Below, one piece after another: positions 1 through 64,000 of a DNA stretch of 64,000 nucleotides. The notes under the pieces are model-generated. The model searched no databases and was not told the DNA's origin. It was given only the letters and a program-made list of their open reading frames with translations. Both the position numbers and the translations under genes were made by a program. The stretch covers positions 310,001-374,000 of the forward strand of contig NZ_QOHG01000001.1 of the NCBI RefSeq assembly GCF_003319125.1, written 5' to 3'. The stretch's first letter is position 1, and each line of letters opens with the position of its first letter. The DNA is from Blastococcus sp. TF02A-26 (GTDB lineage: Bacteria > Actinomycetota > Actinomycetes > Mycobacteriales > Geodermatophilaceae).

Positions 1-742
1 CGAGGGCCCGGTGGTCCCCGGGGCGCAGATGATCGCCCAGGCGATCGTCGCCGCCACCGCCGAGGCCGGCGGCAAGCGGGTCACCTCGATCTCCTCGAAC
101 TTCGCCCGCACCGGCCGCGCCGACACGCCCGTCACCCTCGAGGTCGAGCGCTTCCACGAGGGCCGGTCACTGGCGTCGGTCACCGTCACCGTCAGCCAGG
201 GTGATCGGAAGCTGGCCCGCTCGCTGGTGCTGCTCGGTGCGGACGAGGCCGACGTCATCCGGCACGGCAGCGAGCCGCCGGCGATTGGCGGTCCGGACGC
301 GGCCGTCGCCCAGGACAGCCACCTCGAGGGCCACGAGCAGCGCATCGTGGACGGCGTCGACGTCTTCGACCCGGCCCTGGTCGGGCCGCCCGAGCTGCGG
401 TACTGGTCGCGCTGGGCCACCGACCGCACCGAGCGCGACGTCTCGCAGGCGCTGCTGACCTGGGCGAGCACCAACTCGTTCCTGGGCGCGGCCATGCGCC
501 CGCACGAGGGCGTCGGGCTCAGCCTGGCGCACCGGTCCCTCTCCACCGGCGTGCTCAGCCACACGCTGTACTTCCACGACGACGTCGCCGCGGGGGAGTG
601 GCTGCTCTACTCGCTGCGCAGCACGTTCACCGGCGGCGGCCGGGCCTTCGGCGTCGGCGAGGTGTTCACCGAGGACGGCCGGCTGGTCGCCACGGCGACG
701 CAGGAGTCGATGATCCGGCCCATGACCGGCGGGGCCCTCTGA
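1..742 (+). CDS. Acyl-CoA thioesterase II (TesB-like), 5' end cut by window
   Basis: The reading frame is open from base 2 and the start lies outside the window. About 247 residues are visible. They show the second hot-dog half of TesB-type thioesterases: the run from SHTLYFHDD through EWLLYSLRS to GGGRAFGVG and the closing QESMIRP are typical of the family, which hydrolyses acyl-CoA to free acid and CoA in the cytosol. The first visible residues (GAQMIAQAIVAA) match the early GG-x-x-AQAL region of the family, so only a few dozen residues are missing. A strong hairpin at 761-801 follows the stop. A second TesB paralogue lies at 53042-53842. The family call is secure; the substrate is unknown. 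Confidence 0.85.
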   Translation, partial: EGPVVPGAQMIAQAIVAATAEAGGKRVTSISSNFARTGRADTPVTLEVERFHEGRSLASVTVTVSQGDRKLARSLVLLGADEADVIRHGSEPPAIGGPDAAVAQDSHLEGHEQRIVDGVDVFDPALVGPPELRYWSRWATDRTERDVSQALLTWASTNSFLGAAMRPHEGVGLSLAHRSLSTGVLSHTLYFHDDVAAGEWLLYSLRSTFTGGGRAFGVGEVFTEDGRLVATATQESMIRPMTGGAL

Positions 743-760
743 GCGCGGCCCGCGCCCGCT

Positions 761-801
761 GACCGGGCGCTGTCCCCGACCTCCCGGGACAGCGCTCGGT
801 C
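761..801 (+). terminator. Hairpin terminator after the thioesterase gene
   Basis: Arms 761-776 and 786-801 are 16 bases each with one mismatch and a 9-base loop. The hairpin starts 18 bases after the stop codon. There is no T-tract, as is common for actinobacterial terminators. Confidence 0.6.
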
Positions 802-945
802 ACCGCCCCGGCACGGGCGGTGGGACACCTTCCGTCGTGGCCGATCCGTGATGCAGCGGACGGGCCCGTGCCGTCTCCCGTGGGGGAGCCTCCACTCGTC
901 GCGGCACGGGGGTCCGCCGCGCAGGGGGAGCTGGAGGGAACGTCC

Positions 946-1650
946 ATGTCGGTGCGCGCTTCGGTCCTGGTCCCACCCGCCGCGGGCGGGGAACCGTCGG
1001 CTCCTCCCGCCGACGGCCCGCGGGCGCCCGGGGCCCTCGACGGGCTGCTCGGCACGGCCCCGTCCTTCCGCGGCGCGCTGCGCGGCTACGACCGGATCGA
1101 GGTCGACAACTACGTGGCGTGGGCCGAGGCCGAACTCGACCTCGCCCGCCGCGAGAGCGAGCACCTGTTCAGCCGGTTCTCCGTCTGCTCCGCCGAGCTG
1201 GTCGACGTCCGCCGCCGGCTCGCCCGCCTGATCCAGGAGCGCGCCGACGAGGACGCGCGCGGCGACCAGGCGCAGGAGCTGCTGGTGCGCGCGGCCGGGC
1301 ACGCGGCCGCCATCACCGCCGCCGCCGAGGCCGAGGCGCAGCGCATCCACGACGCGGCCCGCGCCGAGGCCGAGGCGCGGCTGGCCAACGTCGCGGAACT
1401 GCGCGTGGCGGCCGTCGCCGTCCGCGACCAGGCCGAGCAGCGGCTGGCGGCCGAGCGCCGGGAACGGGCGGCCGCCGAGTCCGCGGCCGCCGAGCGGATC
1501 GCCGCTCTGGCGGCCGAGGCGGCGCAGCTGCGCGCCGAGCGCGACCGCGCGCGGGAGTCGCTCGCCGAGCTCCACGAGCGGATCGGCTGCGCCCTGCAGG
1601 TGGTGACCGCCGGACTCCCGGGCGAGGAACGTCACAGCGACGCTCCCTGA
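946..1650 (+). CDS. DivIVA-like coiled-coil protein
   Basis: 234 residues. Residues of about 40-60 carry a DivIVA-type motif (RGYDRIEVDNYVAWAEAEL). A long Ala/Glu/Arg-rich coiled coil runs from about residue 60 to 210. Proteins of this class (DivIVA/Wag31, SepIVA and relatives) organise polar growth or division at the membrane. This one has only the short motif and a rich coiled coil, so it is a DivIVA-domain protein rather than clearly Wag31. The ATG at 946 was chosen because GGAGGGA at 934-940 sits just upstream; the frame is open further 5' but that stretch is atypical. It stands alone between a terminator and the riboswitch leader. Partner and exact role are unknown. Confidence 0.7.
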   Translation: MSVRASVLVPPAAGGEPSAPPADGPRAPGALDGLLGTAPSFRGALRGYDRIEVDNYVAWAEAELDLARRESEHLFSRFSVCSAELVDVRRRLARLIQERADEDARGDQAQELLVRAAGHAAAITAAAEAEAQRIHDAARAEAEARLANVAELRVAAVAVRDQAEQRLAAERRERAAAESAAAERIAALAAEAAQLRAERDRARESLAELHERIGCALQVVTAGLPGEERHSDAP

Positions 1651-1815
1651 AGGCTCGCCGCACTCCCTTCGGGATCACCGTCCGGCGCGCGCCGCGGCCC
1701 CGTCGCCTCCTGAGGGGGTCGCCGGCGGTCACGCCGGGTGAGCGCGGACCCCTCCGCGGCGGCGCGTGGGACGGGCGGGGCGAGATCGGTCACGCTGTGG
1801 ATTTCGCCCACGGCA

Positions 1816-1844
1816 TTGTCACGGCCGGGTAACGGACCTACGGT
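1816..1844 (+). promoter_or_regulatory. Housekeeping-type promoter for the riboswitch leader
   Basis: TTGTCA at 1816-1821 and TACGGT at 1839-1844 are separated by exactly 17 bases. Transcription would start near 1851, giving a leader of about 375 bases before the ATG at 2226. The leader opens with a perfect 9-bp stem (1852-1860 with 1887-1895) enclosing a 6-bp hairpin (1869-1874 with 1879-1884), just before the riboswitch core. Confidence 0.6.
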
Positions 1845-1892
1845 GGCTCCCGTCCGGCCGGTCGTCTCCTCCCCAGCCGGGGAGTTCGGCCG

Positions 1893-2035
1893 GACGCCGC
1901 CGAGTCGTTCCGCGTCAGCGGAGCGAGCCGGGGACCCACCGCAGTCCTGGGGTGAATCCCGCGCGCCGAGCCCTGCTCGGACGCGGGTAGGGCGTCTTCC
2001 CTCCCGAACCCGTCAGCTAACTCGGTAGGCGGCCA
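1893..2035 (+). ncRNA. c-di-AMP riboswitch (ydaO/yuaA class)
   Basis: The conserved blocks of the ydaO/yuaA aptamer occur in order: GGGGACCCA near 1929, GGGGTGAATCCCG near 1949, GGGTAGGG near 1984, and CGAACCCGTCAGCTAACTCG at 2006-2025 followed by GTAGGCGGC. The closing stem GCCGCC/GGCGGC can form between about 1896-1901 and 2028-2033. This aptamer class binds cyclic di-AMP and is known to precede cell-wall hydrolase genes in actinobacteria such as Streptomyces rpfA, where ligand lowers expression. Here it precedes a secreted transglycosylase. Class and position are clear from the motifs; the exact ends are approximate. Confidence 0.9.
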
Positions 2036-2044
2036 CGGAAGAAA

Positions 2045-2057
2045 CGGAGTACCTCCG
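2045..2057 (+). promoter_or_regulatory. Hairpin covering the ribosome site of the leader ORF
   Basis: CGGAG (2045-2049) can pair with CTCCG (2053-2057) around a TAC loop. CGGAG is the only Shine-Dalgarno-like sequence before the ATG at 2059. The hairpin begins about 10 bases after the riboswitch closing stem. It could therefore link aptamer folding to access to this ribosome site; this is inference from the sequence. Confidence 0.4.
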
Positions 2058-2058
2058 C

Positions 2059-2130
2059 ATGCACCGCCTCCGGGCTCCCGCGGCCCGCGGCTGCCGCCGG
2101 CTGGACGCCTCGCTCGTCCGGCCCGCCTGA
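2059..2130 (+). CDS. Putative 23-residue leader peptide behind the riboswitch
   Basis: A complete small frame (ATG 2059, TGA 2128-2130) begins 24 bases after the riboswitch and ends 95 bases before the transglycosylase ATG. The peptide is rich in Arg, Ala and Leu and contains one Cys. A CGGAG sequence at 2045-2049 could serve as its ribosome site but can be sequestered in a small hairpin with CTCCG. I do not recognise the peptide. It may be a translated leader that couples to riboswitch control, or a chance frame; only its placement argues for it. Confidence 0.3.
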   Translation: MHRLRAPAARGCRRLDASLVRPA

Positions 2131-2225
2131 GCGCCCGCCCCGCCCCCGAAGACCTCCGCACCGCCGACGCGCGCCCCCCGGGGCGCGATGCGCGCGTGCG
2201 CCCTCTCCCACGGAGTTCCTCCCGC

Positions 2226-3017
2226 ATGTCCTCGTCCCGTACTGCCCGTCCCCGTCGCAGCACCCCGCCCGGCGGCGCCCGGCGCCCCGGCCTGCTCCTC
2301 GCGGCCGCGGCCGCCGGCGGTGTCCTCGTCAGCGTCCTCGCCACCGGTGAGCCCTCCGCGGCCGCCGACGCGCCCGTCGCGGAGTCGGTGAGCGTCGCCC
2401 AGGCGCTCGGCATCGACGGCGTCGCCCCCGCCGCCGCCACCTCGCCCGACCTGGGCCCGCTCGGCCAGCTCGCCGCCTCCCGCTCCGAGCGGGGCGAGGC
2501 GGCCTGGGGAGCCGCCGCGACCCAGATCGCCGCCGACCAGGCCGAGATCGACCGCCGCGCGGCCGAGGCCGCCGCCGCCGAGGCCGCCGCTCGTGCGGCC
2601 GCCGAGGCCCAGGCCGCCGCCGAGGCCCAGGCCGCCGCGGAGGCGGAGGCGGAGGCGCGCGCCGCGGCCGCGGCGAGCGCGCCGGCGCCGGCCGCGTCGT
2701 CCGGCAGTTCGTCGTCGGGGTCGGCTCGCTCCGGGTCCTTCAAGGACTACGCGCTGAGCCAGGTCGGCAGCGCGTCGGAGTTCTCCTGCCTCGAGCGCCT
2801 CTGGGGCCGGGAGAGCGGCTGGAACCCCAACGCGCAGAACCCCACCAGCACCGCCTACGGCATCCCGCAGTTCCTCGACTCCACGTGGGCGGGCACCGGG
2901 ATCGCGAAGACCAGCGACGGCTACCGGCAGATCGACGCCGGCCTGATCTACATCAACAACCGCTACGGCAGCCCCTGCGGCGCCTGGGCCCACTCGCAGT
3001 CCACGGGCTGGTACTAG
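2226..3017 (+). CDS. Secreted lytic transglycosylase (Rpf/SLT-like), riboswitch-controlled
   Basis: 263 residues. A basic N-terminus is followed by a hydrophobic stretch and an Ala-rich cleavage region (about residues 20-45), a probable signal peptide. Residues of about 100-155 form an Ala/Glu coiled coil with AEAQAA repeats, then a Ser/Ala linker. The C-terminal domain (about 175-263) is a soluble-transglycosylase-like fold: RLWGRESGWNP contains the likely catalytic Glu, followed by AYGIPQFLDSTWAGTG. Such enzymes cut peptidoglycan glycan strands outside the cell. The ATG at 2226 follows GGAG at 2212-2215. The upstream c-di-AMP riboswitch implies control by a second messenger of wall and osmotic stress. 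A large hairpin follows the stop. Confidence 0.85.
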   Translation: MSSSRTARPRRSTPPGGARRPGLLLAAAAAGGVLVSVLATGEPSAAADAPVAESVSVAQALGIDGVAPAAATSPDLGPLGQLAASRSERGEAAWGAAATQIAADQAEIDRRAAEAAAAEAAARAAAEAQAAAEAQAAAEAEAEARAAAAASAPAPAASSGSSSSGSARSGSFKDYALSQVGSASEFSCLERLWGRESGWNPNAQNPTSTAYGIPQFLDSTWAGTGIAKTSDGYRQIDAGLIYINNRYGSPCGAWAHSQSTGWY

Positions 3018-3022
3018 AAGGA

Positions 3023-3084
3023 CCCCCTCGCCCCCCAGGCCTCGCAGGCTCGGCGCGGGCTCGGCGCGGGCTCCTGCGAGGGGG
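3023..3084 (+). terminator. Hairpin terminator after the transglycosylase
   Basis: CCCCCTCGC (3023-3031) pairs perfectly with GCGAGGGGG (3076-3084). The 44-base loop contains an 11-base unit, TCGGCGCGGGC, repeated in tandem at about 3050-3071. It begins 6 bases after the stop codon. Confidence 0.6.
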
Positions 3085-3122
3085 CCGGCAGCGGGGCCGT
3101 TCCAGCACGTCACGATGACCGG

Positions 3123-3764
3123 GTGATCCCCTCTGTCGTGCCTGCGGGGTTCGTGCGGGCGCACACCTCCGTCCAGCGGCCGTCCTCGGTCCCCGAGGTC
3201 CGGCTGCACGTCGCCGACGACGTCGTCGCCCTCTGGGAGGCGATGGAGTCGGCCGGCGGGGCGGGGGACGCGCCGCCGTTCTGGTCGGCGGCGTGGCCCG
3301 GCGGGCAGGCGCTGGCGCGGTTCGTGCTCGACGACCCCGAGACCGTCGCCGGCCGGGTCGTGCTCGACCTGGGGGCCGGCAGCGGCCTGGTGGCGATCGC
3401 CGCCCGGCTGGCCGGCGCCGCCCGGGTCCTGGCCAGCGATGTCGATCCCTACAGCCGGACGGCGATCGGGGTCAACGCCGGGCTCAACGGGGTCGACGGC
3501 ATCAGCGCGCTCGGCGACGTCCTCGGGCACCCGCTGCCTCCGGTGGACGTCGTCCTGGCCGGTGACGTCTGCTACGACCGGGAGATGACCGAGCGGGTGC
3601 TCCCGTTCCTGGACCGGGCACGCGCCGCGGGCTGCGCGGTGTACCTCGGCGACCCGGGCCGGCCCTACCTGCCGCACGACCGGCTGGACGAGGCGGCCGT
3701 GTACGAGATCCCGGAGACCGAGGGGCCGGGCCTGCGCCGGACGACGGTGTGGCGGCTCCCCTGA
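3123..3764 (+). CDS. SAM-dependent methyltransferase, ETFB-lysine/nicotinamide-type family
   Basis: 213 residues, class I Rossmann methyltransferase. The N-terminal block PPFWSAAWPGGQALAR is characteristic of the group that includes eukaryotic ETF-beta lysine methyltransferase and proteins labelled nicotinamide N-methyltransferase-like. Motif I is VLDLGAGSGLVAIAA (about residue 80) and the acidic loop is ASDVDPYS. VDVVLAGDVCYD fits motif IV. It probably methylates a protein lysine; the substrate cannot be read from the sequence. The start is GTG 3123, with no strong ribosome site. It stands alone between a terminator and a TetR gene. Confidence 0.8.
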   Translation: MIPSVVPAGFVRAHTSVQRPSSVPEVRLHVADDVVALWEAMESAGGAGDAPPFWSAAWPGGQALARFVLDDPETVAGRVVLDLGAGSGLVAIAARLAGAARVLASDVDPYSRTAIGVNAGLNGVDGISALGDVLGHPLPPVDVVLAGDVCYDREMTERVLPFLDRARAAGCAVYLGDPGRPYLPHDRLDEAAVYEIPETEGPGLRRTTVWRLP

Positions 3765-3787
3765 CGGGGGAGGCGCCCGCTCGACGA

Positions 3788-3808
3788 GGTGTCGACTCCC
3801 TCGACACC
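3788..3808 (+). promoter_or_regulatory. Palindromic operator upstream of the TetR gene
   Basis: GGTGTCGA (3788-3795) and TCGACACC (3801-3808) are perfect inverted arms with a 5-base spacer, ending 16 bases before GTG 3825. The same half-site recurs downstream of the regulator at 4508-4524, suggesting autoregulation and control of the next gene. Confidence 0.6.
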
Positions 3809-3824
3809 CGCTAGCGTCCCGACC

Positions 3825-4508
3825 GTGAGCACCGCGGAGGACCCCGGCGCCGGACGGAGCAGGCGGCCCCGCCGGCCCTCGGGCGACGACCGGGAGCGCG
3901 CCCTGCTGGCCACGGCCGAGCGGCTGCTGGAGGAGCGCCCGCTGGCCGAGATCTCGGTCGACGACCTCGCCCGCGGCGCCGGCATCTCGCGGTCGACGTT
4001 CTACTTCTACTTCGCCTCCAAGGAGGCCGTCGTCCTGGCGCTGCTCGACCGTGTGGTCGCCGAGGCGCGGGCCGCGCGGGCCGAGGCCCTCTCCGGGACC
4101 GCCGGCGCCCGCGCCGCGTGGCGGGCGGCCCTGGTCACGGTGCGGGACACGTTCCGCGACCACCGGGCGCTCACCGCCGCGGCGACCGAGCTGCTGGCGG
4201 CCAGCCCGGAGGTCCGCGGACTGTGGTCGGCCGTCATGGACGACTTCGTCGCCGAGACGGCGGCCGCGATCGAGGCCGAGCGGGCACGGGGTGCCGCCCC
4301 GCCGGGGCCGCCGGCCCGGGACCTCGCGGTCGCCCTCAACTGGATGAACGAGCGGGTCATCCAGGTCTCGGTGTCCGGGCACGGTCCGGGTCTGGCGGCC
4401 GACGACCTGCTCGACGTGCTGCTGACCGTCTGGCTGCGCACCATCTACGGCTCCGACGCCGATCCCGACGAGCCGCGCAACCTTCCCGCCGACACGTCGT
4501 TGAAGTAG
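3825..4508 (+). CDS. TetR-family regulator (EthR-like context)
   Basis: 227 residues. The N-terminal HTH (about residues 18-65) reads ERALLATAERLLEERPLAEI, then GISRSTFYFYFASKEAVV, a typical TetR recognition helix. The C-terminal ligand domain is variable. The frame is open to 3789, but that would place the operator palindrome inside the gene, so GTG 3825 is preferred. It precedes, on the same strand, a Baeyer-Villiger-type monooxygenase. In Mycobacterium the analogous pair ethR/ethA is divergent; here the genes run in tandem, with operator copies before and after the regulator. It probably represses itself and the monooxygenase-SDR pair; the inducer is unknown. Confidence 0.8.
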   Translation: MSTAEDPGAGRSRRPRRPSGDDRERALLATAERLLEERPLAEISVDDLARGAGISRSTFYFYFASKEAVVLALLDRVVAEARAARAEALSGTAGARAAWRAALVTVRDTFRDHRALTAAATELLAASPEVRGLWSAVMDDFVAETAAAIEAERARGAAPPGPPARDLAVALNWMNERVIQVSVSGHGPGLAADDLLDVLLTVWLRTIYGSDADPDEPRNLPADTSLK

Positions 4509-4524
4509 TCGACACCGTGTCGAC
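4508..4524 (+). promoter_or_regulatory. Second palindromic operator, before the monooxygenase gene
   Basis: GTCGACAC (4508-4515) and GTGTCGAC (4517-4524) form a perfect palindrome around one base. The half-site is the one at 3788-3808, but the arms are in the opposite order and nearly abutting. The site begins on the last base of the regulator stop codon and lies 58 bases before the monooxygenase ATG. Confidence 0.6.
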
Positions 4525-4582
4525 AACGACGTCGGCACGGTGCACCATCGCCAGGGACCACCAACGGAGAGCGGGAGCCCCG

Positions 4583-6061
4583 ATGACTGCAGAGCACGTC
4601 GACGTCCTCATCGTCGGGGCCGGACTGTCCGGCATCGGCGCGGCCTGTCACCTGGAGACCGAGCGGCCCGGGACGACCTACGCCGTGCTCGAGTCCCGCG
4701 GCGCGATGGGCGGCACCTGGGACCTCTTCCGGTACCCGGGGATCCGCTCGGACTCGGACATGTTCACCCTCGGTTACTCGTTCCGGCCGTGGACCGACCC
4801 GCAGGCGATCGCCGACGGGACCTCGATCCGCCGCTACATCGAGGAGACCGCGCGCGAGTACGGCGTCGACGAGAAGATCCGCTACCACCACAAGGTGCTG
4901 TCGGCGGAGTGGTCGACCGACGACGCGCGCTGGACCGTGACCGCCGAGCGCACCGACACCGGCGAGCGGCTGACGCTGACCTGCTCGTGGCTGTCGGTCT
5001 GCTCCGGCTACTACCGCTACGACGAGGGCTTCACCCCGCGCTTCGAGGGGGCCGACACCTTCCGCGGGCAGGTCGTCCACCCGCAGCACTGGCCCGAGGA
5101 CCTCGACGTCACCGGCAAGCGCGTCGTCGTCATCGGCAGCGGCGCCACGGCGGTCACCCTCGTGCCCAGCCTCGCCCCGCAGGCCGAGCACGTGACGATG
5201 CTGCAGCGCACGCCGACCTACGTCGTCGCGCTGCCGGGCCGGGACAAGCTCGCCGAGCGGCTGCGCCGATTCCTGCCGGAGCGGCTGGTGTACCCGATCG
5301 CCCGGTGGAAGGCCCTGCTGGTCTCGATGTTCTCCTACCAGCTGTCCCGTCGCCGGCCCGCGGTGATGAAGAAGGTGCTGCGCAAGGCCCAGGAGCAGCA
5401 GCTGCCCGCCGGGTACGACGTCGCCAAGCACTTCACGCCGCCCTACGACCCGTGGGACCAGCGGCTGTGCGTCGTCCCCGACGGCGACCTGTTCCGCACC
5501 ATCCGCGAGGGCCAGGCCTCGATCGTCACCGACCGCATCGCCCGCTTCGACGAGACCGGCATCGTCCTCGAGTCCGGCGAGCACCTCGACGCCGACGTGA
5601 TCGTCACCGCGACCGGTCTGAACCTGCTCCCCATCGGCGGCATGACCCTCGCCGTCGACGGCGCCCCCGTCGAGCTGTCGGAGACGGTCTCCTACAAGGG
5701 GATGATGATCTCCGGCGTCCCGAACTTCACGATGACCATCGGCTACACCAACGCGTCCTGGACGCTCAAGGCCGACCTCGTCTCCCGCTACGTCACCCGG
5801 CTGCTCGAGCACATGGAGCGCAACGGCTACGACGTCGCGACCCCGCTCGCCCCGGCCGACCCCGAGCGCGAGCCGTTCCTCGGCCTGAGCTCGGGCTACG
5901 TGCAGCGCAGCCTCGACCAGCTGCCCAAGCAGGGCGGCCGGGCGCCGTGGAAGCTGCACCAGAACTACATCCGCGACGTCGTCCTCATCCGCCGCGGCCC
6001 GGTCGAGGACGAGGGCATCCGGTTCTCCCGCCGCCCGGTCCGCGCGGAGGTGGCCGCCTGA
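4583..6061 (+). CDS. Flavin monooxygenase, Baeyer-Villiger type (EthA-like)
   Basis: 492 residues. The FAD Rossmann motif GAGLSG is at residues 12-17, the GGTWDLFRYPGIRSDSDM block follows, the Baeyer-Villiger fingerprint FRGQVVHPQHWP lies at about 160, and the NADPH motif GSGATA at about 185. These match EthA-type monooxygenases, which insert oxygen next to a carbonyl or oxidise sulfur using NADPH, FAD and O2. Length is normal for the group. The start at ATG 4583 has weak GGAGAG/GGGAG sequences upstream. Its stop overlaps the next ATG (TGATG), so it is translationally coupled to an SDR, which could supply or remove a ketone/alcohol partner. The physiological substrate is unknown. Confidence 0.88.
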   Translation: MTAEHVDVLIVGAGLSGIGAACHLETERPGTTYAVLESRGAMGGTWDLFRYPGIRSDSDMFTLGYSFRPWTDPQAIADGTSIRRYIEETAREYGVDEKIRYHHKVLSAEWSTDDARWTVTAERTDTGERLTLTCSWLSVCSGYYRYDEGFTPRFEGADTFRGQVVHPQHWPEDLDVTGKRVVVIGSGATAVTLVPSLAPQAEHVTMLQRTPTYVVALPGRDKLAERLRRFLPERLVYPIARWKALLVSMFSYQLSRRRPAVMKKVLRKAQEQQLPAGYDVAKHFTPPYDPWDQRLCVVPDGDLFRTIREGQASIVTDRIARFDETGIVLESGEHLDADVIVTATGLNLLPIGGMTLAVDGAPVELSETVSYKGMMISGVPNFTMTIGYTNASWTLKADLVSRYVTRLLEHMERNGYDVATPLAPADPEREPFLGLSSGYVQRSLDQLPKQGGRAPWKLHQNYIRDVVLIRRGPVEDEGIRFSRRPVRAEVAA

Positions 6062-6900
6062 TGGACGCCTACCGCTTCGCCGGGGGCACGGCCGTCGTCA
6101 CCGGCGCCGCCAGCGGTATCGGTGCCGCCCTCGCCCCGCTGCTGGCCGCCCGCGGCAGCGACCTCGTCCTCGTCGACCGGGACGCCGAGCGGCTGGCCGA
6201 GGTCGCCGCCGGTGTCCGGTCGGCGTACCCGGGGGTCTCGGTCGACACCGCCGTCGTCGACCTGGCCGACCCGGTGGCCACCCAGCGGGTGGCCGACGAG
6301 CTCGTCGCCGCCCACCCGGACACGACGCTGCTGGTCAACAACGCCGGGGTGGCGCTCGGCGGCCGCTTCGACCAGGTGGGCCTCGACGAGTTCGACTGGG
6401 TCATGGAGATCAACTTCCGCGCCGTGGTGCGGCTGACCAAGGCGTTCCTGCCCACGCTCAAGGCCCACCCGGGCTCGCACGTGGTCAACCTGTCCAGCCT
6501 GTTCGGGCTCATGGCGCCGGCCGGGCAGGCCGCGTACAGCTCCAGCAAGTTCGCCGTCCGCGGCTTCACCGAGGCGTTGCGGCACGAGCTCGCCGAGGAC
6601 GGCGTCGGCGTGACCAGCGTGCACCCCGGCGGCATCCGCACCCGCATCGCCGAGACCGCGCGGGTGGCCAGCGGGGTGGACGCCGAGGAGGCCGCGCAGG
6701 GCAAGGCGGACTTCGCCAAGCTCCTCACGTTCCCGGCCGAGAAGGCGGCGGCGCTGATCGTCGAGGCCGTCGAGAAGCGGCGGCCGCGGCTGCTCATCGG
6801 GATCAGCGCGAAGATCCCCGACGTGCTGGTCCGCGTCGCCCCCGGCGGCTACGGGAAGCTGCTGGCCGCGGTCACCAGGCTCGCCGGGATGCGCCGCTGA
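6061..6900 (+). CDS. Short-chain dehydrogenase/reductase
   Basis: 279 residues, classical SDR. The cofactor motif TGAASGIG is at residues 14-21, NNAG at about 93-96, and the catalytic YSSSK at 159-163 preceded by VNLSSLFG. The C-terminal extension (KRRPRLLIGISAKIPDVLVR) resembles SDRs coupled to EthA-type monooxygenases in mycobacteria. The ATG overlaps the monooxygenase stop by one base. It probably interconverts an alcohol and the ketone used by that monooxygenase; this is inferred from context. The last codons overlap the proposed start of the following DUF72 gene. Confidence 0.88.
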   Translation: MDAYRFAGGTAVVTGAASGIGAALAPLLAARGSDLVLVDRDAERLAEVAAGVRSAYPGVSVDTAVVDLADPVATQRVADELVAAHPDTTLLVNNAGVALGGRFDQVGLDEFDWVMEINFRAVVRLTKAFLPTLKAHPGSHVVNLSSLFGLMAPAGQAAYSSSKFAVRGFTEALRHELAEDGVGVTSVHPGGIRTRIAETARVASGVDAEEAAQGKADFAKLLTFPAEKAAALIVEAVEKRRPRLLIGISAKIPDVLVRVAPGGYGKLLAAVTRLAGMRR

Positions 6901-7634
6901 CCGCCGTCCACATCGGGACGTCGGGCTGGAGCTACGACCACTGGGACGGCGTCCTCTACCCGCCGGGGACGCCGCCCCGGGACCGGCTGGCCCACTACGT
7001 GCGCCGGTTCGGCACCGTCGAGCTCAACGCGAGCTTCTACCGGTGGCCGCGGACGGCGACGTTCGCGAGCTGGCGCCGGCGGTTGCCGCCGGGCTTCCGG
7101 CTGTCGGTCAAGGCGCCCCGCGGGCTGACCCACGCCAAGCGGCTGTACGCCCCGGAGGCCTGGGTGCAGCGGATGACCGCCGCATGGCACGAGCTGGGTG
7201 ACAGGCGGGCCGTGCTCCTGGTGCAGCTGCACCCCGCCCACGAGCGCGACGACGAGCGGCTGCGGTACCTGCTGCAGCAGCTGCCGGAGTGGATGCGCGT
7301 CGCCGTCGAGTTCCGGCACGACAGCTGGCACGCCGACGAGGTGTTCGACCTGCTGGAGCGGCACGGCGCGGCCTACGTCGTGATGAGCGGCGCCGGGCTG
7401 CCGTGCGTCCTGCGGGCGACCGCGCCGTTCGTCTACGTCCGGCTGCACGGACCCGACCGCGAGCACCTCTACGCCGGTTCGTACCCCGACGAGGACCTGC
7501 GCTGGTGGGCCGACCGGATCGGGGAGTGGCGGGCGCAGGACCGGGAGGTGTTCGCCTACTTCAACAACGACGGGTACGGCCACGCCGTCCGCGACGCCGA
7601 GACCCTGCGGGCCCTGGTCAGCGGGCGACCCTGA
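6897..7634 (+). CDS. DUF72 family protein with an apparent CTG start
   Basis: 245 residues if started at CTG 6897. The conserved DUF72 opening HIGTSGWSYDHW lies at the very N-terminus, and VELNASFYRWP, FRLSVKAPRGLTH and FAYFNND follow, so the family is clear (TIM-barrel fold, function unsettled). No ATG, GTG or TTG in this frame lies upstream of the conserved N-terminus; the first standard start, GTG 6999, would delete about 34 conserved residues. CTG 6897 overlaps the SDR stop as CTGA, exactly like the ATGA/GTGA couplings elsewhere in the window. The 3' end overlaps the convergent DUF2784 gene by 17 bases. Confidence 0.8.
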   Translation: MTAVHIGTSGWSYDHWDGVLYPPGTPPRDRLAHYVRRFGTVELNASFYRWPRTATFASWRRRLPPGFRLSVKAPRGLTHAKRLYAPEAWVQRMTAAWHELGDRRAVLLVQLHPAHERDDERLRYLLQQLPEWMRVAVEFRHDSWHADEVFDLLERHGAAYVVMSGAGLPCVLRATAPFVYVRLHGPDREHLYAGSYPDEDLRWWADRIGEWRAQDREVFAYFNNDGYGHAVRDAETLRALVSGRP

Positions 7635-7983
7635 CGCGGCGGCGGGCCAGCAGCGCGTAGCCGACGACGTTCGCCCCCAGCGCCACCGTGTACATGCCCA
7701 CCTGGACCGCCGGGGATCGCACGTCCAGGCCCACCGGCGAGAACACGTAGTGGCCGAGCCACCCGCCGGGGAAGGACGCCGGCGCGCCCGCCGCGGCGCG
7801 CAGGTACAGCTCGAGCTCGGTCAGCGGGCAGTCCAGACCGGCCAGGTTGACGGCGAGGACCGCCGCGGCCAGCGGGGCGTGGACCCGGACCAGGCCGGGC
7901 CACCGCAGCGCCAGCAGCGCGCCGGTCAGCATGAAGGCGACCACCAGCGCGTGGACCACGGAGACGGCGGAGGCGAGCAGCAC
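7618..7983 (-). CDS. DUF2784 membrane protein
   Basis: 121 residues from GTG 7983. Hydrophobic helices cover most of the protein: SAVSVVHALVVAFMLTGALL, then the family block ALRWPGLVRVHAPLAA, a helix ending in CPLTELELYLR, and a last helix near the C-terminus. CPLTELE is the family hallmark. Function is unknown. A longer start at GTG 8031 is possible, but the DUF2784 consensus begins right at the chosen start. It is convergent with, and overlaps by 17 bases, the DUF72 gene. Confidence 0.75.
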   Translation of the reverse strand: MLLASAVSVVHALVVAFMLTGALLALRWPGLVRVHAPLAAAVLAVNLAGLDCPLTELELYLRAAAGAPASFPGGWLGHYVFSPVGLDVRSPAVQVGMYTVALGANVVGYALLARRRVRVAR

Positions 7984-8072
7984 GAGGCCAGGGTGGCACC
8001 GCGGGCGGCGGAGGGGGAGGGGTCCGGGCACACTGGTCCGGGGCCCGCGGCGGGCGGGTCGGAGGGGGCGCG

Positions 8073-8486
8073 ATGAGCGAGCAGGAGCCGACGGGCGGGC
8101 GCGTCCCTCGGTCGATCGAGGACTTCGTGACCCAGCTGCGCGGGTTCACCGACCGCGCCCGCGGGATGGCCGCCGGCGCGGTGCCGGGCGGGTTCTCGCT
8201 GCCGCGGCTGCCCTCGCCGCCGGGCGCGATGTCGGCCGCGCAGCTGCGGGCCATCGACGGCGCCGTGCGGGGCCAGCGCCGGCAGATCCAGGGGATGGTG
8301 GCGCAGCTGCAGGCCTTCGACGAGCAGCTCGCCGTGTTCGAGCGGCTGCTGGAGCCGCTGGTCGAGTGGAGCGGCACGTGGGCGCGGCTGGAGGAGTCCG
8401 TCTCCGAGTTCGTCCGGGGGCCGGGCAGCGGCGACCCGGCGAAGCGCACGCCGCCGGACGCCGGATCGGCCCCGACAGCCCCTTGA
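8073..8486 (+). CDS. Hypothetical protein, helical
   Basis: 137 residues. I do not recognise the family. An N-terminal helix (SIEDFVTQLRGFTDRARGMA) is followed by a Gly/Pro-rich stretch, then a long helix with heptad-like spacing (about residues 55-115, including QGMVAQLQAFDEQLAVFE) and an acidic, proline-rich tail. The strong ribosome site GGAGGGGG at 8061-8068 before ATG 8073 supports it as a real gene. A coiled-coil adaptor is a possibility only. Confidence 0.6.
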   Translation: MSEQEPTGGRVPRSIEDFVTQLRGFTDRARGMAAGAVPGGFSLPRLPSPPGAMSAAQLRAIDGAVRGQRRQIQGMVAQLQAFDEQLAVFERLLEPLVEWSGTWARLEESVSEFVRGPGSGDPAKRTPPDAGSAPTAP

Positions 8487-8545
8487 CCTGCGATGCTGCG
8501 CACCTCCGGGCGCGCGCCGCGTGCCCCGACAGCGAGGAGCGCGGC

Positions 8546-8755
8546 ATGGCCGGGCGGTACGAGTACAAGGTCGAGGAGCTCCGCGAGGGGATGCTCGGCG
8601 GCAAGATGTCGGGTGACAAGCTGGAGAAGGTGCTCAACGAGCACGCCCGCGAGGGGTGGCAGCTGAAGGCGATCACCGCGGTCGAGGTCAAGGGCCGGAT
8701 CGGCCCGGGCGGTGTCGAGGGCGTGCTCGTGACCTTCGAGCGCCCGGTCGGCTGA
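8546..8755 (+). CDS. DUF4177 domain small protein
   Basis: 69 residues, with the DUF4177 pattern throughout: YEYKVEELREGMLGG, then LEKVLNEHAREGWQLKAITA. GAGGAG at 8534-8539 precedes ATG 8546. The family is small, widespread and of unknown function. It lies 16 bases before the pentapeptide-repeat gene and may share its transcript. Confidence 0.75.
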   Translation: MAGRYEYKVEELREGMLGGKMSGDKLEKVLNEHAREGWQLKAITAVEVKGRIGPGGVEGVLVTFERPVG

Positions 8756-8771
8756 CGAACCAGGAGGGCCC

Positions 8772-9557
8772 GTGACCCCGCGCGACGACCGGGCCCTCCT
8801 GCACGCCGACTGCGCCCGGTGCGCGGCGCTGTGCTGCGTGCTGCCGCCGTTCGCCGCCTCCGCCGACTTCGCGATCGACAAGCCGGCCGGCCGGCCGTGC
8901 CCGAACCTCGCCGCCGACGACCGGTGCTCGATCCACGCCCGGTTGCCCGAGCGCGGCTTCCCCGGCTGCGTGACCTTCGACTGCTTCGGCGCCGGACAGC
9001 AGCTCGTGCAGGTGACCTACGCCGGGCGGGACCCGCGGCGCGATCCCGGTGCGCTCGCCGTCCTCGACGCGATGCGCCAGGTCTCGGAGCTGCTCTGGTA
9101 CGTCGCCGAGGCGCTGGCCCGGCCGGCGGCGGCACCGCTGCGGCCGCGGCTGACCGCCGTCCGGGACCGCGCGCGTGCCCTCCGGGAGGCCCCCGCCGAC
9201 GAGCTCGCGGAGCTCGACACCGGTGCGCTGCGGCGCGACGCCGGAGCGCTGCTGCGCGAGGTGAGCGAGCGGGTCCGCGCGGAGCTCCCCGGCCCGCGCC
9301 GGGACCGGTCCGGCGCCGACCTGGTGGGCAGGGACCTCCGCCGCGCCGACCTGCGGGCGGCCTGTCTGCGCAGCGCCTACCTGATCGGTGCCGACCTGCG
9401 CGGGGTGGACCTGCGCGGCGCCGACCTGCTCGGCGCGGACCTGCGCGGCGCCGACCTGCGGGGGACCGACCTGCGCGACGCGCTCTTCCTCACCCGCCCC
9501 CAGGTGGCCGCCGCCCGCACCGACCCCGCCACCCGGCTGCCGGACGGGCTGCCGTGA
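8772..9557 (+). CDS. Cys-cluster / pentapeptide-repeat fusion protein
   Basis: 261 residues in three parts. Residues 1-75 hold eight cysteines, beginning CARCAALCC and continuing through PCPNLAADDRCSIHARL to a CVTFDCFG block. This resembles YkgJ-like metal-chelating clusters (Zn or Fe). Residues 80-175 are helical. Residues of about 180-245 are pentapeptide repeats of the A(D/N)LRG type (GADLRGVDLRGADLLGADLR), forming a right-handed quadrilateral beta-helix. Similar fusions occur in actinobacteria, but no function is established. Start GTG 8772 follows AGGAGGG. It overlaps the next gene by GTGA. Confidence 0.75.
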   Translation: MTPRDDRALLHADCARCAALCCVLPPFAASADFAIDKPAGRPCPNLAADDRCSIHARLPERGFPGCVTFDCFGAGQQLVQVTYAGRDPRRDPGALAVLDAMRQVSELLWYVAEALARPAAAPLRPRLTAVRDRARALREAPADELAELDTGALRRDAGALLREVSERVRAELPGPRRDRSGADLVGRDLRRADLRAACLRSAYLIGADLRGVDLRGADLLGADLRGADLRGTDLRDALFLTRPQVAAARTDPATRLPDGLP

Positions 9558-10060
9558 GCGCCGCCGGGGTGCTGGCCCTCTTCGACTCCCTCGACCCGGT
9601 CGCTCCGGCCGAGCTGGTCGGTCGGTGGCGGGGCGCCGAACTGCCCACCGGCAGCCGCCTCGACGGGCTGCTCCCGCTGCACGGCTGGTGGGGCAAGGAG
9701 GTGCTGGACCCCGAGACGGTGCACCCGCTGCTCTTCGCCGACCGCTCCGGGCGCCCGCACCCGGTCGCCCCGTGGCCGGCGCCGCTGGGCCTGCTCCGCC
9801 GCGCGCCCGGCCTCGCCCGCACCCCGCCGGCCCGGGCCGCGTTCGCCGCCGCCCGGCCGCTGCTGCGCGCCCGTCGGCCCGGGGCGCGGGTGCGCACGGT
9901 GACCGTCCGCGGGGTGGCCACCGCCGCGATCGTCTACGACGCGCTGCCGGTGGTGGACGCCTTCCGCCGGGTCGACGAGCGGTCGCTGCTGGGCCTCATG
10001 GACATGCGCGGCCTGGACGAGCCGTTCGCCTTCGTGCTCGTCCGCGACCCGGAGGGTTGA
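9554..10060 (+). CDS. GXWXG/DUF4334 domain protein
   Basis: 168 residues. The N-terminal GXWXG region reads ELVGRWRGAELPTGSRLDG with LHGWWGKEV close behind. The C-terminal DUF4334 part ends VVDAFRRVDERSLLGLMDMR. The family is of unknown function. The start GTG 9554 overlaps the stop of the pentapeptide gene, so the two are translationally coupled. The stop codon lies inside the 5' arm of the terminator hairpin at 10055-10104. Confidence 0.8.
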   Translation: MSAAGVLALFDSLDPVAPAELVGRWRGAELPTGSRLDGLLPLHGWWGKEVLDPETVHPLLFADRSGRPHPVAPWPAPLGLLRRAPGLARTPPARAAFAAARPLLRARRPGARVRTVTVRGVATAAIVYDALPVVDAFRRVDERSLLGLMDMRGLDEPFAFVLVRDPEG

Positions 10061-10104
10061 GCCGCGCCGCCGTCGGTGGAGCCGCGCCGTGACGCGGCTC
10101 AACC
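10055..10104. terminator. Bidirectional hairpin between convergent genes
   Basis: GGTTGAGCCGCG (10055-10066) and CGCGGCTCAACC (10093-10104) are perfect 12-base arms. Inside lies a direct repeat GAGCCGCGCCG (10059-10069 and 10079-10089). It sits between a plus-strand DUF4334 gene and the minus-strand pntB end. Confidence 0.65.
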
Positions 10105-10152
10105 GACGCCCGGGCGGCTCCAGCCGCACAGTGACGGGAGGCGGAGCGCCCC

Positions 10153-11562
10153 CTACAGGGCCTTGAGGATGTCCTCGACCCGCTCGCGCGCGTCCCCGAA
10201 GAGCATCCGGGTGTTCTCGCGGAAGAACAGCGGGTTCTGCACGCCGGCGTACCCGGTGTTCATCGACCGCTTGAACACCACGACCCGCTCGGCCTCCCAG
10301 ACCCGTAGCACCGGCATGCCGGCGATCGGGCTGGAGGGGTCCTCGGCGGCAGACGGGTTCACCGTGTCGTTGGCACCGATGACGAGGACGACCGACGTGC
10401 TGGCCAGGTCGTCGTTGATCTCGTCCATCTCCAGGACGACGTCGTAGGGCACCTTGGCCTCGGCCAGCAGCACGTTCATGTGCCCGGGCAGCCGGCCGGC
10501 CACCGGGTGGATGCCGAAGCGCACCTCGACCCCGGCCTCGGACAGCCGCCGGGTGAGGTCGGCGACCGGACCCTGCGCGTGCGCCACGGCCATGCCGTAG
10601 CCGGGGGTGATGACGACGGAGTCGGCGTCCTTGAGCAGCTCGGCGACCTCGGCCGCGGTGATCTCGGTGTGCTCGCCGTCCTCGCCGCCCCCGCCGGCCG
10701 CGGCGCCCTCGTTGCCGAAGCCACCGGCGATGACCGACAGGAAGGAGCGGTTCATCGCCTTGCACATGATGTAGCTGAGGTAGGCACCCGAGGAGCCGAC
10801 CAGCGCACCGGTGATGATCAGCAGGTCGTTGTCGAGCAGGAAGCCCGCGGCGGCCGCCGCCCAGCCCGAGTAGCTGTTCAGCATCGAGACGACGACCGGC
10901 ATGTCGCCGCCGCCGATCGAGGCCACGAGGTGCCAGCCCAGCGCCAGCGCCAGCGCGGTGAGCACCGCGAGCACCGGCAGGTTGGGCTCGACGACGAACA
11001 CGACCGTGAGGACGGCGAAGGCGACCAGCGCCCCGACGTTGAGCCAGTTCTTGCCCGGTAGCACCAGCGGGTTGCTCTTGATCCGCGCCGAGAGCTTGAG
11101 GAACGCGACGATCGAGCCGGTGAAGGTGACCGCGCCGATGAAGACGCCGATCGCGACCTCCGCGGAGTGGATCTCCACGGCCAGGCCCAGCTCCTCGGCC
11201 TCGCCGGCCGGGGCGCCCTCGACCGACAGGTAGCCGTTCCAGCCGACCAGCACCGCGGCCAGGCCGACGAAGCTGTGCAGCAGCGCGATCAGCTCGGGCA
11301 TGCCGGTCATCTCGACCCGGCGGGCCCGCCAGATGCCGATGGCGGCGCCGGCGGCCATGGCGACGAGGATGGCGGCGATCGCGGCGGCCTCGAGGTCGTC
11401 GGCGGCCAGCGCCACGGTCGCGACGAGGGCCAGGGCCATGCCGGCGATGCCGTAGCCGTTGCCGGCCTTGGCGGTCTCGTGCTTGGACAGCCCGGCCAGG
11501 GAGAGGACGAACAGCAGGCCGGCGACCAGGTAGGCGGCCGCGGCGGCGGACTCGAGGCTCAT
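10153..11562 (-). CDS. pntB: NAD(P) transhydrogenase subunit beta
   Basis: 469 residues. The N-terminal half is a bundle of membrane helices with the conserved segments [15 protein letters not shown] and [20 protein letters not shown]. The C-terminal half is the NADP(H)-binding domain [23 protein letters not shown] and [10 protein letters not shown] are diagnostic. With PntA it couples hydride transfer from NADH to NADP+ to proton entry, in the plasma membrane. Its ATG overlaps the pntA stop (ATGA). Downstream is the terminator hairpin. Confidence 0.95.
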
Positions 11563-13133
11563 CGGGCGCTCCCCGCGGTCGAGCGGGCGGGCCCGCGGGA
11601 GAACATGCCGAGCATCCGGCGGGTGACGGCGAAGCCGCCGAACACGTTGATCGAGGCCAGCAGCACGGCGAGGAAGGCCAGCACGGTGACGACGCCGCTG
11701 ACGTGACCCAGCTGGAGCAGGGCGCCGACCACGATGATCCCGGAGATCGCGTTGGTGACGCTCATCAGCGGCGTGTGCAGGGCGTGGTGCACGTGCCCGA
11801 TCACGTAGAAGCCGATGACGACCGACAGCGCGAACACCGTCAGGTTGCCCACGAGCTGGTTCGGCGCGAACGCCGTCGCCAGGAACAGCAGGGCCGCGGC
11901 GAGCCCGACCAGCGCCGACCGGCGGCCGGCCGTCATCGCCGGCTGCTCGGGCTTCGGCAGGGCCGCCGGTGGTGGCGGTGCGGGGGTGGACGGCGCGGCC
12001 GAGACGGCCACCGGCGGCGGGGGCCAGAGCACCTCGCCGTCCTTGGCGACCGTCATGGCCCGGATCACGACGTCGTCCAGGTCGAGGACCAGCTGCCCGT
12101 CCTTGCCGGGGGTGAGCAGCTTGACGAGGTTCACCAGGTTGGTGCCGTACAGCTGCGAGGCCTGGGCGGGCAGCCGCCCGGGCAGGTCGGTGTACCCGAT
12201 GATCGTGACGCCGTTGGCGGTGGTGACCACCTGGTCGGCCACCGAGCCCTCGACGTTGCCGCCCTGAGCCGCCGCCATGTCCACGATCACCGAGCCCGGC
12301 TTCATCGAGGCGACCATCTCGGCGGTGAGCAGCCGCGGGGCAGCCCGGCCGGGGATCAGGGCGGTGGTGATGACGATGTCGACGTCGCGGGCCTGCTCGG
12401 CGTACATCACCGCGGCGCGGGCGTTGTAGTCCTCGCTGGTGACCGAGGCGTACCCGGTGCCCCCACCCGGCTCCCCGGCGTCGTCGGCCGGCACGCCCAC
12501 GTACTCCCCGCCCAGCGACGCGATCTGGTCGGCCACCTCCGGCCGCACGTCGGTCGCCCGCACGATCGCGCCCAGGCTGCTGGCGGCGCCGATCGCGGCG
12601 AGCCCCGCCACCCCCGCGCCGGCGACCAGCACCTTCGCCGGGGGCACCTTGCCGGCGGCGGTGACCTGGCCGGTGAAGAAGCGGCCGAAGGCGTGCGCGG
12701 CCTCGATGACCGCGCGGTAGCCGGCGATGTTGGCCATCGACGACAGCACGTCCAGCGACTGCGCCCGGGAGATGCGGGGGACGGCGTCCATGGCCAGCGC
12801 GGTGATCGGGCGGGCGGCCAGCGCGGCCACCAGCTCCGCGTCGAAGGCGGGGGCCAGGAGGCTCACCAGCACCGCCCCGTCGGCCAGCCGGTCGAGCTCC
12901 TCGCGCGCCGGCTTGGCCACGTGCAGGACCAGCCCGGCCCCCCACGCCTCGGCGGCGGTGCCGATGCGGGCACCGGCCTCGGCGTAGGCCTCGTCGGGGT
13001 GGCTGGCGCCGGCGCCGGCGCCGGACTCCACGACCACCTCGTGGCCCAGCCCGATCAGCGCGCGGACCGTCGTCGGGGTGGCGGCCACCCGGGTCTCGCC
13101 GGGGGACGTCTCGCGGGGAACGCCGATGAGCAC
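11559..13133 (-). CDS. pntA: NAD(P) transhydrogenase subunit alpha
   Basis: 524 residues, a single chain of the E. coli type. Residues 1-380 form NAD(H)-binding domain I: the opening [17 protein letters not shown], then [18 protein letters not shown] (about residues 165-180) and an ATDVRPEV block. An Ala/Pro linker follows, then about four membrane helices ([20 protein letters not shown]). The GTG start at 13133 has GGAG about 5-8 bases upstream. A 16-bp perfect palindrome (13156-13171) lies 22 bases upstream. It is divergent from a GGDEF-EAL gene across about 330 bases. Confidence 0.95.
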
Positions 13134-13461
13134 GAGGTCTCCAGTGCAGGTCGGTCCGGCAGCGCTGCCGGGAGGGGCCTGGGGGCGAGGAGGCCGCGCA
13201 GGTCGCGGGTCCGTCCGGCTGTTCCTACCAGCCGCGCGGTGGCCTCACCGCCGGGATCGGTGTGAGGCGCAGCACGGCGGGGGACCGGGCCCTCCCCCGT
13301 CCGGGGGACAGCGGGTCGATCGGGGTGCAGGGAACGTCCCGCGCCGCCGTAGTCCACAGCACGAGCCGGGCACCACCCGGACCGACCGAGAGCACCGCCG
13401 CCCGGAAGCAGCCCGAGCGGACGCACATCGCACAACAGCACGGGAAGGACGGGGGGAGGAC
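13134..13461. other. Divergent intergenic region, pntA / GGDEF-EAL
   Basis: 328 bases without a supported gene. On the pntA side lies the 16-bp perfect palindrome CCGGCAGCGCTGCCGG (13156-13171), which could be an operator or a leader hairpin. On the other side the only clear signal is the strong ribosome site at 13451-13460. I could not identify convincing -35/-10 pairs. Confidence 0.5.
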
Positions 13462-15582
13462 GTGACAGCCACTCCGACCACGGCGATCGACCCCAGGGTG
13501 GCGCCGGAGATCGTGTCCTCGGTCTTCTACGGTGCCTCGGTCAGCGACACGCTGGCCCTGCTGGTCGCCGAGATGTCCGACGTCCCCCGGTTGTCGTGGG
13601 GCAACGAGGGCGCGGTGCACCTGCTCGGCTACGCCCAGGAGGACCTCCGCGGCCTGCCGGTCGCCCAGCTGCTGCCGTCGCTGCGCGGCAGCGAGCTGAA
13701 GCTCCTGCTGCGGCGGGAACGCGCGGCCCGGATGAACCTCCCGGTGCGCACCGCCAGCGGCGTCTTCGTCGAGTGCGTCGTCGTCTGCACCCCCACGCCC
13801 AGCGGCCGGATGTGGAACCTGCGGGTCATCTCGGCCGACAACGAGCAGGAGCGCGCCCTGCGCGCCACCGCCGACGCCCACGAGCAGCGCTTCGCCACCC
13901 TGACCGAGCGCTCGCCGATCCCCACCCTGCTGTCCGAGCAGGGCATGCGGCTGGCGCACGTCAACGACGCCTTCTGCAGCCTGGTCGGCCTGCAGTCCGA
14001 GCAGCTGCTCGGCACCGGGTGGATGGGCTCCATCCACCCCGACGACCTCGACCACGTCATCGAGCAGGTCGCCGTCGTCCTCGGTGGTGGTGACGGCGAG
14101 GCCCACGCCCGCCTGCTGCAGGAGGACGGCAGCGAGCGGATGACCGTCATCCGCTTCGCCCACCTGTTCACCCCCGGCGTCGGCGCCGGCTTCGTCGGCA
14201 CGATCGAGGACATCACCGAGCGGCTGGCCTTCGAGGCGCGGCTGGCGCACCAGGCCAACCACGACCCGTTGACCGGGCTGCCCAACCGGACGCTGCTGGC
14301 CGGGCACGTCGCGGAGCGCTTCGTCCGCGGCGCCGCCGGCCTGGCCTGCCTGTTCCTCGACCTGGACAACTTCAAGGTCGTCAACGACTCCCTGGGCCAC
14401 GCCGCCGGCGACGAGCTGCTCGTGGAGGTCGCCGCGCGGCTGCGGTCGGTGGTCCGTCCGGGGGACCTGGTCGCCCGGTTCGGCGGCGACGAGTTCGTCG
14501 TCGTCTGCGAGGACGTCGACGAGGAGGACGCCGTCGCCCTCGCCGAGCGGATCGGCGCGGCCCTCGCGGCGCCGGTGCGCCTGGGCGGCGTGGACGTCCG
14601 CCCGTACGCCAGCGTCGGTGTCACGGTCCAGGCCGAGGAGCACACCAGCGCCGACGACCTCATCCGCGACTGCGACATCGCGATGTACCAGGCCAAGAAC
14701 GGCGGCAAGGGCCGGATCACGGTCCTGGACCAGCAGGCCCGCGCCGAGGCCCGCGACAAGCTCCGCCTGGTCGCCGACCTGCGCGACGCCATCGAGCGGC
14801 GCGAGATCAGCCTGCTCTACCAGCCGATCTTCGGCACCGTCGACGGCAGCTCGACGGCGGTGGAGTCGCTCGCCCGCTGGCAGCACGCCGAGCGCGGCCC
14901 GATCAGCCCGACGACGTTCGTCCCGCTGGCCGAGGAGAGCGGGCTCATCGGCCCGCTGGGTTCCCTGGTGCTGGACGAGACCTGCCGGCAGCTGGCCGAG
15001 TGGGACGCGCTCCTGGGCCCCGACGCGCCCCGCCGGGCCAACGTCAACGTGTCGGCGCTGCAGCTGGACGACAACCTGCACGCGCTCGTCGAGGCCGCGC
15101 TGCTCCGCCACGAGCTGCACCCCTCGCGGCTGTCGATCGAGATCACCGAGTCCGCGCTCATGCAGGACCCCGCGGCAGCGCGGGGGATCCTCCAGCAACT
15201 GCGCGACCTCGGCGTCCAGCTGGCCATCGACGACTTCGGCACCGGCTACTCGTCCCTGGCCTACCTGCGGCACCTGCCGGTGGACTGCCTCAAGGTCGAC
15301 CGGTCGTTCGTCGCCGAGCTCGCCGAGGGCCACACCGAGATCACCACGGCCGTCATCGCGCTCGCCGGCAGCCTCGGCCTGTGCACCGTCGCCGAGGGCG
15401 TGGAGACCGCCGAGATGGCCGAGCAGCTGACCCGGCTCGGGGCCACCTACCTGCAGGGCTTCGGCCTGGCCCAGCCGATGAGCGGCACCGGTGCGGCAGC
15501 CTGGTTCGCCCAGCGCGCGTCGCAGGTGGCGGCCCCGGCCGTCCTGCCGTCCCTGCCCGTCCCGCGGGACCCCAGCCCGTGA
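13462..15582 (+). CDS. PAS-GGDEF-EAL cyclic di-GMP enzyme
   Basis: 706 residues. Two PAS-like sensor regions (about residues 30-130 and 145-255) precede a GGDEF domain with an intact GGDEF at about 341 and an RxxD inhibitory site (RPGD) five residues before it. The EAL domain begins at about 450. The signature is ESL rather than EAL (residue 468), but the metal and catalytic blocks NVNVSALQL, SIEITESAL, AIDDFGTGYSSL, AEGVET and YLQGFGLAQPM are all present, so phosphodiesterase activity is likely retained. It both makes and degrades c-di-GMP in principle. It is probably cytosolic, as I see no membrane helix. GTG 13462 directly follows GGGGGGAGGA. An HDOD gene follows 61 bases on. Confidence 0.9.
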   Translation: MTATPTTAIDPRVAPEIVSSVFYGASVSDTLALLVAEMSDVPRLSWGNEGAVHLLGYAQEDLRGLPVAQLLPSLRGSELKLLLRRERAARMNLPVRTASGVFVECVVVCTPTPSGRMWNLRVISADNEQERALRATADAHEQRFATLTERSPIPTLLSEQGMRLAHVNDAFCSLVGLQSEQLLGTGWMGSIHPDDLDHVIEQVAVVLGGGDGEAHARLLQEDGSERMTVIRFAHLFTPGVGAGFVGTIEDITERLAFEARLAHQANHDPLTGLPNRTLLAGHVAERFVRGAAGLACLFLDLDNFKVVNDSLGHAAGDELLVEVAARLRSVVRPGDLVARFGGDEFVVVCEDVDEEDAVALAERIGAALAAPVRLGGVDVRPYASVGVTVQAEEHTSADDLIRDCDIAMYQAKNGGKGRITVLDQQARAEARDKLRLVADLRDAIERREISLLYQPIFGTVDGSSTAVESLARWQHAERGPISPTTFVPLAEESGLIGPLGSLVLDETCRQLAEWDALLGPDAPRRANVNVSALQLDDNLHALVEAALLRHELHPSRLSIEITESALMQDPAAARGILQQLRDLGVQLAIDDFGTGYSSLAYLRHLPVDCLKVDRSFVAELAEGHTEITTAVIALAGSLGLCTVAEGVETAEMAEQLTRLGATYLQGFGLAQPMSGTGAAAWFAQRASQVAAPAVLPSLPVPRDPSP

Positions 15583-15643
15583 CACCGACCCGTCCCGCCA
15601 CGCCCCGTCCCCCCGCGCCATCCCGACCCACCCCGGAGCAGAC

Positions 15644-16468
15644 GTGACCCCCCCGCAGCTCGCCGCAGCGCCCTCGTTCGACCTGGACCGGCTGCTGACC
15701 AGCATCGACACGATGGCGGCCCAGAAGCCGGTCGCCGCGCAGATCGTGTCGGTCGCCAACTCCGACGACACCAGCGCCCGCGCGCTCGCCGACATCCTCG
15801 CCGCCGACGTCGCCCTGGCCAGCCGGGTGATGAAGCTGGCCAACAGCGCCTACTTCGGCATGCGGGGCCGGGTCGGCACGCTGCAGTTCGCGGTGACCGT
15901 CGTCGGCTTCACCACCGTGCGCACCATGGCCACCGTCGCGCTGACCGACCTGGACGACGAGTCGCGGCTGCCCGAGGACTTCTGGCGGAGCACCACCAGC
16001 GTCGCCCTGGCGGCCTCCCTGCTGGCCCCCCGCTTCGGCGAGCGCCCGCAGGACGCGCTGTGCCTGGGGCTGCTCGCCCAGGTCGGTGTCGCGCTGCTGC
16101 ACCACAACGACCCCGAGGGCTACCGGGAGCTGGTCGCCGAGGAGCCGACGTTCCCCGGCCGCCGCGCCGCGGAGGTGCGGCGCTACGGGATCTCCGGGAT
16201 GCGGCTGACCAGCGTCGCGCTGGAGCAGTGGGGCTTCCCGCACGGGATGGTGGCGCCGCTGAGCGCCGTCGACGACCGCAGCTCGACCGACGGCGCGCTG
16301 CTGCGCTGCGCCTTCGAGCTCGCCGCCCGGCTCACGCAGGCCGGTTACGAACCGGTCGACGTGTCCGAGCTGACCGGTGGCCAGCTGCGCGAGGACGTCG
16401 TCGGGCCGGTCCTGGACCAGGTCGCCCAGGACGCCGACGAGCTGCGCCGGGCGATGCTCGACAGCTGA
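15644..16468 (+). CDS. HDOD domain signalling protein
   Basis: 274 residues, dominated by an HDOD domain: DVALASRVMKLANSAYFGM, then VGTLQFAVTVVGFTTVRTMA. The HD-type metal motif is absent; the equivalent segment reads LLAQVGVALLHHND, as expected for HDOD proteins, which are scaffolds rather than hydrolases. HDOD genes often accompany c-di-GMP enzymes, as here with the preceding GGDEF-EAL protein, and the two are probably co-transcribed. Start GTG 15644 has GGAG at 15635-15638. A terminator hairpin follows. Confidence 0.85.
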   Translation: MTPPQLAAAPSFDLDRLLTSIDTMAAQKPVAAQIVSVANSDDTSARALADILAADVALASRVMKLANSAYFGMRGRVGTLQFAVTVVGFTTVRTMATVALTDLDDESRLPEDFWRSTTSVALAASLLAPRFGERPQDALCLGLLAQVGVALLHHNDPEGYRELVAEEPTFPGRRAAEVRRYGISGMRLTSVALEQWGFPHGMVAPLSAVDDRSSTDGALLRCAFELAARLTQAGYEPVDVSELTGGQLREDVVGPVLDQVAQDADELRRAMLDS

Positions 16469-16476
16469 GCCCCACA

Positions 16477-16518
16477 GCAGGACGGCCGGCGCCCCGTGCG
16501 GGACGCCGGCCGTTCTGC
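16477..16518. terminator. Bidirectional hairpin between HDOD and acyl-CoA dehydrogenase genes
   Basis: Arms 16477-16491 and 16504-16518 pair over 15 bases with one G-T wobble and a 12-base loop. It lies 8 bases after the HDOD stop and 11 bases from the end of the convergent gene. Confidence 0.7.
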
Positions 16519-16529
16519 CGTGGTGCGGG

Positions 16530-17681
16530 TCAGCCGGTGAAGGGCGCGCCCAGCGGGTCCACGGTCGGGTGGTCGCCGACGGTGGCGGCGAGCCGGTCGA
16601 GGGCCCAGTCGCCGTCGCCGAGCACGTGGTCGATGGCGGTGAGCCGGCTGGTGTAGTGGCCGACCTTGTACTCCGCGGTGACCCCGATGCCGCCGTGCAG
16701 CTGGATGGCCTCCTTGCCGATGTGCCGGCCGGCGCGGCTGGTCTGCAGCCGGGCCCGGTCGGCGGCGGCGACGACGTCACCGCCGGCGTCGGCCACCATG
16801 CTCGCCCACAGCGCGGTGCTGCGGGCCAGCTCGAGGGACACGTACATGTCCGCGGCGCGGAAGGTGAGCGCCTGGAACTTGTTCAGCGTCACCCCGAACT
16901 GCTTGCGCTGCGTCAGGTACTCCGAGGTGGTGCGCAGCGCGGTCTCCATCGCGCCGACGGCCTCGTTGGCGTAGGCGATCCGGGCCAGCGCGAACGCCTT
17001 CTCGATCTCGGCGGTCCGGTCGCCGGTGCCCTCGCCCAGCAGCCGGGCGGGGGTCGACGCGAACGTCACGTTGGCCGCGCGGCCGCCGTCGTGGGTGCGG
17101 TAGCCGGTGCGGGTCAGCCCCGACGCGTCGCCGTCCACCACGAACAGCGCGGTGCCGCCGTCGGTGACGGCGCTGACCACGAGGACGTCGGCGCGGGCGC
17201 CGCCCAGCACCGGCTCCTTGACGCCGGTCAGCGTCCAGGAGTCGCCGTCGGCGCTCGCGGTGACGCCCTGCGCCGCCGCGCTCCACCGGGTGGTGGGCTC
17301 GGCGTGGGCGAAGGCGAGGACGCTGCTGCCCTCGCTCAGCGGGGCGAGGAGCTCGGCCCGCTGCTCGGCCGTGCCGACCGCCGCGACCAGGCCACCGGCC
17401 AGGACGACGGCCTCGACGAACGGCTCGGGCGCCAGCACCCGGCCGATCTGCTCGGCGACGATGGCCACCTCGACGGGGCCGGCGCCCATGCCGCCGTCCT
17501 CCTCGGCGAAGGGCAGGCCCAGCACGCCCATCTCGGCCAGCTGGCCCCACGTCTTCTCGTCGAAGCCGGGGTCGTTCTTCGTGACCTGCCGCCGCTGCTC
17601 GGCGTCGCCGTAGGCGCGGTCGAGGAGGCCGCGGACGGCCTCGCGCAGGTCGTTCTGCTCGCTGTCGAACTCGAAGTTCAT
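16530..17681 (-). CDS. Acyl-CoA dehydrogenase, small-subunit type (PimD-like)
   Basis: 383 residues, acyl-CoA dehydrogenase fold: N-terminal helices (FEFDSEQNDLREAVRGLLDR), LGLPFAEEDGGMG, and the C-terminal QFGVTLNKFQALTFRAADMY and QLHGGIGVTAEYKVGHY. The middle domain diverges from single-chain enzymes, as in the smaller partners of heteromeric dehydrogenases (pimeloyl-CoA PimD; mycobacterial ChsE and IpdE types). It lies 4 bases downstream of the larger partner at 17686, so the two probably form one enzyme oxidising an acyl-CoA, with electrons passing to ETF. The substrate cannot be told; a dicarboxylyl-, cyclic or steroid-derived CoA is possible. Confidence 0.85.
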   Translation of the reverse strand: MNFEFDSEQNDLREAVRGLLDRAYGDAEQRRQVTKNDPGFDEKTWGQLAEMGVLGLPFAEEDGGMGAGPVEVAIVAEQIGRVLAPEPFVEAVVLAGGLVAAVGTAEQRAELLAPLSEGSSVLAFAHAEPTTRWSAAAQGVTASADGDSWTLTGVKEPVLGGARADVLVVSAVTDGGTALFVVDGDASGLTRTGYRTHDGGRAANVTFASTPARLLGEGTGDRTAEIEKAFALARIAYANEAVGAMETALRTTSEYLTQRKQFGVTLNKFQALTFRAADMYVSLELARSTALWASMVADAGGDVVAAADRARLQTSRAGRHIGKEAIQLHGGIGVTAEYKVGHYTSRLTAIDHVLGDGDWALDRLAATVGDHPTVDPLGAPFTG

Positions 17682-17685
17682 CTCG

Positions 17686-18861
<1,176 letters not shown>

Positions 18862-18937
18862 CGGACCTCTCTCCTGACGTCGGCCACCGTGGGCGACGCC
18901 CTCTCGTGCGTGGTGACCCTGACGATCCCACACGTAT

Positions 18938-18949
18938 TACCGGCGGGTA
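18938..18949 (-). promoter_or_regulatory. Candidate TetR-type operator before the dehydrogenase operon
   Basis: TACCGGCGGGTA has perfect TACC/GGTA outer arms and an imperfect centre. It lies 77 bases upstream of the dehydrogenase ATG and 62 bases upstream of the divergent zinc-ribbon gene. Similar TAC(C/T)-type palindromes occur before fatty-acid genes in actinobacteria. No regulator gene is adjacent. Confidence 0.35.
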
Positions 18950-19010
18950 GCACGGGCCGCCGGACCGCGCGCGCCGGGAACCGGGCGGCCGCGACGGCCG
19001 TTGCCGCGAC

Positions 19011-19400
19011 ATGGAGCTGACCTGCCCGAAGTGCCACGGGACCATGCGGACCTACGAGCGCAACGGCGTCCACGTCGACCAGTGCGGCGACTGCCGCGGC
19101 ATCTTCCTCGACCGCGGCGAGCTCGAGCGGCTGATCGACGCCGAGAACGCCTGGCACGGCGGCGGGACTCCGCAGGCCGCGCCGGCCGCCGAGGGGCGCT
19201 ACCGCTCCGACCACGACCGCGACGAGGACCGGTACCGCGACCAGCAGCGCGCGGCGTCCTCCGGTGGGCTGGGCGCCGTGGTCAGCGAGGTGCTCGGCCA
19301 GGTGCAGGGCCGCTCCCACTCGAGCAGCTCGCACGGCTCCTACGGTCAGCCGTACAAGAAGAAGCGCAAGGAGTCGTTCCTCAGCGACCTCTTCGGCTGA
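19011..19400 (+). CDS. TFIIB-type zinc ribbon protein
   Basis: 129 residues. The N-terminus is a zf-TFIIB ribbon: LTCPKCHGTM, then QCGDCRGIFLDRGELERLID, with CPxC and CxxC pairs. The rest is low complexity: an Arg/Asp-rich stretch, a Gly/Ser/His-rich stretch and a Lys/Arg patch (YKKKRKESFLSDLFG) at the end. The family is common and functionally undefined, probably nucleic-acid or protein binding. There is no ribosome site before ATG 19011, so the transcript may be leaderless. It converges on the antiporter gene with 9 bases between. Confidence 0.8.
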   Translation: MELTCPKCHGTMRTYERNGVHVDQCGDCRGIFLDRGELERLIDAENAWHGGGTPQAAPAAEGRYRSDHDRDEDRYRDQQRAASSGGLGAVVSEVLGQVQGRSHSSSSHGSYGQPYKKKRKESFLSDLFG

Positions 19401-19409
19401 CCCGCTCTC

Positions 19410-20585
19410 CTACGCGGGCCGGCTCCGGGCCGCCCGCAGCGCGAGCCGGCGGGCGAGCGGGTCGGCCAGCCGCGGGGCGAGCGGCCCCAGCACGGCCAGG
19501 ACCAGCACGTAGGCGGCGACCGTCGGCCCGAACTCCGGGACGACGGCGCCGCCGACCAGGCCGGCGATGATCAGCGAGAACTCGCCGCGGGGCACCAGCG
19601 CGGCGCCGGCGCGCAACCGGCCGGCCGGCCCCACCCCGGCCCGGCGCCCGGCCAGCCACCCGGTGGCCACCTTCGTCGCCACCCCCACCAGCGCGAGGCC
19701 GAGCGCGGGCAGCAGCACCGCGGGCAGCTCGCGGGGGTCGATCGACAGCCCCGCGAAGACGAAGAAGACGGCGGCGAACAGGTCGCGCAGGGGGCCGAGG
19801 AGGCCGCGCAGCCGCTCGACCAGCTCGCCGGAGAGCGCGATGCCCAGCAGGAACGCGCCGACGGCGGCCGAGACGTGCACCGCCTCGGCGCCCCCGGCGA
19901 CCAGCAGCGCCAGCCCCAGCACGCTGAGCAGCAGCACCTCGTCGGAGCCGGTGCCGACGGCGCGGCTGAGCAACTGCCCGTGCCGCAGGGCCACCACCAG
20001 CACGACCACGAGCACGCCGAGCGCGACCGCGATCGACGCGGCGGCCGAGGCCCCGCCGGACGCGGCGAGCAGCGCGGTGAGGATCGGCAGGTACGCGGCC
20101 ATGGCGAGGTCCTCGAGGACCAGCACCCCGAGCACGGCCGGTGTCTCCCGGTTGCCCAGCCGGCCGAGGTCGGTGAGGACCTTCGAGACGATGCCGGAGG
20201 AACTGATCGCGGTGACCCCGGCCATGGCCAGCGCCGCGGTCGGACCCCACCCGGCCACCAGGGCGAACGCCGCCCCGGGCAGCCCGTTGAGGAGCAGGTC
20301 GACGACACCCACCGGCGCCTGGCGGCGCAGGGTGCCGACCAGCTCGTCGGCGGTGTACTCCAGGCCGAGGACCAGCAGCAGGAGGACGACGCCGACGTCC
20401 GCGCCGGCCTCGATGAAGTCCTCCGGCGCGTCGAGCGGCAGCAGCCCGCCGGTGCCGAACGCCAGCCCGGCCAGCAGGTACAGGGGCACGGGGGAGAGGC
20501 CGATCCGGCCGGCGAGGCGTCCGATCACCCCCAGCGCGAGGACGACGGCGCCCAGCTCGACCAGCAGCCGCGCCGCGTCGCTCAC
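19410..20585 (-). CDS. CPA2-family K+(or Na+)/H+ antiporter, KhtU-like
   Basis: 391 residues, about 12 membrane helices and no cytoplasmic RCK domain. Family blocks include YLLAGLAFG, LLLLVLGLEYTADELV, MAGVTAISSSGIVSKVL and VLEDLAMAAYLPI, matching KefB/CPA2 antiporters. Its start GTG 20585 overlaps the stop of the gene encoding an RCK_C-domain protein, the arrangement of KhtT-KhtU, where the small subunit gates the antiporter. It would expel K+ in exchange for H+. Ion specificity is inferred from this context. Confidence 0.85.
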   Translation of the reverse strand: MSDAARLLVELGAVVLALGVIGRLAGRIGLSPVPLYLLAGLAFGTGGLLPLDAPEDFIEAGADVGVVLLLLVLGLEYTADELVGTLRRQAPVGVVDLLLNGLPGAAFALVAGWGPTAALAMAGVTAISSSGIVSKVLTDLGRLGNRETPAVLGVLVLEDLAMAAYLPILTALLAASGGASAAASIAVALGVLVVVLVVALRHGQLLSRAVGTGSDEVLLLSVLGLALLVAGGAEAVHVSAAVGAFLLGIALSGELVERLRGLLGPLRDLFAAVFFVFAGLSIDPRELPAVLLPALGLALVGVATKVATGWLAGRRAGVGPAGRLRAGAALVPRGEFSLIIAGLVGGAVVPEFGPTVAAYVLVLAVLGPLAPRLADPLARRLALRAARSRPA

Positions 20586-21064
20586 GGGGAGTGCAGCAGA
20601 GCGCGGACCCGCGCCACCCCGTCGGCGGTGCCGATCACGATCAGCCGGTCGTCGGCCTGGAAGCGGAAGTCGGGGGTGGGGGAGGCGACCGCCTCACCCG
20701 CCCGGAGGACGGCGACCACGGAGGCGCCGGTGCGGGTGCGCAGCGCGGTGTCGCCGAGCGTCGCGCCGACGTACGGCGAGCCGGGGAGGATCGGCACGCC
20801 CTCGGTGGCCAGCCCGGACACCTGCTCGCGCAACCGGGACAGCCGCTCGGTGATCCGCGGGGCGCCCAGCAGCTCCGCGACCGCATCGGCCTCCTCGGGC
20901 GTCAGCTCGACGGTCGCGGCCGTGGCGTCGGGGTCGACCTCGTCGTAGAGGACGAGGTGCCGGGCGCCGGTGGACTGCGAGACCACGCCGATCCGCCGTC
21001 CGGACGCGGTGAGCAGGTCGTGCCGGAGGCCGATGCCCGGCAGGCGGGTCTCCTCGACCTCCAC
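20582..21064 (-). CDS. Antiporter regulatory subunit with RCK_C/TrkA-C domain, KhtT-like
   Basis: 160 residues. The N-terminal half (TRLPGIGLRHDLLTASGRRI, then LVLYDEVDPDATAATVELTPEE) matches KhtT N-domains. The C-terminal half is a TrkA-C fold (ALRTRTGASVVAVLRAG, then FRFQADDRLIVIGTADGV). KhtT-type RCK_C domains bind cyclic di-AMP in Bacillus, of interest given the c-di-AMP riboswitch 18 kb away; binding here is inference. GTG 21064 follows GGAGAGGGG. First gene of the two-gene operon. Confidence 0.85.
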   Translation of the reverse strand: MEVEETRLPGIGLRHDLLTASGRRIGVVSQSTGARHLVLYDEVDPDATAATVELTPEEADAVAELLGAPRITERLSRLREQVSGLATEGVPILPGSPYVGATLGDTALRTRTGASVVAVLRAGEAVASPTPDFRFQADDRLIVIGTADGVARVRALLHSP

Positions 21065-21151
21065 CGTCGTCCCCTCTCCGCCGCTGGCAGCTGCAGGGTC
21101 AGGCTAGGGGCCGGCGCGTGCCGGAGCCGCACGCGGGGCAGGGGAGGGTGC

Positions 21152-21982
21152 GTGTTCGACGTCGACTGGATGGACCTGCTCTGCCGGGCGGTGCTGCGGG
21201 AGCGGACCGGGGAGCTCGTCGCCGAGGCCTGCGCCTGGACGGTGGGCCTCTCCGACCGGCCGCACCACCTGCGCCGCCGCGGCCGGCTCGTGGAGACCGG
21301 CGGCACGATCGGCGACCGGGCGGCGACCGGGCTGATGCTCAGCGGCGACGAGGACGGCCGGCTCGACCTCGGTGACGCCCGCCCCGGCTCGTTCGCCGAC
21401 GCGCTGAACGCCGTCGGCGCGGACGGGGTGGTCTTCGCCGACCACTTCGACCGCGAGGTCGTGGAGCCGTTCGTCCTGACCACCTGCGTGCGCGCGGCCG
21501 AGCGGGCCCGGGACACCCGGCCTGCGGAGTGGCGGGAACTGCTCGACGACCTCGGCGAGGACGGCACCGACCTGGTCGAGGTGGTCCGGGCGGGGGAGTG
21601 GGAGGTGCCGCTGCGGATCGACGCCGAGCACCTCGTGCTGGCCGCGCTGGGCGGCGTCCCGCTGCTGCAGGTGGAGGCCGAGGGGCTGCCGCTGTCGCTC
21701 GTGCGCCGCGCCGAGGCGCTGACCCGGGAGGCGGCGCCGCCACCGGCACCGGCCGCGCCCGTCGCGGACCCGGCGGCCTCCGGCGCGGTGTTCCTCGCCC
21801 GCGCGGCCCTGGCCGGCGGCGACCCGCCCGAGCCGGTGGTGCCCGCCGACGCCGACCGGCTGCTCGCCCTGCTGCTGGCGGAGGGCATCGAGCCCGACGA
21901 GGTGGCCGACGTGCTGCCGCACCTGCCGCTGGCGCCGGGCACCGCCGACACCGTGCTCGGGTTGCTCGCCGCCGGGCGCTGA
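21152..21982 (+). CDS. Hypothetical protein
   Basis: 276 residues, not recognised. The N-terminal half is mixed and charged (VDWMDLLCRAVLRERTGELV, HHLRRRGRLVETGGTIGDRA). A middle segment includes WEVPLRIDAEHLVLAALGGV and an Ala/Pro linker at about 185. The C-terminal 70 residues are a helical ADADRLLALLLAEGIEPDEV repeat-like region. GGGGAGGG at 21141-21148 just before GTG 21152 supports translation. It is convergent with a TetR gene 6 bases away. No signal peptide or membrane helix seen. Confidence 0.55.
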   Translation: MFDVDWMDLLCRAVLRERTGELVAEACAWTVGLSDRPHHLRRRGRLVETGGTIGDRAATGLMLSGDEDGRLDLGDARPGSFADALNAVGADGVVFADHFDREVVEPFVLTTCVRAAERARDTRPAEWRELLDDLGEDGTDLVEVVRAGEWEVPLRIDAEHLVLAALGGVPLLQVEAEGLPLSLVRRAEALTREAAPPPAPAAPVADPAASGAVFLARAALAGGDPPEPVVPADADRLLALLLAEGIEPDEVADVLPHLPLAPGTADTVLGLLAAGR

Positions 21983-21988
21983 GCCGGC

Positions 21989-22594
21989 TCAGTCCCCGGT
22001 GAGGCGGGCCAGCACCCGCGGGAGCAGGTCACCCGGGACGGCGTCGGGGTCGGACAGGGTCTCCACCGCGAGGCCGTGCACCAGGGCGAGGACGACGACG
22101 GCGAGGGACTGCGCGTCCCACCCGCCGACCCCGCGCTCGGCGAGGAAGCCGGCCACCACGCCGGTGACCCGGTCGCGCACCGCGCGGCGGGCGGCGACGA
22201 ACGCCGGGCGCACCGCGGGCTCGCGCACTGCCCGCTGCCAGAACTCGAGGAAGAGGACCTGCCAGCGCGGATCGAGCCGGTGCAGCTCCGTGGCGACGGC
22301 GGACAGGGCCTCGGGCAGATCCCGGGCCGCGGCCATCGCGGTCTCGACCGCGGCGAGGCGGGCGGCCACCTCGTCCTCCATGAGGGCGAGGAACAGCTCG
22401 TCCTTGCCGGCGAAGTTGGAGTAGACGGCGCCCTTGGTGAAGCCGGCCGCGGCCGCCACGTGGTCCAGGCTCGCGGCGGCGAAGCCCCGGTCGGCGAAGA
22501 CCTCCCGCGCGCCCTCGAGCACGCGGGCGCGGACGTCCGCCCGTGTCGGTCGAGGTGTGCGCGGCGACACCTCGGACGTGGTGGACGCGGGCAC
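21989..22594 (-). CDS. TetR-family repressor of the divergent DUF3533 gene
   Basis: 201 residues. The HTH (about residues 20-65) reads ARVLEGAREVFADRGFAAAS, then GFTKGAVYSNFAGKDELFLA. GTG 22594 is used because the longer frame would run through the operator palindromes at 22603-22635. The two palindromes lie between this start and the divergent membrane-protein gene at 22647, a classic autoregulated repressor/transporter arrangement. The ligand is unknown. Confidence 0.85.
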   Translation of the reverse strand: MPASTTSEVSPRTPRPTRADVRARVLEGAREVFADRGFAAASLDHVAAAAGFTKGAVYSNFAGKDELFLALMEDEVAARLAAVETAMAAARDLPEALSAVATELHRLDPRWQVLFLEFWQRAVREPAVRPAFVAARRAVRDRVTGVVAGFLAERGVGGWDAQSLAVVVLALVHGLAVETLSDPDAVPGDLLPRVLARLTGD

Positions 22595-22602
22595 GACGAC
22601 GA

Positions 22603-22635
22603 GGATACTCGTCGGTATCCAATACCTAGCGGTAT
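22603..22635. promoter_or_regulatory. Tandem operator for the TetR repressor
   Basis: GGATAC-6-GTATCC (22603-22620) and ATACC-4-GGTAT (22622-22635) are both perfect inverted repeats sharing the ATAC/GTAT core. They fill the gap between the divergent starts at 22594 and 22647. Confidence 0.7.
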
Positions 22636-22646
22636 CGAGGTGAGTC

Positions 22647-23711
22647 ATGACCCGTCCGGGGGCCCCGGGACCCGCGCGCACCGGCACCGTCCGCACCGCG
22701 GTGCTCGTGCTGGGCGTCCTGCTGCTGCAGCTCGGCTTCGTGCTCAGCTACATCGGCGCCTTCCACTCGCCCACGCCGCGGGAGGTGCCGCTGGCCGTCG
22801 TCCTCCCGGCCGGCGCCCCGGCGGACGCGGCCGGCGACGTCGTCGACGCGCTGAACGGCATCGACGGGTCGCCGCTCGACGCGCGCGCGGTGGCCGACGA
22901 GGCGGCCGGACGGGACCTGCTGGCCGACCGAGAGGTCGACGGCGTGCTGCTCCTGGGGGCCGGCACGGAGGACCGGCTGCTCGTGGCCGGCGCCGAGGGC
23001 GGCGCGCTCGGCACCGCCCTGGAGACCGTGCTCGAGCGGGTCGACGCGACCCAGCAGCGCACGGTGACGACCGAGGACGTCCTCCCGGCCGACGAGCAGG
23101 ACACCCGCGGCCTGTCGCCGTTCTACCTCGCCGTCGGGTGGGTGGTCGGCGGCTACCTGGTCGCCGCGATCATCGGCGTCGCCTCCGGCCCCGCGACGAC
23201 GGCACGGGCCGCGGCGGGCCGGCTCGGTGGACTGGCCGCGTACGCCGTGGCCTCCGGCGTCGGGGGAGCGCTGGTCGCCGGGCCGCTCCTCGGCGCGCTC
23301 GACGGGCCGTTCCCGGCGCTGTCGGCGCTCGGTGCGCTGGTCGTCTTCGGCGTCGGCGTTTTCACCATGGCGCTGCAGGGCGTGCTCGGACTGGTCGGCG
23401 TGGGGGTGGCGATCCTGCTGTTCGTCGTCCTCGGCAACCCCAGCGCCGGCGGTGCCTACCCCGGCCCGCTGCTCCCGCCCTTCTGGGCCGCGATCGGACC
23501 GTGGCTGCCGCCGGGCGCCGGCACCGACGCCGTGCGGGCGCTGGTGTACTTCGACGGCACCGGGGCCGGGCAGGGCGTCCTCGTCCTCGCCGGCTACGCG
23601 GTGGCGGGGGTCCTGGGCTCGCTGCTCGCGGCCGGCCGCGGCGCCAGCAGCCAGGTGACCAGCGCGGTCAGCACCGAGACGGCGCAGCCGGCCAGCGCGA
23701 GCGCGGTGTAG
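22647..23711 (+). CDS. DUF3533 / ABC-2-like membrane protein
   Basis: 354 residues. One helix near the N-terminus (TAVLVLGVLLLQLGFVLSY) is followed by a soluble extracytoplasmic domain to about residue 150, then about five helices (AVGWVVGGYLVAAIIGVA to VLVLAGYAVAGVLGSLLA). This is the layout of DUF3533 and YhgE/Pip-like proteins related to ABC-2 permeases. It is regulated by the divergent TetR gene through tandem palindromes, so it may act in export or stress response. ATG 22647 follows GAGGTGAG. Its last 118 bases lie antisense to the MFS gene. Confidence 0.75.
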   Translation: MTRPGAPGPARTGTVRTAVLVLGVLLLQLGFVLSYIGAFHSPTPREVPLAVVLPAGAPADAAGDVVDALNGIDGSPLDARAVADEAAGRDLLADREVDGVLLLGAGTEDRLLVAGAEGGALGTALETVLERVDATQQRTVTTEDVLPADEQDTRGLSPFYLAVGWVVGGYLVAAIIGVASGPATTARAAAGRLGGLAAYAVASGVGGALVAGPLLGALDGPFPALSALGALVVFGVGVFTMALQGVLGLVGVGVAILLFVVLGNPSAGGAYPGPLLPPFWAAIGPWLPPGAGTDAVRALVYFDGTGAGQGVLVLAGYAVAGVLGSLLAAGRGASSQVTSAVSTETAQPASASAV

Positions 23712-25012
23712 CCCCCGGCGGAGGGGTACGGCGCCCCGGCCGGGGTCGCCGCCGCCAGTGCGGCGGCGACCAGCGCGCTCCCGGTGGAGAAGCCGACGTA
23801 GCGCAGCACCTGGTTGAGGCTCATGGCGCTGCCGGTCTCCCGTCCCGGCACCGCGGCCACGACGAGGGCGGGCAGCACCGCGAAGCAGGCGCCGACGCCG
23901 AGGCCGGCCACCGCCATCACCCCGGCGAGGGCCCAGAGGCCGGTCGGGGTCGTCGCGTACAGGCCCAGCGCGGTGGCCAGCAGCAGCGCGCCGGCCGGGA
24001 GGGACACGTGCGGGCCGGCGCGGTCGGTCAGCGCCCGGGCGGCCCGGCTGGCCGCCACGCTGAGCAGGGAGAACGGCACGAGGACGAGGCCGGCACCCAC
24101 CACCGAGGCGGCGGACCCGTAGCCGGAGGTCTCGGGTGTCTGCGCGTAGAGCGGCACCGAGGCCAGCAGCAGGTAGTTGGCGAGGCCGACCAGCAGCGAC
24201 GTCAGGTGTGCCGTGGCCGCCGTCCGCCCCCGGGCCAGGCGCAGGTCGACCAGCGGCGCCGGTGTGCGCAGCGACCACGCCACCCACCCGGCCGCGGCGA
24301 GCAGGCCACCGGCGGCGAGGGCGAGCAGGGCGGGCGACGTCCAGCCCCACGTGTCGCCCTCGCCGAGCACCAGCAGGCCGGCGGCCAGCGCGGCGCCGAG
24401 CAGGACGGCGCCGACGGCGTCGAGCCGGCGCGGCGGGCGGTCCGGTGGCGGCGGGAGCACCACGGCGCCGGCGGCCAGGGCCAGGCCGCTCACCGCGGCG
24501 CCCAGCCAGAAGGCGGCGTGCACGCCGCCGAGGTCGGCGACCAGCCCGGCGACCGGGTAGCCGAGGCCGACGCCGGCGACGACGGTGATCGACAGCGCCG
24601 CGACGGTCGCGCGCTGCCGGGCGCCGGTCAGCGCGTCCCGCGCGGTCGCCATCGCCAGGGGCGCCAGGCCCAGCCCCAGGCCCTGCAGCGCCCGGCCGGC
24701 CAGCAGCTCCCCGAAGCCGACGGGGAGGGCGGCCAGCACGCTGCCGGCCAGGACGGCGGCGAGGGTCGCGAGGACGACGGTGCGGCGGTGGCGTCCGTCG
24801 CCGAGCCGCCCGAGCACCGGGGTGGCCACGGCGCCGACCAGCAGGCTGATCGTGAGCGACCACTGGGCGTCGTGCACCGGGACGTCGTAGGCGTCGGCGA
24901 TCGCCGGGACCAGTGGCGCGCCCAGGCTGCTGATCACCGCGACGACGGCGACGCAGAAGACCAGGACGGGGGCGAGGGCCCGGCCGGTGATCGGGGGAGG
25001 AGGCGCGGTCAC
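23594..25012 (-). CDS. MFS transporter, DHA2-like
   Basis: 472 residues, about 14 hydrophobic segments. LVGAVATPVLGRLGDGRHRR is the MFS motif A loop and GRALQGLGLGLAPLAMATAR the motif C-like region. The late blocks PGRETGSAMSLNQVLRYVG and STGSALVAAAL resemble DHA2 drug exporters. GTG 25012 overlaps the pobA stop (GTGA), so it is translationally coupled to 4-hydroxybenzoate hydroxylase. It may move an aromatic acid or export a toxic intermediate; this is inferred from position. Its 3' end overlaps the convergent DUF3533 gene by 118 bases. Confidence 0.85.
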   Translation of the reverse strand: MTAPPPPITGRALAPVLVFCVAVVAVISSLGAPLVPAIADAYDVPVHDAQWSLTISLLVGAVATPVLGRLGDGRHRRTVVLATLAAVLAGSVLAALPVGFGELLAGRALQGLGLGLAPLAMATARDALTGARQRATVAALSITVVAGVGLGYPVAGLVADLGGVHAAFWLGAAVSGLALAAGAVVLPPPPDRPPRRLDAVGAVLLGAALAAGLLVLGEGDTWGWTSPALLALAAGGLLAAAGWVAWSLRTPAPLVDLRLARGRTAATAHLTSLLVGLANYLLLASVPLYAQTPETSGYGSAASVVGAGLVLVPFSLLSVAASRAARALTDRAGPHVSLPAGALLLATALGLYATTPTGLWALAGVMAVAGLGVGACFAVLPALVVAAVPGRETGSAMSLNQVLRYVGFSTGSALVAAALAAATPAGAPYPSAGGYTALALAGCAVSVLTALVTWLLAPRPAASSEPRTPATA

Positions 25013-26184
25013 CCCTCGATCGGCAGACCGGTGTAGTTCTCGGCCAGCTCGCGGGCCGCGGTCTCCGACGAGCACACCCGGCGCAGCTGGGAGAGCTGCA
25101 GCTGGGCGTCGAAGTCGTCGCCGGAGGTGTGCAGCATGGAGGTCATCCACCAGGAGAAGTGGGTGCAGCGCCAGACCCGGCGCAGGGCGGTGTCGGAGTA
25201 GGTGTCGACCAGGTCGGTCTCCTTCTCCTTGAGCAGCCGGGTGAGGGCGGTGGCCAGGAGGGTGACGTCGGCGACGGCGAGGTTGAGGCCCTTGGCGCCG
25301 GTGGGCGGGACGATGTGCGCGGCGTCGCCGGCGAGGAACAGTCGGCCGCGGCGCATCGGCGCGCTGACGAACGAGCGCATCGGCAGGATCGACTTCTCGG
25401 TGATCGGGCCGGTGCTGATCTCCCACCCGTCGAGCGCGAACCGGGTGGCCAGGCCCTCCCAGATGCGGTCGTCGGACCAGTCCTCGATCCGCTCGGCCGG
25501 GTCGACCTGCAGGTACAGCCGGGACACCGTGGGCGAGCGCATCGAGTACAGGGCGAAGCCGTCGGGGTGCCAGGCGTAGATGAGCTCGTCGGTGGCGGGC
25601 GCGGCGTCGGCCAGGATCCCGAGCCAGGCGTAGGGGTAGGTCCGCTCCCACACCTGCGCGCCCGCGGACCCGGCGGCGACGACCGCCCGCGAGGGGCCGT
25701 GGAACCCGTCGGTGCCGGCGATCACGTCGCACTCGAGCACCTGCGGGGTGCCGTCGGCGTCGGTGAAGCGGATGCGCGGGGAGTCGCCGTCGACGTCCTC
25801 GGGGACGACGTCGGAGACCTCGAACAGCAGCGGCGGGCCGCCGGCCAGCTGGGCGGCGATGAGGTCCTTGGTGACCTCGGTCTGCCCGTAGACCCACACG
25901 GTGCGGCCGCACAGCTCGGGGAAGTCCAGGGTGTGCCGGGTGCCCGGGTACTGCAGGTGGATGCCGGAGTGCTCGAGCCCCTCGCGGCGCAGCCGGTCGC
26001 CCACGCCCGCGGCGGTCAGCGTGTCGACGGTGTGCTGCTCGAGGATGCCGGCGCGGATCCGGGCCTCGACGTAGTCCCGGGACCGGTTCTCCAGCACGAC
26101 CGAGTCGATGCCCTGCAGGCTCAGCAGCCGTGAGAGCAGGAGGCCGGCCGGGCCGGCACCGATGATCCCCACCTGAGTGCGCAC
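25009..26184 (-). CDS. pobA: 4-hydroxybenzoate 3-monooxygenase
   Basis: 391 residues, normal for PobA. The FAD motif VGIIGAGPAGLLLSRLL opens the protein, EARIRAGILEQ follows at about 41-51, WVYGQTEVTKDL at about 100, and the second FAD motif FLAGDAAHIVPPTGAKGLNL at about 280. The enzyme hydroxylates 4-hydroxybenzoate to protocatechuate with NAD(P)H and O2, feeding the divergent pcaHGBDC operon. GTG 26184 lies 50 bases downstream of the IclR regulator stop. The MFS gene is coupled downstream. Confidence 0.95.
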   Translation of the reverse strand: MRTQVGIIGAGPAGLLLSRLLSLQGIDSVVLENRSRDYVEARIRAGILEQHTVDTLTAAGVGDRLRREGLEHSGIHLQYPGTRHTLDFPELCGRTVWVYGQTEVTKDLIAAQLAGGPPLLFEVSDVVPEDVDGDSPRIRFTDADGTPQVLECDVIAGTDGFHGPSRAVVAAGSAGAQVWERTYPYAWLGILADAAPATDELIYAWHPDGFALYSMRSPTVSRLYLQVDPAERIEDWSDDRIWEGLATRFALDGWEISTGPITEKSILPMRSFVSAPMRRGRLFLAGDAAHIVPPTGAKGLNLAVADVTLLATALTRLLKEKETDLVDTYSDTALRRVWRCTHFSWWMTSMLHTSGDDFDAQLQLSQLRRVCSSETAARELAENYTGLPIEG

Positions 26185-26234
26185 GCCGCCGAGTGTGACC
26201 GCGGGCATGCCGGCGCGGAACCCGGTGCTGCCGC

Positions 26235-27005
26235 TCAGTGGAAGTCGCGCACCCGGGCCAGCTGCCGGCCGATGCCGCGGGCGGCGACCTCGAGCACCGG
26301 CGCCAGCCGGGTCACGTCGCGGCGCGAGCTCGGCACCACGACGCCCAGGGCGGCGGCCACCACCGGCGTCCCCTCGACCTGCACCGGGACGGCGACCGAG
26401 TGGGTGCCGAGCGACATCTCCTCGGCGGTCCGGGCGTACCCGCGGCGGCGCGTCTCCGCCAGTTCCCGGCGCAGCCGGCGGGGGTCGACGACGGTGTGCC
26501 GGGTGGCGCGGGTCAGGGACCGCAGCACCTGCTCGACGACGTCGTCGGGCGCCGCGGCGAGCAGGACCTTGCCGACGGCGGTGGCGTGCAGCGGCAGCCG
26601 GCTGCCCACGGAGCTGACCACCGATACCGACTCGCGGCCGGAGATCCGCTCCACGTAGAGGGCGGTGTGCCCCTCCCGGACGGCGAGGTGCACGGTGTCG
26701 CGGGTGGCGGTGTGCACGTCGAGCAGGAACGGCGCGGCCACCGACCGCAGCTCGGCCTGCACGGGTGCGAGCAGCCCGAGATCCCACAGCTTGCGGCCGA
26801 CCTCGTAGCGGCCGTCGGGACGCCGGACCAGCCCGCCCCACCCGGTCAGCTCGGCGAGCAGCCGGTGCGCCGTGGAGAGCGGGGTCCCTGACCGTTCGGC
26901 GATCTCGGTCAGCGACAGCCGGGGGTTCGCGGCGTCGAAGGCGTCGAGGACGGCCAGGGCGCGCGAGGTGACCGACCGGCCGGTCTCGGCCGCTCCTCCG
27001 GACAC
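26235..27005 (-). CDS. IclR-family regulator of pob/pca genes
   Basis: 256 residues. A winged HTH (residues 10-70: SRALAVLDAFDAANPRLSLT, then GTPLSTAHRLLAEL) precedes an IclR effector domain with DTVHLAVREGHTALYVERI and LPLHATAVGKVLLAA. IclR regulators (PcaR, PobR, PcaU) commonly control these pathways, responding to 3-oxoadipate, 4-hydroxybenzoate or protocatechuate. It sits between pobA and the divergent pcaH promoter, ideally placed to control both. GTG 27005 has AAGGAG upstream. Which effector it senses cannot be told. Confidence 0.88.
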   Translation of the reverse strand: MSGGAAETGRSVTSRALAVLDAFDAANPRLSLTEIAERSGTPLSTAHRLLAELTGWGGLVRRPDGRYEVGRKLWDLGLLAPVQAELRSVAAPFLLDVHTATRDTVHLAVREGHTALYVERISGRESVSVVSSVGSRLPLHATAVGKVLLAAAPDDVVEQVLRSLTRATRHTVVDPRRLRRELAETRRRGYARTAEEMSLGTHSVAVPVQVEGTPVVAAALGVVVPSSRRDVTRLAPVLEVAARGIGRQLARVRDFH

Positions 27006-27014
27006 GACGACTCC

Positions 27015-27029
27015 TTCCGGCCAGTGGAA
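27015..27029. promoter_or_regulatory. Candidate IclR operator in the regulator/pcaH gap
   Basis: TTCC (27015-27018) and GGAA (27026-27029) are inverted arms over a 7-base spacer within the 67-base gap between the divergent starts 27005 and 27073. It overlaps the regulator's ribosome site. Arms are short, so the call is weak. Confidence 0.3.
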
Positions 27030-27072
27030 CCACGGGCTTGGGGAGGGTAGACCCGCGCCCTACGGTCGCGGC

Positions 27073-27831
27073 ATGACGCGGAGCACGTCCGACGGCGGTC
27101 TCACCCTGCCGCGGTACCTGGTCGAGGACCCCTCGCAGCGCACCCCGCTCGCCTTTCCCGACTACCGCAGCACCGCGCTCCGGGCGCCGCTGCGCGAGCC
27201 GGTCGACCTGCCGCACCGGCTCACCGAGGTGACCGGACCCGTGCTCGGCGAGGACCGGGTGCTGCCGCACGACGCCGACCTGACGTGGCGCAACGGCGGC
27301 GAGGCGGTCGGCCAGCGGGTCCTCGTGCACGGGCGGGTGCTGGACAGCGACGGCCGTGCGGTGCCGCACGCGCTCGTCGAGGTCTGGCAGGCCAACGCCG
27401 CCGGCCGCTACCGCCACGTCGTCGACCAGTGGCCGGCGCCGCTGGACCCGCACTTCGACGGGCTCGGCCGGGTGGTCACCGACGACCTCGGCCGCTACGA
27501 GTTCCTGACGATCAAGCCCGGCGCCTATCCGTGGGGCAACCACCACAACGCCTGGCGGCCGGCGCACATCCACTTCTCGCTGTTCGGCCGGGCGTTCACC
27601 CAGCGCCTGGTCACCCAGATGTACTTCCCGGACGACCCGCTGTTCGGGCAGGACCCGATCTACAACGCCATCCCGCCGGCCGCCCGGCACCGCGCGGTCA
27701 GCCGGTTCTCCCTCGAGCGGACCCAGGACAACTGGGCGCTGGCCTACGAGTGGGACATCGTCCTGCGCGGCGTCGACCAGACCCCGTTCGAGGCCCTGTC
27801 CGAGGGCGCAGACGACGGGGACGTGGCGTGA
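27073..27831 (+). CDS. pcaH: Protocatechuate 3,4-dioxygenase beta subunit
   Basis: 252 residues. All four ferric-iron ligands of the family are visible: Tyr in AAGRYRH, Tyr in GAYPWGNHHN, and the two His in WRPAHIHFSLFG. The N-terminal extension typical of beta subunits is present. With PcaG it cleaves protocatechuate between the hydroxyls to 3-carboxy-cis,cis-muconate. ATG 27073; overlaps pcaG by GTGA. First gene of pcaHGBDC. Confidence 0.95.
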   Translation: MTRSTSDGGLTLPRYLVEDPSQRTPLAFPDYRSTALRAPLREPVDLPHRLTEVTGPVLGEDRVLPHDADLTWRNGGEAVGQRVLVHGRVLDSDGRAVPHALVEVWQANAAGRYRHVVDQWPAPLDPHFDGLGRVVTDDLGRYEFLTIKPGAYPWGNHHNAWRPAHIHFSLFGRAFTQRLVTQMYFPDDPLFGQDPIYNAIPPAARHRAVSRFSLERTQDNWALAYEWDIVLRGVDQTPFEALSEGADDGDVA

Positions 27832-28484
27832 GCGCCCCGGTGGACCCGCTGGACGTGCCGGCCGACCCGCCGGGCCCCTTCCAGCCGCGGTCCGGGCAGC
27901 GCGGCAGCGGGTTCCTGACCGGGCCGCTGCGGCGGGGCACGACTCCCAGCGCCACCGTCGGGCCGTACCTCGCGATCGGGCTGACGTGGGCCGACGGCGA
28001 GTGGGCCGCCGCGGAGGGCACCGAGGGCGGGTTCTGGATCCGCGGCCGGGTGCTCGACGGCAACGGCGACGTCGTCCCCGACGCGATGGTCGAGACCTGG
28101 CAGGCCGACCCCGACGGCCGGTTCCCCTCGCCGGAGGACCCGCGGGGCGCGGCGGCGTACCCGGGGTTCCGTGGATACGCCCGGTCGCAGACGCTCACGG
28201 GCGAGTTCGCCGTCTTCACGCTCAAGCCGGGCCGGGTGCCCGACGGCGAGGGCGGGCTGCAGGCGCCGCACGTCGACGTCTCGGTCTTCGCCCGCGGGCT
28301 GCTCGACCGGGTGGTCACCCGGATCTACTTCGCCGACGAGGAGTCGGCCAACGCGGAGGACGCGGTGCTCCGGACGGTCCCCGGCGACCGGCGTCCGACG
28401 TTGCTGGCGACGCCCGCCCCGGACGGCTACCGCTTCGACGTCCGGCTCCAGGGGGAGTCCGAGACCGTCTTCTTCGCGGTCTGA
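27828..28484 (+). CDS. pcaG: Protocatechuate 3,4-dioxygenase alpha subunit
   Basis: 218 residues. Intradiol dioxygenase fold like PcaH but lacking the iron-binding His pair (the matching segment reads QAPHVDVSVFARG), as expected for the alpha subunit, which shapes the active site. WIRGRVLDGNGDVVPDAMVE and FAVFTLKPGRVP are family blocks. GTG 27828 overlaps the pcaH stop. pcaB follows after 34 bases. Confidence 0.94.
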   Translation: MSAPVDPLDVPADPPGPFQPRSGQRGSGFLTGPLRRGTTPSATVGPYLAIGLTWADGEWAAAEGTEGGFWIRGRVLDGNGDVVPDAMVETWQADPDGRFPSPEDPRGAAAYPGFRGYARSQTLTGEFAVFTLKPGRVPDGEGGLQAPHVDVSVFARGLLDRVVTRIYFADEESANAEDAVLRTVPGDRRPTLLATPAPDGYRFDVRLQGESETVFFAV

Positions 28485-28518
28485 GCGTGGTCCGGACGGT
28501 GCTGGTAGGCAGAGCGGC

Positions 28519-29847
28519 GTGACAGGTCTCCTCGACGGCACCTTCGCGCGCGGTGCTGCCGCGGCGGCGGTCTCCGGCGACGCGTGGTTCCGGTCCCTGC
28601 TGGCGGTGGAGGCGGCGCTCGCCCGGGCCGCCGCGAGCGCGGGTCTCGTGCCGACCACGGCCGCCGACGCCGTCACCGCCGCGTGCGCCGACCCGGGCCG
28701 GCTGGACCTCGCGACCGTCGTCGCCCGCGCGGCCGACGCCGGGAACCCCGTGCCGCCGCTGGTCCGCGCGCTGACCGAGGCGGTGGGGGAGCGCGACGCG
28801 GTGGCCGTGCACGTCGGGGCGACCAGCCAGGACGTCGTCGACACCGCGCTGGTCCTGATGAGCCGCGACGCGATCGGGGCGATCGACGCCGACCTCGCCG
28901 CCGCCGCGGCGTCGGCGGCGGAGTTGGCCCGGGCCCACCGCGACGACGTCGTCGTGGGCCGCACCCTCCTGCAGCAGGGGCTGCCGACGACCTTCGGGCT
29001 CAAGGCCGCCGGCTGGCTCGCGGCGCTGGACGGGGCGCGGCTGCGGCTGGCCGAGGCGGTGGCCGGGCTGCCGGTCCAGTACGGCGGCGCGGTCGGGACG
29101 CTGGCCGCCAGCGGCGGTGCCGGGGTGCAGGTGCGCGCGGCGCTGGCCGAGGAGCTCGGGCTGGCGACGACGGCGGTGCCCTGGCACACGGTGCGGCTGC
29201 CGGTCGCCGACCTCGCGGGGGCCCTCGGCACGGCGGCCGGCTCGGTGGCCACGGTCGCCGTCGACGTCGTCCTCCTGGCGCAGTCCGAGGTCGCCGAGGT
29301 GGCCGAGGTCAGCGCGTCGCGAGGCGGCTCGTCGGCCATGCCGCACAAGAACAACCCCGTCGCGGCGATCTCCGCCCGGGCCTGTGCACGCCGCGCGCCC
29401 GGTCTGGTGGCCACGCTGTTCGCGGCCATGGAGCAGGAGCACGAGCGGGCCGCGGGCGCGTGGCACAGCGAGTGGCCGGCGCTGACGGACCTGCTGGTGA
29501 CCGTGGGGTCGGCGGCGTCCTGGCTCGCCGAGTCGCTGGCCTCCCTGCGGGTGTCGGCCGACCGGATGGGCGCCACCGCGGAGGCCGCCGCCGAGGGCCC
29601 GCTCGCCTCAGCCCTGGCCGAGGCGCTCGCGCCCACCCTGGGCCGGGCCGCCGCGCACGACGCCGCCGCCGAGGCGACCCGCACCGCCCGCGCCTCCGGA
29701 CGCTCCCTGGCCTCGGTGGTGCGGGAGCGCACCGACGTCGACGCCGCCGCGGTGCTCGCCGCCGCGGCCCCGGACGTCGGCGAGGCGGGTGTCCAGGTGG
29801 ACGCCGCACTGGCCGAGCACACCGCTCTCACCGAAGGAGAGGCATGA
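28519..29847 (+). CDS. pcaB: 3-carboxy-cis,cis-muconate cycloisomerase
   Basis: 442 residues, fumarase/aspartase superfamily. The signature GGSSAMPHKNNPVAA lies at about residue 270; VHVGATSQDVVDTALVLM and LQQGLPTTFGLKAAGWL fit PcaB. It converts 3-carboxymuconate to 4-carboxymuconolactone. Start GTG 28519 has only a weak upstream site. The stop overlaps the pcaD ATG (ATGA). Chains of this family vary in length at the C-terminus; here it ends shortly after the helical bundle. Confidence 0.93.
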   Translation: MTGLLDGTFARGAAAAAVSGDAWFRSLLAVEAALARAAASAGLVPTTAADAVTAACADPGRLDLATVVARAADAGNPVPPLVRALTEAVGERDAVAVHVGATSQDVVDTALVLMSRDAIGAIDADLAAAAASAAELARAHRDDVVVGRTLLQQGLPTTFGLKAAGWLAALDGARLRLAEAVAGLPVQYGGAVGTLAASGGAGVQVRAALAEELGLATTAVPWHTVRLPVADLAGALGTAAGSVATVAVDVVLLAQSEVAEVAEVSASRGGSSAMPHKNNPVAAISARACARRAPGLVATLFAAMEQEHERAAGAWHSEWPALTDLLVTVGSAASWLAESLASLRVSADRMGATAEAAAEGPLASALAEALAPTLGRAAAHDAAAEATRTARASGRSLASVVRERTDVDAAAVLAAAAPDVGEAGVQVDAALAEHTALTEGEA

Positions 29848-30617
29848 CCGCCGTCGAGGTCGCGTACACCGAGGACGGGCCGGCCGACGCGCCGGTCGTC
29901 GTCCTGTCCAACTCGCTCGGGGCCACCCGGGGGATGTGGGACCCGCAGGTGCCGGCGCTGGCCGAGCGCTACCGGGTGGTCACCTACGACACGCGTGGTC
30001 ACGGCGACTCGCCCACGCCGGCCGGTCCGTGGACCCTCGACGACCTGGTGGACGACGTCGTGGCGCTGCTCGACCGGCTCGGTGCACCGCGGGCGCACGT
30101 CGCCGGGATCTCCCTCGGCGGCATGACCGCGATGCGGCTGGCCGCCCGGGCGCCGGCGCGGGTCGACCGGATCGCCGTCCTGTGCAGCTCGGCGAAGGCG
30201 GACCCGCAGGGCTTCCGCGACCGTGCGGCCGCTGCCCGGTCCGGTGGGACGGCGCCGCTGGCGGCCCCGGTCGTGAGCCGCTGGCTGACCCCGGAGTACG
30301 CGGCGTCGCACCCGTCGCTGGTCGCGCGCCTGGAGGCGATGATCGCCTCGTCGGACGACGAGGGGTACGCCGCCTGCTGCGAGGTCGTCGCCGACATGGA
30401 CCTGCGGGAGGACCTCGGGCGGATCACGGCGCCGACGCTGGTCGTCTCCGGCGCCGAGGACCCCTCGCTGCCGCCCGAGCACCAGCAGGTCATCGCCTCC
30501 GGGATCGTGGGATCGGAGTTCCTGTCGCTGAGCCCGGCCGCGCACCTGGCCAACCTGGAGCGGACGCTCGAGGTGACCGGCGCGCTCCTGGCGCACTTCG
30601 ACGGCGCCGGGCGATGA
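29844..30617 (+). CDS. pcaD: 3-oxoadipate enol-lactonase
   Basis: 257 residues, alpha/beta hydrolase. Nucleophile elbow GISLGG (Ser at about residue 92), acid in SGAEDPSLPP, and His in SPAAHLANLE complete the triad. VVLSNSLGATRGMWDPQ is characteristic of PcaD. It opens the enol-lactone to 3-oxoadipate. AAGGAGAGG precedes ATG 29844. Separate from PcaC here (not the fused PcaL of some actinobacteria). Confidence 0.93.
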   Translation: MTAVEVAYTEDGPADAPVVVLSNSLGATRGMWDPQVPALAERYRVVTYDTRGHGDSPTPAGPWTLDDLVDDVVALLDRLGAPRAHVAGISLGGMTAMRLAARAPARVDRIAVLCSSAKADPQGFRDRAAAARSGGTAPLAAPVVSRWLTPEYAASHPSLVARLEAMIASSDDEGYAACCEVVADMDLREDLGRITAPTLVVSGAEDPSLPPEHQQVIASGIVGSEFLSLSPAAHLANLERTLEVTGALLAHFDGAGR

Positions 30618-31018
30618 CCGGACCGGACCTGTCCGACGAGGAGCGCCGGACGGCAGGCATGCGGACCCGGCGGGAGGTGCTGGGAGACGCCCACGTCGAC
30701 CGCGCCGTCGCCGGCACGACGCCGTTCACCGCGGACTTCCAGGACTTCATCACCCGCGTGGCGTGGGGGGACGTCTGGCAGCGGCCGGGGCTGACCCGGC
30801 GCGAGCGCAGCATCGCCACGCTGTCGATCACCGTCGCGCTGCGGCACTGGGACGAGTTCGCCCTGCACGTCCGTGCCGCGGTGAACAACGGCCTGACCGA
30901 CGAGGACATCGCCGAGGTGCTGCAGCACGCCGCGGTCTACGCCGGGGTGCCGGCCGCCAACCACGCGTACAAGGTGGCCGGGCCGATCCTGGCCGAGCTG
31001 CGCGCCACCACCGACTGA
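30614..31018 (+). CDS. pcaC: 4-carboxymuconolactone decarboxylase
   Basis: 134 residues, CMD/AhpD-like fold: RREVLGDAHVDRAVAGTTPF, then GLTRRERSIATLSITVALRH and NNGLTDEDIAEVLQHAAVYA. It decarboxylates 4-carboxymuconolactone to the enol-lactone used by PcaD. ATG 30614 overlaps the pcaD stop. The aldehyde dehydrogenase gene starts 9 bases later. Confidence 0.94.
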   Translation: MTGPDLSDEERRTAGMRTRREVLGDAHVDRAVAGTTPFTADFQDFITRVAWGDVWQRPGLTRRERSIATLSITVALRHWDEFALHVRAAVNNGLTDEDIAEVLQHAAVYAGVPAANHAYKVAGPILAELRATTD

Positions 31019-31027
31019 GAGGGAGAC

Positions 31028-32488
31028 ATGGCACTGCTCGAGGACGGCGCCTGGCACGGCCGGATCTGGACCGGCGCCTGGACCGACGGGTCCGGCGGCA
31101 CCTACGACGCCGTCGAGCCGGCGACCGGGGACGTCATCGCGCCCGTGGGCCGCGCGACTCCCGCCGATGTCGAGGCGGCGGCGGTGCGGGCGGCCGGCGC
31201 GCAACGATCCTGGGCGGCAGCGCCGTTCGAGGAGCGGGCGCGGGTGCTGCGCCGGGCCGGCTCCGTGCTGGAGGAGCACGCCGAGGAGATCAAGGGCTGG
31301 CTGGCCCGGGAGTCCGGGGCGATCCAGCCCTTCGGCGACTTCCAGGTGCACACCAGCGCGCAGGAGTGCTTCGAGGCCTCGGCGCTGCCCTCGCACCCGT
31401 ACGGCGAGCTGCTGCGCACCGGCTCGCCACGGCTGTCGTTCGCCCGCCGGGTGCCGGCCGGTGTCGTCGGGGTGATCGCCCCGTTCAACGTGCCGACGAT
31501 CCTCGCGATCCGTGCCATCGCCCCGGCGCTCGCGCTCGGCAACGCCGTCGTCCTCAAGCCGGACCCGCGCACCGCGATCTCGGGCGGCGCCGTGTTCGCC
31601 CGCGTCTTCGAGGAGGCAGGGCTGCCGGCCGGCGTGCTGCAGGTGCTGCCGGGCGGTGCCGACGTCGGCGAGGCGCTGGTGGTCGCGCCGCAGGTCCGGG
31701 TCATCGCGTTCACCGGGTCGACGCGGGCCGGTCGGGCGGTCGGCGCGCTGGCCGGGCAGCACCTCAAGCGCGCGCACCTGGAGCTCGGCGGCAACTCGGC
31801 GCTCATCGTGCTGCCGGACGTCGACGTGACCGCGGCGGCGTCCGTCGGGGCGTGGGGCACGTTCAGCCACCAGGGTCAGATCTGCATGGCGACCTCGCGG
31901 CACCTGGTGCACGAGTCGATCGCCGAGGAGTACACGCAGGTGCTCGCGGAGAAGGTGGCCCAGCTGCCGGTGGGGGACCCGTTCCGCGAGCAGGTGGCCC
32001 TCGGGCCGCTGATCGACGAGGGCCAGCGGGACCGGGTGCACGGGCTGGTGACGGCGTCGGTCTCCGCGGGCGCGTCGGTGCGCACCGGCGGGACCTACGA
32101 GGGGCTGTTCTACCGGCCGACCGTGCTCGCCGACGTGACCATCGACCACCCGGCGTACGCCGAGGAGATCTTCGGCCCGGTCGCGCCGGTGACGCCGTTC
32201 TCCTCGCTGGACGAGGTCGTGAAGCTGGCCTCCGGCACCGAGTACGGGCTCTCGCTGGGCATCCTGACCCGCGACGTCTACGCCGGGCTGCAGCTGGCCG
32301 AGCGGATCCCGTCGGGGCTGGTGCACATCAACGACCAGACCGTGAACGACGAGGCGGTGGCGCCCTTCGGCGGTGTCGGTGCCTCGGGCACCGGCTCCCG
32401 CCACGGCGGTCCGCAGGCCAACGTCGAGGCGTTCACCGAGACGCAGTGGGTGACGCTGCGGGGGGACCTGCCGGCCTATCCGTTCTGA
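31028..32488 (+). CDS. Aromatic aldehyde dehydrogenase (benzaldehyde/vanillin type)
   Basis: 486 residues, NAD(P)+-dependent aldehyde dehydrogenase. IAPFNVPTILAIRAIAPALA is the cofactor region; the general base lies in HLELGGNSAL (about 251) and the catalytic Cys in QGQICMATSR (about 286). The opening and the LPSHPYGELLRTGSPRLSFA region resemble XylC/benzaldehyde and vanillin dehydrogenases. It is last in the pcaHGBDC transcript, so 4-hydroxybenzaldehyde to 4-hydroxybenzoate (the PobA substrate) is the likely reaction; vanillin or protocatechualdehyde are alternatives. GAGAGGGAG precedes ATG 31028. Confidence 0.85.
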   Translation: MALLEDGAWHGRIWTGAWTDGSGGTYDAVEPATGDVIAPVGRATPADVEAAAVRAAGAQRSWAAAPFEERARVLRRAGSVLEEHAEEIKGWLARESGAIQPFGDFQVHTSAQECFEASALPSHPYGELLRTGSPRLSFARRVPAGVVGVIAPFNVPTILAIRAIAPALALGNAVVLKPDPRTAISGGAVFARVFEEAGLPAGVLQVLPGGADVGEALVVAPQVRVIAFTGSTRAGRAVGALAGQHLKRAHLELGGNSALIVLPDVDVTAAASVGAWGTFSHQGQICMATSRHLVHESIAEEYTQVLAEKVAQLPVGDPFREQVALGPLIDEGQRDRVHGLVTASVSAGASVRTGGTYEGLFYRPTVLADVTIDHPAYAEEIFGPVAPVTPFSSLDEVVKLASGTEYGLSLGILTRDVYAGLQLAERIPSGLVHINDQTVNDEAVAPFGGVGASGTGSRHGGPQANVEAFTETQWVTLRGDLPAYPF

Positions 32489-32631
32489 CCGGCCGCTCCG
32501 GACGGTCCTGACGCGGGTGCTCATGACCGGGATGGTGGCCGGTCGTGCGGACGGGACGGGATCGGCCGTCCACAGGCCGGAGGTCTGTCCACAGGTCACG
32601 AATGGGCAGGTCAGCCGTCCAGCCTCGCGAC

Positions 32632-34341
32632 ATGATCGAACACGTGATCGATGTCGGAGGTGGTGGGGCGACCGAGGTGGAACGGCTGCTCGACGCCGGG
32701 GTCGCCGCCCTGTCACAGGCCACGGCCGCGTGGTCGGACGAGGCGAGGGCAGCGGGGCGGGGCGTGCGAGCCCTCGCGTCCTTCGCACGCCTGCGGCCGC
32801 AGGGAGCGTTCGACCGGCAACCCGGTGAACAGGGCGCGATGTCGGCGAGCACCCGCGAGGGGCGACCGGAGGTCCTGACCGGGGTCAGCGAGTGGGCGGT
32901 GGACGAGGTCGCGCTCGCCCTGCGGATCAGCGGTCCCGCGGCGGCGGGTCGGTTGAGTGACGCGCTGGTCCTCGTGGACCGTCTTCCCGCCACCCTGGCG
33001 TTGCTGGAGGCCGGCCGGATCAGCTGGGGTCACGCCCGGCAGATGATCACCCAGGTCGGTCCCGTGACCGACGACGGGCTCCGGGCGCAGGTCGAGGCGC
33101 GGGTGCTGGCGCTGCTCAAGGACAAGACACCACCGCAGCTGGGGGACTGCGCCCGCCGGATCGTGCTGCGGGAGGACGCCGACGCCGCCGCCCGACGGCT
33201 GGTCGCCGCCGTGCGTGACCGGGGGGTGCGGCTGTTCGACCGGCGGGACGGGGCGGCAACGCTTGCGATCGACCTGCCCCTCCCGGTCGCGGTGGCCGTG
33301 TACCGGGCGCTCGAGGCCTACGCCGAGGAGCTACGCACCGAGGGCGACGAGCGGACCAAGCAGCAGCGGATGGCCGACGCGGTCACCGACCTGCTGCTGC
33401 GGCCGGGCGAGAACGGGCTGCCGCCGGTGTCGATCGCGCTCACGTTGATCGCCACGCTGGAGACGATGCTCGGCGGCAGCGAGCCGGGGCAGGTCGAGGG
33501 GCATCTCGTGCCGGCCGAGGCGGTGCGCGAGCTGGGCTACACGTTCGGCCTGATGCCACGTCCGGCACCGCAGTCGGCTGGGCACCCGGCGGAGGCCCAG
33601 CCGGCCCCTGGGAGACCATCAGAGCCGGAACACGAACCGGAACCGGAATCGGAGCCGGAGCCGACGGAGGAGCCGACAGCGGAGGCGACCCCGACTCCGG
33701 CGCAGGCACCCACGACCCCTGTCCGTGATCGCCCTCTGGCGGAGTGGATGGCGCTCGCCGCTGCCCGGCACGAGGCCGCGGTCGCCGCTGCGCTGAGCGG
33801 CGCCGACCAGGCCGTCGCCGAGGGGACCTGGACCGACGGCGAGGAGCGTGCACTGCTCGACCTCGGCGCGCTGATCGGCGTCCGCGACCTCACCGGCACC
33901 GGTCTGGCCCACCGACCGCACATCGCCGTGGTCGACATGCTGCGCGGCAGCCTCGTGGCGCTCACCGACGCCATCGGCATCCGCCGCGGCGGATCGCTGG
34001 GCCCACCGGGCGGCACGGCCGAGCACGATCCGCCCGCCGCGCTCGACCGGTTCGTCCGACTGCGGGACCGCCGCTGCCGGTTCCCCGGCTGCCGGGCCCG
34101 CGCCCGCACCTGCGACCTCGACCACCGCCGCGAGTGGCCGCACGGCCCGACCACCCACGCCAACCTGTGCTGCCTCTGCGAGCACCACCACCGGCTCAAG
34201 CACCAGGCGCCCGGCTGGCGGTTCGACGTGCCCGACGACCCTGCACACGACAGCGCACTCGTCGTCACGACGCCCGGCGGCGACACCCGCGTCAGCCACC
34301 CACCGCGGTTCGGCAGCGACCTCGACGTCCCGCCGTGGTGA
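32632..34341 (+). CDS. DUF222 / HNH endonuclease-domain protein (13E12 family)
   Basis: 569 residues. The DUF222 region spans about residues 50-310 (VSEWAVDEVALALRIS, LALLEAGRISWGHARQMI). A low-complexity Pro/Glu/Thr linker (about 320-365) follows, then a C-terminal HNH motif at about 480-525: FPGCRARARTCDLDHRREWP with a following Cys pair and HHHRLKH. This family is highly repeated in actinobacteria; M. tuberculosis members (13E12) include DNA-damage-induced ones. ATG 32632 has no ribosome site and overlaps a LexA-like box; GTG 32644 is an alternative start. It probably acts as a nuclease, but its target is unknown. Confidence 0.82.
   Translation: MIEHVIDVGGGGATEVERLLDAGVAALSQATAAWSDEARAAGRGVRALASFARLRPQGAFDRQPGEQGAMSASTREGRPEVLTGVSEWAVDEVALALRISGPAAAGRLSDALVLVDRLPATLALLEAGRISWGHARQMITQVGPVTDDGLRAQVEARVLALLKDKTPPQLGDCARRIVLREDADAAARRLVAAVRDRGVRLFDRRDGAATLAIDLPLPVAVAVYRALEAYAEELRTEGDERTKQQRMADAVTDLLLRPGENGLPPVSIALTLIATLETMLGGSEPGQVEGHLVPAEAVRELGYTFGLMPRPAPQSAGHPAEAQPAPGRPSEPEHEPEPESEPEPTEEPTAEATPTPAQAPTTPVRDRPLAEWMALAAARHEAAVAAALSGADQAVAEGTWTDGEERALLDLGALIGVRDLTGTGLAHRPHIAVVDMLRGSLVALTDAIGIRRGGSLGPPGGTAEHDPPAALDRFVRLRDRRCRFPGCRARARTCDLDHRREWPHGPTTHANLCCLCEHHHRLKHQAPGWRFDVPDDPAHDSALVVTTPGGDTRVSHPPRFGSDLDVPPW
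32636..32651 (+). promoter_or_regulatory. Near-consensus LexA (SOS) box at the HNH gene start
   Basis: TCGAACACGTGATCGA differs from the actinobacterial consensus TCGAAC-N4-GTTCGA at one position. It overlaps the proposed start codons (ATG 32632, GTG 32644), consistent with a leaderless or near-leaderless transcript repressed by LexA binding at the start site. Confidence 0.55.
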
Positions 34342-34384
34342 CGGTCGTGCCACGGCGGGGAGGGGCGCGCACGAGGATGGGGAG

Positions 34385-34924
34385 GTGGCGGACGACTCCC
34401 CGACGGTCGAACTCAGCCGGACCGAGCTGCAGGCGATCAGTGACTTCGCCGCACGGTGCGCCCGCCCCGTGCTGGGGACCTTCGAGGACACCCGGCCAGG
34501 GGACACCCGCCCGCGGGCCGCGGTCGAGGCCGCCGAGGCCTTCGTCCGCAGCGGAGAACGCACCAAGGCGCTCCGGGACGCCGCGTGGGCGGCACACCGG
34601 GCAGCCCAGGAGGCGCGCGACGCGGGACAGGCCGCGGCGAGCGCTGCGGCGCGCGCGGCCGCCGACGCCGCCGGCTCGGCGTTCCTCCACCCGCTGGCGA
34701 AGGCGACGCAGGTCCGGCACGTCCTGGGCGCTGCCGCGCACGCGGCCCGTGCGCGGGAACTGGCCGCCAGGGAGGATCCGCCCGTCGCCGCCGACCACCT
34801 CGCTGCCGTCCGCGAGCTCGCCGGCCCCGTGGTGGTTCGCGTCCTGCGGAGGTATCCGCCCGCACCGCCGGGCGGTGGCCGCGTGGGAGAGCTGCTCCGT
34901 CGGCTGGACGCGCTGTTGCGCTGA
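34385..34924 (+). CDS. Imm-5-like putative immunity protein
   Basis: 179 residues, almost entirely helical. The sequence pattern (LQAISDFAARCARPVLGTFE, DTRPRAAVEAAEAFVRSGER, TKALRDAAWAAHRAAQEARD, then HPLAKATQVRHVLGAAAHAA) matches the family annotated as Imm-5-like putative immunity or, misleadingly, SbcC-like proteins. Polymorphic-toxin immunity proteins bind and block toxins, but this family is also found alone. It lies 43 bases after the HNH-domain gene on the same strand. GTG 34385 follows GGGGAG with no spacer, so initiation may be leaderless. Function as an inhibitor of the neighbour is speculation. Confidence 0.65.
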   Translation: MADDSPTVELSRTELQAISDFAARCARPVLGTFEDTRPGDTRPRAAVEAAEAFVRSGERTKALRDAAWAAHRAAQEARDAGQAAASAAARAAADAAGSAFLHPLAKATQVRHVLGAAAHAARARELAAREDPPVAADHLAAVRELAGPVVVRVLRRYPPAPPGGGRVGELLRRLDALLR

Positions 34925-34981
34925 GGGCGCGGGATGCTGACCGGCGGGGGCGGAGCGACCGCCAGGGGACAGGGGGCCGAC

Positions 34982-36166
34982 GTGTCGGCAGCTCGAGTGG
35001 TGATCGCCGGAGGAGGCATCGGCGGCCTCGCCGCGGCGGCCTTCCTCTCCCGCGCGGGGCTGGAGGTCTCGGTCCACGAGCAGACCGCCGAGTTCCGCGA
35101 GATCGGCGCGGGGCTGGTGGTCGCGCCGAACCTGGTCCGGCTGCTGCGTCGGCTCGGGCTGGCCGCCCGGCTCGCCGACGTCGGGGTCCGCCTCGAGGTG
35201 GGCTGGGAGTTCCGCCGCTGGCAGGACGGCCGCGTCCTTTTCGCCCAGCAGCTGGAGCGGTCGGCCGAGATGTACGGCGAGGACACCTGGGTGGTGCACC
35301 GCGCCGACCTGCTGGAGCTGCTGCGCTCCGCCGTCCCCGCCGAGGCCGTCCACCTGGGGCAGCGGGCGACGGGCGTCGAGCAGGACGACGACGGCATCCG
35401 GCTGCAGCTGGCCGACGGCACCGCGGTCGAGGGCGATGCCGTCATCGGCGCCGACGGGATCCACTCGGTGCTCCGCGGCGCCGTCACCACGCCGGGGCCG
35501 CCGCGCTACAGCGGGCTCTGCGCCTGGCGTTCGCTGGTCCCCGCCGACGCCGCGCCCGAGCTCGCCCGTCGCCCCGCGCAGACCCTGTGGCTCGGTCCCG
35601 GCCGCCACCTCGTGCACTACCCGGTCTCCTCGGGCCGGCTGGTCAACCTCGTGGCCTTCACCCCGGCCGGCGACTTCGACGTCGAGTCCTGGGAGTCGCG
35701 CGGCCGGGTCGAGGACCTCGCCGCCGAGTTCGCCGGCTGGGACCCGCGGCTGACCGACCTCGTCGCCGGTGCCGGCGAGGTGGGCCGCTGGGCACTGCTG
35801 GACCGCGACCCGATCCCCACCTGGACGGCGGGACGGCTGGCGCTGCTGGGCGACGCCGCCCACCCGATGGTCCCGTTCTTCGCCCAGGGTGCGGGGCAGG
35901 CGGTGGAGGACGCCGCCGCGCTCGCCGTCTGCCTGAGCGATCCGGGGGCGACGGTCCCCGAGGCCCTCGCCCGCTACCAGGCCGTCCGCGCTCCGCGGGC
36001 CACCCGCGTGCAGACCGCCAGCCGCGGCCGGCAGGGCTCCCACCACCTGCCCGACGGCCCCGAGCAGCAGACCCGCGATGCCGCCTTCGCCGGCGACGAC
36101 CCCCTCGCCCACAACGAGTGGCTGTACTCCTACGACGCCGAGGAGGCCGCCCGCACCGCCCGGTGA
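34982..36166 (+). CDS. FAD-dependent aromatic monooxygenase (salicylate/3-hydroxybenzoate hydroxylase type)
   Basis: 394 residues. The FAD motif VVIAGGGIGGLAAAAFL opens the protein, EFREIGAGLVVAPN follows, then VIGADGIHSVLRGA (about 160) and LALLGDAAHPMVPFFAQGAG (about 290). These are family blocks of single-component flavoprotein hydroxylases such as salicylate 1-monooxygenase and 3-hydroxybenzoate 6-monooxygenase. The substrate is unknown and no ring-cleavage gene is adjacent. GTG 34982 is preferred because the glycine-rich motif then starts at residue 9. Its 3' end overlaps pxpC by 37 bases, tail to tail. Confidence 0.83.
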   Translation: MSAARVVIAGGGIGGLAAAAFLSRAGLEVSVHEQTAEFREIGAGLVVAPNLVRLLRRLGLAARLADVGVRLEVGWEFRRWQDGRVLFAQQLERSAEMYGEDTWVVHRADLLELLRSAVPAEAVHLGQRATGVEQDDDGIRLQLADGTAVEGDAVIGADGIHSVLRGAVTTPGPPRYSGLCAWRSLVPADAAPELARRPAQTLWLGPGRHLVHYPVSSGRLVNLVAFTPAGDFDVESWESRGRVEDLAAEFAGWDPRLTDLVAGAGEVGRWALLDRDPIPTWTAGRLALLGDAAHPMVPFFAQGAGQAVEDAAALAVCLSDPGATVPEALARYQAVRAPRATRVQTASRGRQGSHHLPDGPEQQTRDAAFAGDDPLAHNEWLYSYDAEEAARTAR

Positions 36167-37008
36167 ACCAGCCGCAGCGGCTGCCCCGGCTGCAGCTGCG
36201 CGCACCGGTCGACGTCGGCCTCGTCCACGTACCCGATGACCGGGTAGCCGCCGGTGACGGGCGCGTCGGCGAGGAAGAGCACCGGCAGACCGGACGGCGG
36301 CACCTGCAGCGCCCCGCGCAGCATGCCCTCGCTGGGCAGCTCGCCCTCACGCGCGCGGCGCAGCGGCTCGCCGCCGGACAGCCGCAGCCCCACCCGGTTG
36401 CTCTCCGCGGTGACCGTCCACGGCTGGGTGGTGAGCGCCGTCCAGGCGTCGTCGGCGAACCAGTCCTGCCGCGGGCCCGGCCGGACCCGCACGGACACCT
36501 CGTCCCCGGGCGGATCGGACAGCGGCGCGAGGTCGGCCGCCGGCATCGGCTCGCGCGCCGTGCCGACCGGGAGGACGTCGCCGACCGCGACCACCGGCGG
36601 GCCGAGCCCGGAGAGCAGGTCGGTCGAGCGCGACCCGAGCACGGGCGCCACCTCGATGCCGCCGCGCAGCCCCACGTAGGTGCGCAGCCCGGTCGGGGGT
36701 GGGCCCAGCCGCAGCTCGGTGCCGGCCGGCAGTGGCCGGGGCGCGTTGTGCGCCACGGAGCCGGGACAGCGGGCCCCGGTGGTGACGACGGTCAGGTCGG
36801 CCCCGGCCCGCAGCGCCAGCCCGCCGAGCGTGACCTCCAGCAGCGCGGCGTCCGGGTCGTTGCCCAGCAGGCGGTTGGCCAGCGCGGCGGCGCCCCGGTC
36901 GGCCGCCCCCGACCGGCCGACGCCCAGGGCGCCCCGGCCCGGACGGCCGAGGTCCTGCACGGTCGTCAGCGGACCGGTCGCCAGGACGGTGACGCAGCGG
37001 CCGGTCAT
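36130..37008 (-). CDS. pxpC: 5-oxoprolinase subunit C (KipA-like)
   Basis: 292 residues, biotin-dependent-carboxylase-like/AHS2 fold. VLATGPLTTVQDLGRPGRGA and VGRSGAADRGAAALANRLLG at the start are diagnostic, and SEGMLRGALQVPPSGLPVLF, then TGGYPVIGYV close it. With PxpA and PxpB it hydrolyses 5-oxo-L-proline to glutamate using ATP, a housekeeping repair of spontaneously cyclised glutamine/glutamate. ATG 37008 overlaps the pxpB stop (ATGA). Confidence 0.93.
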   Translation of the reverse strand: MTGRCVTVLATGPLTTVQDLGRPGRGALGVGRSGAADRGAAALANRLLGNDPDAALLEVTLGGLALRAGADLTVVTTGARCPGSVAHNAPRPLPAGTELRLGPPPTGLRTYVGLRGGIEVAPVLGSRSTDLLSGLGPPVVAVGDVLPVGTAREPMPAADLAPLSDPPGDEVSVRVRPGPRQDWFADDAWTALTTQPWTVTAESNRVGLRLSGGEPLRRAREGELPSEGMLRGALQVPPSGLPVLFLADAPVTGGYPVIGYVDEADVDRCAQLQPGQPLRLVHRAVRAASSAS

Positions 37009-37613
37009 GCGGCGACGAACCGCACCCGCACGCCCGGCCGCAGCAGCGCGGCCGGATCGCGGTCGAGGTCGAACACGGCGACGTCGGTGCGGCCGATCAG
37101 CTGCCAGCCGCCGGGGGACTCCTGCGGGTAGACGCCGCTGAACGGCCCGGCCAGGCCCACCGCGCCGGCCGGGACGCGCGTGCGCGGGGTGTCGCGGCGG
37201 GGCACGTCCCACGGCTCGCCGTCGGGCGTGCAGTAGCCGAACCCGGGGGCGAACCCGCAGAAGGCGACCGTCCACGCGGTCCCGGTGTGCCGGGCCACGA
37301 CGTCGGCGGGGGAGACGTCCCAGAATGCCGCGACGTCGGCCAGGTCCGCGCCGTCGTAGTGCACGGGCAGCTCCACCGTCTCCGCGGTCCCGGCGCGACC
37401 GGGCCGCGGACGGATGCGACGGACCGCCGCCTCGACGTCGGGCAGGGCCGCCACCGCGGGGTCGGTGACGAGCAGGACGGTGCGGGCGGCGGGGACGACG
37501 TCCACCACACCGGGCAGCGGATCGTCCACCAGCGCCGCGTAGAGGCCGAGGACCTGGTCGAGGTCGTCGACCTCGACCAGCAGCGCGGTCGACCCGCTGG
37601 GCAGGACGCGCAT
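37005..37613 (-). CDS. pxpB: 5-oxoprolinase subunit B (KipI-like)
   Basis: 202 residues, AHS1/KipI fold. FCGFAPGFGYCTPDGEPWDV and TPRTRVPAGAVGLAGPFSGV, then YPQESPGGWQLIGRT are family signatures. Partner of PxpC in ATP-dependent 5-oxoproline hydrolysis. ATG 37613 shares a base with the pxpA stop (TGATG), and its own stop overlaps pxpC. Confidence 0.93.
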   Translation of the reverse strand: MRVLPSGSTALLVEVDDLDQVLGLYAALVDDPLPGVVDVVPAARTVLLVTDPAVAALPDVEAAVRRIRPRPGRAGTAETVELPVHYDGADLADVAAFWDVSPADVVARHTGTAWTVAFCGFAPGFGYCTPDGEPWDVPRRDTPRTRVPAGAVGLAGPFSGVYPQESPGGWQLIGRTDVAVFDLDRDPAALLRPGVRVRFVAA

Positions 37614-38374
37614 CAGCCCGCGAAGGGGGCCAGCGCCACCCCTGCCCCGGTCAGCTCCGAGCGCACCCGCCGGGCGATCGCCACCGCGCCTGGAGTGTCG
37701 CCGTGCACGCAGATCGAGTCCGGCCGCAGCAGCAGCGAGCCGCCCTCGACGTCGGTGATCGGCTCGCCGGTGGCCATGGCCAGGCAGCGGCGGGCGATCG
37801 CGTCGGCGTCGTGCAGCACCGCTCCCGGCAGCCGGCGGGAGACCAGCGTGCCGTCGGGGGTGTAGGCCCGGTCGGCGAAGGCCTCGGCCACGGTCCGGAG
37901 ACCGGCGTCGGAGGCCTGGCGCAGGAACGCCGACCCGGGGAGGCCGAGCACCGGGAGGTCGGCCGAGTACTCGACCACCGCCCTGACCACGGCCGCGGCC
38001 TGCTCCTCGTGCGCCACGATCGCGTTGTAGAGCGCCCCGTGCGGCTTCACGTAGCTCACCCGGGTCCCGGCCACGCGGGCGAACGCCTCCAGGGCACCGA
38101 TCTGGTAGAGCACGTCCTGGGTGAGCTCGTGCGGCTCGACGTCGACGAACCGCCGGCCGAACCCGGCCAGGTCCCGGTAGGCGACCTGGGCGCCGACCGC
38201 GACCCCGGCGGCCGCGGCCTGCTCGCACACCCGGCGCAGGATCACCGGGTCGCCGGCGTGGAACCCGCAGGCGACGTTCGCACTGGTCACGACGTCGAGC
38301 AGTGCCTCGTCGTCGCCCAGGGGCCACTGGCCGAAGCCCTCGCCGAGGTCGGAGTTGAGGTCCACGGTGTCCAT
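37613..38374 (-). CDS. pxpA: 5-oxoprolinase subunit A (LamB/YcsF family)
   Basis: 253 residues. [20 protein letters not shown] at the N-terminus, [17 protein letters not shown], and [20 protein letters not shown] are LamB/YcsF signatures, and [17 protein letters not shown] is near the end. Catalyses 5-oxoproline ring opening with PxpBC. ATG 38374 has GAGGGGCAGCAGG upstream. It starts 11 bases after the NRAMP-like gene, so all four genes form one transcript. Confidence 0.94.
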
Positions 38375-38385
38375 CCTGCTGCCCC

Positions 38386-39630
38386 TCAGAACAGCTCGAT
38401 CACGGGCTTCACCGAGTTGACCGCCAGGTAGATCGTCACCAGCCAGGCGGCCCAGCCGATCACCAGCAGCCAGCGCGGGTACCGGTATCCGCGCAACAGG
38501 TCGCTCCGCCGGGTCGCGACGTACAGCAGGACGGCGATCCCCACCGGCAGCAGCAGCCCGTTGAAGGCGCCGGCGAAGACCAGGAGCGTCGTGGGCGCGG
38601 CCTCGGCGAGGACGAACACCAGCGTGCTGACGGCGATGAAGCCGACCACGAGCAGCGTGCGGGTGCGGTCGCTGGTGCGCTCGCGCGAGGTCAGGAACGA
38701 CACCGAGGTGTAGGAGGCGCCGATGACGCTGGTGATCGCGGCGGCCCAGAGGATGACCCCGAAGACCCGCAGGCCGACCTCACCGGCGGCTGCCTGGAAC
38801 GCGTTCGCCGCCTGGTTCTCGTCGCCGAGGTCGGTACCGGCGGCGACCACGCCGAGGATGGCCAGGAAGAGGACGACGCGCATGATCCCGGTGACGACGA
38901 TGCCGGTGATCGAGCCGCGGGTGATGTCGCGGACGTGCCTGGGACCGCTCACGCCGGAGTCCAGCAGCCGGTGCGCCCCGGCGTAGACGATGTAGCCGCC
39001 GATGGTCCCGCCGACCAGCGTGGTGATGGCCAGGAAGTCGACCTCGTCGGGCCACACGGCGTTGCGCAGCGCGGTGCCGACCGGCGGGTCGGAGCTGAGG
39101 GCGATCCAGGTGGTGAGCACGATCATCGCCACGCCCAGGACGACGACGATCCGGTCGACCGCGACGCCGGCCCGCTTGCTGAGGAAGATCCCGATGGCGA
39201 CGACGGCGGAGATCAGCCCGCCGATCCGCGGCTCCAGGCCGAGCAGCGCGTCGAGGCCCAGCCCGGTGCCGGCGACGTTGCCGATGTTGAAGACCAGCCC
39301 CCCGGCCACCAGGAAACCGGCCATCGCCCAGCCCAGGCCGGGGAGCACCAGGTTGCCCAGCTCCTGCGCGCGGCGGCCGGAGACGCCGACCACCCGCCAC
39401 ACGTTCAGCTGCAGCGCGATGTCGATGAGGATCGAGATCAGGATGGCGAAGGCGAACGCGGCCCCGAGCCGGACGGTGAACGTCGTCGTCTGGGTGATGA
39501 ACCCGGGCCCGATGGCCGAGGTGGCCATGAGGAACATCGCGCCGAGCACGGTGGAGCGGGTGCTCGCCGCCATGCGGCCGCCGGCGGGGGCGGTGGTCGG
39601 AGGGGCGTCCTCGGCCGGGCTGTGGGACAT
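38386..39630 (-). CDS. NRAMP-related transporter, YcsG-like
   Basis: 414 residues, about 11 membrane helices. NRAMP similarity is clear in [39 protein letters not shown] and [20 protein letters not shown]. The metal-binding DPGN of helix 1 reads GPGF here, and no MPH motif is evident in helix 6, so a Mn/Fe transporter role is doubtful. In Bacillus subtilis the NRAMP-like ycsG lies beside ycsF (pxpA) and kipI/kipA (pxpBC), the same association as here. Uptake of 5-oxoproline or a related amino acid is a reasonable inference. ATG 39630; first in the pxp operon. Confidence 0.8.
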
Positions 39631-39665
39631 CGGCGCTCCTGGCGGCTGCGGACCGGTACCCGACG

Positions 39666-40172
39666 CTAGGACCGCCCCCGGCGCCCGGCAACGCGAACGG
39701 CGGGCCACTCCTGCACCCACTCCTCGCCCGGTGCCATCGCCGCCCAGCGCTGCTCGGCGGCGCGCAGGTCCTCGACGGCCGCGGTCAGCCGGTCGGCGGG
39801 GACTCCGCAGCCGGCGACCTCGCCGGGGAGCACCTCGGCGCCGTCGGCGAGGCGGTGCACCAGGTCGGCGAGGGCCTCGGCCCGCATCACCGAGCCAGCC
39901 CGCTCGCGCTTGACCCGGTCCGAGCGCTCGGCGGCGTGCGGCGGACGACGCCCCGAGACGTGCCGCATCGTCGTCCACACGGCGCCGTCGGCGACGGTGC
40001 CCCAGACGCCGTCGCGGACGCCCAGCGAGGCCTCGACGAGCGCGTGCACCAGGTCGTGCGGCAGCCCCTCCCCGCCGCCGGCGCCGCGGATCGCGAACAC
40101 CACGCCGTCGTCCCGCTCGACCAGCGACTCCACGGCGCGGCGGTCGGCCATCCGGCGGAAGGTGAGGCGCAC
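39666..40172 (-). CDS. Hypothetical protein
   Basis: 168 residues, not recognised. The N-terminus (MRLTFRRMADRRAVESLVER) is basic, the middle (GLPHDLVHALVEASLGVRDG, then VWGTVADGAVWTTMRHVSG) is mixed, and the C-terminal half is helical. A HDLVH...VE pattern hints at a small metal or peptide-binding fold, but I cannot assign it. GTG 40172 is preceded by GGGGGAC. It lies 35 bases upstream of the YcsG-like gene in the same orientation and may be co-transcribed with the pxp operon. Confidence 0.55.
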   Translation of the reverse strand: MRLTFRRMADRRAVESLVERDDGVVFAIRGAGGGEGLPHDLVHALVEASLGVRDGVWGTVADGAVWTTMRHVSGRRPPHAAERSDRVKRERAGSVMRAEALADLVHRLADGAEVLPGEVAGCGVPADRLTAAVEDLRAAEQRWAAMAPGEEWVQEWPAVRVAGRRGRS

Positions 40173-40269
40173 GTCCCCCAGGATGGCGGCGCCCGCGAGC
40201 GATTTCCGTCGGGCGTGCAGCGCCGGTGGGCACCCGATGCGTCTTTCCGGGTGGGAGACGGGAGCGGAC

Positions 40270-40761
40270 GTGACGTTCGAGCAGTTCGTGGCGGCACAGG
40301 GGCAGCCCCTGCTGCGGCTGGCGTTCGTGCTGTCCGGCGACCGGCACCTGGCCGAGGACCTCGCCCAGACCGCGCTGGCCGACGCCCACCGGCACTGGCA
40401 GCGGGTGGCGGCGGCGCAGGACCCGGCCGCCTACGTCCGCCGCATGCTGGTCAACGCTCACCTCAGCTGGCGGCGCCGCCGGTGGACGACGGAGCGGCCG
40501 GTCGAGCGGACCGACCCCGGCCCGCCGGTGGCCGACCACGGGCAGGCGGTCGTCGACCGCGACCGGATGCGGATCCTGCTGGCCGGCCTCGCGCCCCGGG
40601 CGCGGACCGTCCTCGTGCTGCGCTACTACGCCGACCTGGACGACGCGGCGATCGCCGACGCCCTCGGCATCACCGCGAGCTCGGTGCGCGCCACGGCGTC
40701 GCGTGCGCTGGCCGCCCTGCGCGGCGCCACCACCCCCGAGGCGCTGGAGGAGACCCGATGA
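40270..40761 (+). CDS. SigE-family ECF RNA polymerase sigma factor
   Basis: 163 residues. Region 2: FEQFVAAQGQPLLRLAFVLS, then DRHLAEDLAQTALADAHRHW. Region 4: LLAGLAPRARTVLVLRYYAD, then LDDAAIADALGITASSVRAT. This is the compact SigE-family ECF type common in actinobacteria. GTG 40270 is preferred over ATG 40237: GGGAG at 40260-40264 is well spaced and the family begins (M/V)TFE(E/Q)F. The stop overlaps the next gene (ATGA), whose product is the likely anti-sigma or cognate regulator. Confidence 0.9.
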   Translation: MTFEQFVAAQGQPLLRLAFVLSGDRHLAEDLAQTALADAHRHWQRVAAAQDPAAYVRRMLVNAHLSWRRRRWTTERPVERTDPGPPVADHGQAVVDRDRMRILLAGLAPRARTVLVLRYYADLDDAAIADALGITASSVRATASRALAALRGATTPEALEETR

Positions 40762-41813
40762 GCACCGAGGACACCGAGCGGGAGCTGCGCGCCCTGTTCG
40801 CCGCGGACGCCGAGTCGGCGCCGTCCGCGGCCGGTCTGGCCGACGGGGCGCGGCGCCGGGTGCGGGCCCGCCGGGTGCGGGCGGCGGCCGGCGCCGGGCT
40901 GCTGGTGGCCGCCGGCGTCGTCGGCGCCGTCGTCCTCGGGGACGCTCCGGGCGACGCGGAGCCCGGACCGCCCGCCGCGCAGACCCCCGGCACGCACCCG
41001 GCCGCCGGAGGTGCGCTCCCCGTCGGCCCCGACGGGGACTGCGGGCCGTACCTGCCGATGGACCTGGTCACGTGGGACCTGGCCGTCGACGGCACGGTCG
41101 TCGCGATCGGGCCGCAGCCCTCCTGGGGGCCCGAGGAGCCGGAGCCGCGGGTCGAGGTGACCCTGGCGGTGCACGAGTGGTTCGTCGGTGGAGCGGGGGA
41201 GACGGCGACCGTGGAGATGTACCCGCCCACCGCCGCCCTGTCGGAACCGCCACCGGCCTACGGGGTGGGCAGCCGCCTGCTCGTCGCGGCCGTCGAGGAC
41301 CGGGACGGCGGGCTCGTCGCCTCCAGCTGCGGGTTCACCCGCCACTACGACCGCGTGACGGCGGCGGAGTGGACCGCCGCGGCGTCGGCGGGACCCGCGG
41401 ACGGACCGACCGGCGAACTGCCGACCGACTCGGCGGCCTCCTGCGTGGAGGAGTACTCCCCGCAGGCCGTGGCCGACCGGGCCTTCGCGTTCGACGGGAC
41501 CGTCGTGGCCATCGGCCCGCCGGTCGGCAACGGGGGCGGGGCGCCGCTGGACCTCGTCGGCGTGACCTTCCGCGTCGACGAGTGGTACCGCGGGGGCTCC
41601 GGGGAGACGGTCACGGTCGACATGGACCCGCCGGACGGCGGCCTCCGGACCAGCGAGCCGGTCGCCGTCTACGGGATCGGCACCCGGCTGCTCGTCTCCG
41701 GCGAGCCGCGCTGGGGTGGCGCGCCGCTGGACGCGCCCCTCGCGTGGTCCTGCGGGTTCACCCGCTACTCCGACCCGGCGACCGCGGCCGGCTGGGCGGC
41801 GGCCACCGGGTGA
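40758..41813 (+). CDS. Membrane-anchored protein with two tandem extracellular domains, sigma-factor partner
   Basis: 351 residues. A charged cytoplasmic N-terminus (1-38, TERELRALFAADAESAPSAA) resembles the short inner domain of SigE-linked proteins. A single helix at about 40-60 and a Pro-rich linker follow, then two copies of one domain (about 95-210 and 225-345). Both copies contain DGTVVAIGP, a VHEWFVGG or VDEWYRGG segment, ET(A/V)TV, Y-G-(V/I)-G-(S/T)-RLLV and SCGFTR, each with an early Cys and the SCGFTR Cys that could form a disulfide. The pattern is reminiscent of NTR/TIMP-like beta-barrels; that fold is inference. Translational coupling to the sigma factor suggests sensing outside and sigma binding inside. 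Confidence 0.7.
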   Translation: MSTEDTERELRALFAADAESAPSAAGLADGARRRVRARRVRAAAGAGLLVAAGVVGAVVLGDAPGDAEPGPPAAQTPGTHPAAGGALPVGPDGDCGPYLPMDLVTWDLAVDGTVVAIGPQPSWGPEEPEPRVEVTLAVHEWFVGGAGETATVEMYPPTAALSEPPPAYGVGSRLLVAAVEDRDGGLVASSCGFTRHYDRVTAAEWTAAASAGPADGPTGELPTDSAASCVEEYSPQAVADRAFAFDGTVVAIGPPVGNGGGAPLDLVGVTFRVDEWYRGGSGETVTVDMDPPDGGLRTSEPVAVYGIGTRLLVSGEPRWGGAPLDAPLAWSCGFTRYSDPATAAGWAAATG

Positions 41814-41816
41814 CCC

Positions 41817-42359
41817 TCATCCCTTTACGACGTCGTAGCGGACGCAGACGAACTCGCCGTTGACCGCCCACTCGGTGCGGGCCAGCTCCACGTGGCGGGG
41901 CAGCAGCGGGGCGCCGGCGCCGATGGTGACCGGGGCGATGGAGACGACGACCTCGTCGAGCAGGCCGGCGTCGGCGAACTGACCGGCCAGGTCGCCGCCG
42001 CCGACCACCCAGACGTCGCGCTCGCCCGCCGCGGCCACCATCTCGGCGTGCAGGGCGATGAGCTGCTCGCGGGTGTCGGCCGCGGTGATCCGGATGTCCG
42101 CGCCGGGGAACGGCTGGAGGTCCTGGTGGGTCAGCACCCACGCCGGCATCGCGTAGGCCCACGACTCCGGCTCGTGCTCGCGGACCCAGCGGTAGGTGCT
42201 CGACCCCATGACGATGGCGCCGATCCGCTTCTCGAACTCCTGGTGGCTCATCGGGCCGTCCGCGTCGATCTGGCGGGAGAGCAGCCAGGCGAGCGAGTGG
42301 TCCTCGGTCGCGATGAAGCCGTCGAGCGTGGTGGCGGTGTTGTAGACGGTCCGGGTCAC
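41817..42359 (-). CDS. Dihydrofolate reductase/RibD C-terminal family protein
   Basis: 180 residues. TRTVYNTATTLDGFIATEDH opens, IVMGSSTYRWVRE follows, and DVWVVGGGDLAGQFADAGLL is the NADPH-binding motif of the RibD-C/DHFR-like family. These often act on unknown substrates as NADPH reductases, distinct from true FolA. GTG 42359 overlaps the stop of the AraC-DinB gene, so the two are coupled. Three bases separate it from the convergent gene's end. Confidence 0.85.
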   Translation of the reverse strand: MTRTVYNTATTLDGFIATEDHSLAWLLSRQIDADGPMSHQEFEKRIGAIVMGSSTYRWVREHEPESWAYAMPAWVLTHQDLQPFPGADIRITAADTREQLIALHAEMVAAAGERDVWVVGGGDLAGQFADAGLLDEVVVSIAPVTIGAGAPLLPRHVELARTEWAVNGEFVCVRYDVVKG

Positions 42360-43294
42360 TTCTCTCTCCTCGTCAGCCAGTCGATCGGGTCGCCGGTGTC
42401 GATCTCGACGCCGGCGTCGCGGAGCAGGGAGCGCACCAGCAGCCGCCGGTGCGCCGAGAACGTGAGGACGTGCGCGACGACGCTGCCGAGCACGAAGGTC
42501 TCCGGCGGCTCGCACAGCGCGTCGACCAGCCGGTCGCCCCAGGCGCCGCGGCGGGCGATGTCGCGGACGGCGGCCAGCCACCGCGGGGCGACGTCGTCGT
42601 GGCGGGCGAGCAGCGCGGCCGGGTCGTCGGCGCCGCGCACCGGGTGGTCGGCGCCCTCGATCGAGGCCAGCCACACCTCCTTGGACCACACCAGCGTCGA
42701 CAGCACCGCGGCGATGGACTCCTCCGCGCCGTCCCACGGCAGCATCGACCAGCCGGGCAGCCGGACCCGGCGGTAGGCCTCGTCGTCCAGGCCCTTCGCG
42801 GCCTCGAGCAGCGCCCGGGTGTCCTCCACGTCGTGGTGCACCAGCAGCCCGGTCACCTCGTCGGGCGTGCCGCGGGCGGGCTGGTCGGCCACCCACAGCG
42901 ACATGGGCGGGTGGAAGTGGATGCCGTTGGGCGCCGGCAGCCAGTGGCCGTCGCGCGGCGCGGGCCCGGGATCGGTGACGCTGCCGGGGGAGCGGCCGTA
43001 GGCGCGGGTGAACGCCCGGGCGAAGCCCTCGACCGAGTCGTACCCGGCGGCGAAGGCGGTCTCGGTGACGCTGGCGCCGCCGCGCAGCTGCCACGCCGCG
43101 CGCTCCAGCAGCACCCGCCGGCGCAGCGCCACTGGGGGCTCGCCGGCGCCGGCGCTCACCTGCCGGCTGAAGTACCAGGGGCTGGCGTAGGCGTCGCCGG
43201 CCATCTCGGGCAGCGTCCGGTTGTCCTCGTCGAGGACGGCGTCGATGAGCTCGCGGAGGCGGTCGCGCCCCGGGGCGGGGGAGTGCTCGGTCAC
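42356..43294 (-). CDS. AraC-type HTH fused to a DinB-like domain
   Basis: 312 residues. The N-terminal 105 residues are an AraC/XylS DNA-binding domain (ERAAWQLRGGASVTETAFAA, then GYDSVEGFARAFTRAYGRSP). The C-terminal 180 residues resemble DinB/mycothiol-dependent four-helix proteins (VTGLLVHHDVEDTRALLEAA, then WSKEVWLASIEG and LGSVVAHVLTFSAHRRLLV), with histidines spaced for a metal site. Such fusions occur in actinobacteria and probably regulate the coupled downstream gene, here the DHFR-like reductase. GTG 43294; no strong ribosome site. Confidence 0.75.
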   Translation of the reverse strand: MTEHSPAPGRDRLRELIDAVLDEDNRTLPEMAGDAYASPWYFSRQVSAGAGEPPVALRRRVLLERAAWQLRGGASVTETAFAAGYDSVEGFARAFTRAYGRSPGSVTDPGPAPRDGHWLPAPNGIHFHPPMSLWVADQPARGTPDEVTGLLVHHDVEDTRALLEAAKGLDDEAYRRVRLPGWSMLPWDGAEESIAAVLSTLVWSKEVWLASIEGADHPVRGADDPAALLARHDDVAPRWLAAVRDIARRGAWGDRLVDALCEPPETFVLGSVVAHVLTFSAHRRLLVRSLLRDAGVEIDTGDPIDWLTRREK

Positions 43295-43366
43295 GGGGAG
43301 AGTCTGGCGAGGACGGCGACCCCGGCGCCCGACCGTTCTTGCGCTGTGCGGGCGCGGCGGGCGGGA

Positions 43367-44176
43367 TCAGGCCGCCGAGCGCGCGTACCGGGACGGCGTC
43401 GTGCCCAGCAGACGGCGGAAGTGCCGGTTCAGGTGCGCCTGGTCGCAGAACCCGACCGCGGTCGCCACCTCGGCGGGCGGCTCGCCGGCGAGCAGCCGGT
43501 GCCGGGCGGCGTCCACCCGCCGGCCGATGACGTACCGGTGCGGCGGCAGCCCGAAGGTGCGGCTGAACGCCCGGACCAGCGAGTCGGGGTGGACGCCGAG
43601 CAGCCGGGCGGCGTCGGCCAGCGCGATGCCCTCGGCCAGGGTCGCGTCGAGCAGGTCCCGCAGGTCCGCCGCGACCGCCCGCCCGGCCGGTTCCCCCGGT
43701 GCGGCCGGCCGGCCGCGCAGGTGCTCGGCGACCCGGCCCAGCACGAGCGCGAGCCGGCTCTCCGCCTCCAGCTCGTCGCCGGGCGTGGCCAGCGCCCGGT
43801 GCAGCTGGCCCACCCGGGAGGCGAGCAGCGGGTCCGGCAGGGCGGGGGTGTCGACCGCCCGCCCCGTCAGCTCCGGGGGCACGAGGGCGGGCTCGACGTA
43901 GACGACGCGCTTGCGGAACCCCGCGTCGCTGACGGCCCGCCCGGTGTGGGCGACCTGCGGCGGCAGCACCGTGACCTGGCCCGAGAGTGCGCCGTGCTGG
44001 TCGCGGCCCAGGTCGTAGCGGACGGCGCCGGAGTCGACGAGCAGGAGGGTCCACTCGTCGTGGGTGTGGGCGGGATAGGCGTGCGCGACGAAGCGGGCGT
44101 GCAGGACCTCGCTGACGCCCGGGACCGCCGGGCGCCAGGCCCGCACCCGCTCGCCGCCGGTGTCAGGAACGTCCAA
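43367..44176 (-). CDS. AraC-family regulator with cupin sensor
   Basis: 269 residues. A cupin-like N-terminal domain (FVAHAYPAHTHDEWTLLLVD, then VTVLPPQVAHTG) precedes an AraC HTH (LADAARLLGVHPDSLVRAFS, then AVGFCDQAHLNRHFRRLLGT). It is started at TTG 44176, because GGAGGAGGT lies about 7 bases upstream and no ATG/GTG fits. It is divergent from a DUF2000 gene 72 bases away, its probable target. Confidence 0.82.
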   Translation of the reverse strand: MDVPDTGGERVRAWRPAVPGVSEVLHARFVAHAYPAHTHDEWTLLLVDSGAVRYDLGRDQHGALSGQVTVLPPQVAHTGRAVSDAGFRKRVVYVEPALVPPELTGRAVDTPALPDPLLASRVGQLHRALATPGDELEAESRLALVLGRVAEHLRGRPAAPGEPAGRAVAADLRDLLDATLAEGIALADAARLLGVHPDSLVRAFSRTFGLPPHRYVIGRRVDAARHRLLAGEPPAEVATAVGFCDQAHLNRHFRRLLGTTPSRYARSAA

Positions 44177-44248
44177 GACCGCACCTCCTCCGGGTCCCAG
44201 TCTGGTCCCGCGCCGGCAGCGGGCCGGCGGCGGGACGGGAGGGAACCG

Positions 44249-44671
44249 ATGAGCGGGCCGGTGCGCTTCGACACCAAGATCGCGGTGCTGCTGCGGGAGG
44301 ACCTGGCGGGCTGGCAGCGGGTGAACGTGGTGGCCTTCCTCGCCAGTGGCATCGCCGGTGCGGTGCCCGAGCTGCTCGGCGAGCCGTACGCCGACGCCGA
44401 CGGCACCGGCTACCTGCCGATGTTCGGCCAGCCGGTGGTCGTGCTGGAGGCCGGCGCCGAGGCGCTGCGGACCGCGCACGGCCGCGCCGTCGACCGGGCC
44501 CTGCCGGTCAGCGTCTTCACCGAGGAGCTGTTCGCCACCGGGCACGACGCGGCCAACCGCGCGGCGGTCGCCGCGGTGCCCCGCGCGGAGCTGGCACTGG
44601 TCGGGTTCGCGGTGCACGGGCCCCGCAACGCCGTCGACAAGGTGGTCAAGGGCGCGCACCTGCACCCGTGA
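44249..44671 (+). CDS. DUF2000 family protein
   Basis: 140 residues, DUF2000: FDTKIAVLLREDLAGWQRVN, then VVAFLASGIAGAVPEL, FGQPVVVLEAG, and VGFAVHGPRNAVDKVVKGAH. The family has a ferredoxin-like fold and unknown role. GGGAGGG precedes ATG 44249. Genes beside AraC regulators of this kind usually form a regulator/target pair. Confidence 0.82.
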   Translation: MSGPVRFDTKIAVLLREDLAGWQRVNVVAFLASGIAGAVPELLGEPYADADGTGYLPMFGQPVVVLEAGAEALRTAHGRAVDRALPVSVFTEELFATGHDAANRAAVAAVPRAELALVGFAVHGPRNAVDKVVKGAHLHP

Positions 44672-44680
44672 ACCGCCACC

Positions 44681-45460
44681 ATGGGAGCCATGGCAGCTCC
44701 CGCCGAGCACCGCGCGCAGTACCGGGCCGGCCTCGCCGTCCCCACCTCGGGCGCCGCGCCGGGCTTCACGCAGGCCAACCTCGTCGTCCTCCCGCGGGAC
44801 TGGGCCTGGGACATGCTGCTGTTCGCCCAGCGCAACCCGCAGCCGGTGCCGGTGCTCGAGGTGACCGACCCCGGCTCGCCGGGGACGACGCTGGCGCCGG
44901 GCGCCGACCTGCGCACCTACCTGCCGCGCTACCGGGTCTGGCGGGACGGCGAGCTGGTCGACGAGCCGACCGACGTGCTCGACGTCTGGCGCGACGACCT
45001 CGTCGCGTTCCTGGTCGGCTGCAGCTTCAGCTTCGAGACCGCGCTGCTCGACGCCGGCGTGCCGATCCGCAACGTCGAGCAGGGCCGGAACGTGTCGATG
45101 TACCGGACGTCGGTGCCCTGCCGCCCGGCCGGCCGGCTCTCCGGGCCGCTGGTGGTGTCGATGCGCCCGGTGCCGGCGTCCCTGGTGGCCACCGCGGTGG
45201 CGGTCACCGCGCGGATGCCGCAGGTGCACGGCGCTCCGGTGCACGTCGGCGCCCCGGAGGCGCTGGGCATCGCCGACCTGGCCGCGCCCGACCACGGAGA
45301 TGCGGTCGACATGGAGCCCGGCGACGTGCCCGTGTTCTGGGCGTGCGGGGTGACGCCGCAGGCCGCGGTCCTCGCGTCCCGGCCGCCGCTGGCGATCACG
45401 CACGCCCCGGGGCACATGTTCGTCACCGACGTCCCGGACAGCGCCTACCGGCTGCCCTGA
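44681..45460 (+). CDS. DUF1445 putative hydro-lyase, YcsI/D-glutamate-cyclase type
   Basis: 259 residues. [40 protein letters not shown], then [20 protein letters not shown], and [16 protein letters not shown] are DUF1445 signatures. In mammals a DUF1445-containing enzyme is D-glutamate cyclase, giving 5-oxo-D-proline; in Bacillus, ycsI belongs to the same locus as ycsF/kipIA. It therefore complements the pxp operon 5-8 kb away. ATG 44681 or 44690 could be the start; neither has a well-spaced ribosome site. It overlaps the convergent permease gene by 16 bases. Confidence 0.85.
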
Positions 45461-46917
45461 CGGGCCCGCACCCTCGAGTGCCGGCGCCCGTAGAACGCGT
45501 AGACGACGAAACCGAGGGCCAGCCAGGCCAGGAAGCGCAGCCAGGTCTCGATGCTGAGGTTGAGCATCAGGTACAGGCAGGCCAGCGCCGACACGACCGG
45601 CAGCACCGGCGACAACGGCACCCGGAACGGCCGGCGCAGGTCCGGGCGGGTGCGCCGCAGCACCGGCACCGCGGCCGAGACCAGCAGGAACGCGAACAGC
45701 GTGCCGATGCTGACCAGGTCGGCCAGCGTGCCCAGCGGCACCAGCGCCGACAGCACCAGCACGAGGACGCCGAACACGAGGGTGATGCGCACCGGGGTGC
45801 CCGTGCGGGGGGAGACACCGGCGACGGCCGGGGGCAGCAGGCCGTCGCGGCCCATCGCGAAGCCGATCCGGCTGGCGGTCAGCAGGTCGACCAGGATCAC
45901 CGAGGTCAGCCCGGCGACGGCGGCCAGCGAGATCAGCGACGACGCCCAGCCGGCGCCGACCTGGTCGAAGGCGTCGGCCAGCGGAGCCCCCTCGTCGAGC
46001 CGGTCGTAGCGGACCATGCCGACCAGCACGAGCGAGACACCGACGTACAGCGTCGTCGACAGCGCGAGGGTGCCCAGCAGGCCCAGCGGCAGGTCGCGCG
46101 CCGGCCGCCGGGTCTCCTCCGACAGGTTCGCGACCGCCTCGAAGCCGGTGTAGGCGAAGAACACGACGGCGGCCGCGGTCAGCACCCCGCCGACGCCGAA
46201 CGCCACCGGCTCCAGCCCGAGCGTCGCCTCCAGCAGCGGCCGGGCCAGCCCGCCCTCGCCCTCGGCCGGCCGCGACGGCGGCACGAACGGCGTCAGGTTG
46301 GCGCCGCGCACGTACCAGGCGCCGGCCACGACGATGAAGACGCAGACCGCCACCTTGACGACGACGAGCCCGGCGGTGACCCGCGCCGACTCCCGGATGC
46401 CCAGGACCGCGACCGCCACCAGCACCACCACGATCAGCGCGGCGCCCACGTTGACCGGCGCGTCCTCGCCGAAGAGCCCGGGCGGCAGGTCCAGCAGGTT
46501 GCCGACGTACCCCGACCACCCCCGAGCGACGACGGCGGCGCCCAGGGCGAACTCGAGGAACAGGTCCCAGCCGATGATCCAGGCGACGACCTCGCCGGCG
46601 GTCGCGTACGCGTAGGAGTAGGCGCTGCCCGCCGTCGGCACCGACGAGGCGAGCTCGGCGTAGCAGAGCGCGGCCAGGGCGGCGACGACGCCGGCGATCA
46701 CGAACGAGATCACCACCGCGGGGCCGGCGTTGTCCTTCGCCTGCACCCCGGTGAGCGTGAAGATCCCGGTGCCGATCACCACGCCGATGCCGAAGCCGAC
46801 GAGGTGGCGGGCGCTCAGCCGGCGCCGCAGCCCTCCGCTGCCACCCGTTCCGTCGGCGTCGCCGGCCTCGGCCCGGATGTCCTCGACCGACTTCGTCCGG
46901 AACAGGTCCACCCGCAC
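45445..46917 (-). CDS. APC-family amino acid permease (cationic amino acid/YfnA type)
   Basis: 490 residues, about 12-14 membrane helices. [20 protein letters not shown] is the helix-1 signature; [20 protein letters not shown] and [20 protein letters not shown], then RDLPLGLLG fit CAT/YfnA-type permeases. It probably imports amino acids in the plasma membrane; specificity is not visible. GTG 46917. Its 3' end overlaps the DUF1445 gene by 16 bases; a pdxY gene starts a separate minus-strand unit upstream. Confidence 0.88.
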
Positions 46918-46947
46918 ATGCTGCGGGCGCCCGGACCGGACCGCGCG

Positions 46948-47799
46948 CTAGACCTCGGTGACCTCGAACGTGTGGCTGGGGCTCACGAACTCCCCCTGGG
47001 CCGCCACCAGCAGGATCTCCCGCGATCCGGCGGCCTCGGTCGCGGCGAGCAGGCCGTGCACCGACGCGCTGGCACGGGCCACGGCCTCGGCGGCCGAGCG
47101 GGTGTCGAGCCAGTGGGCGAGGAAGAGGGCGGCGATCGCGTCACCGGCGCCGTTGACCGCGACGTCCAGCCGCGGCGTCCGCACCCGCCAGTGCCTCCCG
47201 CCCTCGGACGCGAGGAGGTCCACCGCGTCGTCGGGGGTGTCGTCGGCGACGAGCGAGGTCGTGAGCACGACCTTCGGGCCCATCGCCTGGACGGCGGCGA
47301 CCGCCTCCTTGACCGAGGACAGCGACGTCGTCGTCGTGCCGGACAGAAGGTCGAGCTCGTAGTGGTTGGGGGTGACGACGTCGGCGGCGGGCACGGCCAC
47401 CTCGCGCATGAACTCCGGGATGCCGGGCCGCACGAACACCCCGCGGCCGACGTCACCGATCACCGGGTCGCAGCAGTACACCGCCGCGGGGTTCGCCTCC
47501 CGGACCCGGCCGACGGCGCCGATCACCGCGTGCCCGATGTCGGCCGAGCCGAGGTAGCCGGACAGGACGGCGTCGCACCCGCCCAGCACGCCGCGGTCGG
47601 CGATGCCCTCCACGACCTCGTCGACGGCCTGCCCGTCGAACACCCGGCCGCGCCAGAACCCGTAGCCGGTGTGGTTCGAGAACTGCACCGTGTGCACCGG
47701 CCACACCTCGATGCCCAGCCGCTGCAGCGGGAACACCGCGGAGGAGTTGCCGACGTGGCCGTAGGCGACGTGGGACTGGATCGACAGGACGGCGGTCAT
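46948..47799 (-). CDS. pdxY: Pyridoxal kinase
   Basis: 283 residues. [20 protein letters not shown] at the N-terminus, [30 protein letters not shown] and [17 protein letters not shown] (ATP-site GxGD-like motif) identify PdxY. It phosphorylates pyridoxal in B6 salvage. ATG 47799 is used; the frame extends upstream but conservation begins here. The divergent GNAT gene begins only 19 bases away. The permease gene follows downstream. Confidence 0.92.
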
Positions 47800-47818
47800 G
47801 GCCCCGTACCGTGCCACA

Positions 47819-48337
47819 GTGCTGATCCGCGACGCCGTCCCGGCCGACGCCGCCCGCTGCGCCGAGGTGTACGCGCCGTACGTGACCGGCGGCGCGGTGT
47901 CCTTCGAGCTCGAACCGCCGTCCGCCGCGGACATGGCGGAGCGCATCGCGCGGGCCCAGGTCGCCCACGCGTGGCTGGTGGCCGAGCGGGACGGCCGCGT
48001 CGTCGGCTACGCCTACGGCGGGGAGTGGATGAGCCGCGCCGCCTACCGGTGGTCGTGCGTGGTGAGCGTCTACCTCGAGCCCGGCCTCCGGCGCACCGGC
48101 GCCGGCCGCGCGCTGTACGAGGAGCTGTTCGCGCGGCTCGCCGGCCGCGGCTACCGGATGGCGCTCGCGGGGATCACCCTGCCGAACCCGGCCAGCGACG
48201 GGTTGCACCGGGCGCTGGGCTTCGAGCCGGTGGGCACGTTCCGGCAGGTCGGGTTCAAGGACGGCGGCTGGCACGACGTGGCGTGGTCCCAGCGGCCGCT
48301 CACCGACGACGACGGCCCGCCGGCGCCGCTGCGCTGA
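47819..48337 (+). CDS. GNAT N-acetyltransferase, phosphinothricin-acetyltransferase-like
   Basis: 172 residues. IRDAVPADAARCAEVYAPYV opens as in the Pat/YwnH group; VVSVYLEPGLRRTGAGRALY is the acetyl-CoA pyrophosphate loop (RRTGAG), and LGFEPVGTFRQVGFKDGGWH closes it. These acetylate amino compounds such as methionine sulfoximine or phosphinothricin analogues. GTG 47819 is chosen; ATG 47798 would share bases with the divergent pdxY start. A hairpin follows the stop. Confidence 0.85.
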   Translation: MLIRDAVPADAARCAEVYAPYVTGGAVSFELEPPSAADMAERIARAQVAHAWLVAERDGRVVGYAYGGEWMSRAAYRWSCVVSVYLEPGLRRTGAGRALYEELFARLAGRGYRMALAGITLPNPASDGLHRALGFEPVGTFRQVGFKDGGWHDVAWSQRPLTDDDGPPAPLR

Positions 48338-48364
48338 GGGACGCGACCGGACGGCGCCGTCCCT
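48337..48364. terminator. Hairpin between convergent GNAT and cysteine dioxygenase genes
   Basis: AGGGACG (48337-48343) pairs with CGTCCCT (48358-48364). Alternatively the perfect palindrome GGACGGCGCCGTCC (48349-48362) can fold. It begins on the GNAT stop codon. Confidence 0.45.
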
Positions 48365-48416
48365 CCGTCGGACGACGCCGCCCGGGCGCGGGCTCGGGCC
48401 GGTCAGCCGGCCGTGG

Positions 48417-49007
48417 TCACCAGTCCACGCCGGCGCGCTCGGTGCCGGTGCGCAGCAGGCCGCGGGTGCCGATCCGGTAGGTGTTCATGACGGTCAGCCG
48501 CGGGGTGTAGACGTGCACGCTGATCGCCGGGTGCGCGCCGGTGTTGGTCACCTGGTGCACGTGGTGCGGGCCGAACGGCCGGACCCGGCCGGCGGTGAGC
48601 CGGGCCTCGGCGTCGCGGACCCCGCCGTCCCCGGTGTCGGTCACCGTGAGCTCGGCCAGCGTCCCCTGGACGACGGCGAACGCGCCGGCCGAGCCGCCGT
48701 GGTCGTGCAGTGGCGTGCCCTGGCCGGGCAGCCAGGAGAGCAGCCAGACCTGGGCGGCGGCGAGGTCGTCGTGCAGCGCGGGGTCGAGGGCGGCCGCGGC
48801 AGCGGCCGGCTCCAGGAGGTGGGTCCACCGGCTCTGCGGCCGGTACTCGACGAGGTCGGTCCACGCCGCGGCGTTCGCGGCCAGCGCGGCGGCGAGGGCC
48901 GCGGCGCTGGTGCGCCGGGTGGTGATCTCGTCGGCGCCGCGGGTCGCGGTGATCGTCGCGAGGAGCGCGGCGGCGGGGGCGGGCAGGGTGGCGGTGCTGG
49001 AGGTCAC
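48417..49007 (-). CDS. Cysteine dioxygenase family protein
   Basis: 196 residues, cupin fold. Iron-binding cupin motif 1 reads GTPLHDHGGSAGAFAVVQGT (HxH), and motif 2 is FGPHHVHQVTNTG. YRPQSRWTHLLEP is typical of bacterial CDO-type thiol dioxygenases, which oxidise cysteine (or a related thiol) to the sulfinate. GTG 49007 was chosen; an upstream GTG at 49097 would add a Pro-rich tail. The upstream region holds a -35-like TTGACA overlapped by an inverted repeat. Confidence 0.85.
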   Translation of the reverse strand: MTSSTATLPAPAAALLATITATRGADEITTRRTSAAALAAALAANAAAWTDLVEYRPQSRWTHLLEPAAAAAALDPALHDDLAAAQVWLLSWLPGQGTPLHDHGGSAGAFAVVQGTLAELTVTDTGDGGVRDAEARLTAGRVRPFGPHHVHQVTNTGAHPAISVHVYTPRLTVMNTYRIGTRGLLRTGTERAGVDW

Positions 49008-49359
49008 GGGGAGTCCTGACGACAGGCGCGCCGGCCCGTGCGGGGGCGGACGCGGAGGAGGAGGAGCGGTCTGGAGCGGCGTCAGGGAGCCGGACACAGC
49101 GCGCTGGCGACCCGCAGCAGGTCCACGGCGGACCGGCGGTACAGGGCGGGGGCGGCAGGCACGTCGTCCAGGGAACGCGACCGTGCATTCCCTGTCAAGT
49201 CCATCGGATTGGTAGGGATACGTGTCGCGGGACCGCTGACGCCCGTGCAGCGGTAACGAGAAGTCGTCGCGATCGACACCGCACGGACACGACGTCAGGT
49301 CAGGCTCTGGTCAGGCCCTGCCAGGCCCTGGTCGCAGCCGTCGCCCGGAGGTGCATCGC
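49008..49359. other. Divergent intergenic region, cysteine dioxygenase / glycosyltransferase
   Basis: 352 bases without a supported gene. The minus-strand side contains TTGACA (49193-49198, read on minus) next to an inverted repeat (49169-49194). On the plus side the GGAGGTG at 49347-49353 marks the glycosyltransferase start. Nothing else is recognised. Confidence 0.45.
49169..49194 (-). promoter_or_regulatory. Inverted repeat at the cysteine dioxygenase promoter
   Basis: CAGGGAA (49169-49175) and TTCCCTG (49188-49194) are perfect arms with a 12-base spacer. The repeat begins within the minus-strand TTGACA (-35-like) and extends over the expected -10 region, so a bound protein would block transcription. 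Confidence 0.45.
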
Positions 49360-50475
49360 GTGGACATCGCCCTGCTGCTGGGTCCGGAACCGCCCCGGGG
49401 AGTCCGCGCGCACACCGTGGGGCTGGCGAACGCGCTGGCCCGGCTCGGTGAGCGGGTGACCGTCTGGGAGCTGTCCCGCGGCAGGGCCGGCGGCACCGGC
49501 CTGCCGGTGGACCCCGCCGTCCGGCTGCTGTCCGTGCCGTTCCCCGACGTGCCGGGGGAGGACGCCGGAGCGCGCCTGCGGCGGGCAGTCGCCGAGCTGG
49601 GGATGGCCGTCGCCGCGGCGGGGGAGCGGTACGACGTCGTGCACGCGCAGGACTGCACCGGCGCCGACGCCGTCCCCGGCTGCGTCCGGACGGTGCATAC
49701 CCTGGACGGCTGCGCCGCCGCCGAGCCGGCCGGGTGCTCCGAGCGGGCGTTCACCCGTCCTACGGCGCTGTTCTGCGGGTCCGCCGCCGTCGCGGCGCAG
49801 GTCCGCGCCCGGTGGGGCCGTGACGCCGTGGTCCTGCCCGGCGGGGTGGACACGACCCGCTTCGCCGCCGCCGCGGCGCCGGAGAACGCGGCCGGGCGGA
49901 ACCGCTGGCGCGCCCGGCTCGGCCGGTACGTGCTCGCCGTCGGCGGGGTGGAACCGCGCAAGGGGACCCTCGACCTGGTCGAGGCCATGGCCACCGTGCG
50001 GCTGGCCCGGCCCGACCTCGCCCTGGTGCTCGCCGGCGAGGCGTCGCCCGACGCGGACCGGTACCGGGCCGTCGTCGACGCGCGGGCGCAGGAGCTGGAG
50101 GTCTACCCCCTGGTCCTGGGGCACGTGCCCGACGAGGAGTTCGCGCCGCTGGTCGCCGGTGCGCAGGCGCTGGCGGTGCCCTCCACCGAGGAGCGCTTCG
50201 GCAGCGCCGTGCTGGAGGGTCTGGCCGCTGGGGTCCCGGTCGTCGCCCGGGACCTGCCCGCGGTCCGCGCCTCGGCCGGGGGCGTGGTGTCCCTCGCGAC
50301 CGGTCCGGCGGGCTTCGCCGCGGGCCTCCTGGCCGCCGCCGACGCCGACCGCCGGCGCCTCGCGGACGGGCGCGCCGTCGCCCTCCGGCACGGGTGGGAC
50401 GCCGCCGCCCGCGCCCACCTGCGCTGCTACCGCGCCGTCGCGGACGCGCCGGTACCGCATGCGGTGGGCGCCTGA
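49360..50475 (+). CDS. Group 1-like glycosyltransferase
   Basis: 371 residues, GT-B fold. N-terminal domain: LLLGPEPPRGVRAHTVGLAN. C-terminal GT4-like domain: VLAVGGVEPRKGTLDLVEAM (about 185-205), then AVPSTEERFGSAVLEGLAAG (about 265-285) with the E-x7-E pattern, and VPVVARDLPAVR. It would transfer a sugar from a nucleotide donor; the acceptor is unknown. GTG 49360 is preferred, with GGAGGTG six bases upstream. The pattern resembles a glycosyltransferase group frequent in actinobacterial orphan clusters. Confidence 0.8.
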   Translation: MDIALLLGPEPPRGVRAHTVGLANALARLGERVTVWELSRGRAGGTGLPVDPAVRLLSVPFPDVPGEDAGARLRRAVAELGMAVAAAGERYDVVHAQDCTGADAVPGCVRTVHTLDGCAAAEPAGCSERAFTRPTALFCGSAAVAAQVRARWGRDAVVLPGGVDTTRFAAAAAPENAAGRNRWRARLGRYVLAVGGVEPRKGTLDLVEAMATVRLARPDLALVLAGEASPDADRYRAVVDARAQELEVYPLVLGHVPDEEFAPLVAGAQALAVPSTEERFGSAVLEGLAAGVPVVARDLPAVRASAGGVVSLATGPAGFAAGLLAAADADRRRLADGRAVALRHGWDAAARAHLRCYRAVADAPVPHAVGA

Positions 50476-50637
50476 CCGGTTGTCTGCGATCTACACGGGC
50501 AACCCTTGACCCCGTTCCGGGGGATCGCTGGCAGAACTGGGAGTGGAGGCGCTGCACCCCGGCGCCGATATCCCAGCGTCGGACCGAGCCGGGAACGACC
50601 AACGGCCGGAGCAGACGGCGCGGAACGGGGGTGCGGG

Positions 50638-51306
50638 GTGCAGGGGACGGGGCCGGTGCCGGAGTGTGGGACGGTCCAGCAGGTGGCGACCGGGCCGGCC
50701 TGGTGGCTGGTCGACGCCGCCGACCTCGTGGTCGCCGGTCCCTACGCGGACCAGGGCGAGGCGGTGTGGGCGACCGGACCGCTGAGCCCCGAGGGCGGCT
50801 CCGGCGGCACCCCGGCCTACGGCGTGCGGCGCGACGGCGGGCGGCTCGCCCGGCGGCCCTCCCCGGAGGACCGCGCGTGGCTGGCCGACCTCTCCGGCGA
50901 GCTGGAGCGGGTCGGCGAGGAGTGGGACGCCCTGGTCGACGACGTGTCCCCGCTGGTCGGCCTGCTCTGCCAGCTGGGCGCGTCGCTGGTGGAGGTGGGG
51001 CTCCCGCTGCACGACTGCAGCGGCCGCACCGCGACCCGCTCGCGCGGCGGCGTGTGCCTCACGCCGAGCCCGGTGCACGACGGCGTCGTCGTCGCCTGGA
51101 CCCAGCACCTGCGCACCACGCGGGAGGCCCCCCGCCCGCCGGAGACCGAGCGCTGGCTGCAGGAGACGATGAACCGCACGCTGGCCGGCCTGCTCGGCGG
51201 CCTCGGGTTCACCACCGCACCCTTCGGGGAGGCGAGCGCCGCGCTGGTCACCGGCCGGCGCGCCGCGGCGGAGACGGCCGGCGACCAGGCGGCGGGGGAC
51301 GGCTGA
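50638..51306 (+). CDS. Hypothetical protein
   Basis: 222 residues, not recognised. It opens with a segment like GPAWWLVDAADLVVAGPYAD, then a helical middle (LSGELERVGEEWDALVDDVS) and a second globular part (HDGVVVAWTQHLRTTREAPR). No signal peptide or membrane helix. GTG 50638 is weakly supported by G-rich sequence upstream. It lies alone after the glycosyltransferase and converges on the SRPBCC gene. Confidence 0.5.
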   Translation: MQGTGPVPECGTVQQVATGPAWWLVDAADLVVAGPYADQGEAVWATGPLSPEGGSGGTPAYGVRRDGGRLARRPSPEDRAWLADLSGELERVGEEWDALVDDVSPLVGLLCQLGASLVEVGLPLHDCSGRTATRSRGGVCLTPSPVHDGVVVAWTQHLRTTREAPRPPETERWLQETMNRTLAGLLGGLGFTTAPFGEASAALVTGRRAAAETAGDQAAGDG

Positions 51307-51323
51307 GCTGGGTGTACTGACAG

Positions 51324-51815
51324 CTAGGCGGGGTCGCTGCTCGAGAGGTGGGTCCCGAGGTTCTGCAGCGCCTTCCGCAGCTGGCCGCCGGCGAACCGGA
51401 TGATCAGCCCGCCGACGAAGCCGGGGCTGGTCTCCTGGGCCATCGTGTACTCGACGCGGGTCCCGGTGCCCTCGGGCGTCAACGTGAAGTTCTCGGCGAG
51501 GGCGCGGACCGCGGGCAGCCCCGCCTCGTCCACCCGGAACGCCCACCGGCGGCCCGGCTCCCACGCGAGGACCGTCTCCAGGAACCGCGCGCCGCGGGCG
51601 AACACCTCCCGCTGGGAGCCGACCCCGTGCGGGCCGGGAGTGAGGTAGCGCCCGGCGTCGGAGAAGCCGGGGAACCAGGCGCCCCAGCCGGCCGGGTCCT
51701 CCGCCAGCGCCGCGAAGACGACGTCCGGGGGCGCGGGGACCACGTGCGTGACGGTGACGCGGTGCTTCGCCTTCTCGACGAAGTCCAGCTCGACGGGGCG
51801 CAGGCTCCTGGGCAT
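51324..51815 (-). CDS. SRPBCC (START-like) family protein
   Basis: 163 residues. [20 protein letters not shown], then [12 protein letters not shown] and [16 protein letters not shown] follow the polyketide-cyclase/SRPBCC pattern, a hydrophobic ligand-binding cup. Ligand unknown. ATG 51815. It is divergent from the CoA-transferase gene 45 bases away. Confidence 0.78.
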
Positions 51816-51860
51816 GGCGGCACCCTAGACCGGCCGGGAGCGCGCAGCGGCCTGGTTACC

Positions 51861-53045
51861 GTGACCCCCGTGCAGCCTGATCCCGCCTCCCACCCCGACG
51901 TGCGCCCGGGCTCGGGCCCGCTGCGCGGCCTCCGCGTCGTCGAGCTCGCCGGGCTCGGCCCCGGCCCGTACGCCGGGATGCTGCTGGCCGAGCTCGGCGC
52001 CGACGTCCTGCGCGTCGACCGGCCCGGCGGCGGCTCGGTCCTGCTCCCGCCCGAGACCGAGCTGCTGCACCGCAGCCGCCCCTGCGCGGCGGTCGACCTC
52101 AAGCGCCCCGAGGGGCGCGACCTGCTGCTGCGGCTGCTCGACTCCGCCGACGTCCTCGTCGAGGGCCTGCGCCCCGGCGTCACCGAGCGGCTGGGCCTGG
52201 GCCCCGAGGAGGCCCTGGCCCGCAACCCCCGGCTGGTCTACGCGCGGATGACCGGGTGGGGCCAGACCGGCCCGCGGGCCGCGGAGGCCGGCCACGACAT
52301 CAACTACCTGGGGCTGACCGGCGCGCTGCACGCCATCGGCCCGGCCGAGCACCCCGTGCCGCCGCTGAACATCGGCGCGGACTTCGGCGGTGGCTCGCTG
52401 TTCCTCGTGGTGGGCGTGCTGGCGGCGCTGCTGGAGCGGGCCACCAGCGGGCACGGCCAGGTGGTCGACGCGGCGATGGTCGACGGCGCCAGCTCCCTGG
52501 TCACCATGGTCCACGGCATGCTCGCCGCCGGCGTGTGGACCGATCGGCGCGAGGCCAACCTGCTCGACGGCGGGGCGCCCTTCTACACGACCTACGCGTG
52601 CGCGGACGGCCGGCACGTCGCCGTCGGCGCGATCGAGCCGCAGTTCCACGCCCGCCTCCTGGAGGGCCTCGGCCTGAGCGGGGAGCTGTCGCACCAGCAC
52701 GACACGGCGGCCTGGCCGGAGCACCGGCGGCGGATGGCCGAGGTCTTCGCCACCCGGACCCGCGACGAGTGGGCGGCGCACTTCGCCGGCACCGACGCCT
52801 GCGTCACCCCGGTGCTGGGCCTCACCGAGGCGCCCACCGATCCGCACCTGGCCGCCCGGGGCAGCTACGTCGAGGTCGACGGCGTCGCCCAGCCCGGCGT
52901 CGCGCCCCGGTTCTCGCGGACCCCGGGCGCCGTCCGCAGCGCGCCGCGGCTGCCCGGACAGGACACCCGGACGGCGCTCGCGGCCTGGGGGATCGCCGAC
53001 GACGAGGTCCGCCGGCTGCTCGACGACGGCGTGGTGGCCGGATGA
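51861..53045 (+). CDS. CaiB/BaiF CoA-transferase family, alpha-methylacyl-CoA racemase type
   Basis: 394 residues. [20 protein letters not shown], then [16 protein letters not shown] is the CoA-binding N-terminus, [17 protein letters not shown] holds the conserved Asp, and [20 protein letters not shown] the C-terminal part, matching mycobacterial AMACR (Mcr). It epimerises 2-methylacyl-CoA, as needed for beta-oxidation of branched or sterol side chains. GTG 51861 or 51870 starts it. The stop overlaps the TesB ATG, so racemase and thioesterase are made together. Confidence 0.87.
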
Positions 53046-53842
53046 GCGCCGGCGAGGACGGCGGCGCGCTGCAGCGGCTGCTCACCGTCACCGAGGAGGC
53101 GCCCGACCGGTTCCTCACCGGCGCGCCCACCCCGAACCGGCACAACGGCCTCTACGGCGGCCAGGTGGCGGCCCAGGCGCTGGTCGCCGCCGCCCGGACC
53201 GTGCCCGGCGAGCGGGTGCCGCACTCGCTGCACGGCTACTTCCTCCGCCGCGGCGACGCCCGCCTGCCGGTGGCCTTCGACGTCGAGCGCGACCGCGACG
53301 GCCACTCGTACTCCGCGCGCACCGTCGCCGCCCGCCAGGAGGGCCGGGTGATCTTCCGGCTCGCGGCCTCGTTCGCCCGGCCCGAGGAGGGGCCCGACCG
53401 GCAGGCCGTCGCCATGCCCGCGGTGCGCGGGCCGGAGGAGTCCCAGCCGCTGCCGACGATCCTGCCCGGGGTCGAGGTCCGCGACCCCGACCCGAGCGCC
53501 GAGCGGGCGCACCCCATGCGCACCTGGGTGCGGGCGCCGGGTGCGGCCGACGGCGGCCCGCTCTCCCAGGCCGCGGTCCTCGTCTACGTCTCCGACCTCT
53601 TCAGCGGCCTGGCGCACCTCATGGGGTCGCGGGTCCGCTCGATGGCCAGCCTCGACCACGCGGTGTGGTTCCACCGCCCGGTCCGGGTGGACGACTGGGT
53701 GCTCATGGACCACGTCGGCACCTCGCTGGCCGCCGGCCGCGGCTGGTACACCAGCACCCTGTTCGACCGGACCGGGGCGGCGCTGGCCAGCTGCGCCCAG
53801 GAGATGGTGATCCGCGAGGCCCGGGGCCCCGAGGAGGCCTGA
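53042..53842 (+). CDS. Acyl-CoA thioesterase II (TesB family)
   Basis: 266 residues, double hot-dog. [20 protein letters not shown] is the N-terminal block; [40 protein letters not shown] and [20 protein letters not shown], then EMVIRE complete it. Hydrolyses acyl-CoA. ATG 53042 overlaps the racemase stop. Convergent with the ferredoxin gene, 16 bases away. Confidence 0.9.
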
Positions 53843-53858
53843 CGGGTCCGGCCCGGTG

Positions 53859-54188
53859 TCAGGCGCCGGCGACCAGCTCGGTGTCGACGCCGACCTTGCC
53901 CACCTTGGAGGCGCCGCCCGGGCTGCCCAGCGGCGCGTCCCGGCCGGGCAGCGGCTCGACGAAGAAGCGCCGGTTGTCGGCGATGTGCGGCTCGTTCTCC
54001 TCGGTCACCCGGCGGTCCTGGGAGATCGCCTCGACCGGGCACACCGGCTCGCAGGCGCCGCAGTCGATGCACTCCTTGGGGTTGATGTAGAGCTTGCGGT
54101 CGCCCTCGTAGATGCAGTCGACCGGGCACTCGTCCACGCAGGACATGTCGGTCGTGTCGATGCACTCGCTGCCGATGACGTAGGGCAC
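53859..54188 (-). CDS. 7Fe ferredoxin (FdxA-like) of the box cluster
   Basis: 109 residues. Cysteines at 9, 17, 21 and 25 ([19 protein letters not shown]) and 40, 43, 46 and 50 ([13 protein letters not shown]) match the FdxA pattern with one [3Fe-4S] and one [4Fe-4S] cluster. [18 protein letters not shown] is the family loop. It ends the minus-strand boxC-boxB-ligase run and is probably the electron carrier for the BoxB epoxidase, because no boxA reductase is present. GTG 54188. Confidence 0.9.
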
Positions 54189-54224
54189 GGGAGGTCTCTC
54201 TCCTGGGGGCGAAGGGGCGGGAGG

Positions 54225-55883
54225 TCAGGCGGGGCTGCCGGGCACGGCCGCCGTCAGGTCGGCCTGGGTGAGGTCGGCACGGGCGCTGCCGAGCCGTTCG
54301 ATCGCGAGCTCGCGCACGCGGAACCTCTGCAGCTTGCCGGTGGCCGTCTGCGGCAGCTCGTCGAAGACCAGGATGTTGCGGGGCCGCTTGAACGCCGCGA
54401 GGCCGTCGCGGCAGAACGCGACGAGGCCGGCGTCGGTCACGGTCGCGCCGTCGGCCAGCACGACGCAGGCGACCGGTTTGTCGAGCCCGGTCTCGTCCGG
54501 CACCGAGACGACGACGACCTGGTTGACCTCCGGGTGCGCCCGCAGCCGCTCCTCGACCTCGGTGGGGGACACCCAGATCCCGCCGGCCTTGATGATGTCG
54601 TCGGTGCGGCCGAGCGAGGAGTAGTACCCGTCGGCGCTGCGCACGTAGGTGTCGCCGGTGCGCACCCACTCGCCCTGGAACACCCGGCGGGTGACGTCCA
54701 TCCGCGACCAGTAGCCGGTGGCCGCCGACGTGCCCTTCACCCAGAGGTTGCCCGGGGTGCCGTCGGGCACCGGGTTGCCCTCGTCGTCGACGATCTTCGC
54801 CTCGTACCCGGCGACGATCTCGCCGGTCGACCCGGCGCGGGTCCGGCCGGGGCGGCCGCTGATGAAGATGTGCAGCATCTCCGTCGAGCCGATGCCGTCG
54901 AGCATCTCCACCGAGAACGTCGAGGTGAACCGCTCGAACAGCGGGGCGGGGAACGCCTCGCCGGCCGAGACGCAGGCCCGCACCGAGGCGAAGGCGTCGG
55001 CCGGGAGCCCGGCGCCGACCAGCGCGGCGTAGAAGGTCGGGCCGGCGAAGAACAGGGTGGGGCGGTGCTCCTGCAGCACGCGCAGGGTGCCCGCGGGGCT
55101 GGGCCGTGAGCGGTCCAGCACGGTCGCGGCCCCGACCGAGAACGGGAAGGTCATCGTGTTGCCCAGGCCGTAGGCGAAGAAGAACTTCGCGACCGAGAAC
55201 GTGACGTCGTCCGGGCCGATGGCCAGCACGTCGCGCGCGTAGGTGACCGCGGTGTCGCGCAGCGAGCCGTGCCGGTGCATGGCGCCCTTGGGCGTGCCGG
55301 TCGTGCCGGAGGTGTAGAGCCAGAACGCGGGGGAGTCGGCGACGGTCGGGTAGGGCTGCGCCACCCCGTCCAGGGCGTCGGCGCCCTCGGCGACGAAGGC
55401 CTCCCAGCTCCGCACCCGGGTGCCGGGGACCGTCGGCAGCTCGACCGTGCCGTCCGCGGCGGTGCCCATGACCACGACGTCGGCGAGGTCGCGCTGCCCG
55501 GCCAGGCCCTGGGCGAGCCCGGCGAACTCCGCGCTGAGCACCACGAGCCGGGCGCGGCTGTCGGTCGCCATCCCGGCGATGTCCTTGGGCTTGAGCATGG
55601 TGCTCACCGGGACGGGGACGGCGCCGATGCGCAGGCCGGCGAGGAACGCGGTGAGCAGCTCCGGGGTGTCGCCCATGCACAGCAGCAGCCGCTCCTCCGG
55701 CCGCACGCCCGAGGCGACCAGCCCGGCGGCGCAGCGGGTCACGGCGTCGTCGAGCTCGGCGTAGCTCAGGGTGCGGGTGCTGCCGTCGAGGTCGATCGCG
55801 ACCACGGCGCGGCGGTCGGGGGTGGCGCGGGCGTGCCGGGTGACCAGCCACTCGGCGGCGTTGAACAGCTCGGGACCGGACAC
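54225..55883 (-). CDS. Benzoate-CoA ligase
   Basis: 552 residues, adenylate-forming ligase. P-loop FWLYTSGTTGTPKGAMHRHG (about 165-185), then AKFFFAYGLGNTMTFPFSVG typical of benzoate-CoA ligases (BadA/BclA/BzdA), GIGSTEMLHIFISGRPGRTR, GEWVRTGDTYVRSADGYYSS and the C-terminal TATGKLQRF Lys. It activates benzoate to benzoyl-CoA with ATP. It lies between boxB and the ferredoxin, as expected for the Box pathway. GTG 55883 follows AGAGAGGA. Confidence 0.92.
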   Translation of the reverse strand: MSGPELFNAAEWLVTRHARATPDRRAVVAIDLDGSTRTLSYAELDDAVTRCAAGLVASGVRPEERLLLCMGDTPELLTAFLAGLRIGAVPVPVSTMLKPKDIAGMATDSRARLVVLSAEFAGLAQGLAGQRDLADVVVMGTAADGTVELPTVPGTRVRSWEAFVAEGADALDGVAQPYPTVADSPAFWLYTSGTTGTPKGAMHRHGSLRDTAVTYARDVLAIGPDDVTFSVAKFFFAYGLGNTMTFPFSVGAATVLDRSRPSPAGTLRVLQEHRPTLFFAGPTFYAALVGAGLPADAFASVRACVSAGEAFPAPLFERFTSTFSVEMLDGIGSTEMLHIFISGRPGRTRAGSTGEIVAGYEAKIVDDEGNPVPDGTPGNLWVKGTSAATGYWSRMDVTRRVFQGEWVRTGDTYVRSADGYYSSLGRTDDIIKAGGIWVSPTEVEERLRAHPEVNQVVVVSVPDETGLDKPVACVVLADGATVTDAGLVAFCRDGLAAFKRPRNILVFDELPQTATGKLQRFRVRELAIERLGSARADLTQADLTAAVPGSPA

Positions 55884-55969
55884 GGCGCACGTCCTCTCTG
55901 ACTCGCGGCGGCCCCCGCGCAGGGGCCCGCCGCGAGCCTGCGAGCGGTGGGGGGCAGGGGGTCCTTCGA

Positions 55970-57451
<1,482 letters not shown>

Positions 57452-57454
57452 GGG

Positions 57455-59182
57455 TCAGACCCGCTTCCTGTCGTAGTCGGCCCGCTTGCCGGTGCCGTAG
57501 CGGCGGAGGGCTCCTTCGGGGCCAGCGGCGTTGGGCCGCTGGAAGATCCAGTTCTGCCAGGCGGTGAGCCGCCCGAAGACCTTGGTCTCCGGCGTCTCCC
57601 GGCCGGCGAAGCGGAGGTTGGCCTCCATGCCGGTCAGGGCGTCGGGGGAGAAGCTGGCGCGCTCCTCGATGGCCAGGCGGACCTCGTCGTCCCAGTCGAT
57701 GTCGTCCGGCGTCGCGGTGACCAGGCCGAGCGCGTCGGCGTCGGCCGCGAGCAGGTCCCGGCCGACGGCGGCCTCGGCGGCGGCCAGCTCGTCGGCGCTG
57801 CCGAGGAACCGGACCTGGAGTCGGGTCATGTCGTTGCTCATGGGGAGCAGGCCGGTGTTGAAGGCGTTCAGCCGGAGGACGGCGGCCGGCTTCGGTTCGT
57901 CGTCGTCCTCGAACTGGCCGTCGAGCATGTACTGCCGGTCGGCGGAGAAGGCGATCTCGGCCAGCGCGCCCACGAAGCAGCTGCCCGGCTCGATCAGCGC
58001 GAAGAGGCTGCGGGACGTGGTGTCCAGCCGCTTCACGGTCCGCTTGTAGAAGCCGATCATCTCGTTGACCAGCCAGTGCTCGCGCTCGGCGAGCAGGAAC
58101 TCGTCGTAGGCCGCGGCGGTCGCGGGGTCGCCCTCGGTGCGCAGCAGCCAGGTGCCGATCGACTGCTCGTTGCTGCGCAGGTGCAGGACGGCGTCGTCCA
58201 GCTGGCGGGTCATCGCGAGGAACCACGCCCGGTCGCCCTGGCCCTGCAGCTCCTCGACCGACGCGGGGACGGCGGAGGGGCCGAGCACCGTGATGGTCGC
58301 GGTGCCCGAGTCGCGGTCGAGGACGACGCGCACGTGCTCGTAGCGGAAGCCATCGCTGTCGGTCTCGCGCTGCAGCGGGGTGAGCGCGACACCCTGGGCG
58401 CCGGCGCCGGGGCGGGAGGACCCGGCGGCCAGCTCGGCGGCGCGACGCTGCACCTCCGCGTCGAAGTCGCGCGCCTTGGCCACCGCGTCGACCAGCCGCC
58501 ACTGCACCGCGCGCTCGCCGCGGACGCCCTCGGCGGTGGTGGAGAAGATGTCGGCCAGGTCGCGCCGGACGCCGCGCTTGTCGACCACGCGGGTCAGGCC
58601 GCCGGTCCCGGGCAGCACTCCCAGCAACGGCACCTCGGGGAGGGAGACCGCCGAGGAGTTGTCGTCGATCAGCACGATCTGCTCGCAGGCCAGCGCCAGC
58701 TCGTAGCCGCCGCCGGCCGCGGTGCCGTTGACCGCGGCGACGAAGGGGAGCCCGGAGTTGCGGGTCGCGTCCTCGATGCCGTTGCGGGTCTCGTTGGTGA
58801 ACTTGCAGAAGTTCACCTTCCAGCTGTGCGGCGAGGCGGCGAGCATCTTGATGTTGGCGCCGGCGCAGAACATGCGCTCCTTGGCGCTGGTGACGACGAC
58901 CGCCTTGACCTCGGGGTGCTCGAAGCGCAGCCGCTGGACCGCGTCGTGCAGCTCGATGTCGACGCCGAGGTCGTAGCTGTTCATCTTGAGCTCGTAGCCG
59001 GGGACGAGCCCGCCGTTCTCGTCGACGTCCAGCGTCAGCGTGGCGATCTCGCCGTCGACCGACAGCCGCCAGTGCCGGTACTGCTCCGGCGAGGTCGTGA
59101 ACGACACCTCGACGGTCGCGCCCGGTTCGGCGACCGGTGCCGGGCCCTCCGTGGTCGCCTGACGGTCTTCCAGCGTGGTCAC
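57455..59182 (-). CDS. boxC: 2,3-epoxybenzoyl-CoA dihydrolase BoxC
   Basis: 575 residues, a crotonase-fold protein with a long C-terminal extension. YRHWRLSVDGEIATLTLDVD and CAGANIKMLAASPHSWKVNF, then CKFTNETRNGIEDATRNSGL and AAVNGTAAGGGYELALACEQ lie in the first third; FVGALAEIAFSADRQYMLDG and WDDEVRLAIEERASFSPDAL in the last. It opens the epoxide ring with two waters, releasing formate. GTG 59182 follows GGGAGG. First gene of the box operon. Confidence 0.95.
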   Translation of the reverse strand: MTTLEDRQATTEGPAPVAEPGATVEVSFTTSPEQYRHWRLSVDGEIATLTLDVDENGGLVPGYELKMNSYDLGVDIELHDAVQRLRFEHPEVKAVVVTSAKERMFCAGANIKMLAASPHSWKVNFCKFTNETRNGIEDATRNSGLPFVAAVNGTAAGGGYELALACEQIVLIDDNSSAVSLPEVPLLGVLPGTGGLTRVVDKRGVRRDLADIFSTTAEGVRGERAVQWRLVDAVAKARDFDAEVQRRAAELAAGSSRPGAGAQGVALTPLQRETDSDGFRYEHVRVVLDRDSGTATITVLGPSAVPASVEELQGQGDRAWFLAMTRQLDDAVLHLRSNEQSIGTWLLRTEGDPATAAAYDEFLLAEREHWLVNEMIGFYKRTVKRLDTTSRSLFALIEPGSCFVGALAEIAFSADRQYMLDGQFEDDDEPKPAAVLRLNAFNTGLLPMSNDMTRLQVRFLGSADELAAAEAAVGRDLLAADADALGLVTATPDDIDWDDEVRLAIEERASFSPDALTGMEANLRFAGRETPETKVFGRLTAWQNWIFQRPNAAGPEGALRRYGTGKRADYDRKRV

Positions 59183-59239
59183 GGTGCCTCCCAGGGGGAC
59201 GGAACAGGCGCAGGGGTTCCCCGCCGGCCTCGTGCACCC

Positions 59240-59268
59240 ATCGTGACGTGCTACAGCAGCGTGTGCAA
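59240..59268 (-). promoter_or_regulatory. Putative box operon promoter
   Basis: On the minus strand TTGCAC (59268-59263) and CACGAT (59245-59240) are 17 bases apart. Transcription would start near 59233, about 50 bases before the boxC GTG. The palindrome TGTAG-7-CTACA (59282-59298) lies just upstream of the -35, where an activator could bind. Confidence 0.45.
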
Positions 59269-59281
59269 GTGGCGGCGGTTC

Positions 59282-59298
59282 TGTAGATGTGCGCTACA
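59282..59298 (-). promoter_or_regulatory. Operator-like palindrome upstream of the box promoter
   Basis: TGTAG (59282-59286) and CTACA (59294-59298) are perfect inverted arms around ATGTGCG. A further half-site (GTAGC read on minus) recurs near 59251-59256, within the spacer of the putative promoter. No regulator gene lies adjacent. Confidence 0.45.
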
Positions 59299-59502
59299 CG
59301 TCACCATCGTAGGCCCGGTCGGGACGGGGCGTCGCCGGGCGACCGGGACCGCCGCCTGCCCCCGCGGGTCCAGGCGCGGCGCTGACCTGGCCGTACGCCG
59401 GCGAGTTGGGCGCTGGACGGCGGTACCTGGAGTGCTCCCCCGGGCCGTCCTGTGACGCCTCGACGTCGAACTGTGTCGTGTGTCACTCCAGCGTGGCGGA
59501 CG

Positions 59503-60936
59503 TCAGAACAGGTGCAGGTACTCCCGCTGCTCCCAGTCGGTGACCGCGGCCTCGAAGCGCGCCACCTCCGCGCGCTTGACCCCCGCGTAGTGGTCGACCA
59601 GGGCGGGTCCGAGCAGCGCGCGCAGCTCGGTGTCGCCGTCCAGGGCGCGGACCGCCTCGGTCAGGCTGGTGGGCAGCCGCGGCGCCTCGGTGGCGTAGGG
59701 CTGGTCGGCCGACGGGCCGGGGTCCAGCCCGCGGTCGACGCCGTCGAGCCCGGCGACGAGCTGCGCGGCCATCGCGAGGTAGGGGTTGGCGGCCGGCTCC
59801 CCGGCACGGTTCTCCACGTGCAGGTCGCCGCGCTCGGCGCTGCCGACCACCCGGAGCATCGCCGCGCGGTTGTCGTGCGCCCAGAGCACCCGGTCGGGGG
59901 CCATGGAGAAGGGCTGGAACCGCTTGTAGCCGTTGACCGTCGGCACGGCGAACACGCAGCCCGCCCGGGCGTGCCGCAGCAGGCCGGCCAGGTAGCCGCG
60001 GCCAACCTCGGACAGGCCGTCGTCGCCCACGAACGCGTTCCCGCCGTCGGGGTGCTCCAGCGACTGGTGCAGGTGCCAGCCGCTGGAGCAGGCCTCGGGC
60101 AGCTGCGGCCGGCACATGAAGGTGGCCAGCAGCCCGGCGCGGCGGGCCACCGACCGGACGGCGCTGCGCAGCAGCACGACGGCGTCGGCGCCGGCGAGCC
60201 CGCGCAGCGGAGCGGTGGTGACCTCCACCTGGCCGGGGCCGAACTCGACCTCCACGGTCCGCAGCGGGATGCCGAGGGCGCGCAGGGTCCGGGCGAGCTC
60301 GGCGAGGAACGGCTCGAGTGCGTCGGCGCGGTCCTCGCTGAGCAGCTGGTAGCCGCGGTCCACCGGCGAGACGGCCCGGGCGCGACCGGGGGCGCCGGGG
60401 CGGTTGATCTCCGCCGGGTCCAGCGGGCCGTCCTCGACGTGCAGCAGGTGGAACTCCAGCTCGAGGCCGGTGACCAGCTCCAGGTCCCGCTCGGCGGCCC
60501 GGGCCAGCGCCGCCCGGAGCGTGCCCCGGGGGTCGAACGGCACCGGGGCGCCGTCGGTGAGGCGCAGGTCCGACAGCAGCCAGCCGGTGCCCGGGGCCCA
60601 GGGGAGGACGCGGAACGTGGTCGGGTCGGGGACCATCACGACGTCCCCGGCGCCGCCCATGCCGGCCACGCCGACACCGCCGTCGGGGGCGAAGGCGCCG
60701 TAGACGGTGCGGCCCGAGGTGTCCTTGGACAGCAGGGTGCTGACGATCGGCAGCCCGCCGGCGAGGATGCCGGGCAGCTGGTCGGCCATCACCGTCTTGC
60801 CGCGCACCAGGCCGTGCAGGTCGACGACGCCGACGCGGACCGCCTCGATGCCCTCGACGTCGACCCGTTCGCGGAGCTGCCGCGCGGCCTCGCGCTGCCC
60901 GTCGTCCCAGCCGCCGTGCTCCTCGACGAAGCTCAT
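59503..60936 (-). CDS. Glutamine-synthetase-like ligase
   Basis: 477 residues, glutamine synthetase fold. VGVVDLHGLVRGKTVMADQL is the N-domain beta-grasp; ELEFHLLHVEDG and VEVEFGPGQVEVTTAP carry metal-binding Glu residues; CSSGWHLHQSLEHPDGGNAF contains the ATP-site His; AENRAG-like VENRAGEPAANPYLAMAAQL is the Arg-flap region. The sequence departs from GlnA and fits the PuuA/IpuC/AtdA1-type group that gamma-glutamylates amines. ATG 60936 overlaps the Rieske oxygenase stop, implying joint production. This recalls aniline pathways, where a GS-like enzyme makes a gamma-glutamylanilide for a Rieske dioxygenase. The substrate is not known. Confidence 0.82.
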   Translation of the reverse strand: MSFVEEHGGWDDGQREAARQLRERVDVEGIEAVRVGVVDLHGLVRGKTVMADQLPGILAGGLPIVSTLLSKDTSGRTVYGAFAPDGGVGVAGMGGAGDVVMVPDPTTFRVLPWAPGTGWLLSDLRLTDGAPVPFDPRGTLRAALARAAERDLELVTGLELEFHLLHVEDGPLDPAEINRPGAPGRARAVSPVDRGYQLLSEDRADALEPFLAELARTLRALGIPLRTVEVEFGPGQVEVTTAPLRGLAGADAVVLLRSAVRSVARRAGLLATFMCRPQLPEACSSGWHLHQSLEHPDGGNAFVGDDGLSEVGRGYLAGLLRHARAGCVFAVPTVNGYKRFQPFSMAPDRVLWAHDNRAAMLRVVGSAERGDLHVENRAGEPAANPYLAMAAQLVAGLDGVDRGLDPGPSADQPYATEAPRLPTSLTEAVRALDGDTELRALLGPALVDHYAGVKRAEVARFEAAVTDWEQREYLHLF

Positions 60937-62345
60937 GGCTTCCGGGGAGCGAACACCGCCGGGTCCTCCGGCTCGACCTCGTCGGCGCGCACGCCGGCGG
61001 GGCCGGTCGCCAGCGCGGAGGTCCACGGGCCGGCCCACGGGCTGTCGGCGCGCAGCCGGGCGACCGCCTCGGCCCAGAACCGCTCCCAGGCGCCGGTGGG
61101 CCCGATGCCGTCGAGCGGGATCGGGCCGCGGCTCTCCACCTCGGCCTTGTCGTGCAGCAGGGTCTGCGGATCGCCGCCGGCCTCGACGGTGTCGATGGCC
61201 GACATGAGCATCCGTCGGTAGGTGATGATCGCCTTGTCGGAGCGGCTGAGCTTCTCCCGCGTGCGGTCGTGGATCGGCCCCTGGCCCTCGACGGCCATCT
61301 GGTCGTGAACGTTGATGTCGGTGCCCAGCCCGGTGTAGGTCGTCGTCCGCTGCTCCTCCGGGTCGAACAGGTAGTTGTTCGCCCGGTTCCGCACCGGCCG
61401 GTAGTCCGGCAGCGTGATGCCGTCGAGCCGCTGGGCGCGCATGGTCGCCTTGTCCACCGGGGCGTCGAGGCTGGTGAACATCGCGTACCAGTAGCAGGAG
61501 ACGTCGTCGACCGGCACGTGCCACTGGGTGATCGCCATGGTCGAGGACAGCGGGATGGTGATCCCGTGGGGGAAGACCTGGTGGGTGATCCGCACGTGGG
61601 TGCGGCTGCCGTCCTCCCCGCCCTTGTCCAGGGTGCGCAGGGCGACGATGCGCTGGCCGTAGTCGGTGCGGGCGTTGAGGATCTCCGGCCGGCCGTACTC
61701 GCGCAGGATCCGGGTCATCGGCAGGTCGGTGCCCAGGCTCGAGGAGCGGAACTGCCTGCCGTAGCTGTCGGCCGGGTCCTCGTCCTCGGCGAACCGGTGC
61801 AGGTAGGAGGCGTGCGCCGGGTCGATGCCGACCTCCAGCGCCTGCAGCCAGTTGCAGTCGAGGAAGCCCTTGAACGCGAACGTGTACTCGTCCGGGGCGG
61901 CGAAGCAGTCCAGTGCCGGGAGCTCGGGCGGCTCACCGGGGCCGAGGTAGCCCCAGACGATGCCGTTGCGCTCCTGCACCGGGTAGTGGGTGAAGCGGAC
62001 CTTCGAGGCGAGCGTGCTGTCCTCGGGCTCGGCGGGGGTCTCCAGGCACCGCCCGTCGGCGGCCAGCAGCCAGCCGTGGAAGTAGCAGCGCAGCCCGCCG
62101 TCCTCCCGCCGCCCCAGGGCGAGGTCGGCGCCGCGGTGCGGACAGCGCCGGTCGATCAGCCCGAGGCCGCCGTCGTCGTCCCGGAAGAGGACGAGGTCCT
62201 CGCCGAGCACCCGCACCGGGACCGCCGGCCGGTCGGTCTCGAGCTCCTCGGTGAGCGCCACCGGCTGCCAGTAGCGCCGCATGAACGCCCCGCCCGGGGT
62301 GCCGGGGCCGGTGCGGGTGATCCGGACGTTGTCCTCCGCGCGCAC
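60933..62345 (-). CDS. Rieske non-heme iron oxygenase, alpha subunit
   Basis: 470 residues. Rieske [2Fe-2S] ligands: DRRCPHRGADLALG and CYFHGWLLAADG (CxH and CxxH). Catalytic iron motif LEVGIDPAHASYLHR (D-x2-H-x4-H). It resembles the alpha-only phthalate 4,5-dioxygenase/3-ketosteroid-hydroxylase type rather than the alpha-beta type, so it needs a separate reductase, which is not adjacent. It starts at GTG 62345, 2 bases after livF. Coupled downstream to the glutamine-synthetase-like gene. Substrate unknown. Confidence 0.88.
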   Translation of the reverse strand: MRAEDNVRITRTGPGTPGGAFMRRYWQPVALTEELETDRPAVPVRVLGEDLVLFRDDDGGLGLIDRRCPHRGADLALGRREDGGLRCYFHGWLLAADGRCLETPAEPEDSTLASKVRFTHYPVQERNGIVWGYLGPGEPPELPALDCFAAPDEYTFAFKGFLDCNWLQALEVGIDPAHASYLHRFAEDEDPADSYGRQFRSSSLGTDLPMTRILREYGRPEILNARTDYGQRIVALRTLDKGGEDGSRTHVRITHQVFPHGITIPLSSTMAITQWHVPVDDVSCYWYAMFTSLDAPVDKATMRAQRLDGITLPDYRPVRNRANNYLFDPEEQRTTTYTGLGTDINVHDQMAVEGQGPIHDRTREKLSRSDKAIITYRRMLMSAIDTVEAGGDPQTLLHDKAEVESRGPIPLDGIGPTGAWERFWAEAVARLRADSPWAGPWTSALATGPAGVRADEVEPEDPAVFAPRKP

Positions 62346-62347
62346 GG

Positions 62348-63049
62348 TCAGGCCACGCCGAGCAGCGCGTGCGCCACCGAGGAGTCCCTGCGGAACTCCT
62401 CGGTGGGGGAGCGGTGCACGATCCGGCCCTTGTCCATCACGGCGATCTCGTCGGCGACGGCGAAGGCCAGGTGCAGGTCCTGCTCGACGACGAGCAGGGT
62501 CACGCCCTCGGCCTTCATCCGGCCGATCGCCACTCCGATCAGGTCGACGACGGAGGGGGCGAGGCCGTCCGACGGCTCGTCCATGAGCACCAGCCGGGGG
62601 TTGGTGAGCAGCGCCCGCGCGATGGCCAGCATCTGCTGCTCCCCGCCGGAGAGCTGGCCGGCGGTGTGCCGGCGCCGCTCGCCGAGCCGGGGCAGGAGCT
62701 CCAGCACCCGGTCCATGTCCCACGGTCCCTTCCCCCTGCCCCGGCGCGCGGCCAGGTCGAGGTGCTCGGTGACGGTGAGCGGCGCCCAGGTGCGCCGGCC
62801 CTGCGGCACGAGCGCCACGCCGGCGCGGGCGATGACGTCGGGACGGCGGCCGGTCAGGTCGCGGCCGTCGACGTTCACCCGGCCGGCCGACGGGGTCACC
62901 AGACCCATGAGCGTGTTGATCAGCGTCGACTTGCCGACGCCGTTGCGGCCCAGCAGGCCGAGCACCCGGCCGTCGAGCAGGTCGAGGTCGACCCCCTGCA
63001 GGACGGTGCTGCGCTTGTAGCCGGACTCCAGTGCGCGGACCTCGAGCAC
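62348..63049 (-). CDS. livF: Branched-chain-type ABC transporter ATPase LivF
   Basis: 233 residues. Walker A GLLGRNGVGKSTLINTL, signature LSGGEQQMLAIARALL, Walker B LVLMDEPSDGLAPSVV, and switch His replaced in VVEQDLHLA (the HAAT group carries Q here). With LivG it powers uptake through LivHM. Genes of this group in aromatic clusters often take up aromatic acids or amides instead of amino acids. GTG 63049 abuts the livG stop. Confidence 0.93.
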   Translation of the reverse strand: MLEVRALESGYKRSTVLQGVDLDLLDGRVLGLLGRNGVGKSTLINTLMGLVTPSAGRVNVDGRDLTGRRPDVIARAGVALVPQGRRTWAPLTVTEHLDLAARRGRGKGPWDMDRVLELLPRLGERRRHTAGQLSGGEQQMLAIARALLTNPRLVLMDEPSDGLAPSVVDLIGVAIGRMKAEGVTLLVVEQDLHLAFAVADEIAVMDKGRIVHRSPTEEFRRDSSVAHALLGVA

Positions 63050-63859
63050 TCAGCCCACCTCCATCCCGGGTCGGGAGACGTCGAGGGACGCCGGGCCGTC
63101 CAGGAACAGCGCCTCCCGGCCGGTGCCCAGGTAGGCCTCCTGCACCGCGGAGCTGGCCCGCACCTCGTCGGGCGTCCCGGTGAGCAGCAGCTTGCCCAGG
63201 TGCAGCACGGTCACCGAGGTGGCGAGCGCGAAGACGACGTCCAGGTCGTGCTCGACGATCACCAGGGTCACGGTGTCCGGCAGCGCCTTGAGCAGCCCGA
63301 CCAGCCGGGCGCTCTCGGCCGGCGACATGCCGGCCGCCGGCTCGTCGAGCAGCAGCAGCCGCGGCTCGCAGGCCAGCGCGACGGCGACCTCGAGCTGCCG
63401 GCGCTCGCCGTGGGAGAGCGCGGAGACCAGCGCGTGCGACCGGCCGGCGAGGCCGACGTCGGTGAGCAGCTCGTGCACGCGGTCCCGGGCGGCCCGCTGG
63501 CGGCGCGGCAGCAGCGAGTGCCGGCTTCCCCCGGGCCGGCGCTGGGCGGCCATCAGCACGTTGCGCTCGACGGTCTGGCTGAGGAACAGGCTGGAGTGCT
63601 GCAGCGTCTGGCTGATCCCGCGGCGGGCCCGCGCGGGCTCCGACAACCGGGTGACGTCGGAGCCGTCGAAGGCCACCGTGCCCGACGACACCGGCATCGA
63701 CCCGGTGACCAGCTTGAACAGCGTGCTCTTGCCGGCGCCGTTGGGCCCGATCAGGGCGTGCCGGGCGCCCACCGGCACCGACAGGTCGACGCCGTCGACG
63801 GCGGTCAGCGCGCCGAAGCTGCGCGTCACGCCGGACAGCTCGAGCAGACCGTCGCTCAT
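63050..63859 (-). CDS. livG: Branched-chain-type ABC transporter ATPase LivG
   Basis: 269 residues. Walker A LIGPNGAGKSTLFKLVTG, signature LSHGERRQLEVAVALA, Walker B LLLLDEPAAGMSPAESARLV and H-loop VIVEHDLDVVFALA. The LSHGE signature is normal for LivG. ATG 63859 overlaps the livM stop (ATGA). Partner of LivF. Confidence 0.93.
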   Translation of the reverse strand: MSDGLLELSGVTRSFGALTAVDGVDLSVPVGARHALIGPNGAGKSTLFKLVTGSMPVSSGTVAFDGSDVTRLSEPARARRGISQTLQHSSLFLSQTVERNVLMAAQRRPGGSRHSLLPRRQRAARDRVHELLTDVGLAGRSHALVSALSHGERRQLEVAVALACEPRLLLLDEPAAGMSPAESARLVGLLKALPDTVTLVIVEHDLDVVFALATSVTVLHLGKLLLTGTPDEVRASSAVQEAYLGTGREALFLDGPASLDVSRPGMEVG

Positions 63860-64000
63860 GCCGCCCGCTCCTCTCCGGGGACGATGGACCGGTCGCGGCG
63901 GCGCCGGGGGGTGCGCAGGAGCCCGGCGATGCCGGCGAACCCGCGCGGGAGCACGTACACGGCGATCACGAAGACGATGCCGAGGACCAGCGGGCCGTGC
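63856..64000 (-). CDS. livM: Branched-chain-type ABC permease LivM, C-terminal end only
   Basis: Only the last 48 codons lie in the window; the gene continues beyond base 64000. The visible tail reads as a final membrane helix (LVLGIVFVIAVYVLPRGFAG) followed by a short basic tail ending EERAA, the usual LivM C-terminus. The stop overlaps the livG ATG. It confirms that a livM-livG-livF unit leads into the Rieske and glutamine-synthetase-like genes. Confidence 0.85.
   Translation of the reverse strand, partial: HGPLVLGIVFVIAVYVLPRGFAGIAGLLRTPRRRRDRSIVPGEERAA

Follow-up and report, generated by a model that had tools for sequence, protein, structure and literature searches.

A Rieske oxygenase and glutamine-synthetase-like gene pair as a candidate aminobenzoate cassette within a benzoate regulon of Blastococcus

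A gene pair encoding a Rieske oxygenase and a glutamine-synthetase-like (GS-like) ligase was found between the livF and boxC genes of Blastococcus sp. TF02A-26, where it probably represents a cassette for the catabolism of an aromatic amine bearing a carboxyl group, with an aminobenzoate as the likeliest substrate, that was captured by a benzoate regulon. We give this reading a probability of about 60%. The whole stretch of DNA analysed, 64,000 nucleotides in length, is referred to here as the window.

The pair is located at the end of a row of genes on the minus strand that begins with livM (63856-64929, of which only the 3' end, 63856-64000, lies in the window) and continues with the ABC ATPase gene livG (63050-63859), livF (62348-63049), which encodes an ABC ATPase of the livKHMGF importer, the Rieske oxygenase gene (60933-62345, GTG start at 62345 and stop at 60933, 470 amino acids) and the GS-like gene (59503-60936, ATG start at 60936 and stop at 59503, 477 amino acids). 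The livM-livG-livF-Rieske-GS order given in a preliminary description of this DNA was recovered, with all genes co-directional and joints of 0-4 bases: livM and livG overlap by 4 bases, livG abuts livF, a gap of 2 bases separates livF from the Rieske gene and the latter overlaps the GS gene by 4 bases. The position upstream of the box operon was likewise confirmed, as the GS gene lies 320 bases before boxC (start at 59182), a gap which exceeds all others of the unit. The flanking operon, also on the minus strand, consists of boxC (2,3-epoxybenzoyl-CoA dihydrolase, 57455-59182), which has its own operator, boxB (benzoyl-CoA 2,3-epoxidase subunit, 55970-57451) and genes for a benzoate-CoA ligase family protein (54225-55886) and a 4Fe-4S ferredoxin (53859-54188). 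BoxB and BoxC scored above their NCBIfam equivalog cut-offs and the ligase above its subfamily cut-off. No sigma-70-type promoter or terminator was found between the GS gene and boxC by a consensus scan.

The sequence past 64 kb, where the preliminary description had proposed to look for livH, livK, a reductase and an amidohydrolase, supplied the first two from the contig, livH at 64926-65813 and livK at 65936-67150, together with a divergent PaaX-family gene (67330-68184), but neither a reductase nor an amidohydrolase gene was found in the operon, this upstream sequence included. The gene names agree with the domain search, which gave Gln-synt_C (285.7 bits) for the ligase, Rieske and LigXa_C for the oxygenase, and ABC_tran (twice), BPD_transp_2 (twice) and Peripla_BP_6 for the importer. 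The nearest solved relatives of its substrate-binding protein (4evq, 4ey3 and 4f06) are presumably aromatic-acid binders from Rhodopseudomonas, which is in keeping with the import of an aromatic compound proposed earlier.

The GS-like protein is assigned from its sequence to the glutamyl organic amine synthetase (GoaS) type and is taken as SadB-like. Its top PDB match was NpaA1, a gamma-glutamyl-1-naphthylamine synthetase, at 376.6 bits with the runner-up at 192.4, and NpaA1 is also the closest assayed relative compared (about 39% identity). In a tree of 47 rows the window protein was joined with the other Rieske-linked and the aniline-type enzymes with 99/99 support, and the two other GS proteins of the genome fell apart from this clade. 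The GlnA, GSIII and gamma-glutamylputrescine-synthetase models of NCBIfam all scored far below cut-off for this protein. An ordinary GlnA is thus ruled out by the PDB ranking, the tree and the NCBIfam scores, and the separation from GlnA anticipated in the preliminary description holds.

The aryl pocket of these enzymes is formed between subunits. Residues Glu229 and Glu231 of the window protein align with the amine-binding Glu232 and Glu234 of NpaA1, and both members of this pair are kept in all 93 Rieske-linked GS rows. Lys71, which is part of a KDTS loop, occupies the aryl-contact position of NpaA1 Phe75, and F75' is described as helping to hold the aromatic ring in NpaA1 (PMC11335346). The residue at this position was observed to be lysine in 93/93 Rieske-linked rows versus 0/15 other rows, where it is Phe, Leu or Val or is gapped (two of the 15 being identical). 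The loop lysine is taken as a hint of the specificity of the synthetase, although the signature is confounded with ancestry, since the 93 rows share a common descent and a large part of them come from Bradyrhizobium.

The oxygenase was classed by sequence as alpha-only and of the phthalate/isophthalate dioxygenase type, and is taken as SadA-like. Its top three PDB matches were phthalate dioxygenase (PDO) 7fjl, isophthalate dioxygenase (IPDO) 9ina and 7fhr. The Rieske ligands are C68, H70, C87 and H90, and the mononuclear iron region, which we take from motif assignment to be D175, H178, H183 and D348, is also present in this alpha protein. The alpha-only character noted in the preliminary description is borne out, as no beta subunit gene adjoins; without such a gene an alpha-beta dioxygenase of the aniline type was dropped from consideration. 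Residue Arg252 aligns with PDO Arg244 and IPDO Arg234, which are described as carboxylate-binding (PMC12445078, PMC10511449). The equivalent of Arg252 was found in all 94 family rows and also in 3/3 outgroup rows, and by this alignment it characterises the oxygenase group as a whole.

The Rieske-GS pair is a conserved module. Among the loci examined, which are the best 80 of 591 confirmed Rieske matches and mostly from Bradyrhizobium, 79 have the Rieske gene followed by a GS gene of the same strand at a distance of 15-356 bases, so that the pairing is not due to chance; at the remaining locus (L068) the contig runs out 304 bases beyond the Rieske match. On plasmids, 39 records match the Rieske protein. 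All 13 at 48% identity or more carry a GS homologue within 7 kb, directly adjoining in 10, and none of the other 26 occurs among the 40 listed of 41 plasmid GS records; identity to the window protein is 48-62% for the GS-linked plasmid relatives and 39% or less for the others. In the window's own family, the Rieske gene was found in 3 of 112 genomes and BoxB in 28 of 108.

The neighbours of the pair in other genomes point to aminobenzoates as the substrate. As an example, PnbB (4-hydroxylaminobenzoate lyase, PF16155) was found within 12 kb of the pair in 6 of the 13 GS-linked plasmids, against a background of 23 matches at E 1e-15 in 72,556 plasmids. Palleronia carries pcaGHBCD by the GS gene, another locus (L050) has matches to pcaB, pcaC and pcaD, and genes for TDO and kynureninase occur shortly before the pair in a genome of the window's family (L131). 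All of these substrate-telling neighbours come from lineages other than that of the window. Furthermore, a PcaK-like carrier scoring below the model cut-off was observed at locus L017. For the best 80 of 591 matches we tallied box, liv, ferredoxin/reductase, pca, PnbB and GATase neighbours: box genes are present at 33 loci, livH/livM at 44 and a sad-type ferredoxin or FAD reductase match at 13 (two of them weak, 27% identity), while 22 loci lack any of these classes.

The liv genes, in contrast to the pair, are assigned by ancestry to the benzoate/box regulon. Thirteen of 18 box regions from the family have the order livKHMGF-boxC-boxB-ligase without Rieske-GS, with a livF-boxC spacing of 106 to about 9,000 bases (the gene names within these gaps come from sequence reading and not from a domain search). 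The value of 13/18 is not a family frequency, because the regions were chosen from hits, mostly with both genes on one contig; in one of them (L191) only about 2 kb of contig precedes boxC. Both the Rieske and GS genes are absent from all 18 box regions, so they are not regular members of the box or liv-box set there. Comparison of these relatives also revealed an operator, CTACA-N20-26-TGTAG, which precedes livK in 13/13 and boxC in 18/18, with one further match in three of the stretches scanned. In the window it takes the form CTACA-N26-TGTAG between the GS gene and boxC (59251-59286; 59245-59286 on the minus strand in the extended form with CACGTC), and a second site lies before livK at 67173-67213, past the window end. 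The extended operator CTACA-N25/26-TGTAGCACGTC has exactly two sites in the 4.68-Mb genome, before livK and before boxC, and a reversed control of this motif gave zero.

The family has an older liv-box regulon that lacks the pair, and its two parts share an operator with just two sites in this genome, so the liv genes cannot be taken to have arrived with the pair. From the pair-free regions and the shared operator, Rieske-GS therefore looks like a cassette, and it appears to have been inserted between livF and boxC of the older benzoate regulon. The earlier idea of one unit in origin was thus set aside, and the liv-Rieske-GS unit is a mosaic.

In the proposed pathway, the GS-like enzyme would use ATP to couple glutamate through its gamma-carboxyl to the aryl amine. 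The oxygenase would receive electrons from a PDR/VanB-type reductase encoded at another locus and would dioxygenate the ring at the carbon that bears the amide and the one next to it. Glutamine would then leave and a catechol-type acid remain, which would be protocatechuate from 3- or 4-aminobenzoate and would enter the pca branch. The glutamylation chemistry put forward in the preliminary description is plausible, and its pairing of a Rieske and a GS-like protein has a characterised precedent that was not named there, SadA/SadB (PMC5632844). No evidence was found for the benzoate-type product that it had suggested: ring dioxygenation of a glutamylated aryl amine gives a catechol, and the window contains pca matches, so protocatechuate or catechol is likelier as the product than a box substrate. 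The matches to pcaH, pcaG, pcaB, pcaD and pcaC (27115-31000 on the plus strand, the extents being tblastn alignment limits) lie at 27.1-31.0 kb, about 28 kb from the pair, and these genes for protocatechuate ring cleavage and beta-ketoadipate steps are a possible sink for the predicted product. Genes resembling salicylyl-CoA 5-hydroxylase and a dihydroxybenzoate-AMP ligase, both below model cut-offs, were also observed in the window's region.

The older regulon would consist of the PaaX-type gene, livKHMGF and the boxCB-ligase-ferredoxin genes, and the cassette would now be read from the liv promoter under an operator that also stands before box and may be bound by the PaaX-type protein. We therefore propose that uptake of benzoate-like acids and degradation of benzoate and aminobenzoate are switched together. 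With regard to the electron donor, ferredoxin and reductase genes of the sad type are absent from the operon, and ferredoxin/reductase genes like those of L016/L017 gave no match in the window or at those other loci of this genome that were searched. Two candidate PDR-type reductases were observed, only on contigs C9 and C45. A PDR-type gene is present at 7 of 9 other actinobacterial loci (L026-L029 and L139-L141, partial in L026), the two without one being L025 and L131. Four partial PF07722 (GATase) matches exceeded the Pfam cut-off in the genome (best 41.7 bits), none of them on the window's contig, and no GATase gene occurs in the operon; a GATase partner from this genome was dropped on these grounds.

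Other substrates could be served by the same genes. If the acceptor were anthranilate (2-aminobenzoate) derived from tryptophan via TDO and kynureninase, the same chemistry would lead to catechol or a hydroxylated acid, as the gene arrangement in L131 suggests; the hydroxylase-like and AMP-ligase-like genes of the window's region, although below cut-offs, also suggest that ortho-substituted acids may be used nearby. We regard this as unlikely, since no TDO/KynU match was found in the window, L004, L005 or other loci searched except L131, and the PnbB linkage points to para-substituted acids. Dioxygenases that act on anthranilate without glutamylation also exist. An arylalkyl amine such as benzylamine, which comes near to the preliminary description, would be glutamylated and hydroxylated next to the nitrogen, and the resulting aldehyde would pass through benzoate into box. 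This would account for the presence of the pair beside box in two lineages; PDO-group enzymes are described as shiftable to monooxygenation (PMC10511449), and an aldehyde-dehydrogenase-like gene, identified by sequence reading rather than domain search, lies beside the pair in L139-L141 (about 51% identity), as would suit an alkyl-type amide that is cleaved oxidatively. However, the operon has no aldehyde dehydrogenase, the synthetase clusters with aryl-amine enzymes, pca and PnbB are linked to the pair elsewhere, and box is independent of the pair because the family has the liv-box part without it, which makes an arylalkyl amine quite unlikely. A direct functional copy of SadAB, acting as a 4-aminobenzenesulfonate (sulfanilate) dioxygenase, is improbable: plasmid pSA3 of N. 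resinovorum SA1, which degrades sulfanilate, carries a relative close to a gene for maleylacetate reductase, and an anion-binding lysine would also suit a sulfonate, but sulfanilate is a dye intermediate and the natural substrate is argued to be a close analogue (PMC5632844).

The history of the locus could also differ, in that liv-Rieske-GS-box might be one ancient unit that was partly lost in other members of the family. The pair lies between liv and box genes in Bradyrhizobium too, and Blastococcus endophyticus (L025, a sequence which starts inside livK) shows the order livK, IclR, Rieske, GS, boxC, boxB. Against this, the box-linked GS proteins do not form a single clade (AU p 0.00024, the group having been defined once the tree was known), L026 and L027, which are the window's nearest relatives from outside Geodermatophilaceae, have no box match in 10 kb on each side, and the thirteen family genomes described above have liv and box without the pair. 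In Bradyrhizobium the pair is in the opposite orientation to that of the window, and 23 of 27 loci there have an adjoining IclR gene; its placement between the box and liv blocks apparently arose independently. A common ancient unit is thus very doubtful, and capture of an aminobenzoate cassette by the benzoate regulon remains our preferred reading. More tentatively, and at somewhat less than even odds, the pair may represent a widespread, hitherto unassigned aerobic aminobenzoate route in which an aryl-carboxylate-specific synthetase with the KDTS lysine and an alpha-only, phthalate-dioxygenase-type oxygenase yield protocatechuate (or catechol) and glutamine; the cassette would have arrived between liv and box at least twice, and in the window's lineage would have been captured by the benzoate regulon, with shared uptake and control.

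If true, aminobenzoate catabolism could be recognised in many soil bacteria, given the 591 confirmed Rieske matches, by this gene pair and by a single marker residue, whereas the plasmid annotations examined give no more than 'glutamine synthetase family protein' and 'aromatic ring-hydroxylating dioxygenase'. It would also provide a testable route for aminobenzoate use in a soil actinobacterium and a natural counterpart of the sulfanilate system, as expected in PMC5632844, and the empty-site comparison would illustrate how a central regulon for aromatics can take over a peripheral pathway. Among the papers listed from a literature collection with few subscription titles, none was seen to assign such a pair to an aminobenzoate, which is no claim of absence from print. 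The mab cluster of Comamonas QT12 (3-aminobenzoate) was considered as a precedent and rejected, as the main text of that report has no word that starts with 'glutam' (PMC9584955).

The nearest characterised system for the pair is, to our knowledge, SadAB, which acts on 4-aminobenzenesulfonate and whose SadA is alpha-only. The pSA3 pair falls by sequence match and tree within the same GS-linked family as the window pair. SadABCD of Hydrogenophaga intermedia PBC is described as a 4-aminobenzenesulfonate 3,4-dioxygenase system that combines a dioxygenase gene with a glutamine-synthetase-like gene, and its published step removes the amino group of a para-substituted aromatic amine and leaves a catechol; it includes a ferredoxin gene, sadC, and sadD, neither of which adjoins the window pair (PMC5632844). 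The AtdA1-A5, TdnQ/DcaQ-type and NpaA1-A5 systems are likewise described as using gamma-glutamylation by a GS-like enzyme followed by a Rieske dioxygenase (PMC11335346, PMC4539516), and GS proteins of the aniline and naphthylamine systems are about 39-46% identical to that of the window. These systems have alpha and beta subunits and a GATase gene, as annotated also in L105, L106 and L107, whereas the window has alpha only and its operon no GATase, and the aryl loop of the window synthetase has lysine in place of phenylalanine. PDO (7fjl/7fhr) and IPDO (9ina) are alpha-only enzymes that belong to the group of the window oxygenase and share its carboxylate-binding arginine position, but they take dicarboxylates without glutamylation. 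Finally, the flanking boxC, boxB and ligase genes are typical of aerobic benzoyl-CoA operons, and what sets the window apart from the box operons of its relatives is the Rieske-GS pair in the variable slot between livF and boxC.

The locus was read on the minus strand, from 5' to 3', as livK, livH, livM, livG, livF, the Rieske oxygenase (60933-62345) and the glutamine synthetase (GS)-like protein (59503-60936), followed after 320 bases by boxC, boxB, a benzoate-CoA ligase and a ferredoxin, and a PaaX-type gene lies divergently upstream of livK. The family assignments were confirmed with Pfam and NCBIfam; the window covers the locus from the end of livM onward and the genes from livM to the PaaX-type gene were taken from the contig past 64 kb. 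The joints from livH to GS are overlaps of at most 4 bases or spacings of 0-2 bases. The livM-to-GS order and tight joints on one strand ahead of box, noted in the preliminary description, were borne out on re-reading; of the further genes that it had pointed to, livH and livK are present upstream, and neither a ferredoxin/FAD nor a PDR/VanB-type reductase was found in the window.

Aligning relatives revealed a candidate operator, CTACA-N25/26-TGTAGCACGTC, ahead of boxC (59251-59286), and the same motif lies ahead of livK (C16:377173-377213, on the window's contig). The form CTACA-N20-26-TGTAG was observed in 13/13 livK regions and 18/18 boxC regions of relatives, and also ahead of boxC in Blastococcus endophyticus (L025); the box regions L181, L185 and L193 have one extra match each. 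The extended motif has exactly two sites in the 4.68-Mb genome, those of livK and boxC (reversed control, 0), and the shorter form gave no match in 100 shuffles of the window. With an operator common to both, one regulon probably comprises two transcription units, the first running from the liv genes into Rieske-GS and the second being box. The PaaX-type protein would be its regulator, judging from its position and because it adjoins boxC even where the liv set is missing (L190, L192 and L193). Among actinobacteria, it is a candidate box regulator from the PaaX family.

Within the family of the window, 28 of 108 genomes have BoxB and 25 of 108 a close LivK, against only 3 of 112 with the Rieske protein. 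Thirteen of the 18 box regions fetched from relatives read livK-H-M-G-F-(gap)-boxC-boxB-ligase without Rieske or GS, 12 of them with the PaaX-type gene within the stretch; the remaining five lack the liv set within the stretch fetched. The length of the livF-boxC gap in these 13 relatives (L176-L185 and L187-L189) varies between 106 and about 9,000 bases; 12 of the gaps contain an opposite-strand gene that reads as acetyltransferase-like. By reading, a transporter-like gene was also seen in four gaps and about 9 kb of additional genes in L187. As the relatives' gaps differ and lack the pair, the livF-boxC slot is variable and holds Rieske-GS in the lineage of the window. The single unit proposed earlier is therefore better described as a mosaic, and the locus is a clear case of capture of the cassette by the benzoate regulon. 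In L025, where Rieske and GS share 89% and 86% identity with those of the window, the pair likewise lies ahead of boxC and an IclR gene sits between livK and Rieske; the actinobacterial loci L026 and L027 also have an IclR gene ahead of Rieske. The absence of this gene from the window fits a step that would have brought the pair under the liv promoter.

The pair itself recurs as a conserved unit. Scanning with the Rieske alignment yielded at least 591 confirmed matches; in 79 of the best 80, analysed as loci, a same-strand GS gene comes after Rieske, and the remaining locus stops at a contig edge. Rieske matches were found on 39 plasmids: all 13 at 48% identity or more carry a GS homologue within 7 kb (directly adjacent in 10), and none of the 26 at 39% or less occurs among the 40 GS records listed of 41. 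A 2Fe-2S ferredoxin and FAD reductase accompany several proteobacterial copies (a ferredoxin/FAD reductase match in 13 of the best 80 loci). Seven of the nine actinobacterial loci examined have a PDR/VanB-type reductase (L026-L029 and L139-L141, one partial), which is absent from L025 and from L131, a locus of the window's own family. Two PDR-type genes of the window's genome (L118 and L119), with 43-49% identity to the reductases of the actinobacterial copies, lie on other contigs; as the window lacks a reductase, supply of electrons in trans is a guess.

Box genes were observed, within the stretch covered, in 33 of the best 80 loci, namely L025, 31 loci under the title Bradyrhizobium and one under Bradyrhizobiaceae. 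Among the last two groups, livH or livM accompanies box in 27 of 32 loci, and in all 27 the pair lies between the box and liv blocks in reversed orientation relative to the window. Forcing five box-linked GS proteins into one clade, a group named after the tree was seen, was rejected (AU p 0.00024), so the linkage probably originated at least twice. Such repetition suggests a functional tie between the pair and the box genes, short of proof since clustering of aromatic genes is common.

The preliminary description proposed that the locus may import, glutamylate and oxidise an aromatic amine or amino acid, a reading that is supported in part: the GS-like protein speaks for the second of these steps. 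Its top solved relative is NpaA1, which makes gamma-glutamyl-1-naphthylamine (8wwu, 376.6 bits; runner-up, 192.4), and every NCBIfam GlnA-type model scored under cut-off. In a 47-row tree, the window GS, other Rieske-linked enzymes and aniline-type enzymes form a single 41-row group (support 99/99), apart from the genome's own GS proteins L001 and L002 and from L010, L134 (identical to L010), L012 and L013; grouping with ordinary GlnA, which would have spoken against the earlier reading, is thus not seen. Only this separation was used, because L001, L002 and the L010 group have long branches flagged by the program. Glu229 and Glu231 align with, and keep, the amine-binding E232 and E234 of NpaA1. 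Lys71 occupies the position of Phe75, which, in the part of the NpaA1 study consulted, belongs to a loop lining the amine pocket and stabilises the aromatic ring (PMC11335346). Lysine was found here in 93/93 Rieske-linked rows, which are mutually related, and in 0/15 others (Phe 5, Leu 2, Val 6, gap 2); it would suit an acceptor bearing an acidic group.

The oxygenase has as its three best solved relatives PDO (7fjl), isophthalate dioxygenase (9ina) and 7fhr. The Rieske ligands C68, H70, C87 and H90 are kept in 92/94 family rows, and D175, H178, H183 and D348 in 94/94. Arg252, also kept in 94/94, aligns with PDO R244 and IPDO R234, which bind the substrate carboxylate according to the sections consulted (PMC12445078, PMC10511449); since 3/3 outgroups share it, it marks the whole oxygenase group and not the GS-linked clade. 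On the Palleronia and Pseudooceanicola plasmids (L022:4389-5630 and L023:14840-16069), the oxygenase alpha lacks the [2Fe-2S] motif and retains the mononuclear iron ligands. The L023 protein adjoins a separate 132-aa Rieske-domain protein (L023:16115-16513), with a flavodoxin-domain protein close by, possibly a split Rieske oxygenase.

Neighbouring genes give hints of the substrate. PF16155, the 4-hydroxylaminobenzoate lyase PnbB, matches only 23 of 72,556 plasmids, yet six of the 13 GS-linked plasmids carry it no more than 12 kb from the pair (C. insecticola, Caballeronia NK8, P. phymatum, C. necator, C. pinatubonensis and M. nodulans); a seventh, from Polaromonas (41.6% identity), has it 25 kb away. 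In Palleronia, pcaG, H, B, C and D adjoin GS, and L050 has pcaB, C and D matches. In L131, tryptophan 2,3-dioxygenase and kynureninase, which jointly yield anthranilate, precede the pair (L131:3709-10135); its downstream genes read as homogentisate dioxygenase-like and FAH-like. Plus-strand matches to pcaH, G, B, D and C also lie in the window itself (27115-31000). Together these neighbours favour aminobenzoates as a class and no particular isomer. In L139-L141, aldehyde-dehydrogenase-like and phosphotriesterase-like hydrolase genes surround the pair, with the PDR reductase upstream (names by reading), and perhaps these pairs act on another substrate; given such different neighbours, a single substrate for all pairs is less likely. 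A gamma-glutamyltransferase-like gene also reads near the pair in L140 and L141, and 22 of 80 loci have none of the tallied neighbour classes. An IclR-like match precedes the window's pca matches on the opposite strand. Just past the window, L194 (C16 at about 379.1-387.8 kb) may be another aromatic-acid branch: it has genes resembling salicylyl-CoA 5-hydroxylase and dihydroxybenzoate-AMP ligase, each scoring below its model cut-off, together with an Amidohydro_2 protein and, by reading, a second PaaX-like gene.

Aniline and naphthylamine systems are the source of the glutamylation logic in the portions consulted of PMC11335346 and PMC4539516. The window oxygenase does not belong with aniline dioxygenase, as it is alpha only and a GATase gene is absent from the operon. 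The GS-like protein would be a GoaS, showing all the features tested (a clade with NpaA1 and aniline-type enzymes, and the amine-binding Glu pair); it shares that pair with NpaA1 and differs in having Lys71 for Phe75 in the aryl loop. With PDO and IPDO, the oxygenase has the carboxylate-binding arginine position in common. The pair resembles SadAB, which acts on 4-aminobenzenesulfonate, compared by described features and not by SadA/SadB sequences, in all that was tested except adjacent electron-transfer genes, and the SadAB authors, in the part consulted, expected a natural analogue as the original substrate (PMC5632844). The locus would represent familiar chemistry in new surroundings, with a new substrate class that is likely but unproven and a clear capture by the benzoate regulon.
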